From Methanoregula boonei 6A8 (GTDB lineage: Archaea > Halobacteriota > Methanomicrobia > Methanomicrobiales > Methanospirillaceae), in NCBI RefSeq assembly GCF_000017625.1, contig NC_009712.1:2294001-2358000 (forward strand): 64,000 nt of DNA, written 5' to 3'. The stretch's first letter is position 1, and each line of letters starts with the position of its first letter. A program made the translations under genes and the position numbers. Of the stretch, positions 1-64,000 are shown one piece after another. Under the pieces are notes generated by a model. The model did not search any database. It had not been told where the DNA came from and saw only the letters and a program-made list of their open reading frames with translations.

Positions 1-215
1 CTGCCCAGCACTTTGCCCGGGACGATGATAGTCTCGCCTTTCTGGGCATAGCGGTTGATCTTGGACAGGTTGACCTCCGCATAGTTCCGGTTGGGGGTCT
101 CCAGTCTTCCGGCAATTTCACGCCAGATCTTTGCCTCATTCTCCCTGGATGTGTTCTTTAAGAGCAGAATAAGGTTGGTAAGACGGGGGTTCGTCTTTTC
201 CACGGTTCTTGTCAT
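1..215 (-). CDS. rpl18e: Ribosomal protein L18e (partial, 3' end outside window)
   Basis: Large-subunit ribosomal protein eL18. About 71 N-terminal residues are visible, beginning MTRTVEKTNPRLTNLI, a typical archaeal L18e start rich in Arg and Asn; the frame is open to base 1, so the C-terminus lies outside. The ATG overlaps the rpoD stop (ATGA-type, 4 bases), so it is translationally coupled to rpoD. The order rps13-rps4-rps11-rpoD-rpl18e is the classic archaeal alpha-like operon, which supports the assignment. Confidence 0.9.
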   Translation of the reverse strand, partial: MTRTVEKTNPRLTNLILLLKNTSRENEAKIWREIAGRLETPNRNYAEVNLSKINRYAQKGETIIVPGKVLG

Positions 216-1042
216 TTCTTCTCCTCCCCTGAAATTTCGCTTGTCTGTTTCTCCAGCTCTTCTGCCTGCGCTTTGACAAAGCCAAGCGCCTGGACCATAA
301 TCTCTTTTACGGGCAGCGATCCGTCACTTTCGACCGAGAAAATATACCGGTCGGGTTCTGCGGAAATCCGGATTGCCGGTTCCTCCCCGATACCGCTTGC
401 CAGGCAGGCCCGTTCGCAGAGCTTGCACATGGAGCAGTCGGGAAGCCTGCCCTCGATGACCTCGACTTTCTTTCCCTTAAGTGCAAGGATAGTGCGGGGG
501 CATTCGTCCACGCACATCCCGCATGCATCGCAGGTGGGGCTGATCGTGATGACCGGGTAGTTCTTGTACCCGCACACGAGGGTCGGCTGCCACTTTGCGT
601 GCACTTTGCCCTTGTTGAGGACGGCACGCGCTTCGATGACCAGTTTCTGTCCCTTGATGAGTTTTACGATGGGGATGTTGTCACTGACCGGCGCAGCCTG
701 AGGATCCTGCGGGATAAGGTCGCTTGAGGTGACCAGCTTGGGGCCCTCAACGCTGAGCGTATAGGTGACCGTGCAGGATGGGCAGCCCGCCCCTCCGCAC
801 GAACAGTCTCCTTGAGTCGAATAACTGGTAAGATCGGTCCTTATAGGAATGAGCCCGAGGCGATGCGCCAACATTTCGTCGAAGAGTGCGCTCGTGTTAT
901 CGTAGATGCGCACGTCCTCTATGGCAAGGGTCGGCACTTCGCCGATCATTGCCCGCCGAAACGAGTTTGCAAAGCCGGGCTGCGCTCCTGAGAGCGTGAA
1001 GCGTGCAACGGTGTCGTCCAGACTCGCGAATTCGATCTCCAT
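212..1042 (-). CDS. rpoD: RNA polymerase subunit Rpo3 (RpoD) with two ferredoxin-type 4Fe-4S motifs
   Basis: Archaeal RNA polymerase subunit D, the alpha/Rpb3 homologue that nucleates assembly with Rpo11. 276 residues from the ATG at 1042; a GTG one codon upstream is also open, but the ATG overlaps the rps11 stop (TGATG). The N-terminal dimerisation domain is followed by a Cys cluster at 80, 82, 87 and 90 (probable zinc) and an inserted ferredoxin-like domain at about 165-220. That insert has two complete CX2CX2CX3C sets (C171/174/177/181 and C203/206/209/213), so both clusters should be built. Two-cluster subunits are known in methanogens such as Methanosarcina; many other archaea have lost one or both. 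Confidence 0.95.
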   Translation of the reverse strand: MEIEFASLDDTVARFTLSGAQPGFANSFRRAMIGEVPTLAIEDVRIYDNTSALFDEMLAHRLGLIPIRTDLTSYSTQGDCSCGGAGCPSCTVTYTLSVEGPKLVTSSDLIPQDPQAAPVSDNIPIVKLIKGQKLVIEARAVLNKGKVHAKWQPTLVCGYKNYPVITISPTCDACGMCVDECPRTILALKGKKVEVIEGRLPDCSMCKLCERACLASGIGEEPAIRISAEPDRYIFSVESDGSLPVKEIMVQALGFVKAQAEELEKQTSEISGEEKK

Positions 1043-1440
1043 CACACTCTCCTTCCCCGCCGGCCGCCCTTGGGGCGGCAGGAGTCATGCGGGACCGGCG
1101 TGACGTCTTCAATCCGTCCGATGCGCATGCCCGCGCGGGCAAGGGCACGGATGGCTGCCTGAGCACCGGGGCCGGGGCTGCGCTGCTTACCCTGGCCGGG
1201 GGCACGTACCTTCACATGGACACCAACGATGCCCTTTTCACGTGCAATGGCTGCAACGTTTGCCGCCATCTGCATGGCCGCGTAGGGGGAGCTCTCGTTC
1301 CTGTCCTGCTTGACAACCATGCCACCGCTCGACTTGGTGACCGTCTCTGCTCCGGAGAGATCGGTAACGGTGATGATCGTGTTGTTAAAGGAGGCAAAGA
1401 TGTGTGCAATGCCCCACTTTTCCTTGTCGTTTGCCGCCAT
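1042..1440 (-). CDS. rps11: Ribosomal protein S11 (uS11)
   Basis: Small-subunit platform protein uS11, 132 residues, normal archaeal length. The sequence opens [20 protein letters not shown] and carries the family core, including SSPYAAM and a basic C-terminus rich in Arg, Lys and Gly that ends RRGRRV. It lies one base downstream of rps4 and overlaps rpoD, so it sits inside the operon. Nothing unusual. Confidence 0.97.
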
Positions 1441-1441
1441 C

Positions 1442-1999
1442 TTAGTTCACCCCTGCACCTGTGGGCCTGGTGATCCGGGTCCGCTCTGCATGGCTCGCAT
1501 CAACAAACGGGGATTTTCCGGCATAGGAGATGGTGGTCTCTTCACCACGGGTAACGAGATACCCCGGAACGGTGACCCGCCGGCCGCCAATTGCGATATG
1601 GCCGTGAGTGACGAGCTGGCGTGCCTGCTTGGGTGAGCGGGCCAGGCCCTTGCGGTAAACAAGGGTCTGGAGTCGGCGCTCGAGCTGGGCCGGAACCTTG
1701 AGCGCGAGGACATTATCGATGTCCGCGTCGGGACCAAGGAGACCTGCACGCTGCATGTGGCTGATGAGCTCGGATTTCTTTGCCTCAAAGACCGTCTGGT
1801 TGGTAGCGCTCGACATGAGGGCGAGCAGCTCACGGGCGGCCTTGCGGTATTTCCTCAGGTGACTCTGCGCTTTCCAGACCTCGCGCTTGTTGCGCAGGCC
1901 GTACTCGATAACGAGCCGGGTCTCTTCCTCGATCCGGGTCTTCTCGAACGGGCGCTTGGGTGTCTGGTAGGACTTATGGTTCTTGCCCGGGTATCCCAT
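1442..1999 (-). CDS. rps4: Ribosomal protein S4 (uS4)
   Basis: Primary 16S rRNA binding protein uS4, 185 residues. The archaeal N-terminus ([20 protein letters not shown]) lacks the bacterial zinc knuckle. The S4 RNA-binding domain is visible around residues 105-165 ([20 protein letters not shown], then [18 protein letters not shown]). Second gene of the operon, 3 bases after rps13 and 1 base before rps11. Confidence 0.97.
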
Positions 2000-2002
2000 G
2001 GC

Positions 2003-2464
2003 TTACTGGCCTCCTTCCTTCTTCTTGCTGACACCGACAGTCGTGCCGGTCCTGCCGGTCGACTTGGTGCGCTGCCCGCGGACCTTCTGGCCGGTTTCGT
2101 GCCGGATGCCCTTGTAGCAGCGGATCTTCCGCATCATGTTGATGTCTTCATCGCGGGCGAGCGCGACATCGCCACCGATGAGATGCTTGTTCTCACCAGT
2201 GTAGAGGTCTTTTGGCCGGTTTGCCATCCACATCGGGATGCTCGTAGCGTACTTCTCTACCGCGGCGCGGATCCGGTTCACGGATTCCTCGTCAAGGAGA
2301 CCGAGCTTTGCATACTCGTCAACCTTGGCCATCCGGGAGATGACCGTGGAGGTATGCCTGCCGATACCCTTGATACCGGTCAGCGCAACCCGCACCGACT
2401 TCGTGCCGTCCAGATCGGTCGTGCCAATCCGGACATAATATCGTATCTCTTCTTCCTGAGCCAT
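2003..2464 (-). CDS. rps13: Ribosomal protein S13 (uS13)
   Basis: Head protein uS13, which contacts the P-site tRNA and the intersubunit bridge. 153 residues with an N-terminal helix-two-turn-helix ([14 protein letters not shown]) and the basic tail [16 protein letters not shown]. It is the first protein gene of the operon and starts 35 bases downstream of tRNA-Ser; no TATA element is evident in that spacer, so the tRNA and the r-protein genes may share a transcript. Confidence 0.97.
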
Positions 2465-2499
2465 CCAATCCCCTCGATTTTGAGATTGTCTCTTTGAAG

Positions 2500-2584
2500 C
2501 GCTGAGGGAGGGATTTGAACCCTCGAGTCCTTTTGGGACACAGGTTTAGCAAACCTGCGCCATACCAGGCTTGGCTACCTCAAC
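2500..2584 (-). tRNA. tRNA-Ser (anticodon GCU)
   Basis: Read on the minus strand, an 85-nt cloverleaf: acceptor GTTGAGG/CCTCAGC (one G-U pair), anticodon stem CAGGT/ACCTG with loop TTGCTAA giving anticodon GCT, a long type-II variable arm (TGTCCCAAAAGGACTC) as expected for serine, and T arm GAGGGTTCAAATCCCTC. The discriminator is G and CCA is not encoded. No intron. A TATA-like AGTATAAAGC lies about 65 bases upstream of the 5' end. Confidence 0.96.
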
Positions 2585-3210
2585 AGAGGAATCTCGCATC
2601 TTCTCAGACACTCGCAACGGATAACCCGCTGCTCCATGAATGGTGCTTTATACTATGGTAGGGGTGGGGTAATAAGCGTTGTGGGAGGGACGCCGCCCAC
2701 AGGATCCTGTCGATACCAGGAGAGAAGGTTCCTGAATTCGCATTAGATGGTTCACTTAGTATGTTATCTAAGGGGGTTGATTGGTTTTCCTATAGTATTA
2801 TAACAGTATGTGGCGGGTAGGGGAAATATCCGTACTCTTACATTGAGGACTCCGATAGCCGGGGAGAGCGATCGCTCATCCTTTGTATTCTGAATGAGGG
2901 GGTCAGATAGGGGAATTCTGTTTTCCTAAAAAATCCCCCAAAAAAATCTTCGCCGTAATTTTTCCCGACTATGCACTGCCTGTGATTAGCAAAAACAGTT
3001 TTGGATCGTGTGACCCCACTCAGTGTAATCCGGTTTAAAATGCAGGATAGCATTTTTTTCAGAGGTAAAATTACCCGATTTTCGGGAAAAATTCCCAAAT
3101 GCTGGTGCAGGGGGTCACATAAGTACATTTTGTTTATCACTCCTGGAGCGACGTTCCCCTCTCACGCACAATTCTTATTACTGCACCATCACTGTCTTAG
3201 ATGATCATCC
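2585..3210. other. Non-coding stretch between tRNA-Ser and the isochorismatase gene
   Basis: 626 bases without a convincing gene. It holds the upstream region of the tRNA/rps13 transcript (TATA-like sequence near 2650 on the minus strand), a perfect 12-base palindrome GAGCGATCGCTC at 2866-2877, AT-rich blocks near 2790-2815 and 2930-2960, and repeat element A (2898-3120). Short open frames here match nothing recognisable and lack a Shine-Dalgarno. Confidence 0.7.
2898..3120 (-). repeat. Three-box repeat element, copy A
   Basis: Three copies of an 11-base box, alternating in orientation about 100 bases apart: GGGGGTCAGAT at 2898-2908, TGTGACCCCA at 3009-3018 and GGGGGTCACAT at 3110-3120. Read on the minus strand the layout matches copy B at 27543-27783. 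The middle boxes share extended flanking sequence (GGGGTCACACGATCC here, GGGGTCACATGATCC in B) followed by a T run and GCTAATC versus GCAAATG, so the two are probably diverged copies of one element. Function unknown. Confidence 0.65.
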
Positions 3211-3777
3211 ATGGAACGTCCCGCACTGCTGATCATCGATATGCAGAACGATTTTGTCCGGGAAGGGGCGCCGCTCCGGGTAGCCCAGGCAAAGAGCGTC
3301 ATCCCGAAGATCCTGGAGGTGCTCGAAGCATTCCGGGCAAAGAACCTCCCAGTCTTCCATATCCTGCGAATCCACCGTAGCGACGGGTCCGATGTTGAGA
3401 TCACGAGAATTGAGATCTTTTCCCGGCACCCGTTTGCCGTTGCAGGATCGGAGGGTGCCCGGGAGATCACGGAGCTTACACCCCGGCCGGGCGAGCACGT
3501 GATCGGGAAAGTGAGGATGAGCGCGTTTATCGGTACCGAACTCGGCCTCATGCTCCAGACGCTTGGTGTCACGGAACTGGTCGTGACCGGGATCCAGACT
3601 CCCAACTGCATCCGAACCACGGTCTTTGACGCCATAGCGTACAACTACCCGGTGATACTTGTGGACGATGCCACCGGCGCCCAGTCGGAGGATATCCACC
3701 GGGCAAACGTCCTGGATATGAAAAACATTGGTGTCCGGATCATGGACACCCGGACCCTTATTGACACGCTGGGGTAA
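3211..3777 (+). CDS. Isochorismatase-family cysteine hydrolase
   Basis: Cytoplasmic hydrolase of the isochorismatase/nicotinamidase superfamily, 188 residues. The catalytic triad is intact: D10 in the opening LLIIDMQNDF motif, K100 (VIGKVRMSAF) and C133 (GIQTPNCIRTT), with the usual cis-peptide region just before the Cys. The substrate cannot be read from the sequence; a nicotinamidase would be expected to show metal ligands more clearly. The start has no Shine-Dalgarno, so the message may be leaderless. It is followed 39 bases later by a TSUP permease on the same strand, a possible transport/hydrolase pair. Confidence 0.88.
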   Translation: MERPALLIIDMQNDFVREGAPLRVAQAKSVIPKILEVLEAFRAKNLPVFHILRIHRSDGSDVEITRIEIFSRHPFAVAGSEGAREITELTPRPGEHVIGKVRMSAFIGTELGLMLQTLGVTELVVTGIQTPNCIRTTVFDAIAYNYPVILVDDATGAQSEDIHRANVLDMKNIGVRIMDTRTLIDTLG

Positions 3778-3816
3778 CCGGCACCCTATTCCGTTTTACC
3801 GCACGGGAGACCGCAC

Positions 3817-4590
3817 ATGCTCACCGGAACCGAACTCGCACTCGCAGGACTCGCTGCCGCTGCCGCGGGCATGGCAAATGCCCTTGCCGGTGGCGGCACC
3901 CTGATCTCGTTTCCGGCGCTTGTTGCCCTCGGGGTTCCTGAAGTCGTGGCAAACATCACCAATACCGTTGCACTCTGCCCGGGGTACGTGGGTGGGGCAC
4001 TTGCCCAGAGAAAAGATCTGGCAGGGCAGAAAAAGCGCCTGCTGATGTTATTGCCGTCAGCGATCATCGGCGGTCTTGCGGGAGGGATCCTCCTCCTCTA
4101 TGTCAGCGAACAGGTCTTCCATGTGCTTGTCCCGTTCCTGATCCTCCTTGCTGCGATCCTGCTTGCAGTCCAGGACCGGATCCGGGACTGGATCCGCCGC
4201 CATACCGGGAGCGACGGGACTGACGGGAAAGGGTGTCGGAACGCGGCCCTTCCGGTTGGCCTTGCCGCGGCGTACGGCGGGTACTTCGGACCGGGACTCT
4301 CGGTGATCTACCTTGCCGTGCTTGGCCTTTTCCTTGACGATACCTTAACCCGGCTCAACGCGCTCAAGCAGTGCCTGTCGCTTGCCACCAATGTTGCAGC
4401 GGCGGTATTTTTCCTCTTCTCCGGCCTTATTATCTGGCCGCTTGCCATCGTGATGGCGGCAGGGGCGCTCCTTGGCGGGGCCATGGGCGGGCATATTGCA
4501 GGCAGGATCGATCCGGCCCGGCTGAAATGGCTGATCGTCACCATCGGGATGGCTGTGGGGCTGTACTACCTCGTCCAGCTCCTCATCTGA
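3817..4590 (+). CDS. TSUP-family (TauE/SafE) membrane permease
   Basis: 257-residue integral membrane protein of the TauE/SafE (DUF81) family, which exports sulfite, sulfoacetate or related organosulfur anions. The N-terminus has the family signature AGMANALAGGGTLISFPALV, and the second half repeats it as a diverged unit (AAYGGYFGPGLSVIYLAVLG), matching the internal duplication of this family. About seven to eight hydrophobic segments. The substrate is unknown; the upstream cysteine hydrolase is a possible partner. Confidence 0.85.
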   Translation: MLTGTELALAGLAAAAAGMANALAGGGTLISFPALVALGVPEVVANITNTVALCPGYVGGALAQRKDLAGQKKRLLMLLPSAIIGGLAGGILLLYVSEQVFHVLVPFLILLAAILLAVQDRIRDWIRRHTGSDGTDGKGCRNAALPVGLAAAYGGYFGPGLSVIYLAVLGLFLDDTLTRLNALKQCLSLATNVAAAVFFLFSGLIIWPLAIVMAAGALLGGAMGGHIAGRIDPARLKWLIVTIGMAVGLYYLVQLLI

Positions 4591-4641
4591 AGGGGAGCTG
4601 GCAGGTTACAAAAAAAGGGGGGATGGCTCTTCCCCGGTAAA

Positions 4642-5418
4642 TCAGAGGGCCCGTACCAGTGAACGACGGGTAACAAGGCCCGCCAGTTTCCCTTTGTCCA
4701 GGACAGGCACCGTGCTGATATTCTTTTTGACCATCAGGTCAACTACGCTCTGGTAACCGGCGCCGATATCCAGGGACAGAAGCGGGGCGCTCATAATGTC
4801 TTTTACCAGCAGGTTCCGTATCTGGTGGTCCTGATGCTGGTCTTTAACTGCCTCCCGGAACTTCCGCATCGCAACCGCCACATCGGTCTCGGTGACAATA
4901 CCGGTCAGCTTGTTGTTCTCCGTGACCACAAACCGTGAGACCGCATCGTCCAGCATCCGGCGCCGCAGGTGGACCACGCGCTCGTCCGCCTCGATGGTGA
5001 CCGCCTTGTCCAGAGCATCCCTGAGGGACCCGGTATAAGGGTATTTCCTGAGCAGGTCGATTGCCGTCACCTGGCCGATCAGGTGGTGCTCGCTGTCGTA
5101 CACAACCACCAGCTTGTACTGCTGGAGCAGGGGAACGAGCACGTTCACACTCTCATCGGGATAGACGCTGGTAAAGTCCTCTTTGACCACGCTTGCTACG
5201 TGGATGGCAGCCGGGGCAATCGCCGTATTCTGTTTGCTGCCCAGCTTCTCTGCAATCGCCTCGCGGGAGACCGTGCCGACCACGGAGTTATTGTTGAGCG
5301 CAATCAATGGATCAATGCCTTCGGCAAGCATCTTGTCGAGCGCTTCAGTGATCTTTGCGGATTTGGCTATGGTCGTTGGTTTTGCCATGATATCTTTAAC
5401 AAACAGTTCTTTTGTCAT
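4642..5418 (-). CDS. CBS-domain protein (four CBS motifs)
   Basis: 258-residue soluble protein made almost entirely of four CBS motifs (about 8-60, 75-125, 135-190 and 205-257), that is two Bateman modules. Such modules typically bind AMP, ATP, SAM or related adenosyl ligands. No catalytic domain is attached, so a regulatory or ligand-sensing role is inferred. Last gene of a minus-strand cluster of four CBS genes. Its ATG overlaps the stop of the broken small reading frame upstream (AAATGA), a sign that the two were once coupled. Confidence 0.88.
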   Translation of the reverse strand: MTKELFVKDIMAKPTTIAKSAKITEALDKMLAEGIDPLIALNNNSVVGTVSREAIAEKLGSKQNTAIAPAAIHVASVVKEDFTSVYPDESVNVLVPLLQQYKLVVVYDSEHHLIGQVTAIDLLRKYPYTGSLRDALDKAVTIEADERVVHLRRRMLDDAVSRFVVTENNKLTGIVTETDVAVAMRKFREAVKDQHQDHQIRNLLVKDIMSAPLLSLDIGAGYQSVVDLMVKKNISTVPVLDKGKLAGLVTRRSLVRAL

Positions 5419-5619
5419 TTCGCCACTTCCTTTATGATATCATCTCGTTTTTGTATCTCCACAAGGGGGTTCGTATTCGACGGCAACAAGATTGTTGACC
5501 TGTTCGCGCTGCACACGTTCCGCCCGTACGGGTGCGTGCTTCTCCCGTACCGGGATGTTCGTACCATCCTACCGGTCCTTCATAGGCTTTCCCCCCAGGC
5601 CGCCGCCGGCTCTTGTCAT
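5415..5619 (-). pseudogene. Broken small gene between CBS genes (in-frame TAG and a C5 frameshift)
   Basis: On the minus strand an ATG at 5619 opens MTRAGGGLGGKPMKDR, hits TAG at 5571-5569, and continues in the same frame as DGTNIPVREKHAPVRAER, then VQREQVNNLVAVEYE. A run of five C (G at 5465-5469 on the plus strand) then breaks the frame; removing one C gives EPLVEIQKRDDIIKEVAK and a TGA that overlaps the next gene's ATG. Codon choice along this path is gene-like. I read it as a decaying coding sequence of about 67 residues. Alternatives are a sequencing error at the homopolymer or recoding. The protein resembles nothing I recognise. Confidence 0.45.
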
Positions 5620-5648
5620 GGAAGGCAAGGGATCCGGCCGGCATGGGA

Positions 5649-6590
5649 CTACTCAGCGGAGAAACCCCGCACGAGATCGAATTCGGTGACCAGGCCAACG
5701 AGGCGTGAGTCCTCGATGACCGGGAGCGCCCCGATGTTCTTAGACAGCATCTCCCGCGCCGCCTCGTTGATAGGCGTCTCCGGGGTGGTGGTAAAGAGGC
5801 TGCCGGCCATGAGCGTGCGTACCGGGAGCGCCATCACCTCAGCGACATGTCCGGTCTCAAGCCGGGAGAAGACCTCGCGGCTCCCCAGATAGCGCATGAT
5901 GTCGGTGGCGGTGATGATACCAAAGAGCACATCGTCGCTGATCACGGGAAGCCGGCGGAACCGGAACCGGGTCATGTCTTTTGTCACCTCGGAAAGCGGG
6001 CTGTCCGGCGCGGTCACCCGCAGGGAGGAACTCATCACATCCTCGATCGTGAGCGGGCTGTGCTCTGCGGCAAGCATCCGCAACACGTCCCGTTCTGTCA
6101 GGATGCCGGCAAGCGTCCCGTCATCATCCACAATCGGGAGCCCGCCGATCTTCTTTCCCACGATGATTTTGAGGGCATCCAGAAGCCGCGCATTCCGCGG
6201 CAGGGTTTCGGGCTTGGGTGTCATGAGCGTACGAACGCTCTCGTTTACCGCGGCACGCAGGTTACCGTTGTGCCGGACACTGACCAGACGGTACTTGTCA
6301 CCCCCGCCCATGAAACTGATCACGTCGCCCGAGGTGACGATCCCGCGCAGTTTCCTTGTACCGGGATCGGTCACGGGAAGCCGGCGGAACCCGCAGTCTG
6401 TCATCGTTGCCACGGCGCTGATAATACTCTGTGTGGGCGGGACAGAGATAACATCCCGTGTCGCAATCGCCATCACTTCGCCTTCCTGCTGTACGATATG
6501 GGATTTGAACTCAACCGGGCCGCGATCAAGTTTTCCCCGCATTTTGAGGAGCCGGTCGCCCTGTTTTGCAACCTGCCCGTTCCGGTGCAT
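5649..6590 (-). CDS. CBS-domain protein (four CBS motifs, basic N-terminal extension)
   Basis: 313 residues from the ATG at 6590, chosen because GAGGAGAG lies 6-7 bases upstream; the longer frame to 6650 has no ribosome site. A basic N-terminal segment of about 45 residues (opening MHRNGQVAKQGDRLLKMRGK) precedes four CBS motifs, the first beginning MAIATRDVISVPPTQ. Repeats such as MTPKPETLPRNARLLDALK and PVISDDVLFGIITATD show the CBS fold. No enzymatic domain, so a nucleotide- or metabolite-sensing role is inferred. Confidence 0.87.
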   Translation of the reverse strand: MHRNGQVAKQGDRLLKMRGKLDRGPVEFKSHIVQQEGEVMAIATRDVISVPPTQSIISAVATMTDCGFRRLPVTDPGTRKLRGIVTSGDVISFMGGGDKYRLVSVRHNGNLRAAVNESVRTLMTPKPETLPRNARLLDALKIIVGKKIGGLPIVDDDGTLAGILTERDVLRMLAAEHSPLTIEDVMSSSLRVTAPDSPLSEVTKDMTRFRFRRLPVISDDVLFGIITATDIMRYLGSREVFSRLETGHVAEVMALPVRTLMAGSLFTTTPETPINEAAREMLSKNIGALPVIEDSRLVGLVTEFDLVRGFSAE

Positions 6591-6798
6591 GTATACTCTC
6601 CTCTGGTTCTGGCCCACTCTGCCCCGCCTGCCGCATTCCCGCGGAAACAACCGGGCAATTGTTGGCCGTTATGGTGGTGGTGTTCCTATTTCCTGCCCCG
6701 GGGATTCTTTTTGTAATTGTCCAAAGGGTTTCCGGTGCCCCAAACCCCTTATGGACGTTCCGTGGTATCTTTGAGGTACCTGCCAGACACTTTCTTTG

Positions 6799-7548
6799 TT
6801 ATGCGAGCCCGGCAAGGACATCATGGCGGTCGATAATCCCCACCACGGACTCGTTATCCACGACCGGGAGCCGGCTTATGTCGTTATCCACCATGAGCCG
6901 GGCGGCTTCGGAGAGCAATGATCCTGACGGAACCGTAATCACATCCGGGATCATCACATCTCCAACCGTACGGGTGCTGTTCTGGGCGATGGCCGATCGC
7001 ACTCCTCCCGACCGGATCAGGTCCCTCCGGGAAATCAACCCCACCAGCCGACGCTTCTTAACCACCGGGAATGCGGTAAACCCGCACTCGGTGATCTTCG
7101 CATATACCTGCTGGAGAGTGTCGGCCGGGTCCACAGTCTGGATCTTCTTTGACATGCGCGAACTTACCCTGCCGGAGAGTTCGTTTCTCGATATGATGAC
7201 CGGGAAGAGATCGGAGAGGAGCACCCCGCCCAGGATATGGCGGCTGGCATCCACGATCGCCGCGCTGTCGGTGGCATGGGCCCGCATGGCTTTGGCAGCA
7301 CTCTCGACAGAGGCATCGGGGGCAGCGCTTGCCGCCTCCTTGACAAATCCCTCGACGGTCACGTTCGATTTGGTTGCGGTGACCCGCAGGGCATCGGTGA
7401 TATCGATGTACCCGAGCAGGTCTTTCTTCTGGCCGGTCACGTAGACCTCCCGGAACCGGTCGTCTCTCAAGATCTGCCGTGCCTTGGTAATCCCGTCACA
7501 AAAAGCAAGCACCGGAATCTCAAGCATGAAATCCCGTGCTGTTTTCAT
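6799..7548 (-). CDS. CBS-domain protein
   Basis: 249 residues with CBS motifs; the C-terminal pair is clear (QTVDPADTLQQVYAKITECG and VGDVMIPDVITVPSGSLLSE) and the N-terminal pair weaker. Its start overlaps the stop of the upstream CBS/zinc-ribbon gene by 4 bases (ATGA), so the two are translationally coupled and may form one complex. About 208 bases without a gene follow before the next CBS gene. Confidence 0.86.
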   Translation of the reverse strand: MKTARDFMLEIPVLAFCDGITKARQILRDDRFREVYVTGQKKDLLGYIDITDALRVTATKSNVTVEGFVKEAASAAPDASVESAAKAMRAHATDSAAIVDASRHILGGVLLSDLFPVIISRNELSGRVSSRMSKKIQTVDPADTLQQVYAKITECGFTAFPVVKKRRLVGLISRRDLIRSGGVRSAIAQNSTRTVGDVMIPDVITVPSGSLLSEAARLMVDNDISRLPVVDNESVVGIIDRHDVLAGLA

Positions 7549-8111
7549 GTAAGGGAATCCTCCTCCCGGCAGCGGGGGCAGAGAAGGACGGAATCCACTC
7601 GCTTGAGATCATCAGACATCTGGCTGCAACGGTTACACATGCCCACCTCGATGTTGTCATCGCGGTTGATCTCGATGAGATCGGTGAGGAGCTCGTTCTG
7701 CTCGTTGAAGGTGGTCAGGAGGTCCCGTACGGTCACAATACCGATAACCTTGCCGGCTTTATCGACCACGGGAAGTCTCCTGACCCGGTGCTTGACCATC
7801 ATCTGGGCCGCGTCGACTACCGTCTTGTCCGCACTCACCGTAATGAGTGGCGTACTCATGATTGTATTTACCTGGACTGAGCTTGGCTTGAGATCCTTAG
7901 CCACCACCTTGCAGTTGATGTCCTCTTCTGTGACAATGCCAATGGGTTCGTTCCTTTCAAGGATAATGACGCTTCCGACCTCTTCACGGCACATGGCTTT
8001 TGCAGCTTTTGCCACATTGGCCTCGATGCTGATCATGATCGGGTTGCGTTTCATCACATCGCTTAACGGGACACGGGTCTCAAACCGGATCGTGTTGGTT
8101 GTCTTTTTCAT
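7545..8111 (-). CDS. CBS-pair protein with C-terminal zinc ribbon
   Basis: 188 residues: two CBS motifs (about 20-75 and 85-140) followed by a C-terminal treble-clef-like zinc ribbon, with CNRCSQM and LLCPRCREED giving a CX2C...CX2C quartet. CBS-plus-ribbon proteins are common in methanogens; the ribbon suggests nucleic acid or protein contact, but the role is unknown. First gene of the CBS cluster. It has a strong Shine-Dalgarno (AAGGAGGTGA) and a TATA-like box at 8173-8182, divergent from the GTPase gene. Confidence 0.9.
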   Translation of the reverse strand: MKKTTNTIRFETRVPLSDVMKRNPIMISIEANVAKAAKAMCREEVGSVIILERNEPIGIVTEEDINCKVVAKDLKPSSVQVNTIMSTPLITVSADKTVVDAAQMMVKHRVRRLPVVDKAGKVIGIVTVRDLLTTFNEQNELLTDLIEINRDDNIEVGMCNRCSQMSDDLKRVDSVLLCPRCREEDSLT

Positions 8112-8172
8112 GAGTCACCTCCTTTTAAAAGTGCTAGGCTGATGATTACAATTAGCATCCTTTCCGCCCCAT

Positions 8173-8182
8173 GTATAAATAG
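8173..8182 (-). promoter_or_regulatory. TATA-like box for the CBS gene cluster
   Basis: CTATTTATAC on the minus strand, 62-71 bases upstream of the first CBS gene's ATG. This predicts transcription starting near 8150 and a leader of about 40 bases carrying the Shine-Dalgarno. The remainder of the 252-base divergent region to 8363 contains a second AT-rich element (ACATAATAAAG near 8275) suited to the GTPase gene. Confidence 0.5.
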
Positions 8183-8363
8183 CATGTGGCAGTGGCATTT
8201 TTCCCATGCAGCGGGGTAATATCCGGGCAGCGGGACAGGGAACAACACAAACTTGCAGACGGGAGTTACAAGAAACATAATAAAGAATCCTTGCCAAACA
8301 CTAGTAACTGCTGGCGGCAGACCGGGCAAGACCGGCCCGCCGCTTAGAAAAAATGAGGGCCCT

Positions 8364-9017
8364 ATGACGACATTTTCCAGGACATTGGGGAACGCAAAGA
8401 AGAGATTTTCCGTATTTCTCAAGCGGTTTTTCAAGAAGAAGCGGACCCGGATCGGGATCTACGGCCCGCCGAATGCCGGGAAGACTACGCTCGCAAACCG
8501 GATTGCCCGGGACTGGACGGGTGACGCAGTCGGACCGGTGAGCGAGATTCCACACGAAACCCGGCGGGCACGCAGGCGTGAGGATATTGTGATCTCAGGG
8601 GCAAACGGTCACACCGTGACGATTGATATTGTCGACACCCCCGGGGTCACAACCAAGATCGATTACCACGAGTTCCTCGAGTTTGGAATGGAAAAGGATG
8701 AGGCGATCATCCGCGCCCGTGAGGCCACCGAAGGTGTCGCCGAGGCCATGCACTGGCTGCGCGAGGATATCGATGGCGTGATCTACATGCTGGATTCAAC
8801 CCTTGATCCCTTCATGCAGGTCAATATCATGATGATCGGGATCATCGAGAGTCGTAAGCTGCCGGTAATAATCGTGGCAAACAAGATCGACCTGCCCGAC
8901 GCGGCTCCGGCCCGGATCCGCAGCGCCTTCCCCCAGCACCCGGTGGTTGCCATCTCGGGGCTTGAGGGCAGGAACACCGAAGAGCTGTACGAGAAGATGA
9001 TCCAGAACTTCGCTTAA
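8364..9017 (+). CDS. Era/Der-like archaeal GTPase
   Basis: 217-residue P-loop GTPase from the ATG at 8364 (GAGGG just upstream; the longer frame lacks a ribosome site). G1 is GPPNAGKT at 34-41, G3 is DTPG at 91-94 and G4 is NKID at 173-176; a highly basic N-terminal tail (residues 10-30) may bind RNA or membrane. Related proteins are widely conserved in Euryarchaeota beside the zinc-ribbon protein encoded next, 15 bases downstream, suggesting a functional pair. The exact role is unknown; ribosome- or RNA-related work is inferred from the Era relationship. Confidence 0.85.
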   Translation: MTTFSRTLGNAKKRFSVFLKRFFKKKRTRIGIYGPPNAGKTTLANRIARDWTGDAVGPVSEIPHETRRARRREDIVISGANGHTVTIDIVDTPGVTTKIDYHEFLEFGMEKDEAIIRAREATEGVAEAMHWLREDIDGVIYMLDSTLDPFMQVNIMMIGIIESRKLPVIIVANKIDLPDAAPARIRSAFPQHPVVAISGLEGRNTEELYEKMIQNFA

Positions 9018-9032
9018 ACGCCCGGAGGAATC

Positions 9033-9449
9033 ATGCCACACAAGTGCACCAAATGCGGCAGGGAATATAAGGACGGGTCTACCGAGATCCTCAAGGGATG
9101 CGCAAGCTGCGGCGGCAAGAAATTCCTCTACGTTAAGGAAGCCGATATCCATAAGGATGTCTTCGAGGAGAAGACAATTGAGGAGATCAAGGACGAATCC
9201 AAGGAGGAAATCCTTGAAGTAGTTGAGCCTGAGATCAAGGGCAAGGCCAAAAAAGAGGTCGAGATGTTCGACCGGGTCGAGACTATCCGGATTGTAGGCC
9301 CGGGCTCCTATGAGCTCAACATAGAGAAGATGGCAAAGAGCGACGAGCGGATCGTGGGCGTCGGCGGAGAAGAGGGCAGTTATATTATCGATCTCATGTC
9401 CATGGCAAAAGACGCCGCACCCAAGAAAAAGAAGGCAAAAAAGAAATAA
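9033..9449 (+). CDS. Archaeal zinc-ribbon protein paired with the GTPase
   Basis: 138 residues. The N-terminal ribbon CTKCGREY...CASCGGKK has four Cys ligands; then comes an acidic charged linker (about 40-80), a compact domain (about 85-125), and a Lys-rich tail of alternating KKKK. It looks like the archaeal Zn-ribbon family catalogued as DUF2072. Co-transcribed with the GTPase. Very charged and probably RNA- or ribosome-associated, but this is inference. A T-rich stretch, CCCCTTTTTATTATTG, follows as a likely terminator. Confidence 0.8.
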   Translation: MPHKCTKCGREYKDGSTEILKGCASCGGKKFLYVKEADIHKDVFEEKTIEEIKDESKEEILEVVEPEIKGKAKKEVEMFDRVETIRIVGPGSYELNIEKMAKSDERIVGVGGEEGSYIIDLMSMAKDAAPKKKKAKKK

Positions 9450-9542
9450 ACGGCCCGGACGAAAAACCGGGATTTCCCCTTTTTATTATTGTTTTATGCT
9501 CGTGCCGGTACCTATGCCCGCACACGCATGTTTGCTGCCCGG

Positions 9543-10280
9543 TCACCTCGTCACAAGCTCATCCCTTATCCCTTCATAGGAGGCCGGCAAGGACAGCTCC
9601 CGGAAAAACCGGTCCGTAAATGAGAGGCTTGTCGTTACCGCCCATTCAGCGCATCCGTGACCGAGGCACCGGTCCGGGAAGAAGGGAAGGTTTTTTGCCG
9701 CAAGCGGATTCTCGGCAAACCGGTGTTTTAAGAGCTGTTCGAACTTTTCCGCGTGAGTCTCCGCAGGGACACCGGCCTGCCGTCCTGAATGGATGATCAC
9801 CCACTCGCGCCGGTAGTGCATCAGGTAGTTGCGGATCATAATCAGGTCCTTTATCCCGGAAAAGTCCGGATCGTCGTCAGGAAAGAGATGCATATTCCCG
9901 ATCTCAAGAACCTTCTGGTACTTGGCCGGCAGGGGAGTGCGATCGAAATAATTCTCGTTACTCCATTTCTCTCCCACGGCACGCAGCAGCGCCTCGCCTT
10001 TTTTGTCCGCAAAGAAGAACGCATCGTCAGCGGCGTCCGACCAGAGCTCGTTGATACTGGATTCCAGGAAGGCAACCGTGGAGAAGAGTGCGTTGAGGAC
10101 AAATGCCTCGTGCCGGAGCCGCTCTTCCGCGGAGAGCGTGCCGGTGGACGCATAGCCGGATTCAATTGCCCACCCAAACCGGCAGAAGAGGGCAGCGGAC
10201 TGGATGTATTTGACCGAGAAACAGTCCCGGATACGGATATCGCACTCGTCGCCCGGCAGTTCGGGATGCAGCCCATCCAT
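9543..10280 (-). CDS. Hypothetical protein with a HEPN-like RX4H motif
   Basis: 245 residues, all-alpha in appearance, not assigned to a named family. Around residues 70-80 there is FLESSINELW, and at 150-155 RNYLMH, an exact R-X4-H. These match the arrangement seen in HEPN-type proteins, where Arg and His form an RNase site. If it is a HEPN protein it could be a toxin-like ribonuclease, but no partner nucleotidyltransferase is adjacent and catalysis is not shown. Monocistronic and divergent from rps15. A TATA-like AATATTAA lies about 105 bases upstream. Confidence 0.6.
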   Translation of the reverse strand: MDGLHPELPGDECDIRIRDCFSVKYIQSAALFCRFGWAIESGYASTGTLSAEERLRHEAFVLNALFSTVAFLESSINELWSDAADDAFFFADKKGEALLRAVGEKWSNENYFDRTPLPAKYQKVLEIGNMHLFPDDDPDFSGIKDLIMIRNYLMHYRREWVIIHSGRQAGVPAETHAEKFEQLLKHRFAENPLAAKNLPFFPDRCLGHGCAEWAVTTSLSFTDRFFRELSLPASYEGIRDELVTR

Positions 10281-10436
10281 AGTACTTCTTCCGTTGGTCG
10301 CGACCCTGTAAAAAGGGTACGTGCGATGGAGGAAATGCCCGCTGATCTCTTACAAAAGCGGCACCGGGACACAGATACCATTAATATTTGCAGCCGTCAA
10401 TAGTAGGGTAGCACTTTCTTATAAGGTGCTGACAGA

Positions 10437-10533
10437 TGTAAGTCCGACGTGCCTTTCTTGGCACGGCCTCAAAACTTAGGCTTTGGGATTACAGAGAGTC
10501 AGTAAGCATATACTGCACTTTTCTGGACTTACA
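10437..10533 (+). promoter_or_regulatory. Predicted four-helix RNA element upstream of rps15
   Basis: A perfect 9-bp closing helix (TGTAAGTCC 10437-10445 with GGACTTACA 10525-10533) encloses three hairpins: CGTGCC/GGCACG (448-453/460-465 of the 10-kb block), CTCAAA/TTTGGG (468-473/482-487, one G-U) and AGTCAGTA with TACTGCACT (497-504/511-519, one bulged C). The element ends 27 bases before the rps15 ATG. TATA-like boxes at 10381-10390 and 10419-10427 could drive it. A third, CATATAC at about 10507, would start transcription inside it, so its inclusion in the mRNA is uncertain. It may be an S15 autoregulatory leader or an independent small RNA. Confidence 0.5.
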
Positions 10534-10560
10534 CTATAGTTCGTTACCGGAGGTATAAGC

Positions 10561-11019
10561 ATGGCACGAATGCACGCCAGAAGAAGAGGAAAGTCAAGCT
10601 CGGTGCGGCCGGCGCGTAATGAAGCGCCCGCGTGGTCCAACACGGACAAGGCAGCAATCGAGAAGCTCATCGTCGATCTCCGCAAGGAAGGCACATCGGC
10701 CAGCATGATTGGCCTTGTCCTGCGGGACCGCTACGGTGTCCCCGATGTCAAGATGGTCACCGGAAAAAGTATCGGTGACATCTTAACGGAGAACAAGGTC
10801 AGTTCCGAGATCCCCGAGGATCTCCGCGACCTGATGGTCAAGGCACTGGGCCTGCGCAAGCACCTGGGCGAGAACCCCAAGGACCTGCACAACAAGAGGC
10901 AGCTCCACCTTGTCGAGGCAAAGATCCGCCGCCTCGTGAAGTACTACATCGGCACCAGGAAACTGCCCGCAGGCTTCACCTACAAGCCGGAGAACGCCGA
11001 GATCCTGCTGTCCAGGTAA
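10561..11019 (+). CDS. rps15: Ribosomal protein S15 (uS15)
   Basis: 152-residue archaeal uS15 with an S13/S15 N-terminal extension (MARMHARRRGKSSS) and the conserved core around residues 85-135. The ATG is preceded by ACCGGAGGTATAAGC, a good Shine-Dalgarno 8 bases upstream. It heads the rps15-recJ-pcc1-rps3ae cluster that is conserved in many Euryarchaeota. The leader may be structured (see the preceding element), which would suit autoregulation as known in bacteria. Confidence 0.97.
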   Translation: MARMHARRRGKSSSVRPARNEAPAWSNTDKAAIEKLIVDLRKEGTSASMIGLVLRDRYGVPDVKMVTGKSIGDILTENKVSSEIPEDLRDLMVKALGLRKHLGENPKDLHNKRQLHLVEAKIRRLVKYYIGTRKLPAGFTYKPENAEILLSR

Positions 11020-11046
11020 GAAGGTAACAATCGTCCCGGTATTCCC

Positions 11047-12264
11047 ATGTCGCTTGAAGAATCCGCTAAAGTCGTCGCAGAGCAGATCCGGCGCCAGCAG
11101 TTCGTAGAGGTATACGCCCACCACGACGCTGATGGCATTGCAGCAGGGGCTATCCTCTGCCACGCGATGCTCCGGGCCGGGATCCGGTTCAGGCTCCGGA
11201 TCTGTGCGGATATCTCAGCGGCGGAGCTCTCGCACGATGCGGTCTCGCTCCTGTGCGACCTGGGATCCGGTAAAGAAGACCTGCCCCCGGAGACGATCGT
11301 GGTTGATCACCACATCCCGCTCTTTGGCGGGCAGTTCCACGCAAACCCGCGCCTGGAAAAGATCGATGGCGACCGGGAGCTCTCTGCGGCCGGCATGGCC
11401 TACATCGTTGCTCAGGAAATGGGGGACAACCGGGACCTTGCCGGTCTCGTAATCCCCGGCATCATCGGCGATGGCCAGGCATTTGCCGGCAGGAACCTCG
11501 CGATCTTCAACGAAGGTGTGGCAAACGGGATTATTGTCCCGGACAAGGGGATAACCCTTGCCGGCCGTGACATGGCGGAACGGTGGCTGCTTGCCACCCG
11601 TCCTTATCTCCCCGGGATCAGCGGCAGCGATTCAGCCGTTGCTGACCTGCTCGCTTCCACTCAGGAAGACAACGGGTTGAAACCGGATGTTCTGATCAGC
11701 CTTGCGGTGCTCACTTCTGTCCCGGAGGCGTCGGCAGAGGGTCTTATGCTGCTCTACGGCGACACCATGCACCTCCAGCGCGAGGTTATCGAGGACGCCC
11801 ACGCGCTTACCGCTGTCATCGATGCCTGCGGCAAATCCGGCTGCGGCGACCTTGCGGTGGCGCTCTGCCTGCGTTCATCTGTGGAGATCACAGAGGCTTG
11901 GGAGGTGACCCGTAAGCACCACCTCGCGGTGATTGCAGCGCTTGGCGAGGTCCGTCCGGTACAGGAGGGTTGTGCAGTCTACGAATGCGGCAATGCCACC
12001 CTTTCAAGCGACGTTGCCGATGTGCTTGCCCGGGACCGGGTGCAGCAGGCACCGGTGCTCGTGTACGCACGAACAGGGGAGGAGTGCCGGATATCGACCC
12101 GCCTACCCCATGGCACCACTGCCAATCTCGGGCTGCTTGTCCGGGAACTCGCCGCGGCTTGCGGTGGGAACGGCGGGGGCCACCACAGCCGGGCAGGGGC
12201 CACGATCCCCTGCAAGCGACTCGATGCCTTCGTGAAGGGATGGCAGGAGGGGCTTGCTGCATGA
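11047..12264 (+). CDS. DHH-family RecJ-like single-strand exonuclease (GAN-type)
   Basis: 405 residues. DHH-superfamily motifs are intact: HHDADG at 25-30, VVDHH at 85-89, and the DHHA1 motif GGGHHSRAGA near 377. Archaeal proteins of this type, encoded next to rps15, include the GINS-associated nuclease that degrades single-stranded DNA at replication forks. Whether this copy binds GINS cannot be read from the sequence. It overlaps pcc1 by 4 bases (ATGA). Confidence 0.85.
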   Translation: MSLEESAKVVAEQIRRQQFVEVYAHHDADGIAAGAILCHAMLRAGIRFRLRICADISAAELSHDAVSLLCDLGSGKEDLPPETIVVDHHIPLFGGQFHANPRLEKIDGDRELSAAGMAYIVAQEMGDNRDLAGLVIPGIIGDGQAFAGRNLAIFNEGVANGIIVPDKGITLAGRDMAERWLLATRPYLPGISGSDSAVADLLASTQEDNGLKPDVLISLAVLTSVPEASAEGLMLLYGDTMHLQREVIEDAHALTAVIDACGKSGCGDLAVALCLRSSVEITEAWEVTRKHHLAVIAALGEVRPVQEGCAVYECGNATLSSDVADVLARDRVQQAPVLVYARTGEECRISTRLPHGTTANLGLLVRELAAACGGNGGGHHSRAGATIPCKRLDAFVKGWQEGLAA

Positions 12265-12530
12265 AGCAGGTACGGGGCCTTATTGCCACCACCCACGTGG
12301 ATGCACCCGGCGTAGCAGCATCCCTTGCGCCCGACAACCTCACAGGCATGACCACCACCGCAGACGGGAACCTGGTCACAACCGTGATAGAAAGCACACA
12401 GCTGCGATCGGTTATCGCATCCGTGGACGATTACCTTATGAATCTGGCAATTGCGGATGAGGCAATAACACTCCCGCATGAGAACCAAGGAAAATCCCAA
12501 CCAAAGGGAATAAAAAAAGTACAGAGTTGA
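12261..12530 (+). CDS. pcc1: KEOPS complex subunit Pcc1
   Basis: 89 residues from the ATG overlapping the recJ stop. Its size and its VTTVIESTQLRSVIASVDDY region fit Pcc1, the small dimeric subunit that binds Kae1 in the KEOPS complex making the t6A37 modification of tRNA. Its place between recJ and rps3ae is the usual archaeal one. The frame is also open well upstream inside recJ, but the coupled ATG is the sensible start. Confidence 0.8.
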   Translation: MKQVRGLIATTHVDAPGVAASLAPDNLTGMTTTADGNLVTTVIESTQLRSVIASVDDYLMNLAIADEAITLPHENQGKSQPKGIKKVQS

Positions 12531-12534
12531 TACC

Positions 12535-13140
12535 ATGGCAAAGAAAAAACAGGCTGGAAGAAGAGTTGAAGGCTGGAAAGCCAAGAGCTGGTTCAAGGTG
12601 TACACCCCCGACAACCTCGGCAAGGCGTACATCGGCGACACCATCGCAAGCGAAGTTGAGACCGTCAAGGGCCGTATCATGCAGGCCACGCTTGGCGAGA
12701 TCACCAACGACTACGCAAAGCAGCATATCAAGATGAGCTTCAAGATCGCAGAGGTCACCGGTGATGCGGCCTACACCGAGTTCGTCGGCCACGAAGTGAC
12801 CAGGGACTACCTCAGGTCGCTTGTCAAGCGCCGCAGCTCCCGTATTGACTGCCACGTGCAGGTCGTTACCAAGGACAACAAGAAGGTCAGGCTCACGATC
12901 AGCTGTTATACCTTCGCACGGGCAAACATTGCCCAGGAGCACGCACTCCGGAACGCGATCACGGCCGGCCTTGTTGCACAGGCACAGGCATGGGACCTTA
13001 ATACCCTCGTCAACGGCGTTGTCTCGGGCGAGATCTCCAAGGATCTCTTCAAGCTCGTAAAGACCCTCTACCCCACCCGACGGGTCGAGATCATCAAATC
13101 CAAGGTCGAGCAGGTCGCAGCACCGGTCTCCACCGCATAA
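12535..13140 (+). CDS. rps3ae: Ribosomal protein eS1 (S3ae)
   Basis: 201-residue archaeal/eukaryotic S1e, starting MAKKKQAGRRVEGWKAKSWF with the family motif TPDNLGKAYIGDTIASEVE. Four bases after pcc1 and last in the cluster. It is followed by a T9 tract (13146-13154), a likely transcription terminator. Confidence 0.96.
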   Translation: MAKKKQAGRRVEGWKAKSWFKVYTPDNLGKAYIGDTIASEVETVKGRIMQATLGEITNDYAKQHIKMSFKIAEVTGDAAYTEFVGHEVTRDYLRSLVKRRSSRIDCHVQVVTKDNKKVRLTISCYTFARANIAQEHALRNAITAGLVAQAQAWDLNTLVNGVVSGEISKDLFKLVKTLYPTRRVEIIKSKVEQVAAPVSTA

Positions 13141-13145
13141 ATTTC

Positions 13146-13154
13146 TTTTTTTTT
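13146..13154 (+). terminator. Poly-T terminator after rps3ae
   Basis: Nine consecutive T begin six bases after the rps3ae stop. Archaeal RNA polymerase terminates at such T tracts without needing a hairpin, and none is seen here. Confidence 0.7.
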
Positions 13155-13261
13155 CGTTCCCACAGTTCATTTCTCCCGTTGTGGCATTCCAGAGGGCTAT
13201 TTTCCATGCGCGATAAAACCGGGAAACATAATTAATCCGCGCGTCCAACCATTCCGTACGA

Positions 13262-13433
13262 ATGACCGCCCACAGGATCCTTTTCATCGTGATTGACGGG
13301 CCATCCGGGGGGACAAAGTGACAGAATTCGGGGAATACGCCTGTACACGGGGCGGACTCTGCCGGATCACAGGGGCAGGGCTGCTGCCGATCGCGCTTGA
13401 CCTGACATACCGGGCGCACAAGTACGGGGCATG
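13262..13433 (+). pseudogene. Probable remnant of an apgM phosphoglycerate mutase N-terminus
   Basis: After a TATA-like AACATAATTAATCC (about 13226-13239), an ATG opens MTAHRILFIVIDGPSGGTK and then stops. IDG at residues 11-13 is the metal-binding start of archaeal cofactor-independent phosphoglycerate mutase (family form: ILFIVIDG, then GxTPL about 12 residues on). In another frame GNTPVHGAD appears at the right distance, and in a third GAGLLPIALDL precedes RAHKYG. Order and spacing fit a frameshifted, truncated apgM of about 57 codons. The matches are short and could be chance. The 324-base gap from 13141 to 13464 holds nothing else. Confidence 0.4.
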
Positions 13434-13464
13434 ATACGGTGACACGGAACATTTCGGGGGATCG

Positions 13465-14307
13465 ATGAGAGGGGATTCGGTAAAGAACTGGCACAGGCAC
13501 TGCCTCCTGCCGGACGGGACGGAACTCCAGGAGCACAGCATCAAAACCGACAGGGATATCGTGGTCGGCGAGTTCTGCCAGATCGATTACGGGCTGCGGG
13601 GCGCTGACGTGTACGTGGGAGAGTCCACGAAGATCCGGGAGTACGTCTGGGCAAACGGAGATGCAAGGATCGGCAACCTCTGCGAGATCGGAAGCGATGT
13701 TATCGCAAAGCAGGACGCGTACATTGGCGAAGGGGTAAAGATCGCCGGCAAACTCGTAGTGAGCGGGGCGCTCGACATCGGTGAGAAGGTGGAGATCGCC
13801 CAGGGCTTTGAGGCCACCGGCGAGATTGCAGTGAGAAACCCGATGCCGGTTCTTGTCTTTATCCTCATCTACCTCATGACGATGCTGAAAATAGAGAACG
13901 AGCGGGAGCTTGACCGGATCCTTGACAACCTCTTCACTGATGATGATGCGAAGGTGGAAGTGCCGCTCATGATCCCAGCCCGGTCCCGGCTCAACATGAA
14001 GGTCTTCTCCGTCCCCTCATCAATGAAGATTGGGCGGAAATGCAGGCTGCACGGCAACATCCGGGCCGGCTCAATCGAAGTACTCGAAGACACGGTCATT
14101 TTTGGCAGCCTGCGATCACGAGGCACGGTCAGCGTAGCAGGCGGCGTTACGGTCCATGGAAACGTGGAGAGCAACGGGAAGGTGTTCGTGAAGAAGGGCG
14201 CCCATATCCTTGGCGACGTTATTGCAAAAGAGATCTTCCTCTCCGAGGACGCAAAGATTGACGGGATCATCGAGGCCCCGCACGGGATGCACATCGGAGG
14301 GGAATAA
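13465..14307 (+). CDS. Bactofilin-like polymer-forming protein
   Basis: 280 residues dominated by short beta-helix-like repeats with regular Gly and Ile/Val (for example AYIGEGVKIAGKLVVSGALD and GSLRSRGTVSVAGGVTVHGN), like polymer-forming cytoskeletal/bactofilin proteins or left-handed-helix acyltransferases. A hydrophobic stretch at about 130-142 (PVLVFILIYLMTML) interrupts two repeat blocks, an odd arrangement that suggests a membrane-touching middle. The start has GGGGGAT just upstream. It is coupled to the methyltransferase gene that follows one base later. Confidence 0.7.
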   Translation: MRGDSVKNWHRHCLLPDGTELQEHSIKTDRDIVVGEFCQIDYGLRGADVYVGESTKIREYVWANGDARIGNLCEIGSDVIAKQDAYIGEGVKIAGKLVVSGALDIGEKVEIAQGFEATGEIAVRNPMPVLVFILIYLMTMLKIENERELDRILDNLFTDDDAKVEVPLMIPARSRLNMKVFSVPSSMKIGRKCRLHGNIRAGSIEVLEDTVIFGSLRSRGTVSVAGGVTVHGNVESNGKVFVKKGAHILGDVIAKEIFLSEDAKIDGIIEAPHGMHIGGE

Positions 14308-14308
14308 G

Positions 14309-15154
14309 CTGAAGGCAGCAACGATCCTCGAACTTGACGAGGTCACGTTCATCGAGCCGTCATTTGCCGCGCTCACCGATCCGCTGTACACAGACCTGCT
14401 GGCCCGCGACAACGCGGACGAAGGAAGGATGCTCGTGGACGAGAACAGCGACCCGATCGCAGTTGCCTTCCACGAGCCCGGCGGCTGGATCGCGGGATCA
14501 TTTGCCTGCCGGCGTCCCAGTTTAGCCCTGATCGATGCCTTCGAGCAGGTGAATGGCGAAATTTACCAAGAGGACCGGGCTGTCTGGGATACCGCGGTCC
14601 GGGAATACTTTTCCCTTCGGCTCGCCACAGAAGTCCCGGCGGCCATGGAGGATCTCAACCCGGCCCGGAAAGGTATCCTTGCGGACGTGATTACCGGAGT
14701 CTGGGGGAGAGGATCCGGGGGCACCTGTATTGACTGCGGTTGCGGATCCGGAGTGGGATCGCTTGTTCTTCGCGAGCTCGGCTACACCCCGCTCTCGTAT
14801 GACAACGATGCATCACTTTTAACGCTCGGCATCGAGAAAGGCAGACTGCTTCCGGAAGAGTCCATGTGTATCGATGCCACGCAGGTGGCAGCCTACACCC
14901 GGCCGGTGCCACGGGGCATCGGGATCATGATGGGGGAGATAAATCCGTTCTCGCAGGAAATGTGGCAGCAGATTGTAAACGGGCTTTTTTCCGTGACCAA
15001 AGAAACACTCATCACGGTGGGCACGGAGCCGGAGGCGTCCCGGATCCAGCAATGGGGCAACAAAGCAGGTCGTTCGGTCGAGATCCGGGAGAACCCCGGG
15101 GATGCCTTCTACGACCACTGGGTCTGTATTGCACGGCCGGCACCGGCAAAATAA
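14309..15154 (+). CDS. SAM-dependent methyltransferase domain protein (probable CTG start)
   Basis: 281 residues. The class I methyltransferase motif I is CIDCGCGSGVGSLVLRELGY at about 142-161, followed by LSYDND, with an N-terminal domain of unknown type. No ATG, GTG or TTG lies near the expected N-terminus; the only well-placed initiator is CTG at 14309, 6 bases after GGAGGGG that sits on the end of the upstream gene. The first in-frame ATG would remove about 40 conserved-looking residues. The substrate is unknown. Confidence 0.72.
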   Translation: MKAATILELDEVTFIEPSFAALTDPLYTDLLARDNADEGRMLVDENSDPIAVAFHEPGGWIAGSFACRRPSLALIDAFEQVNGEIYQEDRAVWDTAVREYFSLRLATEVPAAMEDLNPARKGILADVITGVWGRGSGGTCIDCGCGSGVGSLVLRELGYTPLSYDNDASLLTLGIEKGRLLPEESMCIDATQVAAYTRPVPRGIGIMMGEINPFSQEMWQQIVNGLFSVTKETLITVGTEPEASRIQQWGNKAGRSVEIRENPGDAFYDHWVCIARPAPAK

Positions 15155-15170
15155 CCCGTATCCTCCTTTT

Positions 15171-15530
15171 TTAAAGAACGCAGACTCTGCAGTCCTGGCT
15201 GCCGCAGGGAATGTTATCGATCTTCCACTTCAGCGCCCACTTCTTTATCCCCCGGATCACATCCATGAGCTCAAGGCCGCTCCCGGTCAGGGTATACTCG
15301 CTTTTCACCGGGAATGTGGTGGCATCGATCTTCTTTGTAAGGATTCCCTCCTCCTCGAGCTCCTTGAGCCGTTCCGAGAGTACTTTCTGGGTAATCCCGT
15401 CGAGCGCGTCCATGAGCTCCGAGAACCTTCGCGTGTGCTCCGGCCCCTTGTAAAGTTCAAGGATGATAAGGAGCGTCCATTTCTTTGTCAGGTATTTCAC
15501 TGTCATGTTGACCGTGCAGGTTTCATCCAT
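15171..15530 (-). CDS. HxlR-family winged-helix regulator
   Basis: 119-residue DNA-binding protein with the HxlR core: KWTLLIILELYKGPEHTRRF, then ITQKVLSERLKELEEEGIL as recognition region and wing. Cys5 is in the position used for thiol sensing in some relatives, and the tail carries three more Cys (CGSQDCRVC), so redox or metal sensing is plausible. It is divergent from hcp with a palindromic site between them, so it probably controls hcp and itself. Confidence 0.88.
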   Translation of the reverse strand: MDETCTVNMTVKYLTKKWTLLIILELYKGPEHTRRFSELMDALDGITQKVLSERLKELEEEGILTKKIDATTFPVKSEYTLTGSGLELMDVIRGIKKWALKWKIDNIPCGSQDCRVCVL

Positions 15531-15535
15531 GGTAT

Positions 15536-15562
15536 AGTTTCTGAAACTCTTTCCTATTTAAC
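15536..15562. promoter_or_regulatory. Palindromic operator and TATA box between the HxlR gene and hcp
   Basis: AGTTTC-T-GAAACT (15536-15548) is a perfect inverted repeat six bases from the HxlR start codon. A minus-strand TATA-like GTTAAATAGG lies at 15553-15562, so the palindrome falls between TATA and the likely start of a nearly leaderless message. GGTTTC near 15520 and GAAACC near 15577 are further half-site look-alikes. The layout suggests autorepression plus control of hcp. Confidence 0.5.
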
Positions 15563-15613
15563 CACAGTATACAAAAGAAACCTTGTAGTAAAAACATACA
15601 ACAGGAGCAAAAA

Positions 15614-17239
15614 ATGTTCTGTTACCAGTGCGAAGAAACCGCAAGAGGAACCGGCTGCACCGTGAAAGGCGTGTGCGGCAAGGAAGACCACACGGCAGGC
15701 CGGATGGATGTTCTGATCTGGCTCTGCAAGGGAATTTCAGAGAGAAACATTGCTGCGGCAAAGAGCGGAAAGGAGAACAAAGATGTCGGGATGTTTATTA
15801 CAAACGCCCTGTTTGCAACGCTGACCAATACAAACTTCGACGATGCCCGGCTCCGCGATCTCATTACCAGGGCCATCGCACTACGTGACGCCCTCCCGGC
15901 GAGCGGGGCAAACGAGCCCGATGCGTGCACGTGGACGCCAAAGAACGATGCCGAGATTGCAGCAAAAGCAGAGGAGATTGCCGCAGCCGCAAACGGCAAC
16001 GATGATGTCCGTTCCTTGCGGGCCCTGCTCCTCTTCGGGCTCAAGGGTGTTGCAGCCTATTACCACCATGCGGCCGTGCTCGGATATACTGACGCAAAGA
16101 TCACGGACTTCATGCAGAAGGGACTAGCCTCAACCCTTCACGATCTCCCGGCAGGTGAGATGACCGCGCTTGTTCTCGAATGCGGGGGAGTCGGCGTGAC
16201 CACGCTTGCCCTGCTCGACACGGCAAACACAAAGACCTACGGGGACCCGGAGATCACATCTGTCAGGACCTCTGTCGGGAACCGCCCCGGCATCCTGATC
16301 ACCGGCCATGACTTAAAAGATCTCCAGCAGCTCCTGGAACAGTCACAGGACAGCGGCGTGGATATCTACACGCACGGCGAGATGCTGCCGGCCAATGCCT
16401 ATCCGGCGCTCAAGAAGTACCCGCATCTCTACGGCAACTACGGAGGTTCGTGGTGGCACCAGAAGGAAGAGTTTGAGCGGTTCAGCGGCCCGGTGCTCGT
16501 GACCACGAACTGCATTGTGCCACCCAACGATTCCTACAGGGATCGGATCTATACCACCGGCCCCGCAGGGTACCCTGGCGTAAAACATATTGTTGCAGGA
16601 AAGGACGGGAAAAAGGACTTTTCAGCAGTCATTGCCCACGCAAAGAGATGCCAGCCCCCGCAGGGCCCAAACGCGCCTGGGCGCGACCTTGTCACCGGTT
16701 GCGCTCACACCGCAGTTCTCTCCCTTGCCGGGACCGTTGTCGAAGCGGTCAAAAATGGCGATATCAAACGCTTCATCGTCATGGCCGGCTGTGACGGACG
16801 CCAGAGCGAGCGATCCTATTATACGGAGTTTGCAAAGGCACTCCCGAAAAACACGGTCATCCTGACCGCCGGCTGCGCCAAGTACCGGTACAACGGACTT
16901 GATCTTGGCTCCATTGGCGGTATCCCCCGGGTGATCGATGCCGGCCAGTGCAATGACTGTTACTCGCTCGTGGTGATCGCCCAGGCACTCGCAAAGGCGT
17001 TCGGTGTTGGGATCAACGAGCTGCCGATCTCCTACAACATTGCATGGTACGAGCAGAAGGCAGCCCTTGTCCTCCTCGCCCTGTTAAATCTCGGCGTAAA
17101 AGACATTACGCTCGGGCCAAAACTCCCGGCCTTTGTCTCCCCGGGTGTCTTGAAGGTGCTCGTGGATAACTTCGGGATTGCAAAGAACAGCACGGTCGAG
17201 GCGGACCTTGCCCGGCTTGTCCCGGGCGTCAGGATGTAA
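15614..17239 (+). CDS. hcp: Hybrid cluster protein (hydroxylamine reductase)
   Basis: 541 residues. The N-terminal cluster ligands are C3, C6, C15 and C21 ([15 protein letters not shown], then KGVCGK), and the hybrid-cluster region shows conserved Cys and Glu, such as [15 protein letters not shown] and [10 protein letters not shown]. Hcp reduces hydroxylamine in vitro and acts as an NO reductase in bacteria, protecting against nitrosative stress. AACAGGAGCAAAAA gives a Shine-Dalgarno upstream. Monocistronic, divergent from its probable HxlR regulator. Confidence 0.95.
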
Positions 17240-17298
17240 AAAAAGATCAGCGGGAACAGGTACTGTAACACGGATTGCAAAAAGGACAAACGGGAAAT

Positions 17299-19386
17299 TC
17301 ACCGTCTTCCATGGCCTTTTTTGTGCCCATGCGCTGCCTTCCCGCCCTTCTCTTCCTTCTCTTTTTTCCCGGGTTCGTCATCGATCCTTTCGCTTTCCAG
17401 CTCCGCGATGATATCGAGAGGATCATCAAGCTCTTTTGCCAGGTGCATGATCTCAAGCAGCCGTTCCAGGCCGATGAAATGTTCGGACATCACCCGGGCG
17501 AGCGGGGAGAGTACCAGTTTTGTCCCTTCTTTATGTACAAGTTTATGCGCAACAAGTTCCGGCAGCACCGGCTCCATGCTCCCTACCATGGTTGTGTTGA
17601 TCCGGGCAAGATCCGCTTCCTCGCCACCGCATGCAACCGCGTTTGCAACAAACTCCTCCGAGCTCTGCTCGAGATCATGGACAGGAGCGACCTCCTCCAT
17701 CTCCCCTTTGAGGAGTTTAAGCGCAATCTCCTCTTCTGTCCCCCGGCTCTCGCGGGAGTAGCTTCCCCCGGGTTCGGCAAGGAGCACGACTTTTCCAAGG
17801 TCATGGAAGTCCGGCCGTCCTGCCCGACCGGCCATCTGGTTAAACTCCTGCACGGAAAGCCACTCCCGACCCATGGCAAGGGCATCGAAGATTACCTGCG
17901 AGGCGGGGAAATCAACCCCGGCCCCGAGAGCGGCCGTGGTCACGACCGCCATCAGTTTGCCACCAAGGAATTTAGTCTCAACCTCCCGGCGCTCCTGACT
18001 GGTGAGCCCCGCGTGGTAGGCAGCCGCCCGCATCCCGAGTGCATCAGCGATCGTGTGGCATCGGGCCCGGGCATTGGTGAAGATGATTGTCTGGCCCCGG
18101 AAACCTTTCGTGGAGGTCTTTGCGTACTCCTCTGTGGTGAGCTTCTTTATCGTAGGGATTTTCTGCTTTCTCTCAGTAAAGAGGAGGTAGCGTTCGAGCG
18201 CCACCGGGCGGTCATCATAGCGGACAAGCTGGCAGTTGAGCTTCTTTGCAAGCAGCTTGGGTACCCCGATCGTGGCTGATAGATACAGGAACTGCGCCTG
18301 CGGCGCAAGGTACTTGAGCCTGGCGACGAGCCCGTCGAGCCGGTGGCCCCGGTCGGGATCTTCGAGCATCTGCACCTCGTCGATCACGACCGTTGCGATG
18401 TTGGACATCTTCTGGCCGCACCGGATCATGTTGTCCAGGCCCTCGTATGTGCCCACGAGGATCGGGGCCTGGGGGTTCCGGTCGCCCACTTTGCGGGTCT
18501 CGGGGAGATTGAGGCGCGACACACCGGTCAGGATGCCGGTCTTTGCAAGAGCACCATATCGCTCGGAAAAACGCTCGTACTTCTGGTTTGCAAGGGCAAC
18601 AAGCGGTACCAGGAAAAGCATCCGGCCCCGTCCGGAAAGATAGTTCTTCATCCCGGCCATTTCCCCGATGAAGGTTTTACCACTCGCTGTAGCTGCGACG
18701 ACGAGAAGATCCTTGCCGTACAACAGGCCTGCCTCCACCGCAAGCTGCTGGGCCGGCATAAGTGACTCGACCTGGCATGCGGCAACAAAGGCAGGGGGAA
18801 GCGGCAGCTCGTTAAGCTTCGCAGTGGCAAGCACCGGGTGGGCCTCGATCCGGTCAAAGAGCGCCGCCTTCATCGAGACCTTGTCCGGCTGGACAAGCGC
18901 TAGCACCCGGTCCAGGTTCCGGGTTGCCACGAGCAGCTCCTCGAAGTGCCGGAGCGTGTCGCGGCCCATATGCCCGATCGGGGCGATCTCGCGCCGGAGT
19001 TCGCGGCGGGCACAGTCAAGGCAGATCTTCTCGTTTTTACCGAAGATTACGAAATTGTCATCGTTGATCGATGTGTACCGGTCATCCAGCAGGCACATCC
19101 GGCAGGCATTGACCGTGCCGGCCCGGATCTGGAACGAATGCAGGAACTCTTCGAAGTCCTTATCGGGCCGGACCATCCGTACATCTGATTCACGGAGCTG
19201 GGCGACGAGGTCCTTGGTGGGCGTTGCGCGGTATTCCTTGTGCGACCCCCAGCGGAGGCGGTAACGGACCGGCCGGGGCCCCTTGGGGGTCCCGGTCATA
19301 TCGCAGATCCCAACACCCACCACGTGCTTGTCATCGTAAAAGAGGAGTTTGTAACTGCCTTTTGTCGGCTGAACGAGGATCTTCAT
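17299..19386 (-). CDS. Archaeal DExH/Ski2-like helicase with N-terminal zinc domain
   Basis: 695 residues. The N-terminal domain (about 1-190) contains CRMC...CLDC, a probable zinc site, ahead of a two-RecA helicase core: motif I AATASGKT, motif II DEVQ, motif III LSATIG and motif VI QMAGRAGRP. A charged Lys/Glu/His tail ends the protein. It resembles the euryarchaeal DUF5814 helicase group, whose role (DNA repair or RNA processing) is not established. It overlaps the upstream HTH gene by 4 bases, so it is the third gene of a three-gene operon. Confidence 0.85.
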   Translation of the reverse strand: MKILVQPTKGSYKLLFYDDKHVVGVGICDMTGTPKGPRPVRYRLRWGSHKEYRATPTKDLVAQLRESDVRMVRPDKDFEEFLHSFQIRAGTVNACRMCLLDDRYTSINDDNFVIFGKNEKICLDCARRELRREIAPIGHMGRDTLRHFEELLVATRNLDRVLALVQPDKVSMKAALFDRIEAHPVLATAKLNELPLPPAFVAACQVESLMPAQQLAVEAGLLYGKDLLVVAATASGKTFIGEMAGMKNYLSGRGRMLFLVPLVALANQKYERFSERYGALAKTGILTGVSRLNLPETRKVGDRNPQAPILVGTYEGLDNMIRCGQKMSNIATVVIDEVQMLEDPDRGHRLDGLVARLKYLAPQAQFLYLSATIGVPKLLAKKLNCQLVRYDDRPVALERYLLFTERKQKIPTIKKLTTEEYAKTSTKGFRGQTIIFTNARARCHTIADALGMRAAAYHAGLTSQERREVETKFLGGKLMAVVTTAALGAGVDFPASQVIFDALAMGREWLSVQEFNQMAGRAGRPDFHDLGKVVLLAEPGGSYSRESRGTEEEIALKLLKGEMEEVAPVHDLEQSSEEFVANAVACGGEEADLARINTTMVGSMEPVLPELVAHKLVHKEGTKLVLSPLARVMSEHFIGLERLLEIMHLAKELDDPLDIIAELESERIDDEPGKKEKEEKGGKAAHGHKKGHGRR

Positions 19387-20192
19387 GGGGAGATCAGGTC
19401 CACGATGGCGTACGAGAGCCCGACACTCTCCAGCCGTTTTAAGAAATCCGTGAACTCCTCGTCAACGATCACGATCACGCAGTCGATCCCGTGGAAGGCC
19501 GCCTCGATGACTCCCTCCCGTGCCCCAAAGAAGAGGTCGGGCTTGTGGCCGGCGGCCTTGAGTGCAATGGAAGCCTCAAGCCCAACAGCCGCAACAAGGC
19601 CGGCCGGTTTAACAAGATCCCTGAGCCGGTCCAGCTGCACCCGGCGCGAACCCCCGTGCTGGACCCGGGGTACCTTGCAGATGGTGATCGAGCCTTCGTG
19701 GTGCTCGATGATCCCGTTAAGCCGGGCCACCCCTACATCCTCGTCCTTTTTTGCATCGGCCACAACAGAGCCCATAGCGGGCTGCGGCTTTTTTGCCGCG
19801 TATAAAAATCCGCCCTTCATGAAGACCCCGACTTCATCCCCGGCCTTAAGGTTATCAGCCGCGATCGCCGTCCATATCGAGACCTGCTGGATGATGTCAC
19901 GCCGGATATGCCGGGCATAGGCCTCCAGCGACTCAGCGTTTGCAAGCACCCACTCGATGCCTGCCTTCGTGACCTCATAGTTCCCGCGCCCGCTCGCCGA
20001 GACCATCCCTTCATCAGTCAGTTCGCGGATGTATTCGGAGATCGCCTGCGGTGTCACGCCAAGCTTGGCCGCGATCTCCTGCTGGCGAACCGCCGGCTGG
20101 TGTTCGGCGATCTCGACCAGAATCTGTAACCGTGAGACTTCACGCTTGCTGCGCAGGATAGAATAGAGAGGATCCTTAGCGTCCGGTGTCAA
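19383..20192 (-). CDS. Winged-helix regulator with C-terminal ligand-type domain
   Basis: 269 residues. The N-terminal winged helix (about 20-75: QEIAAKLGVTPQAISEYIRE) is followed by a larger alpha/beta region (about 110-265, with LVAAVGLEASIALKAAG) that looks like a sensing domain. This architecture is common in methanogens, but no ligand is known. Middle gene of the operon, overlapping genes on both sides (4 and 17 bases). Confidence 0.75.
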   Translation of the reverse strand: MTPDAKDPLYSILRSKREVSRLQILVEIAEHQPAVRQQEIAAKLGVTPQAISEYIRELTDEGMVSASGRGNYEVTKAGIEWVLANAESLEAYARHIRRDIIQQVSIWTAIAADNLKAGDEVGVFMKGGFLYAAKKPQPAMGSVVADAKKDEDVGVARLNGIIEHHEGSITICKVPRVQHGGSRRVQLDRLRDLVKPAGLVAAVGLEASIALKAAGHKPDLFFGAREGVIEAAFHGIDCVIVIVDEEFTDFLKRLESVGLSYAIVDLISP

Positions 20193-20706
20193 GGAGCACC
20201 AGCCCTTGTCCCTTCACATCAAGGTGAGGTATCCGTTTGGCGAGGCCGCGGATGAAGACCGGGCTCACACCGAACTTGCGCGAGAGGTCAGAAATAGAGG
20301 TGTTACCGTTCCCCAGTTCGGCCTCGATCCGGCTGACCACATCGCGGAGGTTCTCATCGTTGGAGAGCGAGATGTAGAGGATATCGGAGAGATCCTGCAG
20401 GTTGCACTGGAAGTTTGCCCGGAACTTATTGTACGTGCCGCGGAACTCTCTCTGCGGCTTCTCGCCGGGCTTTGGCATCCGCCATTGCTCCTCGACAAGG
20501 TTTCCCTTCTTTAAGATCTGGAGGCAGACCGGGACCGAATCGTCCTTCACTTGTGCCTGGATCTCGTCCTCGGTCATCCACGATTTGCTCAAAAGTTCGT
20601 ACACCTTCTTGAACGCAGGACTGTTGAACGTCATAAGAAGGGGGACCAGTTCGACAGGATCGTTGACAATTCGGATGTGACCCGGCACAGTGAAAACCCT
20701 ATACAT
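20176..20706 (-). CDS. ArsR-like winged-helix transcriptional regulator
   Basis: 176 residues. Two helix-turn-helix-like regions are visible: one near 35-75 (VYELLSKSWMTEDEIQAQVK) and one near 135-160 (TSISDLSRKFGVSPVFIRGL). It fits the archaeal predicted-regulator group related to ArsR. First gene of the operon with the HTH protein and helicase, divergent from hypF across only 39 bases of AT-rich DNA, so the two promoters overlap. Confidence 0.75.
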   Translation of the reverse strand: MYRVFTVPGHIRIVNDPVELVPLLMTFNSPAFKKVYELLSKSWMTEDEIQAQVKDDSVPVCLQILKKGNLVEEQWRMPKPGEKPQREFRGTYNKFRANFQCNLQDLSDILYISLSNDENLRDVVSRIEAELGNGNTSISDLSRKFGVSPVFIRGLAKRIPHLDVKGQGLVLLDTGR

Positions 20707-20745
20707 ATATTGTGGTATAATTCAATAAATTTTTGCGGCTTTCCC

Positions 20746-22968
20746 ATGCAGACAAAGGGCAAAATTCTGGTTCGCGGCATCGTCCAGGGTGTCGGATTCC
20801 GCCCTTTTGTATATGCCCGGGCATCTGAGTTCGGGATCGCAGGCTCGGTCAAGAACCTCGGGAGCGAGGTGGAGATCTATGCCCGGGGCGAACGGTTTTT
20901 AGAGTTTCTTGCAGCAGTCTCCCGTGGCCCGCCGATGTCCCGGATCGATTCGGTTGACGTGACCGATACCGATGCCAGGATCCCGGACGGGTTTGTCATC
21001 AGAAGCAGCGGGACCGGCACTTTTTCCGGGATGATTCCTCCGGACATCGCGATCTGCAGCGACTGTATCGCGGATATTTTTACACCCGGTGGAAGGTACG
21101 AGGGATACTGGGCCACCTCTTGTGTAAACTGTGGACCACGGTACAGCATCATCCGGGCGATTCCCTATGACCGGGAGAGGACAAGCATGGACGATTTCCC
21201 GAAGTGCCCGGCCTGTGCAGGAGAGTACGGTGACCCGCACTCCCGGCGTCACCATGCCCAGACGATCGCCTGCCATAGGTGCGGCCCCTCGCTCCGGCTC
21301 ATGGACGGGGCTGGCGCCGATCTTCCCTGCACCGATCCGGTCCGGGAGGCGGCCGCGCTGCTCGATGCCGGGAAGATCCTCGCGATCCGGGGCGTTGGGG
21401 GCTTCCACCTTGCCTGTATAGGGGAATCCTCAGGAGAACTCAAGGCCCGCCTCGGCCGGCTCGAACAGCCGTTTGCGGTGATGGTCCGGCCGGGCTATGC
21501 CGAAACAATAGCCTGCGTCTCCCCGGCCGAGCGCGAACTGCTCGAGAGCCCCGTCCACCCGATCGTGGTGCTTGAAAAATGCGTTCATTCCTCTCACGCA
21601 GGCATCAGTAACCTGCACACCATCGGCTGCATGCTCCCCTACACCGGGCTCCACCACCTCCTCTTCTCCCACCTGCAGCACCCGCTCCTAATCATGACAA
21701 GCGCCAATATGCCCGGCTACCCGATGATCACGGACACGGATGTCGCGCTTGCAAAACTCGCAAAGGACGCCGATTATTTCCTTGTCCACAACCGCACCAT
21801 CGAAAACCGGGTTGACGACTCGGTGATGCGTGACGGTCTGATCCTCCGCCTCTCCCGGGGGATCGCCCCGAAACGGACGGCCATCAGTCTCGGTTCCCGC
21901 TGCATTCTCGGCGTTGGGCCCGAGCTGAACGCGAACGCCACGATCTACAAGGGGGGGTTTGCCGTTACCTCCCCCCACGTGGGCAATGTCCGGAACCCGG
22001 CAACGCTCGCGTACCTGCAGGAGACTGTGGCAAAACTCGAGCGGTTACTGGGAGCAGAGTACGATGTAGTAGCCCACGATCTCCACCCGCAGTTCCTCTC
22101 TACCCGGTTTGCAAAGGAGATCGCCGAAGAGCGGGGGATTGGGCTTGTTCCAGTCCAGCACCACCGGGCCCATATCGCCGCGACAACAACGGAGCCCTGT
22201 ATCGGGATCGCGATTGACGGCGTTGGCTATGGGGACGATGGCACGATCTGGGGTGGCGAGGTCTTTGCCGGACAGGTGCCGGATCTCGCCCGGGTCGCCC
22301 ACCTCGAACCGGTGGCGATGCCGGGTGGCGATCTTGCCACCCGGTTCCCGGAGCGGATGCTGTACGGCATCCTGCCCGAAGAGGCCTGCCTCGATCTTCT
22401 CCGCAGCCGGGGCTGGACAGATGTAGAGATAGGAGTGATGCGAAAGCAGGTGGCAGGCGGCTTCAATGTCACAATGACCAGCAGCACCGGCCGGGTCCTC
22501 GATGCGGCGGCGGCTTTGCTTGGGATCTGCCGGGAGCGTACGTATGACGGGGAACCGGCCATGAAACTCGAATCGGCGGCAGCTGGCGGGAAGGCAGAAA
22601 CATGGGAGCCGGTATTTTCCCGGATCGGCGGGTGTGAGTGCCTCTCTACCCGTGCGATTCTCAAAGAGGCCCTTACCCGGATCTCCTGCGCACACAACCT
22701 TGACCAGGGAGTGATCCGGGACATTGCGGCATCCCTCCAGTACAACCTTGCCCGGGGGATCGCAGCGCTCGCCATCCACGCCGCAGAAAGAGAGGGCATT
22801 TCCCGGGTTGCCCTGAGCGGGGGCGTGGTTGCCAACAGGGCCATTCGGGAGACCATCCGTGCGGAGATCGAAAGCAACGGTCTTGCGCTTCTTATTAACT
22901 ATGCCTACCCGCCCGGTGACGGATGTGTCTCTTTTGGCCAGTGCGTCTGGGCAGGGAAACTCTCATAG
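20746..22968 (+). CDS. hypF: Carbamoyltransferase HypF
   Basis: 740 residues from the ATG at 20746. HypF makes the thiocarbamate on HypE that becomes the CN ligands of [NiFe] hydrogenases. Domains in order: acylphosphatase-like (1-90, GIVQGVGFRPFVYARA), two zinc fingers with four CX2C pairs (about 100-190), YrdC-like (about 200-375) and Kae1-like carbamoyltransferase (about 390-740, with VQHHRAHIAA and ALSGGVVANRAI). All sites look intact. TATA-like sequence lies in the short divergent spacer. No other hyp gene is adjacent. Confidence 0.96.
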   Translation: MQTKGKILVRGIVQGVGFRPFVYARASEFGIAGSVKNLGSEVEIYARGERFLEFLAAVSRGPPMSRIDSVDVTDTDARIPDGFVIRSSGTGTFSGMIPPDIAICSDCIADIFTPGGRYEGYWATSCVNCGPRYSIIRAIPYDRERTSMDDFPKCPACAGEYGDPHSRRHHAQTIACHRCGPSLRLMDGAGADLPCTDPVREAAALLDAGKILAIRGVGGFHLACIGESSGELKARLGRLEQPFAVMVRPGYAETIACVSPAERELLESPVHPIVVLEKCVHSSHAGISNLHTIGCMLPYTGLHHLLFSHLQHPLLIMTSANMPGYPMITDTDVALAKLAKDADYFLVHNRTIENRVDDSVMRDGLILRLSRGIAPKRTAISLGSRCILGVGPELNANATIYKGGFAVTSPHVGNVRNPATLAYLQETVAKLERLLGAEYDVVAHDLHPQFLSTRFAKEIAEERGIGLVPVQHHRAHIAATTTEPCIGIAIDGVGYGDDGTIWGGEVFAGQVPDLARVAHLEPVAMPGGDLATRFPERMLYGILPEEACLDLLRSRGWTDVEIGVMRKQVAGGFNVTMTSSTGRVLDAAAALLGICRERTYDGEPAMKLESAAAGGKAETWEPVFSRIGGCECLSTRAILKEALTRISCAHNLDQGVIRDIAASLQYNLARGIAALAIHAAEREGISRVALSGGVVANRAIRETIRAEIESNGLALLINYAYPPGDGCVSFGQCVWAGKLS

Positions 22969-23034
22969 CAGCAGGGATGGACCGGCAGAACCAGATCGCC
23001 TAAACAAGCATTTTATCTTGGCGGAAGTACAAAG

Positions 23035-23460
23035 ATGAGATTATCTGCGATGTACCCGCTGGACATCATTCAGGAACAGGAAAAACGGATCCAGAGCCTG
23101 GAAAAAGAGCTCACCGAGCTCCGGCAGGGGCTTGCGGCCGTGCATGACTATTTTCTCCAGATAAGAGCGCAGGCTGACGAGCAGAGTATTTCTGCGGAGA
23201 TCAACCTCGGGATTGTCCGGCCCTTAAAAGAAGACGACGCCGAGTTCGAGGGGATCTGGGACTTCCACGAGAAGATGCTGGTGAGCGATCCCAAGGGCAC
23301 CGTCCCTCTTGATATCATGTACGACACCTATGCCCAGTTCTGCCGGAAGAGCAACAAGAAGCCGGTGGACAAGGACGCATTCGAGTACCTCCTCCCCCAG
23401 ATGGAGAATCCCCGACCGGTGGTCTTCCGGGGAAAATGGCAGGGATGCCGGTTCCGCTGA
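23035..23460 (+). CDS. Coiled-coil protein with a small C-terminal winged-helix-like domain
   Basis: 141 residues, unrecognised family. A coiled coil at about 12-50 (EQEKRIQSLEKELTELRQGL) precedes a compact C-terminal part (about 85-140), VPLDIMYDTYAQFCRKSNKK, that resembles the small helical domain found at the ends of D5/poxvirus-type primase-helicases. A TATA-like TTTTATCTTG lies about 25 bases before the ATG, so the message is probably leaderless; an ATG five codons in is the alternative start. Confidence 0.6.
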   Translation: MRLSAMYPLDIIQEQEKRIQSLEKELTELRQGLAAVHDYFLQIRAQADEQSISAEINLGIVRPLKEDDAEFEGIWDFHEKMLVSDPKGTVPLDIMYDTYAQFCRKSNKKPVDKDAFEYLLPQMENPRPVVFRGKWQGCRFR

Positions 23461-23486
23461 CCGCTCCTGCCGGGCGGGTATGAACC

Positions 23487-24485
23487 ATGCCGCATGTCCG
23501 CATCACCGCCGGCTCGGATATCCCACTTGTCGGCTCGCTCTATTTTGGTGTTATTGACCGGGGCACGAGCCTCCTGCAGGTGCGCCCGAGCTGCGGCTGT
23601 AACCTCAATTGTCCCTTCTGCTCGGTGGATGCCGGGCCATGCTCGAAAACCCGGGCAACCAGTTACGAAGTCGAACTGGATTACCTCCTCTCGGCCGTTG
23701 AGGAGATTGCCCCCTTCAAGGGTACGGGAGTCGAGTGCCACATCGATTCCCCGGGCGAACCGCTCATGTACGCCCGGCTTCCCGAACTGGTTGCCGCACT
23801 CAAGGCGATCGATGCCGTCTCAACCGTCTCGCTCCAGACCAACGGCACGCTCCTTGATGAGAGAAAAATCGCAGCGCTGGCGGACGCCGGCCTCGACCGG
23901 ATGAACCTCTCGCTCCACGCCCTCGACCCTGCACTCGCCCGCGAGCTCGCCGGGGTGGACTGGTTTGATATTGAGAAGGTGACGGAAGCCGCCAGGGCGG
24001 TGGCGGCGAGCTCTATGGACCTCCTTATAGCCCCAGTGTACATGCCGGGGATCAACGACGCCGAGATCCCCAAACTGATCGCTTTTGCCCGGGAGTGCGG
24101 GGCAGGCAAAAGGTTCCCGCCTCTTGGGATTCAGAAGTTCGAGCGGTACAAGTACGGCCGGACGCCCAAAGGCGTGAAGGTCCAGAGCTGGTGGCAGTTT
24201 TTTAACCGGAGTATCAAAGAGTGGGAGAAAACCTCCGGCCTCGCCCTCCGCCTCGATCCCGAACGGAATTTCGGGACGGGACGGCGCCCCTCCCTCCCGC
24301 AGGTGTTTAAAAAAGGCGAGAAGGCAACCGTTGAGATCAAAGCACCCGGCTGGATCCACGGCGAGCAGCTGGGAATTGCAAGAAACCGCGTGGTCTCGGT
24401 CTTTGGCTGCGATAAAACCTCGGGGCAGGTCCGGGTAAAGATCGTGGCCGCCAAGAACAATATCTACGTGGGCGTGCCGGTTTAA
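23487..24485 (+). CDS. Radical SAM protein with C-terminal TRAM-like domain
   Basis: 332 residues. The CX3CX2C signature is C-NLN-C-PF-C at about residues 36-43, followed by the radical SAM barrel (VECHIDSPGEPLMYARLPEL, VSLQTNGTLLDE, MNLSLHALDP). The last 60 residues (FKKGEKATVEIKAPGWIHGE) look like a TRAM-type beta barrel, which suggests RNA binding. It belongs to the archaeal group of predicted Fe-S oxidoreductases; the reaction is unknown, with tRNA or rRNA modification a guess from the TRAM-like end. Confidence 0.8.
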   Translation: MPHVRITAGSDIPLVGSLYFGVIDRGTSLLQVRPSCGCNLNCPFCSVDAGPCSKTRATSYEVELDYLLSAVEEIAPFKGTGVECHIDSPGEPLMYARLPELVAALKAIDAVSTVSLQTNGTLLDERKIAALADAGLDRMNLSLHALDPALARELAGVDWFDIEKVTEAARAVAASSMDLLIAPVYMPGINDAEIPKLIAFARECGAGKRFPPLGIQKFERYKYGRTPKGVKVQSWWQFFNRSIKEWEKTSGLALRLDPERNFGTGRRPSLPQVFKKGEKATVEIKAPGWIHGEQLGIARNRVVSVFGCDKTSGQVRVKIVAAKNNIYVGVPV

Positions 24486-24550
24486 CCGGGATATACCCGG
24501 AATGGCATCCGCTCGCATATGGGCAGCTGCGAAAAACAATCAGACAATTA

Positions 24551-24577
24551 TCACTTAAGTGAAACGAAGAAAAAAAG
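24551..24577 (-). terminator. Terminator of the rpl11-rpl12 operon
   Basis: On the minus strand a T7 run (24570-24576) follows the rpl12 stop within three bases, then comes a perfect palindrome TCACTTAAGTGA (24551-24562). The T tract should terminate transcription from the r-protein operon. Confidence 0.55.
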
Positions 24578-24579
24578 AT

Positions 24580-24891
24580 TTAGCCGAACAGGGCGCCGAG
24601 CCCTGCCATGCCGCTCTCTTCTTCCTGCTTCTTGTCCTCTTCCTTGTGCTCTTCCTTAGCTGGTGCTGCGGCTGCGTGGGCTGCGGGTGCGGCTGCGGCA
24701 ACGGCGACCGGTGCTGCGGCTGCCTTGCTGATAGCTTCCTCAATGTTCACGCCGTCGAGGGCTGCAATGAGCGCCTTGATGCGGGACTCGTCTGCTGCTA
24801 CACCTGCGGCGGTCAGGACTGCCTTGACGCCGTTCTCATCGACCTTCTTGCCTGCCTTGTGCAGGAGAAGTGCTGCATAGATATACTCCAT
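24580..24891 (-). CDS. rpl12: Ribosomal protein P1/L12 (archaeal L12)
   Basis: 103-residue stalk protein. The N-terminal dimerisation region [20 protein letters not shown] is followed by an Ala-rich hinge and the conserved acidic C-terminus [14 protein letters not shown] that binds elongation factors. Last gene of rpl11-rpl1-rplP0-rpl12. Confidence 0.97.
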
Positions 24892-24914
24892 CTTAAATTC
24901 ACCTTGTTAATTTC

Positions 24915-25763
24915 TTATTTTACCAGGCTCTTGATTGCCTGGCTTTCTCTGTGGGCTTTACCAATAATCGCATCGATAACGTCTTTTTCATAGACGTCTG
25001 CCTCGATCGCAAGACCGCGTGCGTCCCTGACGGCCTTGGTCAGGATCGCTGCCAGGGTCTCCCTGGTCGGGATCGCCGCGTTCACCGACAGGTTAAACGC
25101 CTGCTGGCCCGCGAGCTGGATCTGGGCGAGGATTTTCTCCTCATCCACGGCAAGCACTGACGGTTCGTACAGGCTGCCATCATGGAAGGCTGCCTGGAGG
25201 GCGAGCCCCACATCCATGGGCTTGATGTCAAGCTTGACAAGCACATCGGCAAGCTTTGCCGAGATGACCGCGCCTTTCTTGACAACGGTCTTGGTCTCCC
25301 TGATCTTGACCTTGCCACCTTCGATGGCTGCGGGGATGCCGGCCTGCTGGAGTTCCCCGACAATCGGGCCGGGCTTGAAGCTCGTGGGCCCCTTCTCGAT
25401 GACAATGTCCTCGGGAGCGGTCTCGCCGGCTTTTGCGGCCATCTTGGTCTTGGTCTTCTCGAGCTGCTTGTAGAGCTTGAACGGGTTGTCGTTGGAGAAG
25501 ATCACCGCGGAGTGTCCGGAGATAAACCTGGTGAGTCCCTTCGTGTCCCCGCCAATCTCGCCGAGTGCGTGCTCGATTAGGGTGTTTCTTGTGACCTTGA
25601 TAACTGCCTTACCCCGAAGGTTACGCCGGATCTGCTGCACCTGCTGTGCAGGAATGCCGTACATGTCGACAAGCCCGATCAGGGTGAACTCTTTCGCGTG
25701 CTTCTTGATATCCGCGACCTCGTCTTTCTTCCACGCGGGCAGGTGGTGGGTATAGACTGCCAT
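24915..25763 (-). CDS. rplP0: Ribosomal protein L10 (P0, uL10)
   Basis: 282-residue stalk base protein that anchors L12 dimers. The N-terminal rRNA-binding domain is followed by the L12-binding spine at the C-terminus (about 215-280). It lacks the long charged [13 protein letters not shown]-type tail of many archaeal P0 proteins and ends SQAIKSLVK, so it is shorter than the usual 330-350 residues. Overlaps rpl1 by one base. Confidence 0.95.
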   Translation of the reverse strand: MAVYTHHLPAWKKDEVADIKKHAKEFTLIGLVDMYGIPAQQVQQIRRNLRGKAVIKVTRNTLIEHALGEIGGDTKGLTRFISGHSAVIFSNDNPFKLYKQLEKTKTKMAAKAGETAPEDIVIEKGPTSFKPGPIVGELQQAGIPAAIEGGKVKIRETKTVVKKGAVISAKLADVLVKLDIKPMDVGLALQAAFHDGSLYEPSVLAVDEEKILAQIQLAGQQAFNLSVNAAIPTRETLAAILTKAVRDARGLAIEADVYEKDVIDAIIGKAHRESQAIKSLVK

Positions 25764-26407
25764 TATACCAGCCTCACGGACGGGCCCATCGTTGTCTTGA
25801 CAAAGACCGAGCGGACGTTTAAGTGACCCTGTTCGAGGACGGACTCGACACGCTTGAGGATCGCGTCGATGTTTTCGGATACCTGCTCCGGTGTCATGGC
25901 CGTCGAACCAACCTTGGTGGAGAAGACCGTCTTGTCCTTGGTCCTGATCTTCACCGAGTTACGGAGACGCTCGACAATCGGGCGGATATCGGTCTGTCCG
26001 GGGATCGGCATCGGCATCCTGCCCCGCGGACCGAGCCGGGGACCCAGGAAACGACCGACCTGCGGCATGACCGCGGTCTCGGCAAGGAAGTACTTGTAAG
26101 AGCTTGCGACCCTGCGTGCTTCACGCGGGGCGCCTCCCAGCCGTTCTACCTCATCAGGGCCGAGAATCAGATCAACCTTGGCATCCTTTGCCTGCGTGAC
26201 GATATCACCTCTCCCGATGACACAGATCCCGGTCTTTTCTCCGGTCCCGTTCGGGAGCAGTATCGTCTCGTCGATACGATTTTTCGGCTGCGCCATATCG
26301 ATATTCTTGAGATTGATGGTAATATCGATGCTTTCGGAGAACTTCCGCTTTGGCGCCTTTTCAATCGCCGTTGTTACGGCTTCCAGAATTTTTGCCCTTT
26401 CTACCAT
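25763..26407 (-). CDS. rpl1: Ribosomal protein L1 (uL1)
   Basis: 214-residue uL1, mobile L1-stalk protein and, in several archaea, the translational repressor of its own operon. Core motifs GRFLGPRLGPRGRMPMPIPG and TKVGSTAMTPEQVSENIDAI are present. The Shine-Dalgarno GGAGG is 6 bases before the ATG and touches a stem-loop in the 57-base spacer after rpl11. Confidence 0.97.
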   Translation of the reverse strand: MVERAKILEAVTTAIEKAPKRKFSESIDITINLKNIDMAQPKNRIDETILLPNGTGEKTGICVIGRGDIVTQAKDAKVDLILGPDEVERLGGAPREARRVASSYKYFLAETAVMPQVGRFLGPRLGPRGRMPMPIPGQTDIRPIVERLRNSVKIRTKDKTVFSTKVGSTAMTPEQVSENIDAILKRVESVLEQGHLNVRSVFVKTTMGPSVRLV

Positions 26408-26416
26408 CAGATTCCT

Positions 26417-26452
26417 CCATAGTCTGCGACCGAAACCTTCGATCTCCTATGG
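26417..26452 (-). promoter_or_regulatory. Stem-loop in the rpl1 leader, candidate L1 binding site
   Basis: In the minus-strand RNA an outer helix CCATAG/CTATGG (26452-26447 with 26422-26417) and an inner helix GATCGAA/TTCGGTC (one G-U, loop GGT) are separated by an asymmetric internal loop, GA against GCAGA. Two short helices around an asymmetric loop is the general form of L1 rRNA and mRNA sites. The outer 3' strand runs into the GGAGG of rpl1, so protein binding could hide the ribosome site. Confidence 0.5.
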
Positions 26453-26464
26453 TGTTTTCCTGAC

Positions 26465-26941
26465 TTACTTCAGAAGGACGCTGTCATACTTGCCAGCAGC
26501 GATGTCGGCGAGCACTTCTTTGGGGCGCTTGCCGTCAACGTTGACTCCCATGCTTACACACGTACCCACGACTTCCTTTGTGGCAGTCTTGAGCTCGTAG
26601 GAGAGCATGCCTTCGAGTTTCATCTTGGCAATCCTGACAGCGGCCTCGAATGGCAGGTTTCCTGCCACTTTGGCGTTGGGCTCTGCGGATCCTTTCTCGA
26701 TATTGGCCTCTTTCTTGATGAGAGCCGTCGTCGGTGGGATACCCACCGTGACCGTGAACTGCTTCTTATCGTTGACTTCGACCTTGACCGGGACCTGCAT
26801 TCCATTGAATGACGCGGTCTTGGCGTTGATCTCATCGACGACTGCCTTCACGTTGATACCGAGTGGTCCGAGCGCGGGTCCTAATGGCGGACCTGCGGTT
26901 GCCTTCCCGCCGGGTACTAAAACCTCGACCACTTCTGCCAT
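26465..26941 (-). CDS. rpl11: Ribosomal protein L11 (uL11)
   Basis: 158-residue uL11 of the GTPase-associated centre. N-terminal [20 protein letters not shown] and C-terminal RNA-binding domain ([20 protein letters not shown]) are both present. First gene of the stalk operon; a TATA-like CCTTTATTTC at 27011-27020 predicts a leader of roughly 45 bases. Confidence 0.97.
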
Positions 26942-27326
26942 AGTTTTGCACCATGCCGTCCCGTTTAAGTACGGGCACTCAGCTTGGGTCTGTTACATTT
27001 GACGTAAGGGGAAATAAAGGTGATCGTCAGGAGTGATGTGAGGATAAATACCAGTGAGGCTCCAGCGGGAAGAGATTTCTCATAATTCAAAGGGTATCCC
27101 GCAGTCGTCAGTACTCACCCGAGGGCCGTGACAATAAAGGGTATTTGCCAGACGGGGCAGAAAATTAACCTGGCACGGGCTTATCTTTGGCATCTGGTGC
27201 AACATATATTTCTGTTATTATGCCAGATCTAGGTCATAAAGGATCTATCCCCCCCTCTCAAAAATTGTCCCTCTTTCCTGCAAGCCCGGGCCTGATTTTG
27301 CCCCCGATTCTCCCCTAAAAAAAGCT

Positions 27327-27497
27327 GGTGGACACCAAAAAAGACCACTTTGTCCACCGCTACAGAAAAACCTGCAATTTGGGAGTTAAACCAAAAAATA
27401 ACGCATTTAAAAAGACTTAATTTTTCCCTTTAGCGGGGTTCTGTACTGGGGGGGAACGAGTCACCTGTAGAACTACAGGATCGGGCCTTCCTGGCCC
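27327..27497. other. Cluster of three inverted repeats, possible non-coding RNA
   Basis: GGTGGACA (27327-27334) pairs perfectly with TGTCCACC (27351-27358). CCTGTAG (27464-27470) pairs with CTACAGG (27473-27479). GGGCC (27483-27487) pairs with GGCCC (27493-27497). The last two are adjacent like paired hairpins, and AT-rich DNA (CATTTAAAAAGACTTAATTT, ending near 27425) lies just before them as a possible promoter on the plus strand. No protein frame covers it. Confidence 0.3.
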
Positions 27498-27542
27498 ATT
27501 ATCGCGATCAACCCCGGAACCCTAGCCCGGCACTTTTACACC

Positions 27543-27783
27543 ATGTGACCCCCCTCACACATATCCTGGATCCCTGTCCCCTCATCCCGCTCCATTTTCT
27601 CTCGTAAAATCAAGCCGGATCCCGGCCAAAATCCGGGCAAAAACGCAGGACACCTGATGGGGGTCACATGATCCTTTTTTGCAAATGGTGGCTGAAAGCA
27701 CTCTGAAAATTACTCATTTTTATGACGTGAACTTCCCGGTAATACCCGGATGCCCTGAATCAGTTTGTACCAATGTGACCCCC
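27543..27783 (+). repeat. Three-box repeat element, copy B
   Basis: Boxes ATGTGACCCCC at 27543-27553, TGGGGGTCACAT at 27658-27669 and ATGTGACCCCC at 27773-27783, alternating in orientation with about 103 bases between neighbours. Copy A (2898-3120, opposite strand) has the same order, and its middle box shares flanking sequence. Each interval contains a further short CCGG-type hairpin (for example CCCGGCCAAAATCCGGG). No protein frame is supported; nature unknown. Confidence 0.65.
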
Positions 27784-27855
27784 AATTCTCCATTGACTGG
27801 GAGAGGATCCGGTCTGCCCTTTGCTTACCAAATCCCCGCAGGCGCCCGGAAAAAG

Positions 27856-28443
27856 TTACAGGGTTTTCCGGCCCTTGCCATTCCTGAACCGAGCGATGAG
27901 TAGGTAACCGCCAGCGGCAAAAACCAGAGTGATCACAAATACGATAAGGGCCATGATCAGCATCATGCTCCCTCCCGGGAGGACCTCAGTCTGGCCGGGA
28001 GAACCTGTGGCAGGGTGAACGAGCCGGGCCAGGAGACCAGAGATCGAGAGAAGGCCGAGAAGCACAAACCCGGCGATGGTAACGATAAGGGAACACAGTA
28101 CCGCATCAACGGGAATCCCGTCAGGGTTCTCCGACCAGCACCAGATAAGCCCTGCAAGGACAATCGCAAGCGGGATCAGGATGAACAATGCCATCGCAGG
28201 GAAATGCACAGGTAAAACTTCAGCGGGCCCCGGGAATAGATCCGCGACACTGTTAACGGCAAAGATAATGGCGACCAGGCCACCGATGACTGACAGCTGT
28301 TTTTTCCGGCCCTGGATACTCCTTGCAAGAAGGGCAATGAGAAACGTAAACCCCGCTAACAGACAAAAGGTAAGTATAATTCCGATGATAAGCCCCGCGG
28401 GGCTGGCACCGCCAGCGCTGCATACACCCTGTGCGGTTTCCAT
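27856..28443 (-). CDS. Hypothetical five-TM membrane protein
   Basis: 195 residues with five strong hydrophobic segments (about 18-42, 50-68, 82-103, 113-137 and 158-182), basic ends (ARFRNGKGRKTL) and short loops. No family was recognised. Start METAQGVCSAGG at 28443; no clear Shine-Dalgarno. It stands alone between non-coding regions. Confidence 0.6.
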   Translation of the reverse strand: METAQGVCSAGGASPAGLIIGIILTFCLLAGFTFLIALLARSIQGRKKQLSVIGGLVAIIFAVNSVADLFPGPAEVLPVHFPAMALFILIPLAIVLAGLIWCWSENPDGIPVDAVLCSLIVTIAGFVLLGLLSISGLLARLVHPATGSPGQTEVLPGGSMMLIMALIVFVITLVFAAGGYLLIARFRNGKGRKTL

Positions 28444-28865
28444 ACAGCATTTTTATCATTGCTCTGGGATAATGTCGTCGTTGAGTGAAAAAAATATTTC
28501 AGGTACAGGTTTGGCTTCTGTAAAAAGCCGGATCTCGTTATCTCTCACGTTATCCGGAGAGAGAACTGCTCTTCCGCGAAAAGGGCGGTTCGCGTGAACC
28601 ACGGATACGGTGCATATTTTTCGAAAACTCACGTTCATCCGCCATGGTTCCTTAAAAATCCGGAGACCGGGTGCAAAATTATCGGCAGGAGCGAACCGAT
28701 CACCGCAAAAGACTGCAAAAAAAACTTCACTCAACGCCGGATTGATGCACCCCAGCGATGAGTATCAGGTATGTGCTGCTGGGCTTACCCCTACTTATGC
28801 TGGTGCTGCGAACACGTTTGCACCTGCCCGTGTTCCTGGGTCTGCTAAAAAAGATTGGGAATCTG
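28444..28865. other. Non-coding stretch with an 11-bp terminal inverted repeat
   Basis: 422 bases. CGTTGAGTGAA at 28479-28489 and its exact complement TTCACTCAACG at 28726-28736 bound 258 bases. A minus-strand frame of 92 codons with TTG start spans it, but it has no ribosome site and its composition is not gene-like. No target duplication is visible at the ends. The rest is the end region of the acetyltransferase gene. Confidence 0.35.
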
Positions 28866-29438
28866 CTAATTCCCCTGCCTTTTCGGAGCGTGAGCGCCGG
28901 GACGATATTCGTCTTTGAGCATCCCGTAATACCGGGTGGACCGCCAGTGGTCGCGCAGCCAGACATGCTCGCGGAGCGTGCCCTCGTACACAAGGCCGCC
29001 CTTCTCCAGCGCGTGGGCCGAGGCCGTATTGAGCTCGTCGCACTTCCCGTACAGCCGGTGCAGGCCCAGTGTCCCAAAGCCAAACGCGAGCAGCTCCCGG
29101 AGGATTTCGGATGCATAGCCATTCTTCCAGTACTCCGGCCGCAAAATGCACCCTGCCTCCGCGGTAGTCGGTTGGCTGGGATCGATCTCCAGGAGGACGA
29201 AGCCGGCAAAATCCCCGGTCCCCGGGATCCGGACCGCGAGGATGTAGCCCTGCCGGTCCGGCCGTGCGGCTTCAGCGATCGCGTGGTGTACGAAACCTGC
29301 AATCTGCTCCTCGTTTTCAAGCCAGATCCAGACAAACTTCATGACCGCAGGATCAAGGGCCATGCACCGGACAGGATCGAGATCTCGCTCGTTCATATCC
29401 TCTAAAACCAGCCGCTCTGTAGGAAGGGAGAAAACCAT
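28866..29438 (-). CDS. GNAT-family N-acetyltransferase (RimJ/RimL type)
   Basis: 190 residues from the ATG at 29438 (MVFSLPTERLVLEDMNERDL; GGAG eight bases upstream), preferred over a longer frame that lacks a ribosome site. It shows the RimJ-like GNAT pattern: TERLVLEDM at strand 1, ILRPEYWKNGYASEILREL around the acetyl-CoA loop, then HRLYGKCDELNTASAHALEK. RimJ-type enzymes acetylate protein N-termini or small amines; the substrate here is unknown. Confidence 0.82.
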   Translation of the reverse strand: MVFSLPTERLVLEDMNERDLDPVRCMALDPAVMKFVWIWLENEEQIAGFVHHAIAEAARPDRQGYILAVRIPGTGDFAGFVLLEIDPSQPTTAEAGCILRPEYWKNGYASEILRELLAFGFGTLGLHRLYGKCDELNTASAHALEKGGLVYEGTLREHVWLRDHWRSTRYYGMLKDEYRPGAHAPKRQGN

Positions 29439-29641
29439 CAAAATGCTCCGGGGAGGGTGCCAGCGAACAGTTGTGCCGGTACCTGGCACCTTTTTACCGG
29501 TGATCGTTTCGGGCCGGCACCGTATAACGCTGGCGGTGAGTGAAAAATATCCGGCCCTTTCCGGGAAACCACGGGGGATCCTGCGGATAAAGGGATACCC
29601 TCATATGGTCCCGGCCGTCAATAACGTATAGGAAACATTAC

Positions 29642-30559
29642 ATGGCCATTATTGAGGCTGATCATCTCAGCAAGTCCTTTGATTCTTTTTTGGCTGTTGA
29701 TGATGTCAGTATCGCCGTTAAAGACGGGGAGATCTGTGGTTTTCTGGGCCCGAACGGCGCCGGGAAGACCACCACCATCCGTATGCTGACCGGGGTCCTG
29801 ACACCGGATACCGGCGCTGCCCGCATCTGCGGGATCGATATCGGCAGGCACCCGCTTGAGGCCAAGCGTATGATGGGGATTATTCCCGAGAACGGCACCG
29901 TCTACTCCGACCTCACTGCCGAACAGAATATCCTCTGGACAGCAAAGTTCTACGGCATGGACAGTGCCTCCCGCAAAAAACGGGCAGATGAGATCCTCGC
30001 CTACCTGGGACTTACCGAACGCAAAGATGACATTGTCCGCACCTTCTCGAAAGGGATGCGGCAGCGGATCAGCATTGCCTGTGCTATCGTCCCCTCGCCG
30101 CCGGTGCTCTTCCTTGATGAGCCTACAGGGGGCCTGGACGTGTTCAGTCGCCGGCTCGTGCTTGATACAATCCGCCGGATGAACGATGAGGGAAGCACGG
30201 TCTTTCTGACCACGCACAACATAGAAGAAGCAAACGAGCTCTGCACGGTCATCAGCGTCATCAACAAGGGGAAGCTCGTGGCAACTGGCAGCCCGGAGCG
30301 GCTCAAAAAGACGTTTGATACCGCAAAATACGTGGAGGTCGCGTTTGAGCAGCCGGTGACAAGGGAGCTGCTCGAAGCGGGCGGAGCCTTCCGGGTGGAG
30401 CCCCACGGGGACAAGTGGCGGCTGTACACGGATGACGCTGATCCTGCCGTCAAATACCTCGCCGCTCTTGCCGAACGGCAGCACCTCAAGATCATCTCGG
30501 TTGCGACCTCGACACCGACGCTCGAAGAGGCATTTGTCCAGCTCACGGGAGGTGCATGA
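29642..30559 (+). CDS. ABC transporter ATP-binding protein (ABC-2 export type)
   Basis: 305 residues: Walker A GPNGAGKTT (about 37-45), signature FSKGMRQ, Walker B VLFLDEPTGGLD and switch His in LTTHNIEEA. The C-terminal 80 residues match the DrrA-like export ATPases. It overlaps the permease gene by 4 bases (ATGA). Drug or lipid export is inferred from the family; the substrate is unknown. Confidence 0.9.
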   Translation: MAIIEADHLSKSFDSFLAVDDVSIAVKDGEICGFLGPNGAGKTTTIRMLTGVLTPDTGAARICGIDIGRHPLEAKRMMGIIPENGTVYSDLTAEQNILWTAKFYGMDSASRKKRADEILAYLGLTERKDDIVRTFSKGMRQRISIACAIVPSPPVLFLDEPTGGLDVFSRRLVLDTIRRMNDEGSTVFLTTHNIEEANELCTVISVINKGKLVATGSPERLKKTFDTAKYVEVAFEQPVTRELLEAGGAFRVEPHGDKWRLYTDDADPAVKYLAALAERQHLKIISVATSTPTLEEAFVQLTGGA

Positions 30560-31302
30560 TGGATCCCCGGCTCTTTGTGCGGAGCGTCCTTCTTGTAGCC
30601 GAGAAGAACATGCGGATCTACTATTACAAGGGTGCGGTCGTAATCTTCGGTCTCCTTTTTCCCTTCCTGATGTTTTTAACCTTCTTTATCGGGCGCAACC
30701 TCGACCTCGTCCTCTTCTTCCCGGCGTTCCTGGGCATGATGCTCTTCTTCTCCTCGTCCTCCACCGGCCCGCTGATCACACCATGGGAGAAACGGGAGAA
30801 GACCTACGAACGCCTCCTTTCCCTGCCGGTAACGCTGGAGAGCATCATTCTGGGCGATATCCTTGCTGGGGCGCTCTTTGGGATCGTGATCACCACGATT
30901 GTCTGGAGTGCGGGTACGCTCCTCCTCCACCTTCCCCTCGCCCATCCCCTGCTCCTCGCGGTAGCGCTCGTTCTTGGCGGGTTTGCCTTCGCTGCGCTTG
31001 GTACCCTCCTCTCCTCCCCGGCCATGAGCAACCCCTCCAACGTGATGATGGTCTCCAACCTCATCCGCCTGCCCCTGATCTTTGTCTCGGGCATCTTTAT
31101 CCCACTTACCCAGCTCGGGAGCTGGAGATGGACCAACGAGCTCTCTCCGCTCACCTACCTGGTCGACCTGTTCAACGGGGCGATCACCAACACCGGAGTC
31201 TATCCCGCAGTTGTGGATATTTTCGTTCTGGGCGTCGTCATCGTTGCATTCGTGGGGGCGGCAAAACTGATCCAGCAGTACAACCTTTCAAAGGGGATCT
31301 AG
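30556..31302 (+). CDS. ABC-2 type permease
   Basis: 248-residue six-TM membrane subunit coupled to the preceding ATPase. Hydrophobic segments run from about 30 to 235, with the ABC-2 signature region SNPSNVMMVSNLIRLPLIFV and a Pro/Leu-rich SPLTYLVDLFNGAIT near the fifth helix. Together the two genes form a minimal exporter. Confidence 0.87.
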   Translation: MMDPRLFVRSVLLVAEKNMRIYYYKGAVVIFGLLFPFLMFLTFFIGRNLDLVLFFPAFLGMMLFFSSSSTGPLITPWEKREKTYERLLSLPVTLESIILGDILAGALFGIVITTIVWSAGTLLLHLPLAHPLLLAVALVLGGFAFAALGTLLSSPAMSNPSNVMMVSNLIRLPLIFVSGIFIPLTQLGSWRWTNELSPLTYLVDLFNGAITNTGVYPAVVDIFVLGVVIVAFVGAAKLIQQYNLSKGI

Positions 31303-31407
31303 GAGAGGAATCCGGGTCAGATCTGCATATCCCGGGGGGCGCAATCGTATTTTCCGATGTGGCCGGACCCCAGTCGGGAGTTAAGAGGAGGGCCTTGCGG
31401 GAGGGGG

Positions 31408-33177
31408 TCAGGTAATATCCACGGGTACGTCCTCAACAGTCTCCGGCACTTCATCTGTTTTCCCGCGTCCTGCCTGTTCTTCGTGGACGAAACGGGATCC
31501 AGTCATAGAGGCAAGAACCGCCGCGATAATCGAGAGGAGGGCCCCGATATAGAACGAGAGCCGAAGCGAGGGCATGAAGGCATTTGCGAGCGTTGTCGGG
31601 AACCAGGTAGTACCGGTCAGGACCGCGATCGTTGCAGGGCTGATCGCGGCAACGGTTGCCGCCGGCATGGCCACGAGGATTGTGTGGACCGGGTTGTAGC
31701 CCAGAAATGCGGCAAAGAGGGCACCGGTCGGCGGGATGGCGCCCATGGGGACGATAAGCTCCGGCGCCCCGGTGCTCACGAGCGACGAGGCCAGTTCCGG
31801 GGGAAAGAGGTGTGTTAAGCTCACGATCACGATGGTAAAGAAGAGCGCCATCGAGACGACCATGCCGCTGTTCTGGAGCATCGACCGCATGCCCGAGGCC
31901 ACGCCCCTGTCCTCGGGAGGCACGGAGTTCATAATGGACGCGATGTTGGGCGACCCGAACATACCGTTTCCTATCCCCATGACTAGGAGCGCAACAGCAA
32001 AGATAGGGTAATCGAAGTTATAGGGCAGTGAGGCGAGGATTACAAACGAGAGGGCGATCAGGATCAGGCCTCCGGTGGCAAACCAGCGGGCGCCGTACTT
32101 GTCCGAGAGCCAGCCGGAGAGCGGGCCCATAATCACAAACCCGGCGGTGAGCGGCAACATGAAGATCCCGGCCCAGAAGGGTGTAGACTCGTAGCTGTAG
32201 CCGTGGAGCGGAAGCCAGATGCCCTGCAGCAGCAGGATCAGGATAAAAAACATGCCACCCCGCGCCAGGGCGCTTAAAAAACCGGCAGTGTTGGCCAGCG
32301 TGAAGACCCGGATCTTAAAGAGATCGAGGCGGAACATCGGATCCTCGACCCTGCTTTCAATGATGGGAAATGCAATCAGGAGGAGGATGCCGGTGCCGAT
32401 CGCTCCAAGAACCCACGGGTTACCCCATCCCATCGGATCATTCCCGTAGGGAAGAAGAGCATAGGTGATACCGATCAAAAGGGTTGTGAGGCCGGCGACA
32501 AACGTTATGTTGCCCCAGACATCGATCTTCCGCACTTTTTTTGGAAGCGGGGTCTCTTTAAGTTTGAGGTATGCCCAGACCGTGCCAAGGATGCCAACCG
32601 GCACGCTGACGAGAAACACGTACCGCCAGTTATAGAACGCGAGGACGCCACCAAGAATCAGTCCCACAAACTGCCCCGAAAGAAAGGATATGGTATTGAG
32701 CCCCAGCGCTTTGCCCCGCTCGTCCGGGGGAAACGCATCGGTGAGGATCGCGGCGCTGTTGGAGAAGGTAAACGAGGCCCCTACAGCCTGAACGAGACGG
32801 AAGGCGATGATCTCAATGGCTCCGGCATTGCCTTTGTCCGGCGTGAGAAAGAGCAGGATGGAGCCCAGTGTGAAGATCGCAAAACCGATATTGTAAAGTT
32901 TTACCCTCCCGTACATATCCGAGAGCCGGCCGCAGGAAAGAAGGAGGGTTGCGGTAACCAGGCTGTAACCCATCAGCACCCATATGAGGTACTGGAATGA
33001 GGTGAGCGGATCGATATTAATCCCGTTGAAGATCGCAGGAAGCGAGATGAGAGTAATACTCCCGTTCACCGAGACCATGAACATCTCGATGGTGGTGATC
33101 GAGAGGACGATCCACTTGTAATCGATCCCCTTTTTCGCGGCCCCTGTGAGGGTATCTGGTACCTGGGTCGTTTCCAT
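31408..33177 (-). CDS. MFS multidrug transporter, DHA2 (14-TM) family
   Basis: 589 residues with about 14 predicted membrane segments. Family motifs are visible: [20 protein letters not shown] (motif A), [20 protein letters not shown] (motif C-like) and [18 protein letters not shown]2 proteins are proton-driven drug or compatible-ion exporters. Convergent with the ABC permease; its promoter side faces the methyltransferase gene. Specificity unknown. Confidence 0.9.
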
Positions 33178-33344
33178 GCGCTTTGTCCTGCCTTGGGCTG
33201 ACGGGGGAGATGTAAAATACAGTTAACAGGGTTGAACGCGGGGGGCTATAATGATGATAGTTCCCGGAAAGGAAGAGGGGAAGGCAAAACCCGGGGAAAC
33301 CTTGAAACACCTGCCGGCCTATCTCTCATCAGGAGGGAGGTTCC

Positions 33345-33986
33345 ATGAAGTATGCCGATATTGATCGGATCTACCGGACACTGCAGCCTGAACAGATTCC
33401 CTGGTACAGCGAGACCCCTCCTGATGCCCTGGTAAAACTGGTTCAGGATGGGATCGTCCGGCCCTGCAGGGCTGTCGATCTCGGATGCGGTGCCGGCAGT
33501 TATGTGATCTATCTCGCCGGTCTCGGATTTGATGTCACGGGCGTGGACAGCTCCCCTGCCGCGATCCGGATTGCACAGGCGCATGCAAAAAAACAGGGGG
33601 CCCGGTGCAGGTTTGTGGTCGCTGACCTGCTTGGCGACCTCCACGAAGTGACCAGCACTTTTGACTTTGCCTATGACTGGGAACTCCTGCACCACATATT
33701 CCCGGAAGATCGGGAGACGTATATCAAAAACGTATATAAAATCACCAACCCGGGAGCGTTGTACTTCTCGGTCTGCTTTGATGAGAGCGACCCCCATTTT
33801 GGCGGAGCCGGGAAATACCGGACGACCCAGATCGGGACAACACTCTATTTTTCATCGGAGTCCGAGATCCGGAACCTCACCTCGCCGTATTTTGACATCC
33901 GTGAGTTGAAGACGATCGATGTTACAAGTAAATTCGGGCCGCACCGGGTCATTTACCTGCTCGCCAGCCGGCTCTTGAGATCATAA
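33345..33986 (+). CDS. Class I SAM-dependent methyltransferase
   Basis: 213 residues: motif I VDLGCGAGSYVIYLAGLGFD at about 46-65, acidic ribose contact GVDSSPAA, and post-motif FAYDWELLHHIFPED. It resembles TehB/thiopurine-type small methyltransferases that act on metalloids, thiols or small amines. GGAGGGAGGTTCC precedes the ATG. No clear partner gene; divergent from the MFS pump. Confidence 0.85.
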   Translation: MKYADIDRIYRTLQPEQIPWYSETPPDALVKLVQDGIVRPCRAVDLGCGAGSYVIYLAGLGFDVTGVDSSPAAIRIAQAHAKKQGARCRFVVADLLGDLHEVTSTFDFAYDWELLHHIFPEDRETYIKNVYKITNPGALYFSVCFDESDPHFGGAGKYRTTQIGTTLYFSSESEIRNLTSPYFDIRELKTIDVTSKFGPHRVIYLLASRLLRS

Positions 33987-34005
33987 ACCAAAAAAAAGAA
34001 ACAAC

Positions 34006-34788
34006 TTACCGGTCCTGCTTTGCCACATGGCGGGGGAAGGCCACCTGTGGTCGCCGGGTGACAAACGAGGCGTCGAGGTTTTCGGCCATCCGCACGGCCA
34101 TCTCTGCCGGGATCCCGAGTGCCATCATCTCCGGCGGGAGGGAATGGTTCTGCGTGGGGTCCTGCGGACCCATGAAGGCGGTGTTTTTGGGTGTTTTCTC
34201 CGCAAGGCCGGCCGGGAAGGTGATGAACGTTGAGCAGGACGACCCCCACGGGACGATGACCGGAGAGAATGGGTCGTCCCGATCAAAGTGGATGAGCGCC
34301 GCCATGTTCCGGATCTGCTCGCCATTCCCAAAGATACAGAGGGAGAGGACGCTGGGCATAGGATCAGGGAGAACTTCGCATGCCTGCACAACAAGATATT
34401 TTCCCGGCGGGTGGATCGGCCCGGCTGCCACCGAGCAGCGGTCGACCAGATCCGGGCCTGCCTTCAGGTACTCTGCCGCACCCCCGCGGACATCCTTCCT
34501 GCCTGTCGAGACGAAGTATTTGATATCGTCAGGCACCGGGATGTATCCCGTGTGAAACAGCCCGCCCATGCAACAGCCTTCCGTTGCTCCGGCCCCAATA
34601 TAGATCCCCGGTATCTCGCGCCCGGCCGCCATCCGGTATATGCTGACTGCAAAGCATCGGTTGATTCCGGCCATCGGAGGGATGCCAGCCGGCAGTATCT
34701 CTGCCCCGTACACGGCAAGGGGCCGTGTGGAGAGACGGAACGCTTCTGTAAGTTTCGATCCGATCTCGCGGAAATCCGTGTTCGTCAT
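34006..34788 (-). CDS. DUF169-family protein
   Basis: 260 residues of the DUF169 family (PF02596), whose function is unknown and which is frequent in methanogens. Conserved-looking stretches include EVLPDPMPSVLSLCIFGNGE and SCSTFITFPAGLAEKT, with Cys residues that could bind a cofactor. It overlaps the upstream DUF169 paralogue by 4 bases, so the two may form a heteromer. Confidence 0.8.
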   Translation of the reverse strand: MTNTDFREIGSKLTEAFRLSTRPLAVYGAEILPAGIPPMAGINRCFAVSIYRMAAGREIPGIYIGAGATEGCCMGGLFHTGYIPVPDDIKYFVSTGRKDVRGGAAEYLKAGPDLVDRCSVAAGPIHPPGKYLVVQACEVLPDPMPSVLSLCIFGNGEQIRNMAALIHFDRDDPFSPVIVPWGSSCSTFITFPAGLAEKTPKNTAFMGPQDPTQNHSLPPEMMALGIPAEMAVRMAENLDASFVTRRPQVAFPRHVAKQDR

Positions 34789-35624
34789 GCGGATGCTCCT
34801 TTTCGTTCCACCGCAAATCCTTTCCAGATCGGGCCATCGAACACGCCGTCCTTTGACTCCACCTCCATCTCAAGGAAGAGGGAGTATGGCACGGCGAACG
34901 TGAACATCTGTTCAGGGATGGTCTTTCCTACATTTGCGCGGGCCGCAAGATCCGTATATCCAAGCACGGCCCGGGGGTGCTCTTTTTTTGCCTCATCATA
35001 CACGAAAGCACCGATCTGCTGGCAGGCGGCCATAGGTGGGACCCGGACCGGATCTGTGCCCTCGCGAACGGCACCAACAAGTGTAACAAGGCCGGTTACC
35101 TGAAGGGGATCGGCAAGGAAGACCACGACCACCGGTTTTTCGCCGGGCGGAACTTTCGAAAGAGGGGTGAAGATCACGTACTTCTCGGCAATATCCGTGA
35201 CGGGCAGATCGGCGGTCATGAACCGCCGTGCTTTCTCCGGGTCCTTGTGGAGGCGCTCCCCGTGGACAAACTTCTCCCTCTCGCGTTCGGGGATGTGCTG
35301 CACGGTTGCACAATAGGCCTCCGGGTTTTTGCTGCTCGCGGCGCCCTTGGTAAAGAATGCGGACATGAAGTCCACCCCGGCACCCCCGAAGGCATCATAG
35401 TAACCGTTGCCAAAACCCAGGCCGGCCCGGGCGCCGGGGCAGCCGTAGCTCTCCCGGTCGAAGGCAGCAGTCTTTCCCTTTGTGGCCACCTGCGCAAAAA
35501 AGGGCATGATACAGGTCTGGCCATGAGGTTTTATCCGGAGCGCCCCTTCGGGCAGGGTATTGCTCCAGAGTATTGCAACGGGTTCGTGTGCGAGCCCGAG
35601 TTTTTCCGAGGTGATGCTCTTCAT
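34785..35624 (-). CDS. DUF169-family protein
   Basis: 279 residues, paralogous to its downstream neighbour. MKSITSEKLGLAHEPVAILW opens it; GQTCIMPFFAQVATKGKTAA and GCPGARAGLGFGN contain the conserved Cys/Gly region of DUF169. It lies 16 bases after an Isf-type flavoprotein gene in the same orientation, forming an isf-DUF169-DUF169 operon. The link between DUF169 and redox flavoproteins is positional inference. Confidence 0.8.
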   Translation of the reverse strand: MKSITSEKLGLAHEPVAILWSNTLPEGALRIKPHGQTCIMPFFAQVATKGKTAAFDRESYGCPGARAGLGFGNGYYDAFGGAGVDFMSAFFTKGAASSKNPEAYCATVQHIPEREREKFVHGERLHKDPEKARRFMTADLPVTDIAEKYVIFTPLSKVPPGEKPVVVVFLADPLQVTGLVTLVGAVREGTDPVRVPPMAACQQIGAFVYDEAKKEHPRAVLGYTDLAARANVGKTIPEQMFTFAVPYSLFLEMEVESKDGVFDGPIWKGFAVERKGASA

Positions 35625-35640
35625 TGCGGCTCCCCCGGGC

Positions 35641-36315
35641 TCACTTCATCCAGCCCATCTGCTCGTACCACTCGTATTCGTGGGCGAACCGGTCCTTGTT
35701 ATACTTCACGAGCTGGCAGAAGTACTCCCGTTTCTGCTTGTGGAGTGCATCCTGGTCGGGATAGGTAATCCCACCCTGAATCGCCTGTACAAGCGTCTTT
35801 CCAAGGATTTTTGCTTCCCCTTCTGCCTTCCCAAGAGCTGAAGGGTCGCGCCCGATCGCAACACCCACGCCGCCCACGATGTTTGCACCCAGCGTCGAGA
35901 GGGTCTTGTTCATGTACCCCATCACCTCGTTTTCTCCGGCCCCACCGGCCGTGCAGACAGAACACCCGAACTTGCCGGTGAACATCTGGCAGTGGATAGC
36001 GTCTGCCATCCGGTCAAAGAGCGCCTTTACCGGGGCCGGCACGGAGTCAATGTAGTTGGGCGCGCCAAGTACAATCCCATCGGAGTTCATCATCCTGTCG
36101 AAGATGTCGGAAAAATCATCGAGAATCGTACACTCGCCCGTGGCATAGCAGGTCCCGCAGGCAGTGCAGTACCCGATCTTCAGGGTGTAAAGATCGACAA
36201 GTTCTGTTTCCGCACCCGCTTCTTTCGCCCCGTCAAGCACAGCACGGGTAAGCCGGAGGGTGTTGCTCTCCTTTCCGCGGGGGCTGGCATTTATTCCAAG
36301 AATTTTCATGTTCAT
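35641..36315 (-). CDS. Iron-sulfur flavoprotein (Isf family)
   Basis: 224 residues. NADPH-dependent FMN reductase fold (KILGINASPRGKESNT) with the compact Isf cysteine motif CX2CX2CX5C at C50, C53, C56 and C62, which binds a 4Fe-4S cluster beside FMN. Isf proteins of methanogens pass electrons from ferredoxin to oxidants such as O2 or peroxide. CAGGAGCAG precedes the first ATG; a second ATG two codons on is equally well placed. First gene of the DUF169 operon. Confidence 0.88.
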   Translation of the reverse strand: MNMKILGINASPRGKESNTLRLTRAVLDGAKEAGAETELVDLYTLKIGYCTACGTCYATGECTILDDFSDIFDRMMNSDGIVLGAPNYIDSVPAPVKALFDRMADAIHCQMFTGKFGCSVCTAGGAGENEVMGYMNKTLSTLGANIVGGVGVAIGRDPSALGKAEGEAKILGKTLVQAIQGGITYPDQDALHKQKREYFCQLVKYNKDRFAHEYEWYEQMGWMK

Positions 36316-36417
36316 CTGCTCCTGTAAGTGGGGTTAGAGAGAATATCGAAGATAAAGGTATTGGCTTGATCACCAGCTTGGGCCGCCGAAAAAAAAGATA
36401 TGAAGGATATACCCGGA

Positions 36418-36897
36418 TCACTGACCGGAGGCCGGTGTCATCATGGCCGCGGTCTGGTTACCATGGCGGAAACCTCCGGCCGGGAAGCCAAGAGCCGACC
36501 GGAGCTGATCCGGGGTTACGCCGAGCTGAGCGGCCGCGGAAGTAAGGTTCATCCGCTGCCCGCTCTGGGGAGTAAGGGCATTCTGGAGGGCCTGCTCGGA
36601 AACGCCCAGCTGAGCGGCAGCCGCATTGAGCAGGGTCGTGTTTGTAAGGAAACCCTGCCCGGAAAACGTGTGGTTCCCGTAATTGCCGTTCCCGGTATAC
36701 GAGCCTGATCCTCCATACGATCCGCTATTATCCGAAGACGGATTGGATGCTGTACCGGCAGGCGCTGCCTGCTGGCTGTTTGTGGCCGCAGCAGATGTGC
36801 TGCTGCCGGAATCCTGCGTGCATCCTGCGACAAGTACCCCGGCAAGTACCAGGGTGGCAACAAGGAGCATGACAATTGAGACACTGAATGGTTTCAT
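36418..36897 (-). CDS. Secreted lipoprotein-like protein with a duplicated helical repeat
   Basis: 159 residues from the ATG at 36897 (GGAGACTAAGCTC upstream). The signal peptide (about 1-25) ends in the lipobox-like LVAGC, then a low-complexity Ser/Thr/Gly/Ala linker with NGNYGNHTF. The C-terminal part has two similar units, NAAAAQLGVSEQALQNALTP and TSAAAQLGVTPDQLRSALGF, as small helical repeats. Location outside the membrane is predicted; function unknown. A palindromic operator-like site lies upstream. Confidence 0.7.
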   Translation of the reverse strand: MKPFSVSIVMLLVATLVLAGVLVAGCTQDSGSSTSAAATNSQQAAPAGTASNPSSDNSGSYGGSGSYTGNGNYGNHTFSGQGFLTNTTLLNAAAAQLGVSEQALQNALTPQSGQRMNLTSAAAQLGVTPDQLRSALGFPAGGFRHGNQTAAMMTPASGQ

Positions 36898-36938
36898 GAG
36901 CTTAGTCTCCACAAAAGCAGCCATGGGAGGCCGCCACT

Positions 36939-36956
36939 TGTAATGTTTACATTACA
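36939..36956. promoter_or_regulatory. Perfect palindrome upstream of the lipoprotein gene
   Basis: TGTAATG-TTTA-CATTACA, a 7-bp inverted repeat with four central bases, 42-59 bases before the start. On the minus strand AATATTACAAAA (36956-36967) is TATA-like and adjoins it, so a bound protein would sit between the TATA and the likely transcription start. It looks like a repressor site of the ArsR/MarR/GntR type; no regulator gene is adjacent. Confidence 0.5.
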
Positions 36957-37067
36957 TTTTGTAATATTAAACTGATGCTTTATCAACATTCCCACCGGTC
37001 ACGGAGCAGAAGCGCGGCAGCAAGGCAAAAAAAACCTACCGGTAATAATAAAACCCAAAACGAGAAC

Positions 37068-37077
37068 AAAAAAAAAA
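37068..37077 (-). terminator. Poly-T terminator after spt5
   Basis: A run of ten T on the minus strand starts one base after the spt5 stop codon, followed by further A/T-rich sequence. Typical archaeal T-tract termination for the dtdA-ftsZ-secE-spt5 operon. Confidence 0.65.
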
Positions 37078-37078
37078 G

Positions 37079-37603
37079 TTACCGGTCGCTGACCTTGTCT
37101 ACGACCCGCACGTTGTCGCCCCGCACAGTGATCGGGATGGGGACAACACTCTCGTACAGCTCCACCGTGATCTCTTCTTTTGCGGAATCCACACGCTTGA
37201 CCACGGCTTTTTCACCCTTGAATGGTCCGGCGATCAGCTCGACAATCGTACCCTCGTCGATACCGGAAACTACGGGCTTGGGGATCAGGAAATGTCCCAC
37301 CTCAGCAAGGGTGGTCTGGCCCTTTGCCACTGCGCGGGCGTGGGCAATCATCTCCACGAGCTGTTCGATCCGGTTACGCTCTTCAGGGGTCTCCACAAGA
37401 ACATATCCCTGGAGTTCATTGGGGACAATGATCGAGGTGACCTTGATATCAGTGGCCTTTGTCTCGATTGCCTTAAGGATATTGTCGGCTACGGTCCGCT
37501 CCTGCTTGGAGGTCGTCTTGATCGCAAATATCCGGTTAGAGAATACCTCGGGTACTGTCGGTACCGCAGGCGATACGGGAGTGGGTTCCGCTGTCATGGC
37601 CAT
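37079..37603 (-). CDS. spt5: Transcription elongation factor Spt5 (NusG homologue)
   Basis: 174 residues: NGN domain at about 25-110 (FAIKTTSKQERTVADNILKA, then VPNELQGYVLVETPEERNRI) and KOW domain at about 120-165 (GTIVELIAGPFKGEKAVVKR). It binds the RNA polymerase clamp with Spt4 to promote processivity. The N-terminus has a Pro/Val-rich leader. Coupled downstream of secE with 6 bases between them. Confidence 0.96.
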   Translation of the reverse strand: MAMTAEPTPVSPAVPTVPEVFSNRIFAIKTTSKQERTVADNILKAIETKATDIKVTSIIVPNELQGYVLVETPEERNRIEQLVEMIAHARAVAKGQTTLAEVGHFLIPKPVVSGIDEGTIVELIAGPFKGEKAVVKRVDSAKEEITVELYESVVPIPITVRGDNVRVVDKVSDR

Positions 37604-37609
37604 CAGGAT

Positions 37610-37816
37610 CTAGAATCCCAGCATCTGCTTGTGTTCGAAGAACAGATAGATGATAAATCCGATCAGCCCTATGAGAAGGATCCCTGCCGCTGCTACGGTC
37701 GCGATCTTGGTAAACTCCTCCCGGCTGGGTGTGCGCGCGAGTTTCAGGACGCGGATGTACTTGCGGAATAACTCCTCGTGCACATCGATTTTGATATCAG
37801 GTTTTGAAATTTCCAT
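37610..37816 (-). CDS. secE: Protein translocase subunit SecE (Sec61 gamma)
   Basis: 68 residues with an amphipathic N-terminal helix ([20 protein letters not shown]) and one C-terminal membrane helix ([20 protein letters not shown]). Clamps SecY in the archaeal translocon. The secE-spt5 pair is conserved in archaea and bacteria. It follows ftsZ by 6 bases. Confidence 0.94.
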
Positions 37817-37822
37817 AACTGC

Positions 37823-38914
37823 TCACTTGAGAAAATCAATCTCGTACTGTTTCTGTACTTTGGGGGTAAGCTTCTCATTGCGACCATATATTTGTGGCGA
37901 CCGAACGCCCGTGACCACCAGAAGCGTCCGCATTTTGTTGGACATGGTGGGGTCGACCTGCGCACCCCAGATGATCCGTGCATTCTCGTCAACGCGCGAG
38001 TAGACTTCCTGCACAACCCCCTCGGCTTCCGCCATGGTCATGTCCGGGCCGCCGACTACGTTCACGAGCGCCGCGGTTGCGCCGGATATATCCACATCAA
38101 GAAGCGGGGACCGGATCGCTTTCTTGACCGAATCTGCTGCCTTGTCTTCGCTGTCGCTTTCGCCCATGCCGATCATGGCAACACCACCACGCTCCATGAC
38201 CGTGCGCACATCGGCAAAGTCGAGGTTGACCAGGCCAGGCATGGTGATAAGTTCCGTGATACCCTTGACTGCCCGCATGAGCACCTCATCGGAGACCTTG
38301 AACGCTGCGGAAAGGGGAAGCTTGGGAACAACTTCAAGCAGGCGGTCATTCGGGACCACGATCACGGTATCTGCCACATCCCGGAGGCGTTCGAGACCGG
38401 CTTCCGCGTTTTCCATCCGGATTGCACCCTCGGAGGCAAAAGGCAGGGTGACAACCGCGATGGTGAGCGCACCTTCTTCCCGGGCAGCCTTGGCAACAAC
38501 CGGGGCCGAGCCGGTGCCGGTGCCGCCACCGAGGCCTACCGTGATAAAGACCATATCACATCCGGAGACGATCGCTTTTATATCCTGTTCGTTCTCGAGC
38601 GCTGCTTCCTCACCTATCTGCGGGATAGAGCCGGCGCCAAGGCCCCGGGTCCGCTGCCTTCCAATCAGGATGCGCTGGTCTGCGTGGGTGCGGATCAGGT
38701 GCTGGGCATCGGTATTGATGGCCACAAGCTTTGCACCATGGATCCCCTCTTCCATCATGCGGGTGACGGTATTCGAACCGCTGCCCCCGCAGCCGATCAC
38801 GGTGATCTCGGTCTTGAGTTCGCTTAAGATCTGGTCAAGATCCTCGTTGTTCTGCGGGGATGATGCAGTCTCGTCCCGCGCCTTTGTCAGTGCCTCTTCA
38901 ACAATCGACCTCAT
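37823..38914 (-). CDS. ftsZ: Cell division GTPase FtsZ
   Basis: 363-residue tubulin-like GTPase. The nucleotide-binding loop [18 protein letters not shown], tubulin signature [20 protein letters not shown] and synergy loop [11 protein letters not shown] are intact. It ends [12 protein letters not shown] without the long C-terminal tail of bacterial FtsZ. Overlaps dtdA by 4 bases (ATGA). Confidence 0.96.
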
Positions 38915-40221
38915 GAGTAGTTCTCCAGTCCCGGGATGTGGATTCTGGTCTCCGTGGCAACGGAGACCCTGTCAGGTGTTATTATCTGGCCATCATACTC
39001 CACAGCCTGCCCGGCGGCAAGCTGGCGGTAGGCAGGCCCGGCCGGCACCCCAAGTTCGCGCGCTTTTTGGGGGTCAAACCGGACCTTTCTGATGACCAGA
39101 TAATCGTTCTCCGTCGCTGTGCTTTCCCTGTTACGTATGATTTTCACGCACAATGTATTTAAATCATTTATTATTTTCGAAGAATTGCGTTCAAAAGCCA
39201 CGAATTGCGGGAGAAGCACGTTGTCCTCTGTGGCCAGGTGTGCCACCGGAAGCGGCCCAAACCTCTGGACCAGTGCAGATTCGTCACATCTCTTGGCCTC
39301 ACTTAGGAGTACCGGATCAAGGGAGACCAGAACAAGAGGACCGGTGCCTTCGAGTGCATGGATAAAGCACCGGGTTTGTGGTCCAACTGTTGCAGCAAGA
39401 GCCCGTACCTCCCTGTAGGCCTCCCATGCAAGGTGCCCAAGGGAAGTGATCTCTGTCTCGGACAGCCGGGGAATGCCCAATTCGTCAAGGATCGCAGAAA
39501 TCCGGGAAACGTCACCAGGAAGGACTGCCTTCCGATCAATATACGCAGCAACTGCCCGGCTCTGCACCACCATAGCCTGCACCAGCTCCCGGTCGAGAAG
39601 GGCTACCTGGAGCCGGGAGCTGGCAATATGGCCGAATGCCCCCCGGCTGGAAAGGGCAATCGCGGTCTCGCGGGGGGCGTAATGGGTACCCCCGATACCG
39701 ATCAGCGGGACAGCACCGGCCGGATCTGCCCCGAGCACGGCCTCAGCCACTGCCCGGCCGGCCACCGGGTCAACCCACTCTTTTTCCGTGCTACCTATCT
39801 CGACAAAAAACGAAGGGTGGGAAAGCCCCGTGGGGCCATGGTGGGTGACCTCGTACGAGACCCGGTACCCTTCGGGGCAGTACCGGGCGAGCGCCCGCAG
39901 GGTCGCCTGCATCATGGCGGGTGCAGCAGGGGCAAGCGTGCGGGGGCTCCCCCCCAGTTCCGCTGCGCCGAAATTCCCGGTGGCATGGACCGTGAGCACC
40001 GGTACCGGGTTTACGCTGGAATGACGTGAGAGGAAAATAACCAGATTAACATCCAGAGTGGCATCGACTCCCTCGGCATTGATAAGCCTGCCACCAACCT
40101 CAACAAATTCATAGGTTCTCCCGTTTGCGCTCCCATGAGCGTCATCGAGACACTGCTCGATGTGGCGCCGGATAGTACAACCCGCCACATCATCGCGGGA
40201 GTGGATCAGCGCAACTTTCAT
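38911..40221 (-). CDS. dtdA: D-aminoacyl-tRNA deacylase DtdA
   Basis: 436 residues from the ATG at 40221 ([20 protein letters not shown]). DtdA (GEK1-like, archaeal/plant type) hydrolyses D-amino acids from mischarged tRNA. Core motifs: [32 protein letters not shown] and HIASS. About 130 C-terminal residues extend beyond the usual 280-300, ending with a small beta-rich region ([20 protein letters not shown], opening the last 70) that is typical of methanogen versions. First gene of the ftsZ operon. Confidence 0.88.
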
Positions 40222-40369
40222 GATCTTCCGGTATGCTCTGCCAGAAAAAAACCTCTCTGGACGTTCACCACTGTTCAGGAGTGCCATCCTTTGTAACGCT
40301 ATGATGCGTGAACCTGCACCAACCCGGGAACGCGAGCATCCCTCCGGATTTCGGTACTGGAATACATCA

Positions 40370-40388
40370 ATTAAATAATTTATTTAAT
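40370..40388. promoter_or_regulatory. AT palindrome/TATA region upstream of the REC-PAS gene
   Basis: ATTAAATAA-T-TTATTTAAT is a perfect 9-bp inverted repeat 42-60 bases before the REC-PAS start. It contains TATA-like sequence in both directions and may serve as promoter, operator or both. The 208-base gap to dtdA shows nothing else. Confidence 0.45.
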
Positions 40389-40429
40389 ATGGAGAATCAG
40401 AATCTGGATACACACTGGGGGGCAAGAGC

Positions 40430-42160
40430 ATGCCGCAGACTATTTCTCTTCTCTGTATCGATGACGAACCCCTGTTTCTGGACGCGTTCAAGGCACGGCT
40501 CGAGCAGGAAAAGGATCTGTTAGTCACGACCTCGATCTCTGCTTCCGATGCACTGGATCTGCTCAATCGACAGTACTTTGATGTAATTATTGCAGATTTC
40601 TCCATGCCCGACATGGACGGAATTGCCCTCTTAAAGGAGATCCGGGCACGGGGGGGCCAGTCGATCTTTGTAATGGCCACGGCAAAGAGGCTCGCACATA
40701 TCGCCCGCGATGCCCTCAACACCGGCGCCGATTACTATCTCCAGAAGGGCGCCGATATGGCAGGTGAGGTCGAACGGCTGATCGATTTTATCCGGGTCAG
40801 GGTCCCGCAGAAGAACGCCGAATATGAGCTGATGGCCTGGGCCAGGTTCTACAACTCGATTGTGGATAGCGGACCGGAGCTCATCTCCCGGGTCAAGCCT
40901 GACGGTTTATTCAGCTACGTAAATGAACCCTGTGTCCACCTGTTCAAAAAGCCCTACCGCCAGTTGGTAAAGGAGAATTTCTTTGCCTTTATACCCGACA
41001 GCGAGCGTGCCGAGATCTTCTCCCGCATCCAGGGCCTCTCCTTTGACAAGCCGGACTGCCTGCTCCAGCACCACATCATTGCCGGGGACGGAAGAAGTGT
41101 CCTTCTTGAATGGAGTTACCATGGGTTCTTTACCCAGGCCGGGACGATCCAGGAATACCAGATAACGGGAAGGGATACCTCCCACCTGGTACGGATCGGG
41201 GGAAGTTCCCCAGCTGAAACTACGGTCTATCCGGTTGCGCCAAGCAGCCAGCCGGCAGCGGAATTGCCACCGGAACATCCCGATGACTGGGGAGATATGA
41301 TGGCTACCCTCCAGTCACTCGATGCCCCGGTTTTTGCGGTGGATACCCGGGGAATGATCATTGCCTGGAGTGCAAAACTTGCCCAGCTCACCGGGGTCCC
41401 CGCGGTGGAGATGATCGGGAAGGCCGGCCAGGAGTACGCCGTACCTTTCTATGGCAAACCCGGCCCCATGCTGATCGATCACATCATCCGGCCTTTGGGA
41501 TCAACCCCTGGCGGAAATATTCCTGCAGCAAAGAGGGTTGGGGACACGTACATCGGAGAGAAAGAACGCGTCTCCATCCGGGGCCGGCCAATGATCCTGC
41601 AGGGAAAATGCTCCCCGGTTCAGGATGCCGCCGGACAGCTCATTGCTGCCATCGAAGCGATTACGGTGACCGGAATAAACGAGATGACAGGCAATACAAA
41701 AGCCGAAGAGTACCTCGGCGGGATCTCCAGCCTGACCCTCAAAATCGTTGGCGATGGGGTAGGCAGATCTCTTGCAGGTGCAATCGGCTCATCAACCGGG
41801 GGGTACGGTATTTATGCCACCACCCGCAGGATCTTTGTCATCCGTAATCCCGATCTTGATGTCACCGCCCCGCAGGCAGGAGTCCAGTTCGGCACATTCC
41901 TCATGGACGAGCTCTTCGGGACCTCATCGGATACAAACCAGAAAGCCATCGGTGAACTGGAAAACCTCAGCGTCTTCTCCGCGGAAAGGGGAGAACTGGC
42001 CCGTGCAGTCCTCAAAAAACCTGTACTCCTCTCGGGATACCTCGACCTCAAAAAAACCGACGGGACCAGTTTCCGGTTATACATCGACCACAAGAGGTCC
42101 TATACCTATATCGAGAACCTGCTCAAGATGTTCTGTCCCGATATCCTGGGTTTTGAGTAA
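40430..42160 (+). CDS. REC-PAS-PAS protein with an uncharacterised C-terminal domain
   Basis: 576 residues. The receiver domain (1-120) is complete: D11, D12, phosphoacceptor D56, T84 and K106. PAS-type domains follow at about 135-255 and 280-400. No histidine kinase, GGDEF or HTH comes after. Instead about 150 residues at 425-576 (YLGGISSLTLKIVGDGVGRS, then GIYATTRRIFVIRNPDLDVT) form an unrecognised alpha/beta output region. GGGGGGC precedes the ATG. Signal output is unknown; it may work with a kinase elsewhere. Confidence 0.8.
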   Translation: MPQTISLLCIDDEPLFLDAFKARLEQEKDLLVTTSISASDALDLLNRQYFDVIIADFSMPDMDGIALLKEIRARGGQSIFVMATAKRLAHIARDALNTGADYYLQKGADMAGEVERLIDFIRVRVPQKNAEYELMAWARFYNSIVDSGPELISRVKPDGLFSYVNEPCVHLFKKPYRQLVKENFFAFIPDSERAEIFSRIQGLSFDKPDCLLQHHIIAGDGRSVLLEWSYHGFFTQAGTIQEYQITGRDTSHLVRIGGSSPAETTVYPVAPSSQPAAELPPEHPDDWGDMMATLQSLDAPVFAVDTRGMIIAWSAKLAQLTGVPAVEMIGKAGQEYAVPFYGKPGPMLIDHIIRPLGSTPGGNIPAAKRVGDTYIGEKERVSIRGRPMILQGKCSPVQDAAGQLIAAIEAITVTGINEMTGNTKAEEYLGGISSLTLKIVGDGVGRSLAGAIGSSTGGYGIYATTRRIFVIRNPDLDVTAPQAGVQFGTFLMDELFGTSSDTNQKAIGELENLSVFSAERGELARAVLKKPVLLSGYLDLKKTDGTSFRLYIDHKRSYTYIENLLKMFCPDILGFE

Positions 42161-42174
42161 GTGCCACCCTTTTT

Positions 42175-42444
42175 TTATGTTTCCCGGTTTCGGGATGATC
42201 CGGCCGGCTCTTCCAGTTCCCGGCGCCGGTTGATCACTATCAGGCGGAGTGAGAGCATCTCCTTAAGGGAGTACCGCCGCCCCTTACAGCCGGTACCGGA
42301 TCTCTCCAAAGCCGCCGTACGGCATATAAGATCGGCGCGGAACGCAGGGATATCGTTGACCTGCACGCAGCTGACATTCAGGGTATCAAATGCGTACCGT
42401 GCCCGGCTGATGTCCTGCGTGGCTGACATGAAGCCCGTATTCAT
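42175..42444 (-). CDS. Small hypothetical protein
   Basis: 89 residues, convergent with the REC-PAS gene. Codon choice (CGG, ATC, GTC) resembles the neighbours, and the C-terminal SLKEMLSLRLIVINRRRELE looks protein-like. There is no clear Shine-Dalgarno, no recognised family, and the frame may be a chance opening. It falls in the 437-base interval 42161-42597 before ileS, which otherwise holds only the ileS promoter (ACATATATCG near 42548). Confidence 0.35.
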   Translation of the reverse strand: MNTGFMSATQDISRARYAFDTLNVSCVQVNDIPAFRADLICRTAALERSGTGCKGRRYSLKEMLSLRLIVINRRRELEEPAGSSRNRET

Positions 42445-42597
42445 CCGCTGTTTGCCGCTCTCATGGCACCGGCGAATGTCTAAACGGAAGCAGGGTGATT
42501 AGCGGCAAAAAACAGGCACAAGAAAACTACTTTGTGATAAAGAGTCAACATATATCGATACGTTTGGGTATCCCGCCACCGTAGACAGAGGGATGTT

Positions 42598-45500
42598 GTG
42601 AAGGAAGTTACCGCAAACTTTTCCGCGAAAGATATCGAGCGTGAGGTGCAGGAGTACTGGCGCACTCACGATACCTACAAGGCAGTAAAAGAGCAGCACA
42701 GTGCCGGCAGGGCATTCTTCTTTGTCGACGGCCCGCCATACACCACCGGTCAGATCCACCTTGGTACCGCGTGGAACAAAATTATAAAAGACTCGATCCT
42801 CCGCTACCACCGGATGAACGGCAGGAATGTGATCGACCGTGCGGGCTACGATATGCATGGCCTTCCTATCGAAGTGAAAGTCGAGCAAAAACTCGGCTTT
42901 GCCTCCAAAAAGGATATCGAGACATTCGGGATTGAAAAGTTTATCAACGAGTGCCGGGAGTTCGCGATAAAGAACAAGGAACTCATGGACGCCCAGTTCG
43001 AGAACCTCGGGATCTGGATGGATTTCAAAAACGCGTACCAGACGATCAAGCCATGGTATGTGGAAGCAGCGTGGTGGACGCTGGCGAAAGCACAGGAGAA
43101 GGGGATGCTTGAGCGCGGGTACCGGGTCGTGAACTGGTGCCCCCGGTGCGAGACGGCGATTGCGGACGCCGAAGTCGAGTACTGGGACGAGACCGACCCC
43201 TCGGTCTTTGTCAAGTTCCCGATCAGGGGTAAGGTAAGCGAGTCGCTTGTGATCTGGACGACAACTCCCTGGACCCTTCCCGCCAACGTAGCGGTCGCGG
43301 TGGGAAAAGAATTTGTCTACGCACGGGTTCACGCCGAGAAGAACGGGCGCGAGGAATACCTCTGGGTGGCAGAGGATCTCGTAAAATCCGTGCTCAAGAA
43401 AGGGCGGTACCAGAAGTTCGAGACGTTAGAGACCAAAAAAGGCGCTGAACTCATCGGCTGGGAGTACGACTCCCCGCTCATGGATGTGGTTCCGATCCAG
43501 AAGGAGATCGCCCACCGGGTTGTTGCTGCGGACTTTGTTGCAATGGAGAACACCGGCATGGTGCATATTGCCCCGGGCCACGGTTGGGACGACTACGTGC
43601 TCGGGACAAAAGAGAAACTCGCCATTGTCTGCCCGGTGGACGGGGCAGGAAAGTTCCGGCCCGAAACGGGGATCTTTGCCGGGAAATTTGTCCGGGATGC
43701 GAATGGAGAGGTGCTCGATGCACTCGGAGAAAGGCTGCTCGCGACCGAGAAGATTACCCACCGGTACGGCCACTGCTGGCGCTGCAAGACACCGATCATC
43801 TTCCGGGCAACATCCCAGTGGTTCCTGAAAGCCTCGGAGATGCGGGACCTCATGCTCTCGGAGGTAAAGAAAGTCACATGGTACCCCGAGTGGGCCGGCA
43901 GCGCCCGGTTCTATGACTGGATCAAGGAGGCCCGGGACTGGTGCGTCTCCCGGCAGCGGTACTGGGGCATCCCTATACCGGTATGGATCTGCGACAAATG
44001 CGACAAATACCGGGTGATCGGCACGATCGCGGAACTGGAAAAGGCGAGCGGGCAGAAGGTTCCCGATCCCCACCGCCCGTTCGTGGACCAAGTGACAATT
44101 CCCTGCGAGTGCGGCGGCACGATGAAGCGGGTCGGGGATATCTTCGACGTCTGGTTCGACTCCGCGGTTGCGTCATGGGCAACGGTCGGCTTCCCGGCAA
44201 AGACCGATGAGTTTGAAAAACTCTGGCCTGCGGACTTTATCACCGAGGGACAGGACCAGACCCGGGGCTGGTTCTACTCGCAGCTCGGGGCAAGCACGAT
44301 CGCATTCGGGAAGGCGCCGTACAAGAGTGTCTGCATGCACGGCTTTGCTCTCGATGCAGAGGGCAGGAAGATGTCAAAGAGCCTCGGGAACGTAGTGGCA
44401 CCCGAGGAAGTGATCGCAAAGGTCGGGGTCGACGTGCTCCGGCTCTATGTGCTCTCTTCATCTGCCCCCTGGGACGACTTAAAGTTCAACTGGGACGGTA
44501 TCGCGACTGTCAACCGGACGATGAACATCCTCTGGAACGTGTACCGGTTTCCGATGCCGTACATGATCCTCGACAGGTTCGAACCCGAGGCAAAAAGCGG
44601 GCACTGGGACGGCTCGTTTGTCCGGTCGCACATCCGCGAGCTTCCGGACGAAGACCGCTGGATCGTCTCAAGGATCAACACAGTCGCCGGGATCGTAGAT
44701 GCAAGCACAAAGGAGTGCCAGCTCCACCGGGCAACCCGGGAGATCCTCAATTTCATTCTCGAAGATCTCTCGCGCTGGTACGTCCAGCTCGTCCGGCCCC
44801 GGATGTGGCTCGAAGGTGAATCAGAACAGAAGATCTTTGCCTACGAGACGATCTATTACGTGATGCGCCGTCTTGTCGACCTCATGGCCCCGTTTGCCCC
44901 GCACATCACCGAAGAGATCTACAGCAACCTACGGTGTAAAAACGATCCCGGGAGCGTTCATATGCTCGATTGGCAGGCATGCGACGATGCGCTCACAAAC
45001 CGCGAGCTTGAACACGCTATGGAGCTCGTCCGCTCGTTCGATGACGCAGTCCAGAACGCCCGCCAGGCCGGAAAGAGGAAACTCCGCTGGCCGGTGGACG
45101 AAGTTGTGATCGTGACCGCAAAACCCGAGGTAAAAGACGCGGTTGCCCGGCTTAATGAGGTCTGCATGGACCGGGCCAACGCCCGCAAGGTCACGGTTGT
45201 GATAGGCCGGTGGGACCGGATCGGCTGGCATGCAGAGCCGGTCATGAAAGCGCTCGGCAAGGGATTCGGGAAAAACTCGTTTGCGGTCAAAGGCCTTATC
45301 GAAGCCGCGGACGGAAACGCAATCAAGGCTGCGGTCGATGCCGGGCAAAAATTCCAGTTAAAAATTGAAGAGGGAAAAATTTCGAAACCCGACGATCTTA
45401 AGATCGGGACAGATTACGAACAAGATGTCGTTGAAATTGGTATAGAGCACGTGAGATTCACGGAAAAACTCCCGACGGATATCTTCTCGGCCCCGATGGA

Positions 45501-45828
45501 GGACGGGACGGTGTACGTGGATGTAGCCCTTACCCCGGACCTTGAGGCGGAAGGCTATGCCCGGGAGATCATCCGGCGGATCCAGGAGATGCGCCGGCAG
45601 CTCGATCTCGCAGTCGAGGACTTTATCATGGTGGACGTAGCTGTCGCAGACAAACGTATCTGCGAGCTTGTGGGAGCGAGCTGGAAGCCGGGTATCGCCG
45701 ATGAGGTCCGGGCAAAAACGCTCTCGCTTCACCATTCAGCAGAGCCGGCAGGATCGTCACACCAGCTCGCAAAGGACTGGGATGTCGAAGGGATCGCGAT
45801 GACGATTGGGATCTCAAAAGTGGCCTGA
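42598..45828 (+). CDS. ileS: Isoleucyl-tRNA synthetase
   Basis: 1076-residue class Ia synthetase with a GTG start at 42598 (AGAGGGATGTT just before). HIGH is HLGT at 54-57 in GPPYTTGQIHLGTAWN; KMSKS lies near 591 in GRKMSKSLGN; the editing domain (about 200-400) includes WTTTPWTLPANVAVAVGKEF. A zinc-type CDKCDK...CECGG is present in the catalytic insert. The C-terminal anticodon-binding region is full length and of archaeal/eukaryotic type. Confidence 0.97.
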   Translation: MKEVTANFSAKDIEREVQEYWRTHDTYKAVKEQHSAGRAFFFVDGPPYTTGQIHLGTAWNKIIKDSILRYHRMNGRNVIDRAGYDMHGLPIEVKVEQKLGFASKKDIETFGIEKFINECREFAIKNKELMDAQFENLGIWMDFKNAYQTIKPWYVEAAWWTLAKAQEKGMLERGYRVVNWCPRCETAIADAEVEYWDETDPSVFVKFPIRGKVSESLVIWTTTPWTLPANVAVAVGKEFVYARVHAEKNGREEYLWVAEDLVKSVLKKGRYQKFETLETKKGAELIGWEYDSPLMDVVPIQKEIAHRVVAADFVAMENTGMVHIAPGHGWDDYVLGTKEKLAIVCPVDGAGKFRPETGIFAGKFVRDANGEVLDALGERLLATEKITHRYGHCWRCKTPIIFRATSQWFLKASEMRDLMLSEVKKVTWYPEWAGSARFYDWIKEARDWCVSRQRYWGIPIPVWICDKCDKYRVIGTIAELEKASGQKVPDPHRPFVDQVTIPCECGGTMKRVGDIFDVWFDSAVASWATVGFPAKTDEFEKLWPADFITEGQDQTRGWFYSQLGASTIAFGKAPYKSVCMHGFALDAEGRKMSKSLGNVVAPEEVIAKVGVDVLRLYVLSSSAPWDDLKFNWDGIATVNRTMNILWNVYRFPMPYMILDRFEPEAKSGHWDGSFVRSHIRELPDEDRWIVSRINTVAGIVDASTKECQLHRATREILNFILEDLSRWYVQLVRPRMWLEGESEQKIFAYETIYYVMRRLVDLMAPFAPHITEEIYSNLRCKNDPGSVHMLDWQACDDALTNRELEHAMELVRSFDDAVQNARQAGKRKLRWPVDEVVIVTAKPEVKDAVARLNEVCMDRANARKVTVVIGRWDRIGWHAEPVMKALGKGFGKNSFAVKGLIEAADGNAIKAAVDAGQKFQLKIEEGKISKPDDLKIGTDYEQDVVEIGIEHVRFTEKLPTDIFSAPMEDGTVYVDVALTPDLEAEGYAREIIRRIQEMRRQLDLAVEDFIMVDVAVADKRICELVGASWKPGIADEVRAKTLSLHHSAEPAGSSHQLAKDWDVEGIAMTIGISKVA

Positions 45829-45860
45829 TGCCGGATCCTTTTTCTTTTTTGGCCGGGCTT

Positions 45861-46613
45861 TTATGAGCTCCCGGATGTTTCCGGTTTTCCGCAGATCAGC
45901 ATCCGCAGAAATGCCTGCCCTTCCGGCGTTGAAAAGAGCGGGAGGTCGCGGTCTTCAACAACCCTGCTCCGGGTTACGATCACGTGTTCATCCGTAACCG
46001 GGTTGTACCCTTCTTTTTCTTCCTCTTTTTTGCAGACAAGAATCCCCCGGCGCTGCCAGGCCGGCGTCTTTGCCAGGTTAACTCCCCGCTCGTGCATCAT
46101 CTCGTGAAGCTCTGCCGCCGGCAGCCCTTTAAGTTTTCGTGCCGCATCGGTGGCATCCATCCCTTCGGCAATCAGCGCCTGCTGGCAGTAGGAGTTGATG
46201 TGGTTGCGCCAGGCCTCGTCCTGTCGGCCGGTCATGTACTCAATCGCGGTCTCCGGGGTTGCCTGCACAACCCGGGCATCGAAAGCTAGTGGCTCCTCTG
46301 CCCCAAGGGCGAGTGTCAGGGCGCTTGCCGCATACGAGGCAGCCACCGAATCGATCTTCTCCACCCTTCCTGAGAAGGGCAGCCCGGTGAAGTACAGACT
46401 GATCTCGTCCGAAAACGTGTACGCAAACACCGGCGCAAGACCGCTGTCGGCAACAAGGGCCCGGCACGCAGCCATCATTGCCGAGCAGAACCTGTCGTCG
46501 AACGGTTTTGCAAACCCGTACTTTTTGGTCAGGCCGTGGAACGCCCGGCCATCGAGCCGGACAAAGACCGGGGGGATTGTGGCAAGGTTTGAGAAGATCT
46601 CGTAATTATCCAT
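45861..46613 (-). CDS. Thg1-like tRNA(His) guanylyltransferase / 3'-5' polymerase
   Basis: 250 residues. Metal ligands of the Thg1 palm are D21 (FVRLDGRAFHGLTKKYGFAK) and D69/E70 (YTFSDEISLYF). Thg1 and Thg1-like proteins add nucleotides in the 3'-5' direction to tRNA 5' ends; in archaea they are mainly template-dependent repair enzymes. Convergent with ileS. Confidence 0.9.
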   Translation of the reverse strand: MDNYEIFSNLATIPPVFVRLDGRAFHGLTKKYGFAKPFDDRFCSAMMAACRALVADSGLAPVFAYTFSDEISLYFTGLPFSGRVEKIDSVAASYAASALTLALGAEEPLAFDARVVQATPETAIEYMTGRQDEAWRNHINSYCQQALIAEGMDATDAARKLKGLPAAELHEMMHERGVNLAKTPAWQRRGILVCKKEEEKEGYNPVTDEHVIVTRSRVVEDRDLPLFSTPEGQAFLRMLICGKPETSGSS

Positions 46614-46708
46614 GGAACGCCCCCCTGTGGGTTAAAGGGAGAGAGAACAAAAATGCCGGATCTCCCTTCCCACCCGGTGGAATAGTGCTGAAATAAAAAA
46701 ATCCGCGA

Positions 46709-46978
46709 TTATTCTTCCTCGATTGTGCCCGAGCCGGCAAAGGCACCCGGCAGGTGGCGAATCAGCACAATATCATCGATGGCGCTGATGATCCGGTACG
46801 GGATCTTGAGTCCCTTGTAGTTCTTAAGCTCAAAGAGCTGGTCGTTAACCTTGCCTACAACAAGGGATTCGATCTTCTTTGAATCTACGTCAATGACCAC
46901 ATCATCGACCTCGCCGATGTACATGCCCTTGTCCGTGTAGATCGCAAGCCCGAATAAGTCCGTAATCTGAGATTCCAT
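46709..46978 (-). CDS. PRC-barrel domain protein
   Basis: 89 residues from the ATG at 46978 (MESQITDLFGLAIYTDKGMY). A single PRC-barrel beta domain (GEVDDVVIDVDSKKIESLVV, then LKIPYRIISAIDDIVLI). Small PRC-barrel proteins are abundant in methanogens, one being a suggested CdvA/FtsZ-type division partner, but the role here is unknown. Divergent from the S2P gene across 53 bases with TATA-like TATATACC. Confidence 0.85.
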   Translation of the reverse strand: MESQITDLFGLAIYTDKGMYIGEVDDVVIDVDSKKIESLVVGKVNDQLFELKNYKGLKIPYRIISAIDDIVLIRHLPGAFAGSGTIEEE

Positions 46979-47031
46979 CGTTATCAGATGAAAGTATATA
47001 CCATATGGGTTAAAAAGATAATCCATACTTT

Positions 47032-48186
47032 ATGGACGGATCTCTTCGAATCGGGCGGCTTTTTGGGATCCCGATCATGCTCCACTGGACTTTTCTTTTG
47101 ATCATTCCGGTTTTTGCCTTCCTTATCGGCAGCCAGATCGGAGCTACCACCGATTTGATCGGGGGGCTCTTTGGCATCGGGATCGACTCCACTATCATCT
47201 CCGGCGGCTACATGCCCTGGATCCTCGGGACAATTGTTGCCCTCGGACTCTTTTTCGGAGTGTTTGTCCACGAGCTCGCCCATTCGCTTGTGGCCCGGGT
47301 AAAAGGAATCCGGATGCAGAGCATCACACTCCTGATGTTCGGGGGCGTTGCCCAGATGGACGAGGGGGCCCCGGAACCAAGGACTGAGCTGCCCATGGCG
47401 CTTGCCGGGCCGCTCACAAGCCTTGTCTTTGGCCTTGCCTGCTGCGGCCTTGTGTACGTCACCCCGGCACTCACACCTGCACCCGCAATACAGGGAGTGC
47501 TCATCTTTATTTTCGGGTACGTGGGTGTGCTCAACATCATCCTCTTTGCGTTCAACCTGATCCCCGCCTTTCCCATGGATGGCGGCCGTGTGCTCCGGGC
47601 GGCTCTCGCAACCCGGATGCCGCTTGATCGGGCAACCCGGATTGCGGCAAACGTGGGCAAGGGATTTGCTATCCTCTTTGGTATCGTCGGGCTCTTTGGT
47701 ATCCCCGGGTACATCGCTCCCTTCGATCCCTTCCTGATCCTGATCGCCCTCTTTGTGTACCTGGGGGCAAGCCTCGAATCATCGGCTGTGCAGTACAATG
47801 TCCTGCTCCGTGATGTGACCGTGGGTGAGATGATGAGCACCCCGGTGGTCTCGGTTCCCGCGAGCATGCAGCTCGTCAAGGTTGTTGACATGATGTACGC
47901 AAGCAAGCACCTTGGTTTTCCTGTCACCGAGCGCGACACGCTCGTGGGCATGGTGACTCTTGCGGACGTGAACCGGACTTCTCCCATCGACCGCGAGGCA
48001 ATGCAGGTAAAAGATGTGATGACCCGTGAGGTTGTCACCCTGCCCCCCACGGCTTCGGTGATCGATGCTCTCCGGATCATGTCTGCCCGGAATATCGGCC
48101 GCATCCCGATCCTGCAGGAAGACCGGATTGTAGGGATCGTGACCCGGACCGATATCCTGAAAGTTACCGAATTAAAAAAGATCTAA
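47032..48186 (+). CDS. Site-2 protease (M50) with two C-terminal CBS motifs
   Basis: 384 residues. Zinc protease motif HELAH at 80-84 (FVHELAHSLVARVKG) and third ligand D183 in FPMDGGRVLRA; about six membrane helices between 15 and 250, then a CBS pair at about 260-380 facing the cytoplasm. S2P-CBS enzymes cut membrane-bound regulators, and the CBS pair is thought to gate activity by adenine nucleotides. A probable near-leaderless mRNA, since TATATACC lies about 33 bases before the ATG. Confidence 0.92.
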   Translation: MDGSLRIGRLFGIPIMLHWTFLLIIPVFAFLIGSQIGATTDLIGGLFGIGIDSTIISGGYMPWILGTIVALGLFFGVFVHELAHSLVARVKGIRMQSITLLMFGGVAQMDEGAPEPRTELPMALAGPLTSLVFGLACCGLVYVTPALTPAPAIQGVLIFIFGYVGVLNIILFAFNLIPAFPMDGGRVLRAALATRMPLDRATRIAANVGKGFAILFGIVGLFGIPGYIAPFDPFLILIALFVYLGASLESSAVQYNVLLRDVTVGEMMSTPVVSVPASMQLVKVVDMMYASKHLGFPVTERDTLVGMVTLADVNRTSPIDREAMQVKDVMTREVVTLPPTASVIDALRIMSARNIGRIPILQEDRIVGIVTRTDILKVTELKKI

Positions 48187-48209
48187 AACCGTTTTTGGTT
48201 ACCTGTCTT

Positions 48210-49871
48210 CTAGCATTCAAGATACGGGTCGAGAGCCGAGCTCCCTGCGACCTTCACAAACGCAGCAACATCCTTAAACGGCCTCTTTGCTATTACGGCC
48301 GCCACGCGTTTTTTCCCCACGCCGGGCATCCAGCGGAGGGCAGATGCCGGCAGGGTATTGATATTGAGCGGCAGCGGAAGGGCGGTGATCGAACGCATGC
48401 CCCAGTCCACCACAACCGCATCGATCACAGTCCGGGCCGGGAGATTTAGCGGGATACCGGCCAGGATCGGGTACGATCCCGGCTGCCGGCCAAACGAGAG
48501 CTCCCCTGAGACTTCTATGCGTACATCGCGGAGGATGGTCCCTATGGGGTAGACCTGACGGAGCATGAGGAGATCGATCTTTTCCCGCACAAACTCCTTG
48601 AAGGCCCGGAACCGGCGTTCGTTTTTCCCGAGCGTATTGTTCGTATAGGCCGGCGTTCCTTCAAACGGCATCACCTGACGGATATTGACGCGCCGGACAA
48701 GAAGACCGGCCGCGAGCACCCGTGAAAGGAACTGCTCGTTTTTGTCGTATGTCGCAGGCGTTTCCCCGGCAAGGCCACAGACAAAGTTGAGACCGGGCAG
48801 CAGTTCGGGGATCCCGTCACGGCGAACCCCGCCAATTTCGTTTGCGATCTCTATTGCCCTGAAAACCTCGTCCGGCTGTGCCTTGAGATTATTGGCCGCC
48901 ACAACAGCCGGATCAGCGGTCTCCATACCGAACGCGGCCACATCCCCGGGTGTGTGGTACCGGATGATCGCGGCGAGTGCCTCCCGGCTCTTCTCCTCGT
49001 GCCGGGCAATGGTGGCCGGGTTCGTATTGTCGATGTGGAGCGTTTTAAGATCCGGCGCCGAGGTACGGATCGAGGAGAAGAGTTCTTCGAGGAGATCCGG
49101 GCGGGGCGCCGGGTACTCACCCGCGTCTGCCCCGTAGGCAAGGAGATCCGGCTGCCGGCCCACCCGGAAGTGGCGGGCCCCATGAGAGGCAAGAGCCGCA
49201 ACCTCGGCTGCGACCCCGGATACGGAACGGTACCGGGGCAGGCCGTAGAACGGCTCGGTACAGAACGAACAGCCCCCGGTCGCCCCGTGAGAGCAGCCCC
49301 GGGCGGTCTCCAGTTCGCACATCACGTACGGGAAGTCCGGGTGCTGCACGATAATGCCGGCGCCTGCCACGCTCCACGGATCCGTCCGCGTATAATCGAA
49401 CACCCCCGTTGGATCTCCCCCGGCAAGGTACCGGTCGAGTGCAACGGCCGGATCCCCTTCGAGCAATGCGTCAAAACCGGCGATTACCTGCCGGACCGCT
49501 TTCTTCCCGCCCTCGCCTGCGTACCCAAAGCCGATGGGCCCGCCGATCAGTTTTTTTGGGCCCCTCAGCTGGTGGCCCACCTGCTGGATCTCGGTGATCG
49601 TGGCAGGAGTACCGCCAAGATATTTTCCCGGTACTGTAACCCCCGCGATCATGACGAGCAGGCCGGCCCGGTCCATTGCGGCGAAGATCTGCGGGTCGTT
49701 CCTGAGCTGGTCGATGGTGAGATACCTGACGGAAAAACCGTGCACACTGATGGCCCCTGCCACCGTCCGGATATAGGGAGAGATGTACGGAGGGACACCG
49801 AGGCACGCGGGTTCGTCCACATACCCGTCGAGAATAACTGCGGTTGTGCTCCGGGAGGTGTCAGTGGTCAT
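48210..49871 (-). CDS. Radical SAM protein with C-terminal helix-hairpin-helix
   Basis: 553 residues. An N-terminal cobalamin-binding-like region (about 1-170) precedes a radical SAM core whose Cys set is unusual, CX7CX2C (ARGCSHGATGGCSFC near 195-209). The barrel has HFRVGRQPDLLAYGAD and HIDNTNPATIARHEEKS. The last 70 residues contain a helix-hairpin-helix (LNINTLPASALRWMPGVGKK), a DNA/RNA-binding module. It matches the archaeal COG1031 group of unknown function. It overlaps mptE by 11 bases. Confidence 0.82.
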   Translation of the reverse strand: MTTDTSRSTTAVILDGYVDEPACLGVPPYISPYIRTVAGAISVHGFSVRYLTIDQLRNDPQIFAAMDRAGLLVMIAGVTVPGKYLGGTPATITEIQQVGHQLRGPKKLIGGPIGFGYAGEGGKKAVRQVIAGFDALLEGDPAVALDRYLAGGDPTGVFDYTRTDPWSVAGAGIIVQHPDFPYVMCELETARGCSHGATGGCSFCTEPFYGLPRYRSVSGVAAEVAALASHGARHFRVGRQPDLLAYGADAGEYPAPRPDLLEELFSSIRTSAPDLKTLHIDNTNPATIARHEEKSREALAAIIRYHTPGDVAAFGMETADPAVVAANNLKAQPDEVFRAIEIANEIGGVRRDGIPELLPGLNFVCGLAGETPATYDKNEQFLSRVLAAGLLVRRVNIRQVMPFEGTPAYTNNTLGKNERRFRAFKEFVREKIDLLMLRQVYPIGTILRDVRIEVSGELSFGRQPGSYPILAGIPLNLPARTVIDAVVVDWGMRSITALPLPLNINTLPASALRWMPGVGKKRVAAVIAKRPFKDVAAFVKVAGSSALDPYLEC

Positions 49872-50487
49872 GGCCGATCAGGGCAAGCAGTTTCTTAGCC
49901 CACATAAGTTTCCCGCGCTTGACCGGGTCGACATTTCTGTCATCGAGGTCGAAGCCGATAAGCGTGATCGTCTTTGCCCCGAGCGCATCGGCAGCAAAGA
50001 CCGCCCGGTCCCCATCCGAGAACCCGCCGAAGTTGTGTACATGTCCAAACGGCGTGCTTTGCGTGGTGGCGATCAGAGGGCCCGGCAGCCTTTTCACCCA
50101 GTGCTGCAGGAGCGGGATGTTGTCACCGTGTGCATGCACTACCGCAATGGTCCCCGCCCGGTTCATCTCTATGAGATGATCGGTTGCTCCGTCAAGATCG
50201 GTAAAAACCGCATCCGGCCGGATACCGTGCATGTAAAGCACGTCGGCCGCGGCATCGGCGGCAAAGACCACGTGCCCCACCGGGATCCGGGAGAGCTCCC
50301 TCGCAAGGCCGGGGGCGTTCCCGCAGACGGCTACATCCCGGCCTTTCACCAGCCGCACAAGTGCGGGAAGGTCATCGCGATCGGTAAGTGCCGCAAGCAG
50401 AGCCGCAGCCTTCTCATCGTCTTCCCTGGAGAACCCGAAGTAAGCGAGGATTTCGAGGTAATATGGCTCCCATGCGGAGAACTCCAT
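49861..50487 (-). CDS. mptE: 6-hydroxymethyl-7,8-dihydropterin pyrophosphokinase MptE
   Basis: 208 residues. Archaeal MptE (DUF115) makes the diphosphate of 6-hydroxymethyldihydropterin in tetrahydromethanopterin biosynthesis. DUF115-type motifs: GRDVAVCGNAPGLARELSRI, FAADAAADVLYMHGIRPDAV, TDLDGAT and HAHGDNIP. Ends LIGHDH. Next to the COG1031-type radical SAM gene, a neighbourhood shared by other methanogens. Confidence 0.88.
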   Translation of the reverse strand: MEFSAWEPYYLEILAYFGFSREDDEKAAALLAALTDRDDLPALVRLVKGRDVAVCGNAPGLARELSRIPVGHVVFAADAAADVLYMHGIRPDAVFTDLDGATDHLIEMNRAGTIAVVHAHGDNIPLLQHWVKRLPGPLIATTQSTPFGHVHNFGGFSDGDRAVFAADALGAKTITLIGFDLDDRNVDPVKRGKLMWAKKLLALIGHDH

Positions 50488-50530
50488 ACCTCACCGGCAC
50501 CCGGCCGCGGGAAGCGGGAACGGCGCGGCC

Positions 50531-52000
50531 TTACTCCTCATTTTTCCGGTCCTCGTTTTCCAGGCCCACGAGGTTCTTGAACTTCTGGAGGATCGGCTCG
50601 ATAACAACGTCAAGGAGTGTTACCTTGTCTGCCACGTTCCCAAAATAGTGGAGCGGGAGGTTTGCCGCGGCCATGTTGGGGTGGCCGCCGGCATCCCCCA
50701 TGTCCCCGAACGCCTCGGCAAGCGCATTCCCGATATGGAGCCGGATATCCCGGTTCCGGGCCGAGATCACGATAGCGGTATCGGTGATCCCGTACACGAG
50801 CGCCGTGTTCACCCCTTCAAGTGTGATCAAGAGGTCAGCTGCCTGCGGGAGGGCATCGCGGTTCATCACGTAACCGACGTTAGAGAAGAGATACCCGCTC
50901 TGGATCTTCCGGTTCTGGATTGCCTTACCTATCACATCGATGGTCTCCTGCGACATGGACGGCGACATAATCTTGTCGAGCAGGTCCGCATCTGTGAGCG
51001 GGAGCAAAAAGCCGGCATTTCCCAGGTCCTGCGGGGTTACGTTGCGCTTGAACTCTTTTGTGTCAGTCCGTATGCCATACAGGAGTGCTGTTGCCACCCT
51101 CTTATCAACCGGGATATCGAGCTCCTGGAGATACTGAGTCAGGATGCTCGCGGTTGCCCCGATACCCGGGCGGATATCGGTGAACGTACCCTGCCCGGCC
51201 GCGTGGTTCCCGTCCTTGTGGTGGTCAATGATGATCTGGATCTTTGTCTGGGGCGGGACGTCGTTGTTAGCTCCCGGGCCCGAGCAGTCCACCATGGCAA
51301 GGTACGTGCATTTCTGGAGCGCGTCCAAGGAGAGGTGCTCCATCTTGATATCGAGAAGGTTGACAAACGTCCGGTTCTCCTGATGTCCGATATTTCCTTC
51401 GTAGAAGATCCGGGTTGTGAGCGTTTTTGAGTTCGCATGCCGGGCGATCTCGGCAAGGGCCATGGCACTTGCGATCGCATCCGGGTCAGGGTTCTTGTGG
51501 GTGATGATCCCAAGGATTCCATCCCAGCCGGCAAGGAGCGAGAAAAGCCTCTGCGAAATCCGGCTCGCGTGCTGCTTTTTGATCTGGAAGACCGCGGTCT
51601 TTGCCACGACCTCCTGAGGGTAAAGGACAAGGTCAGCCCCGGCGGCCGTGAGCTTCTGGCCTGTCACCGGATCCACAGCACGGGCGATCACCTGGACGGT
51701 CGGGTACCGTTTCTTAATACCCGCAACCGCGGCAAGATTGGCATCCGCATCGCCGGTCATCACAAAAGCGATCTCAAACGATGGAAGGCCGGAGAGCATA
51801 TCCGATGCAGCAATATCCCGTACATACGCGTCGTATTTCTGATCGCGGAGATGGCGTACGCGCGTTTCATCGCGGTCAACCACGATCACGCGTTCGTTCT
51901 CTTTGGCGAGTTCGAGGATGATGTTGTACCCGCTGGTGCCGCACCCGAAGATGCAGTATTTCGTTGGGGCTTGCGGCTCAAACGCGGCGGTCTCTGGCAT
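50531..52000 (-). CDS. RCK_N-DHH-DHHA1 phosphoesterase
   Basis: 489 residues. The N-terminal RCK/TrkA-N domain has GCGTSG at 19-24 and conserved acidic VVDRDE, so it may bind NAD or a nucleotide. The DHH phosphoesterase part (about 160-310) has HKNPDPDAIASA and IIDHHKDG, then DHHA1 with GDAGGHPNMAAANLPL. A plausible activity is cleavage of c-di-AMP or oligonucleotides, as in DHH/DHHA1 enzymes elsewhere; no membrane helices. TATA CCTTTTATAC at 52027-52036 suggests a nearly leaderless mRNA. Confidence 0.85.
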   Translation of the reverse strand: MPETAAFEPQAPTKYCIFGCGTSGYNIILELAKENERVIVVDRDETRVRHLRDQKYDAYVRDIAASDMLSGLPSFEIAFVMTGDADANLAAVAGIKKRYPTVQVIARAVDPVTGQKLTAAGADLVLYPQEVVAKTAVFQIKKQHASRISQRLFSLLAGWDGILGIITHKNPDPDAIASAMALAEIARHANSKTLTTRIFYEGNIGHQENRTFVNLLDIKMEHLSLDALQKCTYLAMVDCSGPGANNDVPPQTKIQIIIDHHKDGNHAAGQGTFTDIRPGIGATASILTQYLQELDIPVDKRVATALLYGIRTDTKEFKRNVTPQDLGNAGFLLPLTDADLLDKIMSPSMSQETIDVIGKAIQNRKIQSGYLFSNVGYVMNRDALPQAADLLITLEGVNTALVYGITDTAIVISARNRDIRLHIGNALAEAFGDMGDAGGHPNMAAANLPLHYFGNVADKVTLLDVVIEPILQKFKNLVGLENEDRKNEE

Positions 52001-52070
52001 GTTAGGAAAAGATGGGCCACACCCACGTATAAAAGGATTCTATCGGCAGTTTTTGCCGGCTTGTTTCCAA

Positions 52071-52080
52071 AACATTTATT
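52071..52080 (+). promoter_or_regulatory. TATA-like box for tRNA-Lys
   Basis: AACATTTATT, 32-41 bases upstream of the tRNA 5' end, well placed for archaeal TBP binding. The minus-strand box for the RCK-DHH gene lies next to it at 52027-52036. Confidence 0.45.
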
Positions 52081-52111
52081 CGGCTGTAACGGCCACATTA
52101 TTAGGCTACGT

Positions 52112-52185
52112 GGGTCTGTAGCTTAGTTCGGCATAGCGGCGGACTCTTAATCCGCAGGTCAAGGGTTCAAATCCCTTCAGGCCCG
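52112..52185 (+). tRNA. tRNA-Lys (anticodon CUU)
   Basis: 74 nt: acceptor GGGTCTG/CAGGCCC (one T-G pair), D arm, anticodon stem GCGGA/TCCGC with loop CTCTTAA giving anticodon CTT, T arm AAGGGTTCAAATCCCTT, discriminator G. No encoded CCA and no intron. A T-rich CTTTTCTTTCC follows as probable terminator. Confidence 0.96.
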
Positions 52186-52334
52186 CTTTTCTTTCCATTC
52201 TTCCTGACGTGCCCCGGTACTTCACGCTCCGGCTCTTCGATCGTAATGCCGGTAACATAATCTTAATTACGGCAGCCCCCGATCGATCTCCTAAAGGCGT
52301 CTGTAAACACTGCAGGCTGCCCCATGAGGAGAAA

Positions 52335-52907
52335 ATGGAGTTTATCGGCAGCAAAACGGAAAAAAATGTCCTTGCGGCATTTGCCGGGGAATCCCAGGCC
52401 AGGAACCGGTACAGCTATTTTGGCAAAGTGGCAAAAAACGAGGGGTACGAGCAGATCGCAGCGGTCTTTTTACAGACCGCCGAGGAGGAAAAAGAGCACG
52501 CGAAACTCTTCTTCTCGTTCCTCAAGGGAGGGATGGTGGAGATCACGGCCGCATATCCCGCCGGTGTGATCGGGACCACAAAAGCGAACCTGAAGGCGGC
52601 CGCTGACGGCGAGATGATGGAATGGGGGACACTCTACCCGACCTTTGCCGGGACAGCAAAAGACGAGGGATTTATCCCGATCGCAAACATTTTTCGGCAG
52701 GTGGCGGTGGTCGAGAAGTACCATGAACAGAGGTACAACCGGCTCCTTGCAAACCTCGAAAAAGGGATGGTCTTCAAACGCGATACTCCGGTGAAGTGGT
52801 ACTGCCGGGAGTGCGGGTACGTGTACGAAGGGACAACAGCTCCGGCAACATGCCCGGCCTGCGCCCACCCGCAGGCATATTTCGAAATCTACGCGGAGAA
52901 CTTTTAA
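52335..52907 (+). CDS. Rubrerythrin
   Basis: 190 residues from the ATG at 52335 (TGAGGAGAAA upstream). The ferritin-like diiron domain (about 1-140) has two EX2H-type sites (AEEEKEHAKLFF and VVEKYHEQRY); the C-terminal rubredoxin-like domain has CRECGYVYEG...CPACAHPQ with CX2C...CX2C. Peroxide-reducing protein of anaerobes. A TATA-like CATAATCTTAATTA lies near 52255. Single gene. Confidence 0.94.
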   Translation: MEFIGSKTEKNVLAAFAGESQARNRYSYFGKVAKNEGYEQIAAVFLQTAEEEKEHAKLFFSFLKGGMVEITAAYPAGVIGTTKANLKAAADGEMMEWGTLYPTFAGTAKDEGFIPIANIFRQVAVVEKYHEQRYNRLLANLEKGMVFKRDTPVKWYCRECGYVYEGTTAPATCPACAHPQAYFEIYAENF

Positions 52908-52959
52908 AAAACAGGGTATTGCCGGCGGGATCATTCCGCCGGCTATTTTTATCTCCCGT

Positions 52960-54756
52960 TTACTCTTTTACGATCCCGGCGAGCCTTCCCCGGAACTGGC
53001 TCATGTAGAGATCGTAATAGAACCCTTTCTTTTCCATGAGTTCGGCGTGTGTACCGCGTTCCACGATCCTTCCCTTATCGATGACCAGGATCTGGTCGGC
53101 ATGCCGAATCGTGGAGAGGCGGTGAGCGATGATAAACGATGTCTTGTCTTTCTGGAGGGTCAACAGCCCTTCCTGGATCAGCTTCTCGGTCCGGGTATCG
53201 ACATTACTGGTCGCCTCATCGAGGATGAGCATCCTCGGGTCGGCCACGATTGCCCGGGCAATGGTGAGCATCTGGCGCTGCCCCTGCGAGAGGTTCGTGC
53301 CACCGTCCACGAGTACCGTGTCGTAGCCTTTGGGCTGGCGGAGGATGAACTCGTGGGCATTGGCCTGCTTTGCTGCACGGATACATTCCTCATTCGTTGC
53401 ACCTTCCCGTGCGTATTTCAGGTTTGCCATAATCGTATCGGAGAAGAGGAATGGCTCCTGGAGCACCTGCGCGATCTGGACGCGAAGCGTGTCCTGCTGT
53501 ACTGACCGGATATCGGTCCCATCCACCCGGATTCCACCGCTCTCGATATCGTAATACCGGGTCAGGATGTTGATGATGGTACTCTTCCCGGCGCCGGTGG
53601 GTCCACAGAGGCCGAAAATCTGCCCGGGCGCTGCGTGAAACGTGTTGTCAGAGAGTACCCGCCGCCCTTTGATATACGAGAAGTCCACATGGTCAAACTC
53701 CACATCCCCGGTAACAGACGCCATGGCCGGCGCTTCGGGCAGATCAGCCACGACCGGCGTCTCATCCATGACCGCAAAGACGCGGGACATCCCTACAATC
53801 GCGTTGAGGATCTGGGCATACACCGAGAAGATCGTGGTAAAGGAATTTAAGAGCGAGAACGAGAAGCCGATGAATGCAATCAGGGTGCCGATCGCGGCCA
53901 TCCCGTTCATCACTAAGAGGCCGCCCACGACAAGGAGCGCTACTATGAGCACGGTGGTAAAGATCGATGAGATCTGCTGGCTGATGAGCGCGGAGAACTG
54001 GGCCTTTTCGCCGATTGCGGCCACCCGGGTGCTGAACGCGGAGAACCGCTCGGCGGCCTCTCCCTGCTGCCGGCTCGCGATCACGGTCTTTTCTCCCGAG
54101 AGCCACTCCTCCGCAAACCCGTTGAGATCGCCGGTCTTTTCCTGGAGCAGGGCAAACGCGGGCCCCGAGGTCTTGGTGAGCAGCCATGAGACCCAGACAA
54201 GGCCCAGCACCACGATGTAGGCAAGGACGGTGAATTCCACATTGACCCAGAGCATGACAATGCTTATGATCACGATTGTCATGATGGCCTGGCCGGTCTG
54301 GAGGGCTCCGATGCTGATGTACTGCTCGATCACCTGCGTGTCATTGGTGACCCGGCTCATCAGTTCGCCAATCGGGCGCCGGTCAAAGAAGTTAAGCGAA
54401 AGCGTCTGGATGTGGGAGACAAGGTCGCAGCGGAGGGAGTACAGCGCATCCTGCGCGATATCCGAGAGGAACTTCTGGGAGACGACCCCGACAAGCCAGG
54501 TAACCAGGGCCGCTGCGGTAAGGGCTGCGATCACTTCTTCGAGCGGGGCAAGCGGACCCGGGCCTGACGAGATCAGGGTGGTGGCTTCGCCCATCAGGAG
54601 CGAGAATGCGGCAGTGAGCAGGGCCGAAACCGCCATAAAGACGATCACGAGCGCGAGCCTGAACCGGTGCGGGGCCATGTACCGGAAGAAACGCCGCACG
54701 GTCGGGATCATCGGGGGGAGCTGGTCCGCGCCGGGAGACACCGTATCTGCGGTCAT
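52960..54756 (-). CDS. Heterodimeric ABC exporter, subunit with catalytic Walker B
   Basis: 598 residues: six membrane helices (about 30-320) then a nucleotide-binding domain. Walker A GPTGAGKST, Walker B LILDEATSN with catalytic Glu, switch His in IIAHRLST, but signature LSQGQ in place of LSGGQ. It overlaps the upstream half-transporter by 4 bases. The pair resembles LmrCD/TM287-288 multidrug exporters; substrate unknown. Confidence 0.92.
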   Translation of the reverse strand: MTADTVSPGADQLPPMIPTVRRFFRYMAPHRFRLALVIVFMAVSALLTAAFSLLMGEATTLISSGPGPLAPLEEVIAALTAAALVTWLVGVVSQKFLSDIAQDALYSLRCDLVSHIQTLSLNFFDRRPIGELMSRVTNDTQVIEQYISIGALQTGQAIMTIVIISIVMLWVNVEFTVLAYIVVLGLVWVSWLLTKTSGPAFALLQEKTGDLNGFAEEWLSGEKTVIASRQQGEAAERFSAFSTRVAAIGEKAQFSALISQQISSIFTTVLIVALLVVGGLLVMNGMAAIGTLIAFIGFSFSLLNSFTTIFSVYAQILNAIVGMSRVFAVMDETPVVADLPEAPAMASVTGDVEFDHVDFSYIKGRRVLSDNTFHAAPGQIFGLCGPTGAGKSTIINILTRYYDIESGGIRVDGTDIRSVQQDTLRVQIAQVLQEPFLFSDTIMANLKYAREGATNEECIRAAKQANAHEFILRQPKGYDTVLVDGGTNLSQGQRQMLTIARAIVADPRMLILDEATSNVDTRTEKLIQEGLLTLQKDKTSFIIAHRLSTIRHADQILVIDKGRIVERGTHAELMEKKGFYYDLYMSQFRGRLAGIVKE

Positions 54757-56528
54757 GATGTACCTCTCCCGACAATGCCCCGGCCCAGCTGCGAATCATA
54801 GATCTCTCGGTACTCCGGGCTTATTGCCAGCAGTTCCTCGTGGGTGCCCGAGGCAACGATCTTCCCGCTGTCAAGGAGGAGGATCCGGTCCGCAGCAATC
54901 ACCGTGCTAATCCTTTGCGCCACAAGGATCTTGGTAACACCGGCGAACCGCTGGTTGATCCGATCCTGGATCCGGGCCTCGGTTGCCACATCGCAGGCGC
55001 TCGTGCTGTCGTCAAGGATGAGGATCTTCGGTTTTGCCGCAAGGGTCCGGGCTATGGCCAGGCGCTGGCGCTGGCCGCCCGAGAAATTTGCCCCGTGCCG
55101 GGACACGGCATCATCGTATCCCCGGGGAATATTGGTGATAAACCCTGCGGCATCGGCATCCTCGGCAGCGGCGACCATGTTCGCATCCGATCGGTCATCT
55201 GCGCCAAAAAGGATGTTCTCCCGGATCGTACCGAAGAAGAGGTTGGGCTGCTGGAGGCAGATGGCAACGGTCCGGCGCAGCGTGTCCTGGGGGATCTGCC
55301 TGATGTCGGTGCCATCCAGGGTAATCCTGCCGTCTGTGACATCGTAAAACCGGGGAAGGAGATGGATGAGCGTGGACTTTCCCGAACCGGTGGCACCAAG
55401 GATCCCTATCGTCTCTCCCGGTTCTGCCACAACAGAGATATCGCGGAGCACAAGCGGCCCGGGTGTACCCTCCGGGGTCCGGTATCCGAACGACACATGG
55501 TCGAAGACCACCCGGCCTTTTACGGACGAGGGGTCAAAAGCCGCAGGTTTTGCCGGGTCGTTCACCTCCGCTTTTGTGTCCAGCAGTTCGTAGATCCGGT
55601 CAAACGACGGCCGTGAGGCAGAGATTGCCGGGAGCACGGTGCCGAGGATCATAAACGGCATTATCAGGAGGAAGAGGTACTGGATCGAAGCGATCACCTC
55701 GCCGATCGAAAATCCCGTGCCCGAGAGCACACTGGTGCCGCCGATAAAAAAGATCGCGGCAAGCCCGAGGTTTACCACGAGCAGCATGGTCGGGATGAGG
55801 ATGGCAATCGAGGTCTGGGCGCGGAGCGACGACCCTCTTACCTCCCCGGCAACCCGGGAGAACCGGTCGTTTTCCAGCCGCTGGCGCACAAACGCCTTGA
55901 CCACCCGGACGCCGGCAAGGTTTTCCTGGAGCCGGCCGTTCATGGCATCGTATTTCTCCTGGCGCACTGCAAAGACCGGCAGCACGAACCGGAGGTAGGC
56001 TGTAAGGAGGATCGTAAAAACAACCAGGAGGACGACCATGAGGCCGATAAGGGCCGGGGTGTAGAACGCAATGAGCAGGATGGTGATAATGAGCATGACC
56101 GGGACGAGAGGGAGGTTGAGGATTCCCTGCTGGATCGCGATCTTGACGTTCTGGATATCGTTTGTCAGCCGTACGAGAAGATCGCTCGGACGCATCCGGT
56201 CGATATTCCCAAACGAGAGCTCCTGGATATGGCGGTACGATTCGGTCCGGAGGTAATTGGCAGTCCGCTCGGAGAACTTGACTGCGATCAGGGTGTTTGC
56301 CACCTGGCAGCCCGCGGCCACCATGGTGAGCACGAGCATGTACCCCCCGTAATGGATGACCACACCCAGGTTATTGCCAAGGATCCCCTGATTAATGAGG
56401 GCCTGCGAGAGCAGGGGGATGGCAAGCGTGCACAGTGCCCCCGCAATCGTCAGGACAAGGGAGAGGACGAGCCATTTCCGGTAACCGTTCCATACTGTCA
56501 GGATACGCCGATGCCAGTCTGCCGCCAT
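54753..56528 (-). CDS. Heterodimeric ABC exporter, subunit with degenerate ATPase site
   Basis: 591 residues: six membrane helices and an ATPase domain. Walker A GATGSGKST and signature FSGGQ are normal, but the residue after Walker B is Asp (ILILDDSTS) and the H-loop has Gln (LVAQRISTV). With the partner's LSQGQ these changes fall in the same composite site, the hallmark of asymmetric exporters in which one site hydrolyses ATP and the other only binds it. First of the two-gene operon. Confidence 0.92.
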   Translation of the reverse strand: MAADWHRRILTVWNGYRKWLVLSLVLTIAGALCTLAIPLLSQALINQGILGNNLGVVIHYGGYMLVLTMVAAGCQVANTLIAVKFSERTANYLRTESYRHIQELSFGNIDRMRPSDLLVRLTNDIQNVKIAIQQGILNLPLVPVMLIITILLIAFYTPALIGLMVVLLVVFTILLTAYLRFVLPVFAVRQEKYDAMNGRLQENLAGVRVVKAFVRQRLENDRFSRVAGEVRGSSLRAQTSIAILIPTMLLVVNLGLAAIFFIGGTSVLSGTGFSIGEVIASIQYLFLLIMPFMILGTVLPAISASRPSFDRIYELLDTKAEVNDPAKPAAFDPSSVKGRVVFDHVSFGYRTPEGTPGPLVLRDISVVAEPGETIGILGATGSGKSTLIHLLPRFYDVTDGRITLDGTDIRQIPQDTLRRTVAICLQQPNLFFGTIRENILFGADDRSDANMVAAAEDADAAGFITNIPRGYDDAVSRHGANFSGGQRQRLAIARTLAAKPKILILDDSTSACDVATEARIQDRINQRFAGVTKILVAQRISTVIAADRILLLDSGKIVASGTHEELLAISPEYREIYDSQLGRGIVGRGTS

Positions 56529-56658
56529 GATCTTTTCCGTATTACTGTACTTGAACGATGCTGTCCAACCTTGTTAAAGATTCCGGGACAGGATGCAACA
56601 GGAAGGCAGCGGTTGAATTATCCGGGAAAAAAGCATTAAAATGAGTGAAAAGGGGGGC

Positions 56659-57324
56659 TTATATCCAGCCCATCCGCACCCACCGTTCGAACTCATCAGG
56701 GCGGAAGTCCCGGTTCTCTTCTACGATCGTTTTGAAGTACGCCCGGTTTCCCTCGATCTCGGTTTCCTGCCCCGGATCGGAATAACCGTTCCGGACCGCA
56801 TCCGCGAGTTTTTTCCCGAGGGCCCGGGCGGCAGGTTCTGCCGCATCTACCGCTTCCGGTCCTCCCCCGGTCGCAACGCTCATGCCCCCGACTGATATAA
56901 CGCCAAGATAATTGAGGACATGGTTGAGATACGCGACCACCTCATCGCCACCGGATTCTCCCGTGGTCGCTACCGCACAACCGTATTTCCCGGCACACTG
57001 CTGGTAATGGATCGCATCTGCCAGCCGGTCGAAAAAGACCTTCATCTGGCCGGTGACATTATCGATATACACCGGCGAGCCAAGGATCAGGGCGTCGGCT
57101 TCGTTTATCCGGGCGAGGAGCTCCGGCATATCGTCGTCGTTGACGCAGATACCATTGAGAGTGCATGCTTCGCAAGCCGTGCAGGGAAGGATCCGATAGT
57201 CGGCAAGGTCGATCATCTCTGTTTCTGCACCGGACTCTGCTGAACCGGCAAGGACAAAACCGGCAAGCTGCCGGGTCATGCTCCGGGTTGTACGCGGGCT
57301 TCCGTGGATGGCAAGGATCTTCAT
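56659..57324 (-). CDS. Iron-sulfur flavoprotein (Isf family), second copy
   Basis: 221 residues. FMN-binding KILAIHGSPRTTRSMT and Isf motif CX2CX2CX5C at C48, C51, C54 and C60. Similar to the protein at 35641-36315 throughout, ending FDRLADAIHYQQCAGKYGCA and RMGWI-type tail. Electron transfer from ferredoxin to oxidants is the known family role. It follows a methyltransferase gene by 66 bases. Confidence 0.88.
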   Translation of the reverse strand: MKILAIHGSPRTTRSMTRQLAGFVLAGSAESGAETEMIDLADYRILPCTACEACTLNGICVNDDDMPELLARINEADALILGSPVYIDNVTGQMKVFFDRLADAIHYQQCAGKYGCAVATTGESGGDEVVAYLNHVLNYLGVISVGGMSVATGGGPEAVDAAEPAARALGKKLADAVRNGYSDPGQETEIEGNRAYFKTIVEENRDFRPDEFERWVRMGWI

Positions 57325-57390
57325 AAATGGTTCCTGAAGTACCGTAGGATGCCCGGGGTTATGAGTGTCTTCCCGTAGTGGGAGCGTACG

Positions 57391-58140
57391 TTACGGATTT
57401 TTGTGCCTTGTGGCGCAGAACTCAAAGACACACTTTTTGTCGCCAAGGCGGTGGGCCTCGTGGGGTTTTGCAACGATGGCCGGTTCTGCAAACCCGGCTG
57501 CCGTGATGTGCCGGATAATATCGGAACGGGGAGAGACCCGGGGCGGCCCGTGCTCATCCGGGCCACAGGCATTGCCATCCTCGATCCCGAGCGTAGAACC
57601 AAAGAGGATACCACCCGGCCGGAGTGCCCTATACGCGTTTGCCAGGTACTCGTCGAGCTCGGCATCATCGGCAATCACGTGGATGACGGACCCGGAATAG
57701 ACTGTATCAAACTGCTCCTTCCTGAAGGGAAATGTATCGTTTACCACGAAAAGATCCCGTAATGCGTCCCGGTCGCGGTACAGGTCAAAACCGAGATCGA
57801 TGCTCTCCCATGAAAGGTCAAAACCGGTGATCCGGTCCCGCGGGAACCCGTCCCGGAGGATCTGCCGGATATTGTCGCCGGTTCCGCAGCCGTAATCGAG
57901 GAGCGGGCCGGGCCGTTGCAAAGCCTCTCCGTAATAAAAATGGCTGCGGATCCGGGGTTCACCAAGGATGGTTAAGATGTGAGGGTAAGGCACGCTGTCC
58001 TTTTCGTACTTGAGGACAAGCGACTCGTAGTAATGGTCCGGGTACGTTACACCTAGCGCCCTAACATGGTGCATGGCGGCGGCAATTTCGCCTTCGAGAG
58101 TCTTCCCATCCCGGAAGCTGCGGGAATGTGGTGCGGGCAT
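57391..58140 (-). CDS. Class I SAM-dependent methyltransferase
   Basis: 249 residues. Motif I LLDYGCGTGDNIRQILRDGF, GFDLSWESI, and post-motifs DTVYSGSVIHVIADDAE and LRPGGILFGSTLG. The N-terminal part (about 1-80) resembles methyltransferase domains with a small helical cap. Substrate unknown. Upstream of the second isf gene, same strand. Confidence 0.84.
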   Translation of the reverse strand: MPAPHSRSFRDGKTLEGEIAAAMHHVRALGVTYPDHYYESLVLKYEKDSVPYPHILTILGEPRIRSHFYYGEALQRPGPLLDYGCGTGDNIRQILRDGFPRDRITGFDLSWESIDLGFDLYRDRDALRDLFVVNDTFPFRKEQFDTVYSGSVIHVIADDAELDEYLANAYRALRPGGILFGSTLGIEDGNACGPDEHGPPRVSPRSDIIRHITAAGFAEPAIVAKPHEAHRLGDKKCVFEFCATRHKNP

Positions 58141-58213
58141 ACGTGAAAGAGGTGTATGATATGTTTTCCATTTCAGGCTTTGGAATGTGGCGGCAGGGGC
58201 AATGTGCGGACCG

Positions 58214-58801
58214 TTACTCCACGTCCGGCAAATTTTTGCGTACGTCGATATAGTCCGTATACTCCGAGAGCAGGCGGACCACCTCAGGAAGCGGGTCGGA
58301 GAAGATCCCGGTCAGGTCGGATTCGCCCGGTTCTTTTGGGACAAACGCAAGATGCTCTTTTGGGGGGATAAACTCTGCATGCACATCGGCCCGGTTGCCC
58401 CGTGCATCCGCCCGGTACCAGCCGTACTTTTCGAGCCAGACAGCATTGAGGCCGTGGAGATAGAATGCCGGGCCGATCTCCGCATGGTTTTTCAACCGCT
58501 GGTAGCAGAGCCCGGCAGGGATGGCGTTTGCCCGGAGCAGGGCAGCCAGAAGGTGGCTTTTTGCAAAACAATAGCCGGTGGTATGCTCCAGGACCTGCGA
58601 TGCAGAGAGTGTAACCGGGTTTGCCTTGTAATCCCAGCTGTGCCGGATCTCGTCACGGACAAAGGTGAAGCAGGTCCGGGCGATCTCCACGTCTCCCGTG
58701 CAGCCTTCAGCAAGGGCCAGCGCCTTTTTTCTCACGGCCGGGTGATCATGGTCGATAACGGGAGTCACCCGCAGGAACTCTTCGTGGCCGGAATGTTTCA
58801 T
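58214..58801 (-). CDS. Transglutaminase-like (cysteine protease fold) protein
   Basis: 195 residues. The triad of the transglutaminase/NAGK-type core is visible: C78 in TTGYCFAKSHLLAALLRANA, H116 in FYLHGLNAVWLEKYGW and D132 in YRADARGN. No signal peptide. Archaeal members are thought to be peptidases or isopeptidases; substrate unknown. Confidence 0.82.
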   Translation of the reverse strand: MKHSGHEEFLRVTPVIDHDHPAVRKKALALAEGCTGDVEIARTCFTFVRDEIRHSWDYKANPVTLSASQVLEHTTGYCFAKSHLLAALLRANAIPAGLCYQRLKNHAEIGPAFYLHGLNAVWLEKYGWYRADARGNRADVHAEFIPPKEHLAFVPKEPGESDLTGIFSDPLPEVVRLLSEYTDYIDVRKNLPDVE

Positions 58802-58849
58802 AGCAAAACGTATGGGATCGTGGAGAGTAAAAGAGAGGCGGTGGCCGGG

Positions 58850-59896
58850 TCAGCAGAAATCCTCGGTAATGTACACCTTGTCGTCCGCTGCAACCGCCAC
58901 GCCCACTCCTTCACTGTCATAAGTTGCAGTAAGGATATTTTTCCGGTGCCCCGGGCTGTTCATCCAGCCGGTAACGGTGGACTGCGCGATCTCCTCCGGG
59001 GTGCTCCATGCGTAAGAATAAACGCCGTTTGTATCGGTCACCAAGGTGTAGAGGTTATTCTGGAAGATGTTCTCCGCAATCCCGTAGGTATAGTACGAGC
59101 CATAATTCTTGACGCAATAGATCCCGCTCGCGTTCCCCCGGGCAGTCGGGTCTTCCCCGGCCGGGTCAATGTGCGAGAAATAATTGTTCGTGGCCATGTC
59201 CGTGCTGTGGTTGAGCGCGAGTGCGGCAAGCGCCGGGTCGTACGAGAGTGCAGCAAGCCCGTTTTGTGCCCGCTGTTCGTTAATGAGATCGTGGATCCGG
59301 CTGGCGAGCGACGAACCCTGGACCGGGTTTGGGTCATCGGAGACCCGGGCAGTCACCAGGGGAAACGGGGGGGTGGCAGTTGCCGTTGCAATCGTCTCTG
59401 ACGGTATGGCCGGAGCAGGAGAAAGTGTTGGCGTTGCGGCTGATGTGGAAACTACCGTCACCAGCGGGGTGGTGTTGGGCGTTATTGTGGTCAGGGCAAG
59501 AGTAGTCGTGGCCGCAGGAAGAGCAGGAGACGGTGTTGAGGAGAGAGTCACGTTCTCACCTGCCTGCTGGAGACATCCGCCCATGAGGACAAAGACGATG
59601 ATGAGAAGGACAATCACCGCGAGTACAACCGCAATCCGGAAGTACGGGTGCTTCCAGAACGGGACGCGCCCGGGTTTTTTGTCCGCGGGCTTTGCTGCGT
59701 ACCCACCGCCGTACGCGCTCGTGCCTCCGGCCCCGTACCGGATGCCAACACCCGGCGCCGGGGTCTTTTTCCACACCGCAAGCCCGGCACAATCGTGGTT
59801 GGGCGGGAGCCGGTGCTCGTCACAGAAATTTTTCCCGCAGTACTGGCAGTGGAACGGGAGCGAAACATTCTTTCCGCAAAAGTCACAGCGCGGCAT
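58850..59896 (-). CDS. AN1-type zinc finger - membrane anchor - CAP domain protein
   Basis: 348 residues. An AN1-like zinc finger (about 1-40) has CDFCGKN, CQYCGKNFCDEH and HDC. A basic Gly/Tyr linker and one membrane helix (about 75-98, FRIAVVLAVIVLLIIVFVLM) follow. Then a long Ser/Thr/Pro-rich spacer (about 105-185), and an extracellular CAP/SCP domain with INEQRAQNGLAALSYDPALA, MATNNYFSHIDPAGE and VTGWMNSPGHRKNIL. The ends should lie on opposite sides of the membrane, an unusual fusion. Function unknown. Confidence 0.85.
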   Translation of the reverse strand: MPRCDFCGKNVSLPFHCQYCGKNFCDEHRLPPNHDCAGLAVWKKTPAPGVGIRYGAGGTSAYGGGYAAKPADKKPGRVPFWKHPYFRIAVVLAVIVLLIIVFVLMGGCLQQAGENVTLSSTPSPALPAATTTLALTTITPNTTPLVTVVSTSAATPTLSPAPAIPSETIATATATPPFPLVTARVSDDPNPVQGSSLASRIHDLINEQRAQNGLAALSYDPALAALALNHSTDMATNNYFSHIDPAGEDPTARGNASGIYCVKNYGSYYTYGIAENIFQNNLYTLVTDTNGVYSYAWSTPEEIAQSTVTGWMNSPGHRKNILTATYDSEGVGVAVAADDKVYITEDFC

Positions 59897-60499
59897 TGCT
59901 CTTTCTCTCTCTTTCCCAGTATGTCATAAGGGCTCCGGTAGGGAGATAAATCGGGGGGACCGGACCTACCCTTTTCCCAATTCCCTTCTCCGACGGAGAG
60001 TGGCTGGAGACGGATCCACGCCCGGACGGTTCCAGCGGACAGGGTGCCAACACATTCCACGATTATTTGTTTAAACCGTTATTTTCTCAAAATAGTCGTT
60101 TTAATCAGGATTAGACCGTGCAATTTAGCGGCGTTTTTTTCGCCGCGAAAAAGGAAACGAGGGATTGGCATGGCACCCCCCGGAAAGGGGCAGGAAACGC
60201 GGTTATTGGCCGAAAATAACAAGGGTTGCCGGACAGGAAAACCGGGACCGGTTTTTCCTCAGAAATTCCACGATCTGTTAGTAGAGGGGGGCCTGTGTCA
60301 CAAAGAGAGGCACCCGGGAGCGTGAGATCCCCTCATTTATGGCTTTTCAATCGTGAGGCCAATGTAATTACGAGGTGGGGGTCCCGGCCACGTCCCCTCT
60401 CCATGCCGTGCGGGGCTGGACTCGTGATGCACCCTGCGTAAAGCGGAGATAACCGGGGGAGAGTTTCACGTATGAAAAAATTGCCGGGGTTTTTTTTCT
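59897..60499. other. 603-base non-coding region with a chain of hairpins
   Basis: No gene is supported. Hairpins: CTCCG-A-CGGAG near 59987; GCGGCG/CGCCGC at 60128-60133/60141-60146 with a T7 loop; GTTATT/AATAAC at 60202-60207/60215-60220; and AGGAAAACCGG with CCGGTTTTTCCT at 60235-60259. AT-rich DNA at 60060-60125 (TTTGTTTAAACCG and TTTTAATCAGG) could be a promoter. The far end carries the terminator of the nitroreductase gene (GGGGTTTTTTTTCTTT, read from the minus strand as A-rich). Confidence 0.45.
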
Positions 60500-61099
60500 T
60501 TAAAACAGGATCTCTTCTCTTTTGTACCGGATCTTAGGTGCAGGCTTGTCAGCCGCATACCCGATCGGACAGAGCATCACCGGGGTGAGGTGCGCCGGGA
60601 TGTTGAGGATCCGCGAATATCCCTTCGGGTCAAACCCACCCATCGGGCAGGAATCAAAGCCCAGCGACTTTGCGCCATTGAGCGCGTTCCCGAGCGCAAG
60701 GTACGTCTGCGCCTGCGACCACGCGGCCCGCTGCTCATCAGTCATGCTTTTCGCAAACATCGCCGCCATCCCGGTCACCCTTCCGGTAATGTCATCGGGA
60801 ACATGGTTCTTTTTCATAAGCGCCCCAAGCCGTTTTACCAGGGAATCATAATCGGAGGCGGCGCAGAATACAAGAAGGTGCGAACAGGTTGTCACCTGCT
60901 CCTGGTTGTTCGAGACCTTCAAAAGTTCTTCTTTTGTTTTCTGGTCGGTTACGATCTTAATCTTCCAGGGCTGGAGATTCAGGGCCGATGGCGCAAACCG
61001 CACAAGGTCAATGAGTTCCTCTACCTTTTTTTCGGGGATCTTCTTTTTGTCAAACTTCTTTGTCGCATACCGCTGCATGACACAATCTGCTAACTGCAT
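60500..61099 (-). CDS. Nitroreductase-family flavoprotein
   Basis: 199 residues from the ATG at 61099 (GGTGAGAAG upstream); a GTG 12 codons earlier is less likely. FMN-binding features: QRYATKKFDKKKIPEKKVEE, RFAPSALNLQPWKIKIV and GFDSCPMGGFDP. NAD(P)H-dependent reduction of nitroaromatics, quinones or flavin-type substrates in this family; here the partner is unknown. Cytoplasmic, single gene. Confidence 0.9.
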   Translation of the reverse strand: MQLADCVMQRYATKKFDKKKIPEKKVEELIDLVRFAPSALNLQPWKIKIVTDQKTKEELLKVSNNQEQVTTCSHLLVFCAASDYDSLVKRLGALMKKNHVPDDITGRVTGMAAMFAKSMTDEQRAAWSQAQTYLALGNALNGAKSLGFDSCPMGGFDPKGYSRILNIPAHLTPVMLCPIGYAADKPAPKIRYKREEILF

Positions 61100-61245
61100 T
61101 CTTCTCACCACGGTTTTCCTGATCGTTTCCTTCACGGTCCGGGTGTAATACGTTTCTCCCTAGTGTGCCCACAGGATCTTTTGTGAAAAAAGGGTGCCAG
61201 CCGGGGAATTGCCTTATCCCTTCCGGCGCCTGAATATTCCAGCAT

Positions 61246-61626
61246 ATGGGACGTTATAACCGGGGAGATGTTATCCTTGCCCCGGTACCGTTTGCAGAGC
61301 AGCACGGGAAAAAGACCCGGCCTGCCGTAGTCCTGTCCGCACCGGAGGAGGGCGATCTCCTCATCTGCCCGGTCAGCAGCAGGCCACCTTCCGATACCCC
61401 GTGCGTCCCTATCGGGCTTGACGATTTTGCCATTGGGGGCCTTGATCTTTTTACCGAGAGTTATGTCCTGACTGCAAAAGCCGGTACGCTCCCGGTCCGG
61501 GACGTAATTGCGCTCAAGGGCCGGCTTGTGGCTGAAGCGGTGGATACCATTGGCGCTCAGGTGCGGGCTCCAGGGGAACTGTTCCCGCAGGACTTCCCGC
61601 GCAGAAGATCGCGTTCCCGCCGCTGA
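61246..61626 (+). CDS. MazF/PemK-family toxin-like protein, apparently without antitoxin
   Basis: 126 residues: RGDVILAPVPFAEQHGKKTR, PAVVLSAPEEGDLLICPVSS and ESYVLTAKAGTLPVRDVIAL match the MazF/PemK beta-barrel RNase fold. No antitoxin-like gene lies in the 146 bases upstream or immediately downstream. It ends in an Arg-rich tail, DFPRRRSRSRR. It may be a solitary toxin, a domesticated RNase, or have its antitoxin elsewhere. Confidence 0.8.
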   Translation: MGRYNRGDVILAPVPFAEQHGKKTRPAVVLSAPEEGDLLICPVSSRPPSDTPCVPIGLDDFAIGGLDLFTESYVLTAKAGTLPVRDVIALKGRLVAEAVDTIGAQVRAPGELFPQDFPRRRSRSRR

Positions 61627-61669
61627 AACGACGCGGAAGTTCCCACTCCTCTCCAAAAAAAGTTTCCGG

Positions 61670-62560
61670 TTATTCGCCGATTGCAACCAGCATCTCTTCC
61701 AGCGACGGGTACCGGGACTCGATCCGTTCCACCCGACCCCCGGCTGCTGCGATCGCAGCCGAGCAGGCATTGAGTTCTGTCATGTCCCCGGCCTCGCAGG
61801 CAAGTCCCCGCTCATCAAGGTGGTAGGGAATCGTGTGGTGATCGAGCCGGGACGGATCGGGATGGGCAAACCAGATCGTGTACGTGATCGAGCCGAACTG
61901 TTCGCGCAGCTCGTCCATTGTCCCGAGCGCCATCACCTTCCCGCGCCGGAGGATCATCACCCTGTCGCAGATCTCCTCTACCTGGTACAGGTTGTGGGCC
62001 GAGAGCACGATGGTCCGGCCCTCACCCTTGAGCTTTTTCAGGTACCCGGAGATAAACCGGGAGGTCATGGGATCAAGGCCGCTTGCCGGTTCGTCATACA
62101 CGAGAAACTTCGGATTGTGAATAAGGGAGCGGGCAATTGCCACCTTGCGCTTCATACCCTTGCTCATCTCGCCCAGTTTCTTCCCACCGGTCTCAAGTGA
62201 CAGGGCCGCAAAGAGCCGGCGGGTGCGGAGCACAATCTCCTCTTTTTCTATCCCGTAGATTTCGCCGAAGAACGAGAGGTAGTCTTCCGCGGTCATGGTC
62301 TCATAGAGCCGGGACTCCTCGGGCAGGTAGCCCAGCGTCTCCTTGAGCGCTACCGGGTCATGTACCACATCGATCCCGTTGACCACGAGGCTTCCGGATG
62401 TGGGGGCAACAAGGCCGGAAACAATTTTCAGAAGCGTGGTCTTACCAGCCCCGTTGTGCCCCACGATCCCGAAGATGCCGGCGCCGGGAAAAGAGAAACT
62501 CACATCGTCAAGTGCGGTAAAGCCATCGTAGCGCTTGATAAGGTGGTCCGCGGCAATCAC
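61670..62560 (-). CDS. ABC transporter ATP-binding protein (ABC-2 type)
   Basis: 296 residues with a GTG start at 62560 (GGAG eight bases upstream); the longer open frame to 63079 is not gene-like. Walker A GHNGAGKTT, signature MSKGMKRK, Walker B FLVYDEPASGLD and switch His in LSAHNLYQV. Divergent from the permease that follows at 62714, so the two promoters share a 153-base spacer; a functional pair is likely but not proven. Confidence 0.85.
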   Translation of the reverse strand: MIAADHLIKRYDGFTALDDVSFSFPGAGIFGIVGHNGAGKTTLLKIVSGLVAPTSGSLVVNGIDVVHDPVALKETLGYLPEESRLYETMTAEDYLSFFGEIYGIEKEEIVLRTRRLFAALSLETGGKKLGEMSKGMKRKVAIARSLIHNPKFLVYDEPASGLDPMTSRFISGYLKKLKGEGRTIVLSAHNLYQVEEICDRVMILRRGKVMALGTMDELREQFGSITYTIWFAHPDPSRLDHHTIPYHLDERGLACEAGDMTELNACSAAIAAAGGRVERIESRYPSLEEMLVAIGE

Positions 62561-62713
62561 GGCAGGTACTCCGGGGGGCTTTGATGTACTGTGGAGGGAA
62601 CGGGAACATATACATTGGGATGGGTGCAGGCCAAAAAACACCGGAGTGTCATCAACGATCAGTATTTGAGCCCTGTTCCCACACCTATTGGCTATCGATA
62701 TACGGGGCCGGCC

Positions 62714-64000
62714 ATGAGTGCAGCGCGGGACATTGCGATCATCGCACGCTGGGAAGTAAAAAAGACCTTCTCGGTCATGTCCCGCAATGTCCTGCCGGTC
62801 GCGATTGTCCTTTTTGTGCTCCTTGTTTTTGTAACCGGCTTTGCCGCAGAGAGCGGGCTCCACATCCAGGACGGGATGTACCGGATCGGCGTGGATGATC
62901 CGAAAGTCGCCGCACTCTTTACCTCCGATACCCGGTTTACGGTATACCAGGATACCGACGCCGATCTTATCCGGGACCGGGGAACCTACGACATTGTCAT
63001 AGTCCGGGGAGGGGTCTTTGCAAGCGCCACACAGAAAGGCCAGTCGGCCGAGAACGCCCTTGCACGGGACTATGCGCAATACAAGAACAGCGTGTACGCC
63101 GGTGAAAGCGATCTTTTTGCCGCGTACCCGCTCTGGATCGATACCGAATCGGTGGAAAGCGAGATCAACTTCTCTACACCCCAGAACGGACAGTACATAC
63201 CGGTGCCTCCCGGGCCGGGTGCACCGGTGCCGCAGGGCCCGGTCGAGAACATCCCCACGCCCTCACCCACGCTCGGCATTACGCAGGACGAGCTCCGGCA
63301 GCAGATTGCTATATCCTCGCAGGAGAACTCGCCGGTATCGCGGTACACGGATGTGCTCTCCCCGAACAGTGCTGCCATGGGATCGTTTGTCACCCCCGAC
63401 CAGCTCTCTCCCCCGCTGCCTTTTGACTCGATCATCCTTGTCTTTGTCTTCATCTTCCCGCTGTACTTTTCTTCGCAGTTTTTCATGATGAGCATCATGA
63501 ACGAGAGAATAGAGCGCCAGGGCGAGCCCCTCCTCTCCATGCCGGTGAAGACTTCTTCGATCATTCTCGGAAAGATGCTCCCGTACTTCCTTGCGATGCT
63601 TGCGATCTGCACCGTGATCACGCTCTACATCCATGCTTCGCTGCTTGTCCTCCTCCCGCTCATTCCCATCATCGTCTTCTTTCTCGCAAACGCTCTCATC
63701 ATCGGGATGCTGGCCCGGAGTTTCCGGGAGCTCTCGTTTGTCTCCATCTTCTTTTCCACAGTCGCGACCTCGTACCTGTTCTTTCCCTCCATCTTTGCAA
63801 ACGTCCACGTAATCAGCCTGGTCTCCCCACTCACGCTGATTGTGCTCACCGTCCAGGGGACCGCGTGGACAGTAGCAGACTATGTCTATGCCACGTCCCT
63901 TTTCTGGCTGACCGCTGCCGTGCTCTTTGCGATTGCAGCCAAAAACTTCAATGAAGAGCGGCTTTTTTCCGAGAAAAAATTCCTGCCCCGGATCCGTGAG
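62714..64000 (+). CDS. ABC-2 type permease (partial, runs past the window)
   Basis: At least 429 residues, open to the last base. An N-terminal membrane helix (about 25-45) is followed by an external domain of about 200 residues including the Pro-rich linker VPPGPGAPVPQGP, then a run of membrane helices from about 235 (SIILVFVFIFPLYFSSQFFM). This is the Na+-efflux/antibiotic-type ABC-2 permease layout (YhaP/NatB-like). ATG in GCCATGAG with weak ribosome site. Its ATPase is probably the divergent gene at 61670-62560. Confidence 0.85.
   Translation, partial: MSAARDIAIIARWEVKKTFSVMSRNVLPVAIVLFVLLVFVTGFAAESGLHIQDGMYRIGVDDPKVAALFTSDTRFTVYQDTDADLIRDRGTYDIVIVRGGVFASATQKGQSAENALARDYAQYKNSVYAGESDLFAAYPLWIDTESVESEINFSTPQNGQYIPVPPGPGAPVPQGPVENIPTPSPTLGITQDELRQQIAISSQENSPVSRYTDVLSPNSAAMGSFVTPDQLSPPLPFDSIILVFVFIFPLYFSSQFFMMSIMNERIERQGEPLLSMPVKTSSIILGKMLPYFLAMLAICTVITLYIHASLLVLLPLIPIIVFFLANALIIGMLARSFRELSFVSIFFSTVATSYLFFPSIFANVHVISLVSPLTLIVLTVQGTAWTVADYVYATSLFWLTAAVLFAIAAKNFNEERLFSEKKFLPRIRE

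Follow-up and report, generated by a model that had tools for sequence, protein, structure and literature searches.

A displacing strand downstream of the S15-Methanomicrobia ribosomal leader suggests a co-transcriptional switch in front of rps15 in Methanoregula boonei

The ribosomal protein gene rps15 of Methanoregula boonei 6A8 is preceded by a strongly folded RNA, and this locus raises the question of what the structure is, whether it belongs to the rps15 transcript and by which mechanism it could act on the gene. Coordinates refer to the window, i.e., the whole 64,000-nucleotide stretch of DNA that was analysed. The reading favoured here, to which we assign a probability of roughly 0.6 based on sequence comparison and fold modelling, is that the rps15 leader would be an S15 autoregulatory element with a co-transcriptional strand-displacement switch. 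The signals and genes of the operon are the following:

10381 to 10386, + strand: TATA-like box TTAATA, predicted to act as promoter for the rps15 operon, 29-30 nt upstream of P0, the first leader hairpin
10549 to 10554, + strand: Shine-Dalgarno-like GGAGGU, outside both competing helices of the leader
10561 to 11019, + strand: rps15, presumably the regulated gene, coding for 30S ribosomal protein S15 (NF006331, E 6.2e-65)
11047 to 12264, + strand: RecJ-like DHH/DHHA1 protein, downstream operon gene (Pfam and NCBIfam profiles)
12535 to 13140, + strand: rps3ae, 30S ribosomal protein S3ae (NF003142, PF01015)

Translation of rps15 starts at the AUG at 10561, and the closest named relatives of the S15 protein are from Methanoregula. 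The RecJ-like protein scored above the cut-off of Pfam DHHA1 and below those of DHH and of the NCBIfam profile RecJ_archaeal. The order rps15, RecJ-like gene, rps3ae matches the rpsO/recJ/rps3ae gene set reported for the S15-Methanomicrobia leader family in the main text of its description (PMC7247131). A gene for the KEOPS subunit Pcc1 (12264-12530, + strand) lies between the recJ-like gene and rps3ae. On the 5' side of the leader are a divergent 245-aa ORF (9543-10280, - strand) without Pfam or NCBIfam match, a member of the OapC (origin-associated protein) family (PF09845; 9033-9449, + strand) and, adjoining the latter, a small GTPase-domain protein (8253-9017). In 83 of 117 relatives a TTA[TA][TAG]A box lies 29-30 nt 5' of the first leader hairpin and, based on this fixed distance, transcription of the operon is predicted to start at about 10406-10411, so that the leader should be part of the transcript. 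The concern, expressed in an initial annotation of this DNA, that the structured element might lie outside the transcript is largely answered by this box. A TATA-like sequence further downstream was rejected as the true promoter, the conserved upstream box at fixed distance being the better candidate.

The leader belongs to a known family. The interval 10410-10492 is a full-length match to Rfam RF03137, the S15-Methanomicrobia ribosomal leader (model positions 1-74 of 74), with a covariance model score of 74.8 bits against a gathering score of 42.2. This membership bears out the proposal of the initial annotation that an S15-regulatory leader stands in front of rps15, and corrects its remark that no described archaeal counterpart was known to it, RF03137 being present here and RF03143 in Halobacteria. 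Both motifs were published by Eckert and Weinberg (2020; PMC7247131), in whose main text they are argued to mimic the rRNA junction. The element begins at about 10410, upstream of the 10437 annotated initially, and is composed of these parts:

10410 to 10492, + strand: S15-Methanomicrobia ribosomal leader RF03137
10410 to 10431, + strand: P0, the first leader hairpin, AGCAC...GUGCU, belonging to RF03137
10438 to 10445, + strand: shared strand GUAAGUCC, 5' strand of P1 (the S15-site form) and also of a second helix, helix B
10448 to 10465, + strand: P2 hairpin of the three-way junction (local fold and RF03137), with covarying pairs
10466 to 10481, + strand: P3 hairpin of the three-way junction (local fold and RF03137)
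10485 to 10492, + strand: P1 3' strand GGGAUUAC, partner of 10438-10445 in the rRNA-like form

In RF03137, GUAAGUCC pairs with GGGAUUAC to form P1, which closes a three-way junction, in a register that is uncertain: positions 5 and 6 of the shared strand are unpaired in Rfam, but paired, with a bulge, in the fold of the alignment. The P1 pairs are all kept in 72 aligned sequences. The organism's own 16S rRNA contains GGCUAGGGACC and GGCUCCGACAG, and the leader GGCUUUGGGAUU and AAGUCCGACGU, with UCCGAC and GGCU..GGGA common to both RNAs. The 16S stretch that holds these segments is presumably the h20-h21-h22 junction, the S15 site. Judged from these matches, the P1 form is the rRNA-like form, its three-way junction mimicking the 16S rRNA site of S15, because the leader strands that match 16S are those of P1. 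Of 232 genomes from the class Methanomicrobia, 209 have a match to RF03137 (132 of 135 among those of good quality), and outside this class no match was seen in 391 genomes of the phylum; likewise, UCCGAC was absent from the rps15 upstream regions examined in other classes of the phylum. We know of no archaeal S15 leader for which S15 binding together with lowered expression has been demonstrated.

The Rfam model ends at 10492, and the leader continues with three further elements:

10496 to 10520, + strand: terminator-like hairpin hp4, found in nearly every genus
10519 to 10522, + strand: U-run UUUU after hp4, whose first U may pair at the hp4 base
10525 to 10533, + strand: displacing arm GGACUUACA, 3' strand of helix B, with co-variation at positions 2 and 5

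The perfect 9-bp long-range helix reported in the initial annotation was confirmed. In this helix B, UGUAAGUCC (10437-10445) pairs with GGACUUACA (10525-10533) around three hairpins (10448-10465, 10466-10481 and 10496-10520), ending 27 bases before the rps15 AUG, and the 97-nt interval folds at -37.7 kcal/mol, where dinucleotide-shuffled sequences reach -21.1 +/- 3.4 (z -4.9) and 0 of 200 are as stable. What had been missed is that the 5' strand of helix B has a second conserved partner at 10485-10492. As GUAAGUCC finds its complement inside the arm, GGACUUAC (10525-10532), and P1 uses the same 5' strand (10438-10445), P1 and helix B are mutually exclusive. Helix B is absent from the RF03137 model and from the main text of PMC7247131, and it is a class-wide, so far apparently undescribed part of the known leader family; "undescribed" refers here to that main text, and the supplementary alignments could mention the downstream strand.

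The conservation of helix B was evaluated in 120 loci, one per genome, from 37 genera and six families, nearly all of which keep a downstream complement of GUAAGUCC. The distance from the arm to the AUG ranges from 13 to 341 nt (below 60 nt in 98 of the 120 loci, mostly 13-26), with two families placing the arm 65-341 nt from the AUG and keeping the remaining architecture. In a 72-sequence alignment 90.6% of the helix B cells were paired, vs 26-44% for slid versions, and both sides had changed in 17 cells. When 3' arms were swapped among the 37 genera, pairing averaged -13.8 kcal/mol for own arms vs -11.35 +/- 0.38 for swapped ones, and 0 of 5000 permutations were as good; the same test with one genome per family (six rows) was not significant, and the outer-flank pairs alone gave weak co-adaptation (p 0.009-0.13). 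Compensatory changes, for which the initial annotation had suggested looking in relatives, do exist, and independent events are few. At position 5 of the shared strand, eight aligned sequences have A, with U opposite in seven, the eighth misaligned and C in none; the P1 partner strand is invariant opposite these variants, and the signal at position 5 can therefore be ascribed only to helix B. At position 2, C occurs in three aligned sequences, all from one genus, which carry G in both partner strands. On the tree this amounts to three changes of position 5 and a single clade with the position 2 variant, too few events for significance in a sign test. Bulged or shifted variants of helix B in eight loci still pair. 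Altogether, both competing helices are conserved and have one strand in common, and the leader very probably has two competing conserved folds. In four loci (L046 in genome G142, L031, L035 and L115) the S15 junction is kept and the displacing arm is lost or degenerate.

The order in which the two helices may form was approached by predicting minimum-energy folds of growing transcripts. P1 was obtained for RNAs ending at 10492-10528 and helix B from 10530 on, and in the full leader the helix B form (-51.6 kcal/mol) is more stable than a forced P1 (-44.7) by about 7 kcal/mol. Among the relatives, full leaders were predicted to adopt helix B in 112 of 120 cases and P1 in one; for leaders cut just before the arm, P1 was predicted in only 73 of 120. 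Both forms, as predicted, contain the hairpin hp4; the label of a classical attenuator, in which a competing helix breaks the terminator hairpin, was dropped, since helix B leaves hp4 intact.

According to the sequence and these predictions, GUAAGUCC on the emerging RNA meets GGGAUUAC first and forms the rRNA-like three-way junction; hp4 and the U-run follow, and the second complement, GGACUUAC, then captures GUAAGUCC into the more stable helix B. On this basis a mechanism can be hypothesized in which S15 in excess over rRNA would bind the nascent junction and hold P1, so that helix B would be blocked and expression would fall, the hairpin and U-run most likely leading to termination or to cleavage by FttA/aCPSF1. 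Without S15, helix B would form, the S15 site would be erased and rps15 would be expressed. Such erasure would confine sensing to the time of transcription and would keep the finished mRNA from soaking up S15. That S15 chooses between P1 and helix B in this manner seems somewhat better than an even bet; that it would hold P1 and lower expression is suggested by r-leader biology.

Regarding the output step, a hairpin of the GAGUC...GACUCUUUU kind lies between P1 and the arm in nearly every genus (hp4 z < -1 in 33 of 37 genus representatives), and 108 of 120 loci have a run of at least four U ahead of the arm, separated from it by 0-3 nt in 100 of them, so that a terminator-like hairpin with U-run stands before rps15. 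The archaeal termination nuclease aCPSF1 (FttA) binds U4 tracts and cleaves downstream (PMC8716108), and poly-U stretches after the leader are mentioned as possible termination signals in the main text of PMC7247131. Based on the frequent U-run, the variable distance to the AUG, the position of the Shine-Dalgarno outside the helices and the U4 preference of aCPSF1/FttA, termination is proposed as the output, tentatively and at slightly less than even odds. The main difficulty for this proposal is the position of the arm 3' of the U-run, which fits a factor-dependent or S15-triggered stop but leaves the arm unable to influence one that is purely intrinsic; a second is that helix B does not open hp4. 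Long spacing and retention of the U-run were not significantly associated (p 0.69). In five loci, from one family and one genus, the long spacers between arm and rps15 contain a conserved hairpin-rich CCGC...GCGG...GGACAGUC, and in three of these hp4 is enlarged by an extra hairpin.

The same two folds could alternatively act on translation, the S15-bound junction obstructing or trapping the small subunit close to the start codon, with the helix B form as the translatable one. This is a serious rival, although we consider it unlikely. It would agree with the control of translation by E. coli S15, which stabilises one of two leader folds, with an arm less than 60 nt from the AUG in most loci, with the short spacing of all leaders (about 12 of 120) that have no run of four U before the arm and, in Halobacteria, with an arm within about 16 nt of the AUG in nearly all sampled leaders. 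However, the two families with an arm 65-341 nt from the AUG keep the architecture otherwise, the Shine-Dalgarno is outside both competing helices and the hairpin with its U-run would be left without a role. Occlusion of the Shine-Dalgarno by either fold was rejected, given its position outside both helices and an arm-AUG distance of 13-341 nt.

The initial annotation had described a four-helix junction-like RNA closed by the 9-bp helix. Binding of S15 by this four-way junction itself is very improbable: although it is conserved and the minimum-energy fold of the free RNA is the helix B form, helix B excludes GGGAUUAC, which the rRNA-like junction uses, and so abolishes P1, whose strands match 16S and vary least of all parts of the leader; moreover, RF03137 reaches its 74.8 bits without helix B, both the enclosed distance and the pairing are variable, and some junction-keeping leaders such as L046 have lost the arm. 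Hardly credible either is a non-regulatory helix B, be it a hairpin serving stability or processing at the mature 5' end or a side effect of a 3' strand conserved on other grounds, for the scarcity of independent compensatory events and the conservation of strand and context as sequence, which would fit it, are opposed by the own-vs-swapped arm test (0 of 5000), by the Halobacteria arm, which targets the same P1 strand with another sequence, and by the bulged or shifted variants that keep the pairing.

The strand-displacement switch proposed here for Methanomicrobia can be compared with the leader of Halobacteria, where RF03143 was found in 114 of 116 genomes, including Haloferax volcanii. In these leaders a long alternative helix joins a 5' end of the form GGGAA..GCAC..CCGCA with UGCGG..GUGC.GUUCC just before the AUG; it competes with P1, lies outside the Rfam model and was present in 32 of 33 genera sampled. 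The GGGAA at the RF03143 5' end, conserved yet unpaired in the Rfam model, is explained by this helix. The observation comes from a set of 57 rps15 upstream regions of Halobacteria. Own arms paired better than swapped ones (p 0.01), and the predicted fold was P1 in all 55 truncated leaders vs helix B in 36 and P1 in 17 full ones. The Halobacteria leaders carry no U-run at that place and their arm abuts the AUG, thus the output may differ from that in Methanomicrobia. As a possible, if rather doubtful, generalization, the archaeal S15 leaders of the two classes could have in common a protein-sensing co-transcriptional switch with a short-lived rRNA-mimicking site erased by a displacing strand, its feedback being sensed while the RNA is made and, for Methanomicrobia, settled at a hairpin and U-run for FttA-type termination; if true, this would be an archaeal protein-controlled attenuator with a riboswitch-like expression platform.

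To our knowledge, little is known on ligand-controlled transcription termination in archaea, and literature searches turned up no experimental follow-up on the archaeal S15 leader. The 2020 prediction of the S15-binding half came with no detailed mechanism, and the second helix together with the hairpin and U-run supply a testable one, for whose Halobacteria version H. volcanii, with its RF03143 leader, is a tractable model. If true, it would show how archaea could couple ribosomal-protein feedback to transcription.

Compared with known systems, RF03137 as described (Eckert and Weinberg, 2020) is the same element in the same operon as 10410-10492, without the terminator-like hairpin and the displacing arm. 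RF03143 (S15-Halobacteria, placed with RF03137 in clan CL00121) has a related junction, rRNA mimicry and a conserved strand competing for the P1 5' strand, and differs in its outer stem, a longer alternative helix (about 15 bp), the lack of a U-run and an arm beside the AUG. Helix B probably turns what was a static r-leader into a two-state switch. In E. coli rpsO, S15 presumably selects one of two leader folds in translational control; the leader in the window resembles it in the two folds and the proposed choice by S15, whereas rpsO relies on a pseudoknot, ribosome trapping at translation and an unrelated structure. In strand-displacement riboswitches one helix of the initially formed ligand-binding fold is taken apart by a later strand unless ligand is bound; here, in contrast, the presumed ligand is a protein and the displacing strand comes after the U-run and is not part of the terminator. 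In the archaeal L7Ae k-turn leader a ribosomal protein also binds the leader of its own mRNA, which refolds on binding, though the RNA there is a K-turn stem-loop under translational control with no competing downstream strand in the portion of that report considered here (PMC6298567).
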